From Methanomicrobia archaeon (GTDB lineage Archaea > Methanobacteriota_B > Thermococci > Methanofastidiosales > NM3): a DNA stretch of 21,231 bases. The stretch spans positions 1-21,231 of the forward strand of contig JAUVXU010000022.1 of NCBI GenBank assembly GCA_030603445.1, in the 5' to 3' direction. Made by a program: the position numbers and the translations under genes. The notes beneath the pieces are model-generated. The model saw only the letters and a program-made list of their open reading frames with translations. It was not told the origin of the DNA and searched no databases. Positions 1 to 21,231 of the stretch are shown here, piece by piece (the first letter of the stretch is position 1; every line of letters starts with the position of its first letter).

Positions 1-195
1 GCAGAGAAAGCTCCAAAGAAGAAGCCAGCAGCTAAGAAGCCAAAGAAGGCTCCAGAGGATAAAGCCCCTGCTGCAGAGAAAGCTCCAAAGAAGAAGCCAG
101 CAGCTAAGAAGCCAAAGAAGGCTCCAGAGGATAAAGCCCCTGCTGCAGAGAAAGCTCCAAAGAAGAAGCCAGCAGCTAAGAAGCCAAAGAAGGCT
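1..195 (+). repeat. 72-bp in-frame tandem repeat in the uS3 tail
   Basis: Two full copies (1-72, 73-144) and a 51-base partial copy (145-195) are identical at the nucleotide level wherever they overlap. Each unit encodes 24 residues rich in Lys, Ala and Pro. The array may extend upstream of the window. Perfect identity, including third codon positions, points to recent expansion by slippage or unequal recombination rather than old duplication. Confidence 0.97.
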
Positions 196-246
196 GCAGC
201 AGAGAGCCCTGTTACAGAAGAATTAGAAAAGAAAGGGGATGAATGA
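1..246 (+). CDS. rps3: 30S ribosomal protein uS3, C-terminal tail only (5' end outside window)
   Basis: Frame 1 is open from the first base to TGA at 244-246. It encodes about 81 residues made almost only of Ala, Lys, Pro, Glu and Asp, built from a 24-residue repeat, ending in a short acidic/basic tail. No folded domain is visible. The identity rests on position: in archaeal S10/spc clusters the gene directly before uL29 is uS3, and archaeal uS3 often carries a low-complexity charged C-terminal extension past its KH and C-terminal domains. The tail resembles histone-H1-like AK/P-rich sequences and is probably disordered and RNA-binding. The stop lies one base before the uL29 start. The assignment is by synteny, since the conserved body is not in view. 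Confidence 0.8.
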   Translation, partial: AEKAPKKKPAAKKPKKAPEDKAPAAEKAPKKKPAAKKPKKAPEDKAPAAEKAPKKKPAAKKPKKAAAESPVTEELEKKGDE

Positions 247-247
247 A

Positions 248-463
248 ATGGCTATACTTCGAGCTGACGATATCAGGGAACTTAGTCATGAAGATATGGT
301 GGCAAAAAGAAATGAGATTCGTTTTGAATTGGCGCGTGAGAGGGCACTATTGGCAACAGGTTCTGCGCCTGAGAATCCCGGTAGGATAAGGGAATTGAGA
401 CGAACTATTGCCAGAATTAACACAATTATCAATCAAACGAATGAAAAGAATAAGGAGAGATGA
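248..463 (+). CDS. rpl29: 50S ribosomal protein uL29
   Basis: This 71-residue protein is a large-subunit component near the peptide exit tunnel, where the uL23/uL29 platform receives SRP and the translocon. It begins MAILRADDIRELS, the usual archaeal uL29 opening, and consists of two charged helices, with the family's arginine-rich second helix (RIRELRRTIARINTII) near residues 45-60. An in-frame ATG nine bases upstream (239) lies inside the uS3 gene. I prefer 248 because it follows the uS3 stop and matches family N-termini. aIF1 starts seven bases after its stop. Archaeal uL29 is usually about 65-72 residues, so the length is normal. Confidence 0.93.
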   Translation: MAILRADDIRELSHEDMVAKRNEIRFELARERALLATGSAPENPGRIRELRRTIARINTIINQTNEKNKER

Positions 464-470
464 ATAAACA

Positions 471-818
471 ATGGCCGAAGTTTGCCCAAAATGTGGATTG
501 CCCAATGAATTATGTGTATGTGAGGAAATCGCTATCGAAGATCAACAGATAAAGATTTCTCTTGCACGACGACGATTTGGAAAACTAATCACAATAGTCG
601 AAGGATTTGATAAAGATATTGATGTCAAGGAATTAGGGAAGGAACTCAAATCACGATGTGCATGTGGTGGGACTATTAAAGATAATAAAATAGAACTACA
701 AGGGGATCACTCAAAAAAAGTGAAGCTTACTCTAATAGATATGGGTTACCCCCCAGAGATGGTCGATTTAGATGAATCGTGTAGTGCTAATAGGAAACGA
801 CGTAGACGTAATAGGTAG
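471..818 (+). CDS. sui1: Translation initiation factor aIF1 (SUI1/eIF1 family)
   Basis: aIF1 binds the small subunit near the P site and helps select the start codon. The 115-residue protein opens with a [14 protein letters not shown] stretch (Cys 5, 8, 15, 17; possible zinc knuckle, common in archaeal members), then the SUI1 fold: [10 protein letters not shown], a [18 protein letters not shown] segment, and a closing MGYPPEMV near residues 91-98. Archaeal homologues usually end a few residues later. Here the frame continues for about 17 more residues, ending in a run of Arg/Lys/Asn, because the last 47 bases also encode the start of Rnp1. The core identification is secure. Whether the basic tail has a function is unknown. 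Confidence 0.95.
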
Positions 819-1026
819 TAGCAATCCAGCATATATTGGAATTAAAGGCATAATTATTGATGAAACTACTAATATGATTATCATCGAGGATAAAAGAGGT
901 TTAATAAAGAGATTAATCAAAAAAAACATCATTATTGAAATTAATGGTGTTCAAATCGATGGCATGACATTGATAGGACGGCCCGAGAACCGTATTAAAA
1001 ATCGCATTAAAAGAAAATGGAGATAA
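772..1026 (+). CDS. rnp1: Ribonuclease P protein component 1 (Rpp29/Pop4 family)
   Basis: Rnp1 is a protein subunit of archaeal RNase P, which removes 5' leaders from pre-tRNAs. The 84-residue product has the Sm-like barrel signature: LIG near the start, [17 protein letters not shown] (about residues 16-32), a TNMIIIE strand and a final [15 protein letters not shown] basic region. Its place between aIF1 and uS17 is the standard archaeal one. The ATG at 772 lies inside the aIF1 gene in another frame; an in-frame GTG at 784 is the only close alternative and would still overlap. The N-terminus is short relative to many homologues, which begin some 10 residues earlier. Translation is probably coupled to aIF1. 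Confidence 0.92.
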
Positions 1027-1030
1027 TAGC

Positions 1031-1342
1031 ATGATGGGACTTAACATCGAAGAGCCAACAACTACCTGCAACGATAAGAATTGTCCATTCCACGGGCACT
1101 TGTCGGTACGGGGTAGATTATTTGATGCAGAGGTTGTTAGCGACAAGATGAGGAAATCTGTTGTCGTTAAGAGAGAACACACTAAGTTCGTGAAGAAATA
1201 CGAACGATACGAAAAACGAACCTCACGATTGACAGCACACAATCCCCCTTGCATTGACGCTAAGGTGGGAGATAAGGTCAAGATAGTGGAATGTAGGCCT
1301 TTGTCAAAAACAAAAAGCTTTGTAGTAGTCGGGGTGATATGA
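1031..1342 (+). CDS. rps17: 30S ribosomal protein uS17
   Basis: This is a primary 16S rRNA-binding protein of the small subunit. The 103-residue sequence has the archaeal/eukaryotic N-terminal extension with [14 protein letters not shown], then the OB-fold core: [35 protein letters not shown] and a [19 protein letters not shown] signature (about residues 78-96). GGAGAT at 1019-1024 serves as the ribosome-binding site. ATGs at 1031 and 1034 are both possible, changing the protein by one Met. The stop is followed one base later by the uL14 start, indicating tight coupling. Its length is typical for archaea. Confidence 0.95.
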
Positions 1343-1343
1343 T

Positions 1344-1766
1344 ATGGCGAAGGGTGCAGGAGCGACTAGGGGTAGGTCCCCTATTAGGCCTGGCAGGGCG
1401 CTAACAACAGGGACCCGCTTGATTTGTGCTGATAACACAGGCGCAAAGGAACTTGAGATTATTGCAGTAATGGGTTATAAAGGCGTAAAGCGCCGTTATC
1501 CAAAGGCAGGCGTAGGCGACATGGTGTTCGTTTCAGTAAAAAAAGGAAAGCCCAATATTCGAAAAACAGTGGTCAACGCTGTAATTGTACGACAGAAGAA
1601 GGAATATATGAGGCTTGATGGAACGCGTATCAAATTCGAAGACAATGCAGCGGTTATAACAGGACCGGATGGAGTACCAAAAGGTTCTGAGGCTAGGGGC
1701 CCTGTAGCAAAAGAATCAGTCGAACGATGGCTTAAGATATCTGGTATATCCAGTATTATTGTATGA
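1344..1766 (+). CDS. rpl14: 50S ribosomal protein uL14
   Basis: uL14 sits at the subunit interface and contacts 16S rRNA and eL19. The 140-residue protein shows [24 protein letters not shown] (residues 23-46) and [26 protein letters not shown] (about 79-104), the two most diagnostic uL14 stretches. It starts with [10 protein letters not shown], as in many euryarchaea. GGTGAT just before the ATG, inside the uS17 3' end, gives coupled translation. Archaeal members are usually about 132 residues; the extra few residues are in the N-terminal region. The gene ends just before the uL24 start. Confidence 0.96.
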
Positions 1767-1776
1767 AGGTGATTAT

Positions 1777-2136
1777 ATGGTTACACATTCCCCAAGAAAA
1801 CAAAGAAAAAGGCTATACAATATGCCAAAGCATCACAAGCACTGCCTTCTTACAGCACGCATCAGCGACAGTTTGCGTGAAAAATATGGCGCACGATCCT
1901 TGCCTATACGAAAAGGTGACAAAGTCATGATAGAGCGCGGAGATTACGCGGGACATGAGGGTGAGGTCACTTCTGTTGATAAGAAAAATATGAGAATAGG
2001 TGTCGATGGCGCAAATATCGAAAAGACAGACGGTACTGAAAGATCATATCCAATTCATCCTTCAAAAGTTATGATTACAAACATCGATATTGGCGATGAG
2101 ATGAGAAAGAAAAGTATAGAGAAGAAGGGATGGTGA
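1777..2136 (+). CDS. rpl24: 50S ribosomal protein uL24
   Basis: uL24 is an assembly-initiator protein of the large subunit near the exit tunnel. The 119-residue product has the archaeal N-terminal segment (SPRKQRKRLYNMPKHHKH), then the KOW motif around IRKGDKVMIERGDYAGHEGE (about residues 45-64), ending in a Lys-rich tail. An upstream ATG at 1759 in the same frame lies in the uL14 3' end. I prefer 1777 because GGTGAT ends four bases before it and because MVTHSPRKQRK matches family N-termini. The eS4 start follows four bases after the stop. Confidence 0.95.
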   Translation: MVTHSPRKQRKRLYNMPKHHKHCLLTARISDSLREKYGARSLPIRKGDKVMIERGDYAGHEGEVTSVDKKNMRIGVDGANIEKTDGTERSYPIHPSKVMITNIDIGDEMRKKSIEKKGW

Positions 2137-2140
2137 GCAC

Positions 2141-2866
2141 GTGGGAAGAAAAGGCGATGGAAAGAGTCTGAAGAGGGCATATGCCCCAAGACAGTGGAAG
2201 ATCCACAGGAAAGAGAAAGTTTGGACAATAAAGAATAGGCCTGGTCCACACACCTCTGATCTATCCGTACCTATTACGTTTATTTTGCGTGATTATTTAG
2301 GGTATGCAAAGAACGTTCGCGAGGTGAAGAGGATACTTTCCGAGGGTTTGGTGCTTATCAATGGCAAAACCCGAAGAGACTACCGATATAGAGTTGGGCT
2401 TATGGATATTGTAGAGGTGCCACGAACTGAGGAATATTATCGTGTTCTCCCAAACTATAAAGGAAATCTTATCCTACATCCGATTACTAAAGAGGAGAAG
2501 AATAAGAAGCTCTACAAGATCAAAAATGTGTCACTTTTGAAAGGTGGCAAATATCAGCTTAACTTCCATGATGGTAATAACCTTATAACTGACACGAAGT
2601 TCAAGACATACGAAAGCATTATTATAGACGTTTCGAAGAACGAGATAATAGGATCGATTCCTCTTGAGGAAGGAAGTCTTGTATTCATTACATCTGGAAA
2701 GAATGTTTCGAAAGTTGGTAAGGTAGTGGGGATGCGCGAATTTGGCATGAATCCTGACACAGTGACTCTAGAATCACAGCAAGGAACATTCCAAACACTA
2801 AAAGACTATGTTATTGCTGTGGGAAGTAACGAGACCCCCACGATATCATTGCCGGTAGGTGATTAG
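2141..2866 (+). CDS. rps4e: 30S ribosomal protein eS4
   Basis: eS4 is an archaeal/eukaryotic small-subunit protein absent from bacteria. The 241-residue sequence follows family order: N-terminal [17 protein letters not shown], an S4-like RNA-binding region ([32 protein letters not shown] split over about residues 59-90), the central eS4 domain, and a KOW-like segment ([13 protein letters not shown], near 184-196). It starts with GTG at 2141, four bases after the uL24 stop, with GGTGAG at 2132-2137 as ribosome-binding site. MGRKG is a typical opening. The position between uL24 and uL5 is the conserved archaeal one. Confidence 0.96.
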
Positions 2867-2868
2867 AT

Positions 2869-3372
2869 ATGTCAATTATTACTCCGAGGATCCAGAAGGT
2901 AACGGTCCATATGAGTATTGGAGAGTCAGGTGAGCTTTTGCAAAAAGCTTCTACATTATTAGAAGAACTTGTGGGGCAAAAACCTGTTAACAGATTATCT
3001 AAAAGCACTAACAGGGATTTTGGCATCCGCAAAGGAGAACCTATAGCAGTTATGGTTACTTTGAGGGGAGACAATGCAGAGGCTTTCCTTAAAAGGGCTT
3101 TAGAAGGTGTCGAGAACAAGATTTCATCCGGCAATTTCGATACTTATGGAAACTTTGCGTTTGGAATACGTGAACATATAGACCTCCCTGGTGTGAAATA
3201 TGATCCGAAAGTTGGTATATTTGGGATGGATGTATGCGTAACCACAGAAAGAGTGGGTTACAGGATTTCTAGAAGAAAAGTACACAAAAAAAAGATTAAA
3301 CCCAAGTTCCGAATAACAACGGAAGAAGGAATTGAATTTATCAAAAACAAATTTGGAGTTGATATTGCATGA
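2869..3372 (+). CDS. rpl5: 50S ribosomal protein uL5
   Basis: uL5 binds 5S rRNA and contacts the P-site tRNA and the head of the small subunit. The 167-residue product has the typical opening [16 protein letters not shown] (about residues 6-21), [20 protein letters not shown] (about 37-56) and [20 protein letters not shown] (near 98-117), followed by a basic RRKVHKKK segment. GGTGAT lies a few bases before the ATG, in the end of eS4. Its stop overlaps the uS14 start (ATGA), so the two are probably translationally coupled. Length is normal for archaea. Confidence 0.96.
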
Positions 3373-3515
3373 AGGACAGTTCATTTGGAAAGGGAAGCCG
3401 GGTATGCAGGCGTTGTGGTAGCCATGGGCCTATTATCAGGCGTTATGGACTAATGATATGCAGGCGATGCTTTAGGGAAGTTGCTCCAAAAATAGGATTT
3501 AAAAAATACAGTTAG
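3369..3515 (+). CDS. rps14: 30S ribosomal protein uS14 (zinc-binding type)
   Basis: This 48-residue gene was translated by hand. The protein starts [20 protein letters not shown] and carries four cysteines at residues 13, 16, 31 and 34 in two CxxC pairs, the zinc ribbon of the C+ form of uS14, with the conserved [14 protein letters not shown] stretch (residues 24-37) between and after them. It assembles late in the head of the small subunit near the decoding region. The ATG overlaps the uL5 stop by four bases (ATGA). The TAG stop runs directly into the GTGAT ribosome-binding site of uS8. Archaeal uS14 is usually 50-56 residues, so this is a compact but complete copy. Confidence 0.95.
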
Positions 3516-3524
3516 GTGATTATA

Positions 3525-3911
3525 ATGTTAAACGATCCTTTAGCCAATGCACTTTCAAACATTGCAAACAACGAAAATGTAAGAAAAACAGTATGCACAA
3601 TCCCTGCTTCAAAGATGATTGGCAATGTACTGCGCATACTTCAAAAATACAATTTCATTGGGGCATTCGAGTTCATTGACGATGGAAAATCTGGACAGTT
3701 CAATGTAGAGCTTATGGGTAATATCAATTCGTGCGGAGTTATCAAACCGAGACATGCGGTAAGTAAAGATGGATATGAGAACTTTGAAAGGAGATATCTC
3801 CCTGCAAGAGGGTTTGGCATCCTTGTGGTCTCTACTCCTGATGGAGTTATGAGCCACAATGAAGCACAGGAATCTGGAACCGGTGGAAGGTTGCTTGCAT
3901 ACATTTACTAG
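3525..3911 (+). CDS. rps8: 30S ribosomal protein uS8
   Basis: uS8 is a primary binding protein of the central domain of 16S rRNA. The 128-residue sequence begins [17 protein letters not shown] and ends with [20 protein letters not shown] followed by GGRLLAYIY, the archaeal uS8 signature. An in-frame GTG at 3516 is part of the ribosome-binding site GGTGAT (3515-3520) rather than a start; the ATG at 3525 is preferred from the site spacing and family N-termini. It lies between uS14 and uL6 as in other archaea. Confidence 0.96.
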
Positions 3912-3920
3912 GTGAGGACA

Positions 3921-4472
3921 ATGTTGGTAGAAGAGATTAGAGAAAAGATGCAAATGCCCGACGATGTGGAAGTGGAACTTAGTGGACACAATTTGAAGGT
4001 GAAAGGACCTTTAGGTACTAACGAACGAACTTTCAAGTATCCAAACGTCAGGTTGGAATCAAAGAATGGTTCTATCGCATTGATAGTAGATTATCCAAGA
4101 AAAGTCGACAAGGCCGCACTTTTCACAATAAAATCCCATATAACTAACATGATCGTAGGCGTTGAGCGTGGATACACTTACAAGATGAAGATAGTTTATG
4201 CACACTTTCCTCTTACTGTGAAAGTAAATGGAGATAATGTGATAATCGATAACTATCTTGGAGAGAAATATCCGCGCAACGCGAAGATAGTTAGTGGGAC
4301 GAAGGTAACTGTTAGTGGCGATGAGATAACTGTAAAAGGGATAAATAAAGAACATGTTGGTCAGACTGTCGGTAATTTGGAACAAGCAACCCGAGTTAAT
4401 AAGCGAGACCCACGTGTGTTCCAAGACGGCATATACCTAATCGAAAGAGATGGTGTTGGATTGAGATGGTGA
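3921..4472 (+). CDS. rpl6: 50S ribosomal protein uL6
   Basis: uL6 lies near the factor-binding site and the sarcin-ricin loop. The 183-residue protein has two similar alpha/beta domains. The first contains VELSGHNLKVKGPLGTNERTF (read in two parts around residues 15-36). The second contains the family's VKVNGDNVIIDNYLGEKYPR and ends in DPRVFQDGIYLIER near residues 161-175. A GTG at 3912 in the same frame directly follows the uS8 stop and looks like part of the GGTGAG ribosome-binding site, so I use the ATG at 3921. The eL32 start follows four bases after the stop. Confidence 0.95.
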   Translation: MLVEEIREKMQMPDDVEVELSGHNLKVKGPLGTNERTFKYPNVRLESKNGSIALIVDYPRKVDKAALFTIKSHITNMIVGVERGYTYKMKIVYAHFPLTVKVNGDNVIIDNYLGEKYPRNAKIVSGTKVTVSGDEITVKGINKEHVGQTVGNLEQATRVNKRDPRVFQDGIYLIERDGVGLRW

Positions 4473-4476
4473 GAAC

Positions 4477-5007
4477 ATGAGCGAAAGATTATTGAGATTA
4501 CGTAAGGAAGCTTCAAAGAAACGCCCAAAATTCAATAGGCAGGAAACGTGGAAGCTTAAAAAGTTTAAGAACAATCCGACGTGGAGAAAACCTAGGGGAC
4601 ACTCTTCTAAAATGCGCAGGAAGCTTAAGGGAAAGACGCCACTTGTAAGCATAGGTTACAGGGGGCCAAAAGATGTCCGAAATTATCATCCTTGTGGGTT
4701 GCCTGAGACATATGTTTCAAATATATCCCAGATCGATGGTGTGAAAGAGTCTATCATAAGGATAGCATCGTCTGTTGGAACACGAAAAAAAATAGAGATG
4801 GTCCTAAAAACCAAGGAACTAAATCTTAAAGTTGCAAATCCAAAAGTTAAATTTGTATACGTGGATTCTGTGGCTACTTTAGAACGATTTGAACCTATAA
4901 AGGAATTTATCTGTGAATATCGTCTTTCTAAAGTGGATGATGATATACAAAAACAGATTATGGATCGTGCCGATGAGCTAAATATATCTCTTGAAGAGGG
5001 GGCGTGA
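4477..5007 (+). CDS. rpl32e: 50S ribosomal protein eL32 with a long C-terminal extension
   Basis: eL32 is an archaeal/eukaryotic large-subunit protein. Residues 15-122 hold the family core: RPKFNRQETWKLKKF, WRKPRGHSSKMRRKLKGK, VSIGYRGPKDVRNYHPCGL, then RKKIEMVLKTKELNLKVANP, which is where most archaeal eL32 proteins stop. This protein goes on for about 54 more residues (123-176), forming a beta-like segment (KFVYVDSVATLERF) and an acidic helix. I do not recognise the extension. The reading frame and overlap with eL19 are intact, so it is not a sequencing artefact. Placement between uL6 and eL19 is standard. Confidence 0.93.
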   Translation: MSERLLRLRKEASKKRPKFNRQETWKLKKFKNNPTWRKPRGHSSKMRRKLKGKTPLVSIGYRGPKDVRNYHPCGLPETYVSNISQIDGVKESIIRIASSVGTRKKIEMVLKTKELNLKVANPKVKFVYVDSVATLERFEPIKEFICEYRLSKVDDDIQKQIMDRADELNISLEEGA

Positions 5008-5012
5008 AAGAT

Positions 5013-5474
5013 ATGAATCTAAGTGTGCAAAAAAGAATAGCTGCCCAGGTGCTTGATTGCGGAATAAACCGCGTATGGATAAATGTTGAGAAAGCAGATG
5101 AGGTCAGCATGGCGATTACCCGCGAGGATATACGAAGGCTTGTTGAGAAAGGCATCATTGTCAAGAAACAAGTCGAGGGAATCTCACGCCACAGGGCACG
5201 AAAGCGTCATGAACAGAGAAAGAAAGGCAGAAGACGCGGTCATGGGACTCTAAAAGGAGCAAAGTATTCCCGCGTTCCTCGAAAGAGGCGATGGATAAAT
5301 ACAATTCGTCCGCTGCGCAAGGAGTTAAAGGAACTGTATTCTGGAAAATTGATATCAACGCCTGTGTACCGTAAGCTGTACCGTATGGCAACTGGTGGAG
5401 CCTTCAGGTCTGTGGGATATATGAAATCATATATGAAAGACCGCGATATGATGGAAGGGGGGCGACAACTATGA
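5013..5474 (+). CDS. rpl19e: 50S ribosomal protein eL19
   Basis: eL19 is a long, mostly helical, strongly basic protein that forms intersubunit bridges. The 153-residue sequence opens NLSVQKRIAAQVLDCGINRVW, broken here as the classic archaeal N-terminus, with AITREDIRRLVEKGII following. Its central basic block contains RHRARKRHEQRKKGRRRGHG and a further PRKRRWINTIRPLRKELKEL helix. A GTG at 5004 in the eL32 end is in frame, but ATG 5013 gives the family start. The stop overlaps the uL18 start (ATGA at 5471-5474). Confidence 0.95.
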   Translation: MNLSVQKRIAAQVLDCGINRVWINVEKADEVSMAITREDIRRLVEKGIIVKKQVEGISRHRARKRHEQRKKGRRRGHGTLKGAKYSRVPRKRRWINTIRPLRKELKELYSGKLISTPVYRKLYRMATGGAFRSVGYMKSYMKDRDMMEGGRQL

Positions 5475-6052
5475 TAGGCCCACGTTATGCAGTACCATTC
5501 AGAAGGCGCAGAGAGGGAAAGACGGACTTCCGTTGCAGAAAGCGTTTGCTGTATTCTGGGAAATCGCGATTCGTAGTGCGAAAATCTATCAACCATATAT
5601 GGACACAAGTCATAGATATGAATGAAAAAGGCGACAATGTAATTGTTTCATCACATTCAAAGGAACTATCTGGACATGGTTGGAAGGGACCATGCTCAAA
5701 TACGCCTACTGCTTACCTGACAGGATACCTTTGTGGAATTCGTGCAAAGAAAGCAGGCATTAAAGAAGCAATACTTGACATTGGCCTTTATGACGTTGTC
5801 AAAGGGTCGAAGTTATTTGCATGTCTTAAAGGATTTGCTGACGCTGGAGTAGAAATACCCTTCGACAAATCTATTATTCCAAGCGAGGAGCGTATAAAGG
5901 GTCAGCACATCGTTGCTTATTACGAGGGATTGAGTGAAGAAGACCAATCTAAAAAGTTTTCAAAATATTTGAAGGAAAATGTCGATGTCACTAAAATTCC
6001 TGAGTTATTCGAAAAGACTAAAGATAATATTTTAAGTAATAAACAGCAGTAG
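5471..6052 (+). CDS. rpl18: 50S ribosomal protein uL18
   Basis: uL18 binds 5S rRNA with uL5 and forms the central protuberance. The 193-residue product has the archaeal opening GPRYAVPFRRRREGKTDFRC followed by RKRLLYSGKSRFVVRKS, then KGPCSNTPTAYLTGYLCGIR and AILDIGLYDVVKGSKLFACL, both diagnostic. The C-terminus is a charged helical tail typical of the archaeal/eukaryotic form. The start overlaps the eL19 stop. The uS5 gene begins nine bases after its stop, preceded by a weak GGGAT ribosome-binding site. Confidence 0.96.
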   Translation: MIGPRYAVPFRRRREGKTDFRCRKRLLYSGKSRFVVRKSINHIWTQVIDMNEKGDNVIVSSHSKELSGHGWKGPCSNTPTAYLTGYLCGIRAKKAGIKEAILDIGLYDVVKGSKLFACLKGFADAGVEIPFDKSIIPSEERIKGQHIVAYYEGLSEEDQSKKFSKYLKENVDVTKIPELFEKTKDNILSNKQQ

Positions 6053-6061
6053 AGGGATCAC

Positions 6062-6766
6062 ATGGCTAGAGAAGAAAGAAATAAGAAGGATAATCAAGTT
6101 AATGTTGATGATTCCTGGGTCCCAAAAACCGAATTGGGAAAAATAGTCAAGGAAGGGAAAATTAAAGATATTGGCGAGATATTCGAACGTGGACTTCAAA
6201 TCCTTGAAACCGAGATTGTCGATTACCTATTACCCGAACTGTCTGAAAGAGAGTATCAGGAAGTTCTATCTGTTAATATGGTTCAGAGAATGACCGATTC
6301 CGGCAGAAGGGTAAAGTTTGCCTGCATTGTTGTAGTTGGAAACAAAAATGGCTATGTTGGGCTTGGCAATGGCAAAGCCCAAGAGGTAGGCCCAGCCATA
6401 CGAAAGGCGGTCACGGATGCAAAACTCAACTTAATCCAGATCAAGCGAGGATGTGGGTCATGGGAATGCAACTGTGGTACAGCCCACACAATTCCTTTCC
6501 AAGTAAACGGCAGATCATCAAGTGTATCCGTATCATTGCTCCCTGCCCCTCGAGGCCTTGGGGTTGCAATGGGGGATATTGGAAAGAAGATGCTTAGCTT
6601 GGCAGGCGTAAAGGATGTGTGGTCACGTTCATACGGACAAACACAGACAACACTTAATCTTGCTACTTCAATTTTCAATGCATTAAAGCAGACGAATAAT
6701 ATAGTGGTCCAGCAGCGACATATAGAACGAATCGGAATAGTTTCTGGAAAGATAGGGGAGCAGTGA
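6062..6766 (+). CDS. rps5: 30S ribosomal protein uS5
   Basis: uS5 helps keep decoding accurate at the mRNA entry channel. The 234-residue protein has the double-stranded-RNA-binding domain ([20 protein letters not shown], about residues 71-90, then [15 protein letters not shown]) and the C-terminal domain with [20 protein letters not shown] and [15 protein letters not shown]. The Cys-rich [10 protein letters not shown] loop is a normal archaeal feature. The last bases overlap the ribosome-binding region of uL30. Length and order fit archaeal uS5. Confidence 0.96.
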
Positions 6767-6771
6767 AAACG

Positions 6772-7233
6772 ATGAATAGATTGTTCGTTGTGAGAATAAG
6801 GGGCACTGTGGGTGTTCGAAAGAATATCAAGGACACACTTGATATGTTAAAGCTATCTAAAGTATCTAGTTGCGTTGTCATAGATGATAGGGACTCTTAC
6901 GTGGGTATGCTAAAAAAATCAAAAGATTATATAACCTATGGAGAAGCATCTCCCGAGATTATCAAGAAACTTATATTAAAATGGGGCAGGCTCCCAGGAA
7001 ACGAGCGCATTAGTGAAGCATATGTTAAAGAGAAGATCGGGCTTGATATTGATGAATTTGTACAGGCCGTAATGAACTTTGAGCATGAGATAGCCGAGCT
7101 AGGTATAAAAGATATCTTCCATATCCATCCCCCCAGGAAAGGTTATAAAAATATTAAAAGAGGATTTGGACAAGGCGGCTCGCTAGGTAACAGGGGTACC
7201 GAGATAAATGCTTTGCTTGAGCGGATGATATAA
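6772..7233 (+). CDS. rpl30: 50S ribosomal protein uL30
   Basis: The 153-residue archaeal-type uL30 begins MNRLFVVRIRGTVGVRKNIK and continues with DTLDMLKLSKVSSCVVIDD, the conserved core shared with bacterial uL30. Its longer C-terminal half (HIHPPRKGYKNIKRGFGQGG near residues 121-140) is specific to archaea and eukaryotes. An in-frame GTG at 6763 overlaps the uS5 stop; ATG 6772, preceded by an AGGGGAG ribosome-binding site, matches family starts. The uL15 ribosome-binding site follows directly after its TAA stop. Confidence 0.95.
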   Translation: MNRLFVVRIRGTVGVRKNIKDTLDMLKLSKVSSCVVIDDRDSYVGMLKKSKDYITYGEASPEIIKKLILKWGRLPGNERISEAYVKEKIGLDIDEFVQAVMNFEHEIAELGIKDIFHIHPPRKGYKNIKRGFGQGGSLGNRGTEINALLERMI

Positions 7234-7244
7234 AGGTGATTATA

Positions 7245-7691
7245 ATGATTAGGAAATCAAGAAAGATCAATAAATTGCGTGGATCGCGGACCTGTGGTGG
7301 TGGATGTTCCAAGAAAAGACGTGGTGCCGGACATCGCGGTGGTCGCGGTAATGCAGGTTCTGGAAAAGAAAAGAAGCAGAAGGCTACATGGTTTCAGAAA
7401 TATGAACCAAATCATCTTGGAAAATATGGATTCCAACGAGCTGACTTTCTACGTTCCGATCAGTCTGGCATAAACGTATCCTATATTGATCAGAACATCG
7501 ATTCTTTCATTTCCCAAGGCACTGCAGAATCAAAAGACGGAGAGGTCACACTTGATGTGACTAATCTGGGAATTCATAAAGTGCTGGGTTCAGGAAGAAT
7601 TACAAAGCCAGTAGTTGTCAAGGCGCCTATGTTTAGCGAAAAGGCGAAAATAAAGATTGAAGAAGCAGGCGGAAAAGCCATCACGTTTTAG
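7245..7691 (+). CDS. rpl15: 50S ribosomal protein uL15
   Basis: uL15 is an early-assembly large-subunit protein with an extended glycine/arginine-rich N-terminus that threads into 23S rRNA. The 148-residue sequence shows KLRGSRTCGGGCSKKRRGAG then HRGGRGNAGSGKEKK (about residues 10-45), a linker, and a C-terminal globular domain with VLGSGRITKPVVVKAPMFSE near 113-132. ATG 7245 follows GGTGAT by four bases; the GTG inside that site (7236) is in frame but is not a likely start. SecY begins eight bases downstream, the conserved uL15-SecY arrangement. Confidence 0.96.
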   Translation: MIRKSRKINKLRGSRTCGGGCSKKRRGAGHRGGRGNAGSGKEKKQKATWFQKYEPNHLGKYGFQRADFLRSDQSGINVSYIDQNIDSFISQGTAESKDGEVTLDVTNLGIHKVLGSGRITKPVVVKAPMFSEKAKIKIEEAGGKAITF

Positions 7692-7699
7692 GTGAAAAA

Positions 7700-9064
7700 A
7701 TGTCTTTACTTGAAGCAATTTCCCCCGTTCTCAGGATACTTCCTGAAGTAACAAGTCCTAAACGCCACATTTCATTTAAGGAAAGGATAACATGGAGTGG
7801 TTTAATACTAATTGTATACTTTATGTTATCAGAGATTCCATTGTACGGGTTACCTGCTACAATACAAGACATGTTTGCAGGTTTTAGGATTGTGCTTGCT
7901 GGTAATAGCGGAACTTTGCTTCACTTGGGTATTGGCCCTATCGTAACTGCAGGTATAATAATGCAGCTTTTGGCAGGTTCTGATATCATTGGGTTAGACC
8001 TTTCGACACATAAGGGCAAGGCTTTATTCCAAGGATCTCAGAAATTACTAGCCATATTCTTATGTATTTTTGAAGCTTTCCTATTCGCATTTGCATGGAG
8101 ATATCAAGTGTCGTCCGGCATGTTGTTTTTCTTGGTAGCTCAGATGGCGATTGGGGCATTGCTTTTGCTTATGGCAGATGAAGTTGTGACGAAGTGGGGA
8201 TTTGGCAGTGGAATATCCCTCTTTATCGCGGCGCGCGTATCTGCCCAGGTATTTTGGCAAGCATTTAGCCCTTTACGGGATGAATCTGGACAGTTCTTAG
8301 GAGCTATACCTGATTTTATATCTAAAGTAATAGGTGGGGAGACGGCAGGAATATTTACGCGCCCTGCACCGTATCCAGACCTAACAGCGCTTATGTTTAC
8401 CATTATAGTTTTTTTTGTAGTTGTATACTTTGAGGCTATGAGAATTGAGATCCCAATTGCATATGGAAAATATAAAGGGATTAGAGGCAGGTATCCTATC
8501 AAATTTATATATGCGTCAAATATCCCCATGATACTGACAATTGCATTGTTTGCTAATGTGCGTGTCATAGCCCAACTTACTCACTGGAATATAATAGGTA
8601 CATTCAGCCAGGATGGCAATGTTATTACGGGCGGGCTGCTGTATTACTTGACACCACCCCGTTCATTATCCGTCCTGTATTCTGAACCTGTGCGCGGATT
8701 GGTCTATCTTGTGGTAGTAGTAGTATTTTGCGTACTCTTTGCAAAACTGTGGATAGAGCTTACTAATATGGGGCCAAAAGCCATAGCGAAGCGCCTCCAG
8801 GGTTCAGGGATGCAGATACCTGGTTTTAGAAAGGATATTAGAATATTGGAGAAGCTACTTTCTCGTTATATTCCCCAGGTAACTGTGATGGGCGGTGCAT
8901 TTGTTGGATTAATAGCAGTATTTGCAGATTTTACAGGGGCATTGGGGACCGGTACAGGTATTTTACTTACTGTAGGTATAATATACAGGATGTATGAGCA
9001 ACTGGCCAAGGAACAAGCATCGGAGATGTTCCCGGCTTTAAGACAGTTTTTGGGTAAAGAATAG
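7700..9064 (+). CDS. secY: Protein translocase subunit SecY (Sec61 alpha family)
   Basis: SecY forms the membrane channel for secreted and inserted proteins together with SecE and Sec beta. The 454-residue protein has about ten hydrophobic segments. The N-terminal amphipathic region ends with SFKERITWSGLILIVYFMLS, leading into the first membrane helix and IPLYG. The plug/TM2 region reads LHLGIGPIVTAGIIMQLLAG (near residues 74-93). Later segments include VVYFEAMRIEIPIAYGKYKG and GLIAVFADFTGALGTGTGIL. GGTGA lies seven bases before ATG. Length is usual for archaea. Many archaea carry adenylate kinase immediately after secY; here DUF106 follows directly. Confidence 0.97.
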   Translation: MSLLEAISPVLRILPEVTSPKRHISFKERITWSGLILIVYFMLSEIPLYGLPATIQDMFAGFRIVLAGNSGTLLHLGIGPIVTAGIIMQLLAGSDIIGLDLSTHKGKALFQGSQKLLAIFLCIFEAFLFAFAWRYQVSSGMLFFLVAQMAIGALLLLMADEVVTKWGFGSGISLFIAARVSAQVFWQAFSPLRDESGQFLGAIPDFISKVIGGETAGIFTRPAPYPDLTALMFTIIVFFVVVYFEAMRIEIPIAYGKYKGIRGRYPIKFIYASNIPMILTIALFANVRVIAQLTHWNIIGTFSQDGNVITGGLLYYLTPPRSLSVLYSEPVRGLVYLVVVVVFCVLFAKLWIELTNMGPKAIAKRLQGSGMQIPGFRKDIRILEKLLSRYIPQVTVMGGAFVGLIAVFADFTGALGTGTGILLTVGIIYRMYEQLAKEQASEMFPALRQFLGKE

Positions 9065-9076
9065 GGGGTATTGTAA

Positions 9077-9622
9077 ATGGGTTATATGGATGGATTTTAC
9101 GGGGTTTTAGACAAGATTTTTGGATTCTTGCCATTACAAGATCCAACAAAGATGTATTTAGTAGTAATAGTGCTTGCCGCAGTTGTTGGTACATTTATGA
9201 CACTAGTGCAACATTACATGGTGGATCAACAGGAATTGAAGAAAATCCGGAAAGAGGTTTCAGAGTATCAAGGAAAATTGATGAAATCCCAGCGTTCAAA
9301 TGATAAGAAAGCAATGCGCAAGTTACAGGTGCAAAAGCCACATATCGATGAACTTAATCAAAAGATGATGAAACAAAACTTTAAACCCTTGTATATTACT
9401 ATGATACCTGCAATTATATTTTACTCATGGTTAAGATATAACTACGCACCAATTAATATAGAGGCCATTATTCATTTGCCATTTAGTCTTTTTGACTTTC
9501 CACTTTTATCACGTTTACATGATGGGGCAATAGCGGCTAATGAGATGGGCGCAATAGGGTGGTATATAGTTTTCGTGTCATTTGTGAGTAATACTATAAG
9601 AAAGATTTTAGATATGGCATAA
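9077..9622 (+). CDS. DUF106 / EMC3-TMCO1 family membrane protein (YidC/Oxa1 superfamily)
   Basis: The archaeal DUF106 family is the counterpart of EMC3/TMCO1 and belongs to the Oxa1/YidC/Get1 superfamily, which helps insert membrane proteins. The 181-residue product has an N-terminal membrane helix (LVVIVLAAVVGTFMTLVQHY, about residues 28-47), a charged cytosolic coiled coil (about 48-105, rich in Lys, Glu and Gln), then PLYITMIPAIIFYSWLRYNY (near 111-130) and a last membrane helix near 158-176. This three-helix plus coiled-coil layout is the family pattern. Its place next to secY suggests cooperation with the translocon; that link is an inference from context. Confidence 0.9.
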   Translation: MGYMDGFYGVLDKIFGFLPLQDPTKMYLVVIVLAAVVGTFMTLVQHYMVDQQELKKIRKEVSEYQGKLMKSQRSNDKKAMRKLQVQKPHIDELNQKMMKQNFKPLYITMIPAIIFYSWLRYNYAPINIEAIIHLPFSLFDFPLLSRLHDGAIAANEMGAIGWYIVFVSFVSNTIRKILDMA

Positions 9623-9653
9623 TACCATAAAAGAAAAATGAGGTGAGAGAGAC

Positions 9654-9935
9654 ATGGTACGAGGAATGTATAGATCAAGATCATTGAAAAGAAAGTATAC
9701 GCGAGTTCCTGGTGGAGAGAGCGTACTTCATTACAAAAGGAAAAAAACAGCACACCACAAGTGTGCGGAATGTGGTTCGTTGCTTAACGGAGTTCCGCGG
9801 GGCAATCCCCATGAAATAAGTAAGTTTGCTAAGTCGGAGAAGACAGTGTCCCGTCCGTACGGGGGGTACCTGTGCCACTCTTGTCTTAAGCGTTTGATGT
9901 TAACCAAGGCACGAGCTGAGATGGATAAACAATGA
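9654..9935 (+). CDS. rpl34e: 50S ribosomal protein eL34
   Basis: eL34 is an archaeal/eukaryotic large-subunit protein with a zinc site. The 93-residue sequence starts MVRGMYRSRSLKRKYTRVPG, a standard eL34 opening, and has HHKCAECGSLLNGVPRG (first CxxC, about residues 34-50) and GGYLCHSCLKRL (second CxxC, near 71-82). GAGGTGAGAGAG upstream contains a clear ribosome-binding site. The stop overlaps the cmk start by four bases (ATGA). The gene is missing in some euryarchaeal lineages, so its presence here is a modest taxonomic clue. Confidence 0.95.
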   Translation: MVRGMYRSRSLKRKYTRVPGGESVLHYKRKKTAHHKCAECGSLLNGVPRGNPHEISKFAKSEKTVSRPYGGYLCHSCLKRLMLTKARAEMDKQ

Positions 9936-10465
9936 AGGTAACTATCGGTGGCCCACCAGGCAGTGGCACAACTACTGTTGCGCGCCTGGTAGCATCTTGT
10001 TTTGGATATGAACATATCTATGCAGGCAAGATATTTCGGGAAATGGCCGCTGAGAAAGGCTTGACATTATCTGAATTTGGTGTATTGGCAGAAAAAGATG
10101 AGCAATTCGACCGTGAGGTCGATAATCGCATACGCTCCCTTGCCGTGGATAATACTATTACCGAGGGGCGCATGTCTGCGTTCATTGTAAATAATCCGGA
10201 CATAAAGATATGGGTGGATGCACCTTTAGATATGCGAGTTGCACGTATCACACAACGCGAGGCGTTGTTTACGCAACAAACCTATGAGATGACAGTCGAA
10301 AGGCAGAAAAGCGAGATACAAAGATACCGTAAGATTTATGGTGTCGATATCTATGACCTTTCTAACTACGATCTTGTTATAAATAGTGGGAAATGGGATT
10401 CCAATGGCGTTTTTGCCATTGTCAAATCAGCCATCACCTCTCTTGAGAGGGTGACCCGAGAATAG
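9932..10465 (+). CDS. cmk: Cytidylate kinase (archaeal type)
   Basis: This enzyme phosphorylates CMP and dCMP with ATP in pyrimidine nucleotide recycling. The 177-residue protein has the P-loop GGPPGSGTTTVA (residues 6-17), an IYAGKIFREMAAEKG substrate-binding segment near 30-44, an ITEGRMSAF motif near 75-83, and a lid-like RITQREALF region. The short archaeal form lacks the insert seen in bacterial Cmk, and its length is normal. The location between eL34 and eL14 is the conserved archaeal arrangement. The ATG overlaps the eL34 stop, so translation is coupled. Confidence 0.94.
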   Translation: MKVTIGGPPGSGTTTVARLVASCFGYEHIYAGKIFREMAAEKGLTLSEFGVLAEKDEQFDREVDNRIRSLAVDNTITEGRMSAFIVNNPDIKIWVDAPLDMRVARITQREALFTQQTYEMTVERQKSEIQRYRKIYGVDIYDLSNYDLVINSGKWDSNGVFAIVKSAITSLERVTRE

Positions 10466-10485
10466 AAACAAAACGGTGATGAAAA

Positions 10486-10716
10486 ATGATAGTAGAAAAA
10501 GGAAGGGTCTCTACCAAATTGCTTGGTAGGGAAGCAGGAAAAATATGTGCTATTACTGAGCGCATAGATAAGAATTTTGTAATGGTAATTGGACCTGAAG
10601 TAAGAAAGCGCAGATGCAATATAGATCATCTGGAATTGCATGATAAGATATTGGATATCCCGGAAAATGCAACAGATGACGACATAGTTACAGAACTGAC
10701 AAAACTTTCCCAGTGA
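10486..10716 (+). CDS. rpl14e: 50S ribosomal protein eL14
   Basis: eL14 is a small archaeal/eukaryotic large-subunit protein with an SH3-like KOW fold. The 76-residue sequence contains VEKGRVSTKLLGREAGKICA (about residues 3-22), the family's barrel core, then VMVIGPEVRKRRCNIDHLEL (near 32-51). The C-terminal helix is acidic. GGTGATGAAAA immediately upstream gives a good ribosome-binding site. It lies 20 bases after cmk and 25 bases before cbf5, matching the cmk-eL14-cbf5 order known in archaea. Confidence 0.93.
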   Translation: MIVEKGRVSTKLLGREAGKICAITERIDKNFVMVIGPEVRKRRCNIDHLELHDKILDIPENATDDDIVTELTKLSQ

Positions 10717-10741
10717 TATCTAAATAAAGGGTAGTTTATCC

Positions 10742-11710
10742 ATGTCAAAAATATTAGAAATTTCAACAGCAGAGACGACCTCTCAGTTTGGAAATCGCCC
10801 TGAGCAACTTTCTATTGATAGATTGTTGCATTCAGGCATCCTTGTAGTAGACAAAGTACAGGGACCTAGCTCGCATGAAGTTGTTGCATGGATAAAGAAT
10901 ATCCTTAATATTGACAAAGCTGGACACAGCGGAACACTTGATCCAAATGTGACGGGTCTCTTGCCTGTGGCACTTGAAGAGGGAACGAAAGTTTTGAAAT
11001 CCCTGCTTGATACAGGTAAGGAATATGTATGCCTCATGAGGTTGCATAATGACATAAGTGAGGATGACATTTTAAGTGCTATGTCTCTTTTCAAGGGGAA
11101 GATATACCAACGCCCTCCCGTCAAGTCTGCAGTGAAAAGAAGGGTAAGGGTTCGCGAGATATATTCACTAGATGTATTGGATATTGAAAAGCGTTTTGTG
11201 CTCTTCAAGGTCAACTGCGAGGCAGGCACATATATACGGAAGTTGGTATACGATATTGGAATGGTACTTGGTTGTGGCGCTAATATGGCAGAGCTTAGAA
11301 GGACACGCGTTGGCCCATTTACCGAGGATGACATAGTAACTTTGCAAGATATTGCAGATGCTTATTATTATCTTACAACAAAAGGAGACGAAGGTCCTCT
11401 TCGTAAAATACTATTCCCTATCGAGCGTTCAGTTTCCAATCTCCCACGGGTATGGGTGCGTGACTCTGCAATAGATGCTATTTGCCATGGGGCTAGTTTG
11501 GCACTACCGGGCGTTACAAAGGTTGAAAAATCTATTAAAAAAGGAGATAAAGTGGCTGTTTTGTCTTTGAAAGAAGAGCTTGTCGCGATCGGCATTTCCT
11601 TAAAGGATGCGACAACTCTTAAAAAGATGAATAAAGGCTTTGTCGTTAAGACAAATCGCGTTTTTATGCATCCGGGAACGTATCCTAGTCAATGGAAGGG
11701 CTCAAATTAA
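10742..11710 (+). CDS. cbf5: tRNA/rRNA pseudouridine synthase Cbf5 (TruB family)
   Basis: Cbf5 makes pseudouridines in rRNA as part of H/ACA guide RNPs with Nop10, Gar1 and L7Ae, and can act on tRNA. The 322-residue protein has the TruB-type catalytic motif AGHSGTLDPNVTGLLP with the catalytic aspartate at residue 67, the KEYVCLMRLH strand, a RPPVKSAVKRRVRVREIY segment and CEAGTYIRKLVYDIG. The last 80 or so residues form the PUA domain (GASLALPGVTKVEKSIKKGD, then MNKGFVVKTNRVFM). The N-terminus is about average for archaea. It closes the long first gene run. Confidence 0.95.
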   Translation: MSKILEISTAETTSQFGNRPEQLSIDRLLHSGILVVDKVQGPSSHEVVAWIKNILNIDKAGHSGTLDPNVTGLLPVALEEGTKVLKSLLDTGKEYVCLMRLHNDISEDDILSAMSLFKGKIYQRPPVKSAVKRRVRVREIYSLDVLDIEKRFVLFKVNCEAGTYIRKLVYDIGMVLGCGANMAELRRTRVGPFTEDDIVTLQDIADAYYYLTTKGDEGPLRKILFPIERSVSNLPRVWVRDSAIDAICHGASLALPGVTKVEKSIKKGDKVAVLSLKEELVAIGISLKDATTLKKMNKGFVVKTNRVFMHPGTYPSQWKGSN

Positions 11711-11765
11711 TGAATACAGTATATAGAAAGAATTAAAAAGGTAAAAGAATCGAGAAAATAAAGTT

Positions 11766-11850
11766 GCCGGGGTTGCCGAGCCTGGAAAGGCGCAAGCCTG
11801 GAAAGCTTGTTCTGTTTAGCAGAACCAGGGTTCAAATCCCTGCCCCGGCG
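11766..11850 (+). tRNA. tRNA-Ser (anticodon GGA)
   Basis: A full class II cloverleaf was folded by hand. Acceptor GCCGGGG (11766-11772) pairs with CCCCGGC (11843-11849), discriminator G at 11850. The D arm uses GCC/GGC. The anticodon stem CAAGC/GCTTG (11793-11797 and 11805-11809) encloses loop CTGGAAA, giving anticodon GGA. A long variable arm TTCTG/CAGAA supports Ser. The T arm is CAGGG-TTCAAAT-CCCTG. CCA is not encoded. It lies between cbf5 and uS13. Confidence 0.96.
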
Positions 11851-11906
11851 CTTAAAATTCATAGGATGATTATCTTAATATATGCAAAGCTATGAGGTGA
11901 AGTTGT

Positions 11907-12362
11907 ATGGCAGAATTTAGACATATAGTTCGTGTGACAGGTACGGACCTTAAAGGCGACACAAAGTTAAAGTTAGCTCTAACTGGATTAGATGGAGTCG
12001 GTCTGATGTTAGCACGATCTATCGCAATGTTGATCGGTCGTGATCCAAATGATACAATGGGTGATATCACCGATGAAGATGTGGAGAAAATAGAAAAGAT
12101 TTTAGAAAATCCTCTAGAGCATGGCATTCCTGTTTGGATGCTTAATAGACAAAAGGATATGGATACAGGTCAAGATATTCATATAATTGGATCAAAGCTT
12201 GCTATTTCTTTGCGAGAAGATATTAACATGATGAGGAAGATCCGTGCTTACAGAGGCATTAGGCACGAGTCTGGCTTACCAGTACGTGGACAAAGGACAA
12301 AATCTTCGTTTAGGACAGGCAGTAGCCTTGGTGTTAGAAGGAGAAAAAGAGCGGAAAAGTAA
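11907..12362 (+). CDS. rps13: 30S ribosomal protein uS13
   Basis: uS13 is a head protein of the small subunit that bridges to uL5 and touches the P-site tRNA. The 151-residue product starts MAEFRHIVRVTGTDLKG, as in other archaea, has the helix-turn-helix-like LTGLDGVGLMLARSIAM segment (about residues 26-42), and ends with MRKIRAYRGIRHESGLPVRG followed by the strongly basic KSSFRTGSSLGVRRRKR tail. GAGGTGA upstream is the ribosome-binding site. It opens the uS13-uS4-uS11-Rpo3 cluster common to archaea. Confidence 0.96.
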   Translation: MAEFRHIVRVTGTDLKGDTKLKLALTGLDGVGLMLARSIAMLIGRDPNDTMGDITDEDVEKIEKILENPLEHGIPVWMLNRQKDMDTGQDIHIIGSKLAISLREDINMMRKIRAYRGIRHESGLPVRGQRTKSSFRTGSSLGVRRRKRAEK

Positions 12363-12373
12363 GGTGATTATTT

Positions 12374-12970
12374 ATGGGTGACCCTAAAAAGAAGAAGAAA
12401 AAATACATGACTCCTACTCATCCTTGGCAAAAAGACAGGATCGATGAGGAAAAGGAGATTAAGCGCAGGTATGGTTTAAAAAACAAGAAAGAGATATGGA
12501 AAGCCCATTCGTTGCTTAGAAACCTTAGAGGCCAAGCACGTACTTTGTTGGGTTTATCAACTCTCCAATCCGAAAAAGAGAAATTGGATTTTCTTGAGCG
12601 CCTTAAGCGTTTATCTATACTTAAAGAAGATGCAACTCTTGATGACGTGTTGGCACTCACTATCCAGGAGATACTTGACAGGCGCCTACAATCGCTTGTT
12701 GTTAGAAAAGGTCTGGCTTTGAACATCAATCAAGCGCGTCAAATGGTAGTTCATGGACACATAGTTGTTAGTGGTAAGAGGATAAATGCCCCAAGTTATC
12801 TTGTAATGGCAGAAGAGGAGGAATCTATCGGATATGATTCAAATTCTCCTTTTATAGGGAGGCCTTTGAGACCTGCAGCACCTATTGTGGAAGCCCCTAT
12901 TGAGAAGGAAACCCCTAAAGAACCCGAATCTACAGAGAAATCAGAGGAGGTAGAATCTAATGGCAAGTAA
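12374..12970 (+). CDS. rps4: 30S ribosomal protein uS4
   Basis: uS4 nucleates assembly of the small-subunit body. The 198-residue archaeal-type protein begins [18 protein letters not shown], followed by [20 protein letters not shown]. The S4 RNA-binding domain runs [20 protein letters not shown] then [20 protein letters not shown] (about residues 106-145). The final 30 residues are a low-complexity Glu/Pro/Lys tail. GGTGAT stands six bases before ATG. The last 11 bases overlap the start of uS11, which lies in another frame. Confidence 0.96.
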
Positions 12971-13355
12971 GGATCCAAAATGGGGAGTTGCCCATATCTA
13001 TGCATCGTTTAACGATACTATTATCCATATAACCGACCTTTCCGGGGCCGAGACTATAACGCGCTGGTCAGGTGGTATGATAGTTAAGGCAGACAGGGAG
13101 GAATCATCCCCTTACGCTGCAATGAAGGCTGCAGCCAAAGCTGCGGATGAAGCTCTTGAAAGAGGAATTGTAGGTGTACATATCCTTGTCAGGGCACCCG
13201 GCGGTAACAAATCCAAGAATCCAGGTCCAGGAGCACAGGCTGCTATTAGGGCATTGTCCCGTGCAAAGCTTAGGATAGGTCGCATAGAAGATGTTACTCC
13301 GATTCCGCATGATGGAACGCGACCAAAAGGTGGGAGAAGAGGGAGAAGGGTATAA
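12960..13355 (+). CDS. rps11: 30S ribosomal protein uS11
   Basis: uS11 lies in the platform of the small subunit and contacts the Shine-Dalgarno helix region. The 131-residue sequence shows [20 protein letters not shown] (about residues 8-27), [40 protein letters not shown] and the C-terminal [20 protein letters not shown], all diagnostic. The start lies within the uS4 3' end (11-base overlap) with GAGGAGGT (12944-12951) as a strong Shine-Dalgarno site, so it is probably translated with uS4. Confidence 0.97.
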
Positions 13356-13357
13356 AC

Positions 13358-14122
13358 ATGAAGGTTGAGTATATATCTTCAGACGATGAAAATGTTATAT
13401 CATTGATTGTAGAGGACGTTACGGCACCATTTGTTAATGCAATTCGGCGCATAATCATTACGGAAGTACCCGTATACGCTTGTAAAGAGCTTGTGGTATA
13501 TGAAAATACAAGCCCATTGTTCGATGAATCTATCGCACATAGGGTGGGACTTATTCCTTTAAAGACGCCGTTGGATTCAGATGAGAGTAGCAGGATGGTT
13601 ACCATAAGCCTTGAAGCTACGGGACCTACAACAGTTTATTCGGCCGATATGGTATCAGATGATGAGGAAGTTTCCCCTATCGATGGCGGATTTCCTATTA
13701 TAAAGCTTGGGCCGGGGCAGAAGCTTTCCTTTAATGCAGAATGTTGTGTGGGTTTTGGAAAAGACCATGCACGATGGCAGTCGGGGTTGGCATCTTACAA
13801 GAATTATCCTATAATAAAGATAGATTCAAAACGATGTAACCTATGCGGCAGGTGTAGCACTGCATGTCCTCAAAATATTCTGCAAATGACAGATGATGCC
13901 ATCAACGTTGTAGATGTGATGATGTGTACTTTTTGTAAATCATGTATGGAGGCATGCACATCTTCTAATGAGGAAACGCTTATAAAAGTCATTCCTCAGG
14001 ATGATAAGTTTATCTTTAAGGTAGAATCTTTTGGCAATATGACTGCAAAAGATTTATTAACAACTGCTTTAAAGATGATTGAAAATAAGGCAAATTCGCT
14101 TAATCAACAGATATTAGGCTAA
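13358..14122 (+). CDS. rpo3: DNA-directed RNA polymerase subunit Rpo3 (RpoD) with ferredoxin domain
   Basis: Rpo3 is the archaeal counterpart of one bacterial alpha subunit and eukaryotic Rpb3; it pairs with Rpo11 to start polymerase assembly. The 254-residue protein has the alpha dimerisation motif (VTAPFVNAIRRIIITEVPVY, residues 21-40) and HRVGLIPLKTPL. An inserted ferredoxin-like domain carries two complete motifs, with cysteines at 160, 163, 166, 170 and 190, 193, 196, 200, fitting two [4Fe-4S] clusters as in some methanogens. The C-terminal helix (about 227-247) is the second part of the dimerisation domain. It begins three bases after uS11 and ends directly beside tRNA-Leu. Confidence 0.96.
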   Translation: MKVEYISSDDENVISLIVEDVTAPFVNAIRRIIITEVPVYACKELVVYENTSPLFDESIAHRVGLIPLKTPLDSDESSRMVTISLEATGPTTVYSADMVSDDEEVSPIDGGFPIIKLGPGQKLSFNAECCVGFGKDHARWQSGLASYKNYPIIKIDSKRCNLCGRCSTACPQNILQMTDDAINVVDVMMCTFCKSCMEACTSSNEETLIKVIPQDDKFIFKVESFGNMTAKDLLTTALKMIENKANSLNQQILG

Positions 14123-14123
14123 G

Positions 14124-14208
14124 GCGGGGGTTGCCGAGATTGGTCAAAGGCGCAGGGCTTAGGACCCTGTCTTGTAGAGGTTCGTGGGTTCAAATCCCAT
14201 CCCCCGCA
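14124..14208 (+). tRNA. tRNA-Leu (anticodon UAG)
   Basis: Class II cloverleaf: acceptor GCGGGGG (14124-14130) pairs with CCCCCGC (14201-14207), discriminator A at 14208. Anticodon stem CAGGG/CCCTG encloses loop CTTAGGA, giving TAG. T arm GTGGG-TTCAAAT-CCCAT; no encoded CCA. It starts one base after the rpo3 stop, so it must be cut from the operon transcript or have a promoter inside rpo3. No intron is needed. The first 30 bases are identical to the intron-containing tRNA-Leu at 17283. Confidence 0.96.
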
Positions 14209-14260
14209 CTCACATACTGGGCGAGCGTCTAAGGGCGCATCGTAGTTCGGAAGTGATATT

Positions 14261-14623
14261 ATGAAAAAAATGAAAAAAACAAACCCAAATCTGGTTCGTC
14301 TTATAGAAACTATGCGAACAAAGGGTTACAAGGACAGTGTTGCATTGTGGATTGCACTTGCCAAGAAGCTATCAAAGCCGTCTCGTGCGCAATGTGAAGT
14401 CAATATATCTAAATTAAATAGATATACTCAGGAAGGCGAGATTATAGTCGTGCCTGGGAAAGTACTGGGTTCTGGAGAGCTTGATCACAAGCTGACCGTA
14501 GCTGCATATAATTTTTCACAATCTGCACGTGAGAAGATTGGGAAGATTGGTGAAACATGGTCTTTAGAAGAGCTTATGGAAAAGAACCCCAAAGGTTCAA
14601 ATATAAGGATTTTCGGGGGGTAA
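14261..14623 (+). CDS. rpl18e: 50S ribosomal protein eL18
   Basis: eL18 is the archaeal/eukaryotic relative of uL15. The 120-residue sequence contains KTNPNLVRLIETMRTKGYKD (residues 6-25), VALWIALAKKLSKPSRAQCE and VVPGKVLGSGELDHKLTVAA, all typical. GTGAT five bases before the ATG supports this start; a second ATG four codons in is possible. The 52 bases between tRNA-Leu and this gene hold no other feature I can support. It opens the eL18-uL13-uS9-Rpo10 series common in archaea. Confidence 0.95.
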   Translation: MKKMKKTNPNLVRLIETMRTKGYKDSVALWIALAKKLSKPSRAQCEVNISKLNRYTQEGEIIVVPGKVLGSGELDHKLTVAAYNFSQSAREKIGKIGETWSLEELMEKNPKGSNIRIFGG

Positions 14624-14630
14624 ATAAGCT

Positions 14631-15053
14631 ATGTATATTGATGGAGATTATCAAATTCTGGGCAGAATGGCAAATGAAGTTGCACAAATGCTCCTCGCAG
14701 GAGAGCCAGTTGTGATAATAAATGCGGAGAAAGTTATTATCACTGGTAACAAAGAGAACATATTTAAGAGATTCAAGCACCGTACAGACCTAGCTGATAG
14801 GGCTAATCCTCGCAAGGGTCCATTTTTCCCAAAGACATCCGCACGTTTGGTGAGAAGATCAATTCGTGGAATGTTGCCGTGGGGTAAAGCATCGGGCCGC
14901 GAGGCATATAAGCGCCTGAAGGTCTTTGAGGGTGTTCCTGATGAATTTAATGGAAAAGAGTTTGTAAAGATTAAAAATGCAGATGGGGCAAAACTGGGTA
15001 CTCACAAGATCTTAACCGTTGCCGAACTGTCTAAATATCTAAAGGGTGAATAA
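14631..15053 (+). CDS. rpl13: 50S ribosomal protein uL13
   Basis: uL13 is an early-assembling large-subunit protein. The 140-residue archaeal form has DGDYQILGRMANEVAQMLLA (residues 4-23), VVIINAEKVIITGNKENIFK (27-46), GPFFPKTSARLVRRSIRGML (63-82) and PWGKASGREAYKRLKVFEGV (83-102), matching the family throughout. It begins seven bases after the eL18 stop, and its TAA stop is followed immediately by the uS9 ATG. Confidence 0.96.
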   Translation: MYIDGDYQILGRMANEVAQMLLAGEPVVIINAEKVIITGNKENIFKRFKHRTDLADRANPRKGPFFPKTSARLVRRSIRGMLPWGKASGREAYKRLKVFEGVPDEFNGKEFVKIKNADGAKLGTHKILTVAELSKYLKGE

Positions 15054-15461
15054 ATGAAGGTTGTCCAATCAACTGGTAAAAGGAAATTGGCAGTCGCTCG
15101 TGCGGTAGTGACCGAAGGCAAAGGTAATGTGCGTATAAATAAAAAGCCCATCGTTTTGGCAGAACCAGAATTGGCGAGGCTCAAAATGATGGAACCGCTG
15201 ATCATTGCAGGCAGCAACATAGCCGACTCAGTCGATATCAATGTGGATGTAAGGGGCGGCGGCGTGATGGGCCAAGCCGATGCTTGCAGGATGGCAATTG
15301 CTAAGGGAATAATCGCCTTTACTGGAGATATAGAACTTAGGGACAAGTATATGGCTAACGATCGTTCAATGCTAAAAGGAGATACGCGCAGGACCGAGAC
15401 TCACAAGCCAAACAAATCCTCACAAGGTGCTAGATCCAAGAGACAGAAATCATACAGGTAG
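15054..15461 (+). CDS. rps9: 30S ribosomal protein uS9
   Basis: uS9 has a C-terminal tail that reaches the P-site tRNA. The 135-residue protein opens with [20 protein letters not shown] and has [20 protein letters not shown] (about residues 64-83) and [16 protein letters not shown]. The last residues form the basic [12 protein letters not shown] tail ending in Tyr-Arg, as expected for decoding-site contact. The start abuts the uL13 stop with no gap, with GGGTGAA just upstream, so translation is probably coupled. Confidence 0.97.
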
Positions 15462-15466
15462 ATCCT

Positions 15467-15658
15467 ATGATTATCCCGATACGCTGTTTCACGTGCGGAA
15501 AGCCGATAGGCAACTTGTATAATGAATACAAGGAACGCATCGTGACTGAGGATCCCAAAAAAGTGCTAGACGACCTTGGTTTGGAGCGCTACTGCTGCAG
15601 GAGGATGTTTTTATCGCACGTTGATCTAATAGATGAAGTGCTAGAATTCAGTATTTAG
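15467..15658 (+). CDS. rpo10: DNA-directed RNA polymerase subunit Rpo10 (RpoN)
   Basis: Rpo10 is the archaeal Rpb10, a small zinc-bundle subunit that stabilises the Rpo3-Rpo11 platform. The 63-residue sequence starts [20 protein letters not shown] and has cysteines at 7, 10, 43 and 44 (CxxC and the CC pair in [17 protein letters not shown]), the family's zinc site. It starts five bases after uS9. In many archaea rpo6 (rpoK) follows; here the next features are tRNA-Pro and the enolase-like gene, and I find no rpo6 in the window. Confidence 0.97.
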
Positions 15659-15665
15659 TCTGTGT

Positions 15666-15743
15666 GGGACCGTAGGGTAGCTTGGACCATCCTCTCACCT
15701 TGGGGTGGTGGACACTCGAGTTCAAATCTCGGCGGTCCCACCA
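15666..15743 (+). tRNA. tRNA-Pro (anticodon probably GGG), CCA encoded
   Basis: Acceptor GGGACCG (15666-15672) pairs perfectly with CGGTCCC (15733-15739), discriminator A at 15740, and CCA is present in the DNA at 15741-15743. T8-A9 precede D stem GGGT/ATCC. T arm TCGAG-TTCAAAT-CTCGG. The best anticodon stem is TCACC/GGTGG (15695-15699, 15707-15711) with loop TTGGGGT, anticodon GGG, leaving two bases instead of one before the stem. The alternative register reads UGG but pairs badly. Both mean Pro. It lies eight bases after rpo10. Confidence 0.9.
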
Positions 15744-15814
15744 TTTAGATATTATAGGATAATTGAAGTACAATATGATAATTCAGTTTTGTATGTGTCA
15801 AAGGATGTGGCTTC

Positions 15815-16393
15815 GTGAGTATAATTGAGGACTTTGCATTGAGGAACTTGTATGTTGAGTCGAAGAATCTCTTTGAGATCGACTTGTTTACAGGCAGTTC
15901 GTTTGGACGTGCACAGGTAAAGTGCGACGTAGATATAGAAGATCTCTATGCGGTCGTTGTACCCGAGCTTATTGGCCTAAATGTGATGGAGCAACGCTTG
16001 CTTGATGAGATATTACTGGATGTTGTGGAGGATTCAAAAATCCGATTTGCATTCTCACTTGCTTGCGCTAAATCTGCTGCGTCATATCTGGGTCTTCCTC
16101 TTTACCAGTACCTTGGAGGGATATTCACGATGAATGTGCCTGTAATCGTATTTGGTGACGCTATTGTAGACTCAACATTTAATAAGTTGTCCAAATCACA
16201 TAAAATTATCTATCAGGACCTGGATACGCTTACTGAATTATCTAAGCAGGAAAAGTCTTCATGTATCCAATACGCCGAGGATGGCAGTTGGCATGTTGCG
16301 TGCGGGATGGGATTTGATTATATAGAGATATATAAAAGGGAAGATATTAATGAATTATTACGAATTAAAGAACATATGTTGGAGGTATTATAA
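15815..16393 (+). CDS. Enolase-like protein, internally deleted and lacking catalytic residues
   Basis: The 192-residue product looks like enolase with most of its catalytic barrel removed. Residues 8-36 follow the enolase N-terminus ([13 protein letters not shown] against the usual VDVYT..GxFGRAAV). Residues 48-102 match closely ([38 protein letters not shown], then GG). Residues 164-190 resemble the enolase C-terminus ([15 protein letters not shown] against SERxAKYNQLLRIEEEL). The substrate loop (SGASTG), and the barrel that holds the Mg2+ ligands and catalytic Lys/Glu, are missing; full enolase is about 420 residues. It sits exactly where many archaea keep eno, before uS2. It starts with GTG at 15815 after GGATGT and overlaps uS2 by one base. 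It is unlikely to be a working enolase; a structural or regulatory role is unknown. Confidence 0.75.
16381..16386 (+). promoter_or_regulatory. Strong Shine-Dalgarno site for uS2
   Basis: GGAGGT lies inside the last codons of the enolase-like gene, six bases before the uS2 ATG. It matches the core of the archaeal anti-Shine-Dalgarno sequence better than most sites in this window. It fixes the uS2 start at 16393 and shows that the two genes share one transcript. Confidence 0.85.
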
Positions 16394-16989
16394 TGTCTGA
16401 TGAGATGTTGATTCCGCTTGATCAATACTTGGCTTCTGGTATTCATATAGGTACACAACAAAAGACCAAGGACATGGAACGATATATCTATAGGGTCCGT
16501 CAGGATGGGCTTTACGTGCTTGATATAAAGACTACTGACTTACGTATTAGGTCTATTGGAAAAGTATTGGCAAAATACGATCCACAAAAAATATTGGTCG
16601 TATCTACACGCGTTTATGGTCATCGACCTGTTAGAATGTTTTCAAAGCACACAAAATGTAAGGCAGTTGCAGGAAGATTTATTCCAGGAATGCTTACTAA
16701 CCCTAACAATAGTGATTTTATGGAACCAGATTTGTTGATAGTAACAGATCCACGTGCAGATTATCAAGCCTTAAAAGAGGGTTCAAGTATTGGCGTCCCT
16801 ATAATTGCACTATGTGATTCAGAAAATATGTTATCAAACGTGGATATGGTCGTTCCAACGAACAACAAGGGTAGGAAGGCTCTTTCGCTTATATACTACT
16901 TGCTTGCACGTGAGATGTTGCGCAGCAATGGCACATTGCCAGAAGACGGCGACATAGATTTTGAGTTAGAGGACTTTAAACAACTTTAA
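16393..16989 (+). CDS. rps2: 30S ribosomal protein uS2
   Basis: uS2 sits between the head and body of the small subunit and joins late in assembly. The 198-residue archaeal-type protein has [20 protein letters not shown] (residues 13-32), [20 protein letters not shown] (34-53), the [13 protein letters not shown] segment and [20 protein letters not shown], all typical. Its ATG overlaps the TAA stop of the enolase-like gene (TAATG). The acidic C-terminus ([12 protein letters not shown]) is short. A hairpin and T-tract follow the stop, so this is probably the end of the operon. Confidence 0.97.
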
Positions 16990-16994
16990 GTGGT

Positions 16995-17029
16995 AGTGCA
17001 ATCCATAAATGCACTATTCTTATCTTTTT
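16995..17029 (+). terminator. Hairpin with T-rich tract after uS2
   Basis: AGTGCA (16995-17000) and TGCACT (17010-17015) form a perfect 6-bp stem with a 9-base loop, followed by a T-rich run ending in TTTTT at 17025-17029. Archaeal termination mainly needs the T-tract; the stem may be incidental or protect the 3' end. The position directly after uS2 fits the end of the ribosomal operon. Confidence 0.5.
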
Positions 17030-17041
17030 GTATCGTGATAC
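17030..17041 (+). promoter_or_regulatory. 12-bp palindrome covering the ferredoxin ribosome-binding site
   Basis: GTATCGTGATAC is a 5-bp inverted repeat with a 2-base centre, ending one base before the ATG. It contains the GTGAT ribosome-binding site. It could act as a protein operator or a small hairpin that hides the site. No experimental support; it could also be chance. Confidence 0.35.
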
Positions 17042-17042
17042 C

Positions 17043-17240
17043 ATGACAGTAGCTGTAGATGATGCTAAGTGCTGTTTTCTTATAACGAAGAGCATTGATT
17101 GCTGCAAAATTATTTGCAGCGAGGTATGCCCTGCAAATGCTATTTGTTGTGATATTGATGTTAACATAAAGTGTGAAAAGTGCGTTTGGTGCGGAAATTG
17201 CATTGCTGCATGCCCTTCTCAAGCGCTATACTTATTATAG
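17043..17240 (+). CDS. Small cysteine-rich ferredoxin-like protein
   Basis: This 65-residue protein has 13 cysteines. The second half has a regular [4Fe-4S] motif: C47, C50, C53, C57 followed by Pro (CVWCGNCIAACP), with an extra Cys at 44. The first half has C25 and C29-Pro (IICSEVCPANAI) as in the other lobe of bacterial-type 2[4Fe-4S] ferredoxins, but the expected CxxC before it is replaced by adjacent CC pairs at 10-11 and 20-21, and another CC lies at 35-36. Whether it holds one or two clusters cannot be told. I chose ATG 17043, three bases after a GTGAT ribosome-binding site; a TTG five codons upstream is possible but unlikely. Its redox partner is unknown. Confidence 0.75.
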   Translation: MTVAVDDAKCCFLITKSIDCCKIICSEVCPANAICCDIDVNIKCEKCVWCGNCIAACPSQALYLL

Positions 17241-17251
17241 GGCAAAAATAT

Positions 17252-17259
17252 TTTATATG
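17252..17259 (+). promoter_or_regulatory. TATA box for tRNA-Leu(UAA)
   Basis: TTTATATG is centred about 27 bases before the first base of the tRNA, the usual archaeal spacing for a transcript that starts near the mature 5' end. Confidence 0.65.
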
Positions 17260-17282
17260 CTTATCTTTTCTTTATTATACAG

Positions 17283-17428
17283 GCGGGGGTTGCCGAGATT
17301 GGTCAAAGGCGCTGGACTTAAGATCTAGTTCCACATACGGTAAGGTGGATATGTATAAGGGAATGTGCCTTTCTGGATAAGAAATCCAGTTTCGCAGGAA
17401 TCCGCGGGTTCAAATCCCGCCCCCCGCA
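17283..17428 (+). tRNA. tRNA-Leu (anticodon UAA) containing an intron
   Basis: Acceptor GCGGGGG (17283-17289) pairs with CCCCCGC (17421-17427), discriminator A at 17428, no encoded CCA. The D arm uses GCC/GGC. The anticodon stem CTGGA (17312-17316) pairs with TCCAG (17385-17389) once a 61-base intron is removed. The mature loop CTTAAGA gives anticodon TAA. The variable arm has a TTC/GAA stem and the T arm is GCGGG-TTCAAAT-CCCGC. The mature length is 85, equal to the other tRNA-Leu here. This agrees fully with a Leu tRNA spliced at position 37/38. Confidence 0.95.
17323..17383 (+). other. tRNA intron, 61 bases, at position 37/38 with bulge-helix-bulge
   Basis: The splice motif can be drawn in full. 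The central 4-bp helix is CTTA (17317-17320) with TAAG (17378-17381). The bulges are AGA (17321-17323) and AAA (17382-17384). The flanking helices are CTGGA/TCCAG in the exons and TCTAG (17324-17328)/CTGGA (17373-17377) in the intron. Cutting each bulge between its second and third base, as archaeal tRNA endonuclease does, gives this interval. I see no open reading frame or guide RNA signature inside. Confidence 0.9.
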
Positions 17429-17669
17429 CTTATTTGTATGTTTTTTAGAATATCTGTTATTATTTTTTATTAAGAGAGAAAACATAGGCTAAAAAGCTTG
17501 GCAGATATAACAAGACATCTATTAAAAAAATTATAAAATCCCTTGCAGAATGCACAAGCTATAGGACAGGGATTATCTAATCTTGTACACGATGAAACAT
17601 CCATCTATTTGATAGGCGTTAATTTATTTTATTATGAAATGAATATTATTCCGAAAAAGGAGGATAAGA
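17429..17669. other. Gene-free AT-rich stretch with one hairpin
   Basis: No convincing reading frame is present. AATCCCT (17537-17543) and AGGGATT (17568-17574) form a perfect 7-bp inverted repeat enclosing a small TGCA-GAA-TGCA hairpin. TTATAAAA just before it (17531-17538) could be a weak TATA element, but overlaps the stem. I cannot assign a function. Confidence 0.4.
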
Positions 17670-17677
17670 TTTATATA
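17670..17677 (+). promoter_or_regulatory. Strong TATA box for a candidate small RNA
   Basis: TTTATATA lies within a longer AT-rich TTTATATATAA run, preceded by purine-rich AGGAGGATAAGA as a possible BRE region. A transcript starting about 25-30 bases downstream would begin at or near G17700, the first base of a GC-rich stem. Confidence 0.6.
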
Positions 17678-17699
17678 TAAAAAATGCGATAATGTTATA

Positions 17700-17776
17700 G
17701 GGCGGGGATAGATACCCTCCTATGATAGTTATCCTCCTCCCGTCCTACTCTACTTTTCTTTCTTTCCTTTTTTGTC
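17700..17776 (+). ncRNA. Candidate small structured RNA with CCUCC motifs
   Basis: GGGCGGG (17700-17706) pairs with CCCGTCC (17739-17745) in a 7-bp stem with one G-U. GATA (17707-17710) then pairs with TATC (17730-17733), leaving a CTCCT bulge on the 3' side. The terminal loop holds CCCTCCT. A pyrimidine/T-rich run with TTTTTT follows (about 17746-17774), suiting an archaeal terminator. The stem stands out in an otherwise AT-rich stretch and begins where the 17670 TATA box predicts a start. No reading frame covers it and no C/D or H/ACA boxes are visible. The two CCTCC-type segments resemble the anti-Shine-Dalgarno sequence, so binding to mRNA leaders is conceivable but unproven. The 3' end is approximate. 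Confidence 0.5.
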
Positions 17777-17907
17777 ATTGTGAAAATATACAAAAAAGAT
17801 ACACGATCTTGTTGGGGGCATTGGCATAACCATTCATATTTTTGATACGTCCAATGATCGTATGCTAAGCAATTAACAACAAGTCGTGTGTTTGTTAAAC
17901 TTTGTCT
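17777..17907. other. Gene-free stretch with a nested inverted repeat
   Basis: CATTGG (17819-17824) pairs with CCAATG (17851-17856), and ACGAT (17803-17807) pairs with ATCGT (17857-17861), nested around a 26-base loop with an 11-base bulge on one side. On the minus strand it lies downstream of the transporter gene, so it could stabilise or end that mRNA. There is no open reading frame of note. Confidence 0.35.
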
Positions 17908-18480
17908 TTATTTTACCAATGGTTTTCCTATTGGCATTATTTCTCTACCGAATGTCGGGTTTATGATGCTTGCTGCAGAGAGATACAAAGCGCTAAAACC
18001 GCATATTATCCCTTCATATCCTGCTAAAGTGTGTACAGATGAATAGTATTGGCCTATTGCTAGGAGGAAGAAGAGTATGGTCAATGTAGCAAAAACAACT
18101 GTCAGGGCTTTTGGTGATTTAAAGGTGGGTATCGTCATGTACAAGGTAAATAGCCCCCATCCACACAAGAATAGCGCCAAACCCGCTTTTGGGATTGGTG
18201 CGATAACATCTAGTGATTGCAAGATTATCATTGCAACGAGCGCTAACCAAAAGCTTCCAAAAGCGGTAAAGGCCGTTGCCCCAAATGTGTTTCCCAATTT
18301 AACTTCCCAACTACCAGCATATATTTGGCATAATCCTCCAAAGAAAAAACCAAGAGGAAGTATCATTCCAAGATTTTCGCTGGAAATTAGTTGAGCGTTA
18401 ATAATGTTCAATAATACCGTTGTTAGTCCAAAGGCTGCAAGCCCGAGGACTGCCGGATTTACTTTAGGATTTTGATCCAT
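17908..18480 (-). CDS. Acetate/succinate transporter, SatP/GPR1/YaaH family
   Basis: The 190-residue membrane protein has six hydrophobic segments. It shows the family signature NPAVLGL (residues 8-14, usually NPAPLGL) and the strongly conserved FFGGLCQIYAGSWEVKLGNT stretch continued by FGATAFTAFGSFWLAL. Members carry acetate, succinate or related acids with protons across the cytoplasmic membrane; in methanogens acetate uptake for carbon is the likeliest role, but substrate cannot be read from the sequence. The ATG at 18480 lies about 27 bases from the centre of a TATA box, so the mRNA is probably leaderless. It is a single gene on the minus strand, outside the ribosomal operons. The N-terminal Pro to Val change is unusual but within a variable position. 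Confidence 0.9.
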   Translation of the reverse strand: MDQNPKVNPAVLGLAAFGLTTVLLNIINAQLISSENLGMILPLGFFFGGLCQIYAGSWEVKLGNTFGATAFTAFGSFWLALVAMIILQSLDVIAPIPKAGLALFLCGWGLFTLYMTIPTFKSPKALTVVFATLTILFFLLAIGQYYSSVHTLAGYEGIICGFSALYLSAASIINPTFGREIMPIGKPLVK

Positions 18481-18502
18481 TTTTCCGATAATGTATTATA
18501 TA

Positions 18503-18510
18503 CATATAAA
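18503..18510 (-). promoter_or_regulatory. TATA box of the SatP-family transporter
   Basis: On the minus strand TTTATATG is centred about 26 bases before the ATG at 18480, so transcription probably starts at or next to the start codon. There is no Shine-Dalgarno motif between them, which agrees with a leaderless mRNA. Confidence 0.65.
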
Positions 18511-18530
18511 TCTTACCATATTTTTTTATT

Positions 18531-19019
18531 TTATTCCTTAACAAATAATTTTGTTAGCATATCACTGTTTTCTAGGTAATCAAATGGCACGATATCAGTC
18601 CATCCTGCTCTTTGAAACATATTCATAAAGCATACTCCTACGACTTTAGTTGTTTCATTGGACAACGTTTCTATCATGGACTGAGCATCTGATGCTTTAC
18701 ATTTTCCCGGCATAGCTAGTCCCCCCATTAGTACTATCACGTCTATCTTCTTTTCTCTTAATTCCGCGCACTCGCCCAACTCCATGGTGTACTCACCCAG
18801 GTGTATAGAACGCGCTTTACTAATGTCGGTATAAGGAATGTAAAATAAATTGCATGGCTGCTTTCTAATCACATAAACTAGAAATTCAATTATTGGGGTA
18901 CAGCTGTATGGCAGCCCACAAAACACAATAGTAGTCTTATGTTCTATAGACTCCATTATTTTTTTAAAGGACGCCGATAATCCCTTAATGCCTCTTGTAT
19001 CACTTTCTATCTGTTTCAT
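18531..19019 (-). CDS. DUF2124 family protein
   Basis: This is a 162-residue protein of a family known mainly from methanogens, with no established function. Family features seen: FCGLPYSCTPIIEFLVYVIR in the first half, YIPYTDISKARSI, VIVLMGGLAMP and VVGVCFMNMFQRAGW in the second half, which suggest an alpha/beta fold with a Rossmann-like strand order. I start it at ATG 19019, three bases after AGTGAT and about 32 bases from a TATA box centre. A GTG nine codons upstream (19046) is in frame but touches the promoter. Cysteines in the CGLP, PYSC and GVCF segments could matter. No enzyme motif is recognised. Confidence 0.82.
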   Translation of the reverse strand: MKQIESDTRGIKGLSASFKKIMESIEHKTTIVFCGLPYSCTPIIEFLVYVIRKQPCNLFYIPYTDISKARSIHLGEYTMELGECAELREKKIDVIVLMGGLAMPGKCKASDAQSMIETLSNETTKVVGVCFMNMFQRAGWTDIVPFDYLENSDMLTKLFVKE

Positions 19020-19047
19020 TGCATCACTGTCTTTTTTAAAAGACACA

Positions 19048-19055
19048 TATTTAAA
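19048..19055 (-). promoter_or_regulatory. TATA box of the DUF2124 gene
   Basis: On the minus strand TTTAAATA is centred about 32 bases before ATG 19019, predicting a very short leader and arguing against the upstream GTG start. Confidence 0.55.
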
Positions 19056-19147
19056 AAATGTGGCTCTAAATGGGGGTATTGAACACGAAATCTTATTGAT
19101 ATTTTTAGTTATTTGATGGATTTTAATTCTCTGATGTTTTCCAAAAA

Positions 19148-19155
19148 CTATAAAA
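19148..19155 (+). promoter_or_regulatory. TATA box and BRE of the SelB-like gene
   Basis: CTATAAAA preceded by CCAAAAA (19141-19147, BRE-like) is centred about 29 bases before ATG 19181. This predicts a leader of only a few bases. No Shine-Dalgarno sequence is seen. Confidence 0.65.
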
Positions 19156-19180
19156 GCGATATTATTGTCCTACATTTTCA

Positions 19181-20137
19181 ATGGGCACATTAAAACATGT
19201 TACAATTGGAGTATTTGGGGAATTACAGAACAATTTTTTGAAAAAACTTGGAAACAAAGGCACTGTTAATGATATTGAGTTTAGGAATAATAGTGGAAAA
19301 GATTATGTATGTACACTATGTTCTCCTAAGTCAGATAAAGTTGCCCCATTGCTACAAGCCGTAAACTTAGTAGATATTCCTATTATGGTGTTTGATGCAC
19401 CATCCCCTGAATTAGGTGAGGCGATGCTTGCAGTGGATGCACGCAGATTCCCTCTTGGAATTTTATGCATTTCCGAAAAATTCGGTGAAGAGAGGGCGAG
19501 AAACCTTATTATGCATACATCTCTTGAGACTTTTGACATTTTGCCATTTGATCCAAGCTGTGTATTAGATCATATTTTATCTGATGAGTTCTACGAACGC
19601 ATTCCTAAACCAGATGGGGCAACAAAGGTGCCTATTGATAATTATTTTTCTGTTAAGAGCGTTGGAACAGTAGCTTTAGGCATTGTCAAACGAGGAAATA
19701 TTGGGGTATACACAAAATTGATGGTGTATCCAACGCAAAGAGAAGTGCTTGTAAAATCCATGCAATCACAAGATAAGGATATCAGAAAGGCAGTCACGCT
19801 ACAGCGTGTTGGATGCTCATTAAAGGGTGTTAAGCCCGATGATCTTAAAAGAGGGAACATAATTGCCCAAAAAGATAGCATTACAGTATCCAAAACTGTT
19901 ACTTTCCAGTTAATCCGCAATAGTATTATTAGTGATGAGATATCTGTTGGAGCTTCTTTTTTTGTCTGCATAGGCCTACAGACTCCTGTTGGGCGCGTGA
20001 AAGAATATAATGGAGATATTATTACATTTGAGCTGGAACGCGAGATTGCATTTGATGCGACAGATATGGCTATTGTGGCAAAAACAACCCTCAAACCCCC
20101 TCGCGTTATTGGTGGGGGAAAAATTAAAATAAATTGA
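19181..20137 (+). CDS. SelB-like elongation-factor homologue (aSelBL type) without GTPase motifs
   Basis: The 318-residue protein resembles translational GTPases of the SelB/EF1A group. The first 150 residues retain the outline of a G domain (IGVFGELQNNFLKKLGNKGT, where GxxxxGK[ST] would be), but the P-loop Lys/Ser, the DxxG motif and NKxD are absent. Residues from about 158 match EF-Tu domain II: VGTVALGIVKRGNIG, MVYPTQREVLVKSMQSQDKD, then VGCSLKGVKPDDLKRGNII. A third beta domain closes the protein. There is no C-terminal SECIS-binding domain. This agrees with the aSelBL family described in many methanogens, whose role (once proposed for pyrrolysyl-tRNA) is unsettled. It is a single gene with its own promoter, ending five bases from a convergent tRNA-Tyr. 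Confidence 0.85.
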   Translation: MGTLKHVTIGVFGELQNNFLKKLGNKGTVNDIEFRNNSGKDYVCTLCSPKSDKVAPLLQAVNLVDIPIMVFDAPSPELGEAMLAVDARRFPLGILCISEKFGEERARNLIMHTSLETFDILPFDPSCVLDHILSDEFYERIPKPDGATKVPIDNYFSVKSVGTVALGIVKRGNIGVYTKLMVYPTQREVLVKSMQSQDKDIRKAVTLQRVGCSLKGVKPDDLKRGNIIAQKDSITVSKTVTFQLIRNSIISDEISVGASFFVCIGLQTPVGRVKEYNGDIITFELEREIAFDATDMAIVAKTTLKPPRVIGGGKIKIN

Positions 20138-20142
20138 AGAAG

Positions 20143-20220
20143 TGGTCCCGACGACCGGATTTGAACCGGTGACCCGTGGATCTACAGTCCACTGCCCTAA
20201 CCAGACTAGACTACGTCGGG
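20143..20220 (-). tRNA. tRNA-Tyr (anticodon GUA), CCA encoded
   Basis: On the minus strand acceptor CCCGACG pairs with CGTCGGG, with discriminator A (20146) and encoded CCA (20143-20145). C1-G72 is the archaeal Tyr identity pair. Anticodon stem GTGGA/TCCAC encloses loop CTGTAGA, anticodon GTA. T arm ACCGG-TTCAAAT-CCGGT. No intron. A TTTTTAAAAT box about 29 bases upstream fits its promoter. It is convergent with the SelB-like gene. Confidence 0.96.
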
Positions 20221-20244
20221 AATATTTTTCATTGTAGTTTATTC

Positions 20245-20254
20245 ATTTTAAAAA
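20245..20254 (-). promoter_or_regulatory. TATA box for tRNA-Tyr
   Basis: On the minus strand TTTTTAAAAT is centred about 29 bases before the tRNA 5' end, preceded by CCGAAACC as a BRE-like element. Confidence 0.55.
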
Positions 20255-20277
20255 GGTTTCGGTTTTTGTGGTTTTGC

Positions 20278-20306
20278 ACATAAAGTACCCAACTGAACAT
20301 AAAGTA
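20278..20306 (+). repeat. Two 10-bp direct repeats upstream of the transposon gene
   Basis: ACATAAAGTA occurs at 20278-20287 and again at 20297-20306. TGAACAT also recurs at 20294 and 20315, and TGAAC-TTAC-GTTCA (20321-20334) forms a small hairpin. These may belong to the left end of the element or be vestiges of its insertion site. Confidence 0.45.
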
Positions 20307-20380
20307 TCATAAAATGAACATGAACTTACGTTCACTTTACCTCCGCCCTCTTTCCATGAACTTTTATTGCCATTATTTCA

Positions 20381-21231
20381 ATGTTAATCATGTACGTCAC
20401 GCGCACGCAGCAGGTGGCTCTAAAGGGCGATCACTTCTCATACTGGTGCCACAAGGCAAAGAATGTATACAACAATGCCAACTACATCATTCGCCAGGAG
20501 TACTTCAACAATGGGCGTTACATAGCGCGCAATGAGCTCTACCACATGATCAAGAATGACCAGGAATACAGGGAGCTTCCCTCCCTCGTTGCAAACGAGG
20601 TTTTAAGGACACTTCATGAGGCTTGGACGGGATTTTTCGGCTCCATGAGATCGTATGGTCGTGACCCGTTCCGTTTTCTTGGTAGGCCAAGGCCACCCCG
20701 CTACAAGGACAGGGACGGGGAGATAACGATAAGATTCCCCCGCAATCACATCTCGCATCGCAGGGGAAAGGTCCTTTTGCCAAAGAAGGTGGGGCGATAC
20801 CCAGTAAGGCACAAGCTTCCGGAGGGAGCAGACGTAAAGATGGTGCGAATAATTCCAAGAGGATCCTCATATGTAGCGGAGATCGTCTATGGGAAGGAAG
20901 TAAATGTAAACAACAGGACAGGCGGATGCGTGCTTGGTGTGGACATAGGACTTGAGAACCTCATGACCGTGGTGGATGATCAGGGCAGCAGGCCCTGGAT
21001 CGTCAGGGTGGAGCTCTTAAGTTGATGAATCAGTACTACAACAAGGAGCTTGCCCGCCTCAGGTCCGTATGCACAAGGTCGGGGCAAAGGACGACCAAGA
21101 GGATAAGGAAACTTTCCGAAAAAAGGAACAGAAAGGTAAGAAACGCCCTCCACCATATGAGCAAGCTGCTCGTCGGGCATGCCTGCAAGGTGGGGGCGTC
21201 TTCCATCGTCATCGGGTACAATGGGGGGTGG
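20381..21231 (+). pseudogene. tnpB: TnpB-type (IS200/IS605 OrfB) RNA-guided nuclease gene, frameshifted and cut by window end
   Basis: TnpB proteins are transposon-encoded RNA-guided nucleases related to Cas12. The first frame gives 214 residues, starting at ATG 20381 (or 20390, MYVTRTQQVALKGDHFSYWC), with an N-terminal helical region, an RPRPPRYKDRDGEI segment and the first RuvC motif VLGVDIGLENLMTVV (Asp 188). The frame then stops at 21023-21025. Adding one base in the GGG at 21006-21008 restores a reading frame open to the end (222 bases from 21010) with KLMNQYYNKELARLRSV, RIRKLSEKRNRKVRNALHHM and GASSIVIGYNGGW, as expected for TnpB. So this is a single-base deletion in one gene. The segment is clearly richer in G+C and uses different codons than its neighbours, pointing to transfer. 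No TnpA is present; the RuvC-II/III end and any reRNA lie outside the window. Confidence 0.88.

Follow-up and report, generated by a model that had tools for sequence, protein, structure and literature searches.

Enolase is a classic moonlighting protein, and in many archaea its gene adjoins ribosomal genes; to our knowledge, no job besides metabolism has been established for the archaeal protein. Archaea with two enolases were described by Makarova et al. 2015 (PMC4390880): one copy adjoins Rpo6 and S2, the other is scattered, and the copy remaining in situ was proposed to keep an ancestral ancillary, ribosome-linked function. In Thermococcales, a non-catalytic copy of 342 aa lies directly before rps2. 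Considering a lineage of the Methanosaeta phylum, we saw copies of 361-413 aa before rps2 in which most catalytic positions are gone (L254-L258), with a full enolase elsewhere in five of the six genomes; these non-catalytic enolases are probably a separate case of the fate described here.

The protein analysed below, enoL, is the shortest in-situ non-catalytic form found. A form of ~190 aa is not described in PMC4390880, and a search of the literature produced neither a paper naming enolase together with Methanofastidiosa nor a functional study of the Thermococcales 342-aa paralog.

The locus

The window (the whole stretch of 21,231 nucleotides that was analysed) carries a gene cluster in the order uL13-uS9-rpoN-tRNA-Pro-enoL-rps2. 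The features of the locus are as follows.

15467..15658 (+): rpoN (RNA polymerase subunit N)
15666..15743 (+): tRNA-Pro(GGG), between rpoN and enoL
15815..16393 (+): enoL, truncated enolase paralog, 192 aa; GTG start at 15815, TAA stop at 16391-16393; profile matches
15815..16120 (+): enoL residues 1-102, cap (N-terminal) domain of enolase, lacking both the Ser-loop and the loop that follows, YLGG motif at the end (profiles, alignment, model)
15842..15844 (+): codon of R10, aligned with Plasmodium enolase R11, the Arg in the Arg-Glu pair between enolase subunits
15875..15877 (+): codon of E21, aligned with human alpha-enolase E20, the dimer-forming partner of R414
16148..16225 (+): enoL residues 112-137, replacement stretch, the fastest-evolving part (alignment, dN/dS 0.194)
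16226..16330 (+): enoL residues 138-172, what is left of the last barrel units, including H160 (alignment; strand 169-172 in the model)
16337..16387 (+): enoL residues 175-191, C-terminal helix with N179, E180, R183 and E186 (alignment, model)
16361..16363 (+): codon of R183, which aligns to R414 of human alpha-enolase
16370..16372 (+): codon of E186, aligned with Plasmodium enolase E425, the Glu in the same intersubunit pair as R11
16391..16395 (+): TAATG, enoL stop and rps2 start, one-base overlap
16393..16989 (+): rps2 (uS2)

As originally predicted, the enoL frame is intact, being open from the GTG to the TAA, and its overlap with uS2 amounts to one base. The predicted ribosome-binding site of its own is weak in the source genome (AAAGGATGTGGCTTCGTG) and strong in a sister family (GGAGAGGAAAGATTG).

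Other features were observed elsewhere in the window.

13358-14122 (+): RNA polymerase subunit D carrying a pair of Cys clusters like those of ferredoxins (CNLCGRCSTACP and CTFCKSCMEAC)
17028-17240 (+): ferredoxin-like ORF of 70 aa directly after rps2, with a weak match to the LdpA Fe-S domain
17283-17428 (+): tRNA with an insertion (Rfam, 45.1 bits), missed by ARAGORN; on visual inspection, an intron-containing tRNA-Leu(TAA)
17908-18480 (-): membrane protein of the GPR1/FUN34/YaaH family (3.3e-38), a family that includes acetate transporters
18531-19046 (-): DUF2124 protein
19181-20137 (+): 318-aa protein with a segment like EF-Tu domain 2
20381-21025 (+): ORF without a Pfam match, resembling by eye a broken OrfB transposase of the IS605 type

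Enolase ancestry

Profiles, alignment, tree and synteny bear out the original prediction of an enolase reduced to its two ends in the ancestral location: enoL is enolase-derived. The profile matches, although present as anticipated, all score below the curated cut-offs. Pfam Enolase_N matches residues 42-100 (1.7e-6, 28.7 bits; curated cut-off 35); the NCBIfam model PRK08350, a 341-aa 'hypothetical protein', matches residues 17-185 (4.8e-12, 45.8 bits); and TIGR01060 (eno) matches residues 41-111 (4.5e-10, 38.7 bits; cut-off 300). A profile built from 18 orthologs retrieves PDB enolases (4a3r, 6e-20).

Along the alignment, enoL consists of a cap domain lacking the Ser-loop, the YLGG motif with the barrel start, the replacement stretch, and finally the last segment of the barrel plus the C-terminal helix. 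Between residues 109 and 137 of the window protein, 27 residues stand for about 198 of a full enolase. About 170 barrel residues are absent together with the Ser-loop, and a complete eight-stranded barrel is seen neither in the alignment nor in the secondary structure of the model. The C-terminal helix had been correctly recognized, and the match reaches further: the end of enolase (last barrel part and N-x-L-[L/I]-R-I helix) aligns with residues ~135-191.

With full enolases in the alignment, AlphaFold2 gives a confident model of enoL (pLDDT 91.9, pTM 0.88); all 192 residues of this model align with B. subtilis enolase 4a3r (Z 17.1, rmsd 2.3, chain residues 1-417). Prediction from three truncated sequences only, however, gave a low-confidence model (pLDDT 45.4). 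As the confident model needs full enolases in the alignment, it is not independent evidence.

In the tree, a clade with support 97 unites in-situ and degenerate enolases, and the truncated proteins nest among its archaeal in-situ members. Degenerate forms cluster inside this group (support 88) on long branches; the inner order of the clade is subject to long-branch attraction, and the cluster therefore does not settle their common origin.

The sampled archaeal enolases fall into two types: those in situ (beside rps2) have His160 and Glu180, the others have Asp with Gln or Arg, and none of the Asp-type copies in the sample adjoins rps2. By its H160/E180 pair the window protein belongs to the in-situ type. 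We rejected the idea that H160 and E180 are residues derived only in non-catalytic forms, since catalytic in-situ archaeal enolases carry both. Their presence in these enzymes, along with covariation with D/Q or D/R elsewhere, leads us to read the pair as a type marker; the two residues are probably in contact. In summary of its placement, enoL precedes rps2, groups with the in-situ enolases and coexists with a second catalytic enolase encoded elsewhere, as an in-situ paralog does.

Loss of catalytic residues

Twelve catalytic or metal-binding positions were scored: S39, H159, E168, E211, D246, E295, D320, K345, H373, R374, S375 and K396. The window protein keeps none of the 12, and any of 17 orthologs keeps at most two, the retained set never being constant; judged by these positions, enoL is non-catalytic. 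The full enolase that was expected elsewhere in the genome is there: a 442-aa frame on contig C45 with 12 of 12 catalytic positions. In five enoL-bearing MAGs of the order no full enolase was found by either family; this number is close to what incomplete assemblies could produce (roughly 2.4 expected, computed by hand from completeness values), and we draw no inference from this absence.

A same-genus genome was seen to carry a further enolase paralog (L273 in G001, contig C18), a 461-aa frame in which Ser39, His159 and His373 are replaced and the other checked catalytic positions are kept.

Some invariant residues are specific to the truncated form, e.g. R77, G157 and S29, and could be taken as signs of a new enzymatic or ligand-binding activity on the residual fold. 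However, no known active-site residues are left and those about 170 barrel residues are gone, which makes such an activity very improbable in our view.

Conservation and selection

An enoL of ~190 aa lies directly before rps2 in 18 of the 21 genomes of the order, representing three families, with no internal stops in any of the 18. Its median dN/dS is 0.080 (30 pairs) versus 0.023 for rps2. Regional medians are 0.067 for the cap (alignment columns 1-111), 0.194 for the replacement stretch and 0.082 for the C-terminal part. The proposed dN/dS check across relatives at the same locus thus agrees with conservation across the order, open frames and membership in the in-situ clade: enoL is kept under purifying selection and is not decaying. 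The genome carries mcrA, and its class includes the genomes with the 342-aa paralog, both consistent with Methanofastidiosales.

Assembly deletion was rejected as the source of the short gene, which is the same in 18 genomes of three families; pseudogene decay was rejected given the dN/dS values and open frames. A slowly decaying relic, open by chance, would account for a dN/dS about 3-4 times that of rps2 as well as for the loss of enoL from one family, yet three families have retained the gene, free of internal stops and at a dN/dS of about 0.08. This already contradicts the relic explanation, and we give it hardly any credence.

Among the three genomes without enoL, G011 is one in which rps2 was not found either, so its assembly probably lacks this locus. 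The other two make up family f3, where rpoN is followed by rps2 with no enolase ORF between. As a separate observation, both genomes of f3 carry a catalytic enolase elsewhere (L055 in G009 and L066 in G006), and it has the His/Glu pair that in other cases marks in-situ enolases.

In all 18 genomes the enoL/rps2 junction is either an overlap of 1-4 bases or a gap of about 2-3 bases. One could speculate, given this tight stop/start arrangement, that enoL is a translational leader, an ORF kept mainly so that finishing ribosomes start on rps2, with a protein of little role. However, the purifying selection on enoL (dN/dS 0.06-0.17) is uneven along the protein, as for a folded product; a coupling leader could be far shorter; and f3 has rps2 without the ORF. 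We regard the leader as quite unlikely. The original suggestion of a frame maintained for translational coupling to uS2 is thus weakly favoured by the junction, but for coupling an open frame would suffice and the protein would not have to be conserved. With f3 keeping rps2 without enoL, coupling alone explains the gene poorly.

Subunit interface

Residue pairs reported to join enolase subunits are E20/R414 in the human enzyme and R11/E425 in the Plasmodium enzyme; strands 1-3 and the last helix were reported as interface elements of S. aureus enolase. The enoL counterparts are E21/R183 and R10/E186, matched to yeast or human enolase numbering by counting alignment positions ourselves. Both pairs are invariant in 18 of 18 truncated proteins and 19 of 19 Thermococcales proteins checked. 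From the invariance of R10, E21, R183 and E186 we infer that enoL may be a dimer-competent pseudoenzyme. The same interface residues are, however, conserved in ordinary enolases too; thus, their conservation may reflect an inherited folding constraint and not be a proof of dimers. Taken together, strands 1-3 and the last helix have 11 invariant columns out of 51, no enrichment over the 28 of 141 elsewhere (counted by hand), and helix 5, a further interface element of S. aureus enolase, falls in the deleted part.

In the longer copies L254-L258 (from G118, G171, G128, G138 and G148) R10 and E186 tend to change together.

A partner of enoL could also be the full enolase of the same genome, with enoL as its regulatory or stabilising subunit in a heterodimer. 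The coexistence of the two proteins and the retention of both interface halves with their ion-pair residues would suit this arrangement; on the other hand, its D/R pair assigns the full enolase to the other type, the tree places it far from enoL, and in the five MAGs mentioned above enoL was found without a full enolase by either family, although this may be due to missing sequence. We see the heterodimer as unlikely, though less so than the leader or the new activity.

Origin and possible role

The explanation we prefer, and consider fairly probable as a whole, is that enoL is an in-situ descendant of enolase that lost catalysis, kept the interface and works as a dimeric binding or scaffold protein in a translation-linked ancillary role. 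The ancestor would be the archaeal enolase encoded upstream of rps2 in many archaea. A second catalytic enolase, at another chromosomal site, would have taken over glycolysis/gluconeogenesis; the in-situ copy would then have lost the active site and most of the barrel, with selection retaining the cap domain and the C-terminal helix, the parts from which the enolase subunit interface is built. The resulting protein would most likely dimerise in the manner of enolases, with itself or with the full enolase, and may bind other molecules or act as a scaffold, in the ancillary role proposed in PMC4390880, the link to translation being drawn from gene position only.

A new non-catalytic role was the other possibility raised by the original prediction. 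Its non-catalytic part stands; the role itself is probably not new, since non-catalytic in-situ enolases exist in other lineages (Thermococcales and that of the Methanosaeta phylum) and an ancillary function was already proposed for the in-situ copy.

More tentatively, and with somewhat less than even confidence, we suggest that the ~190-aa protein is the smallest natural unit carrying an old non-metabolic function of archaeal enolase, in translation or ribosome assembly, with the catalytic parts stripped away. A stripped-down enolase maintained by selection would single out the cap domain together with the last helix as the important part. Thus, enoL may show which part of enolase carries its second, non-metabolic job, and it makes this job testable with a small protein.

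Comparison with known systems

The closest described systems are the in-situ paralogs of arCOG01170 (branches 3 and 4 in PMC4390880). Like enoL, they lie beside rps2, evolve fast and coexist with another enolase encoded at a different site; for them, too, it was proposed that the glycolytic role was lost and an ancillary one retained. Members with sequences available here (Thermococcales, 342 aa) differ from enoL in keeping much more of the barrel.

PRK08350 / NF006223, the Thermococcales 341-aa protein, is the best model match and shares with enoL the place before rps2, the RERE ion-pair residues, the H/E pair and the non-catalytic state. It is, however, ~150 residues longer, and the enoL score of 45.8 bits lies far below the equivalog cut-off of 624 bits. 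With phosphopyruvate hydratase (TIGR01060) enoL has in common the cap domain, the C-terminal helix and the fold of the retained part, but lacks its catalytic residues and most of its barrel.

The copies L254-L258 resemble enoL in being located upstream of rps2 on the same strand, in having lost most catalytic positions and, in most cases, in the presence of a full enolase elsewhere; unlike enoL, they are 361-413 aa long, with R10 changed to Ser or Thr and E186 mostly to Gln.
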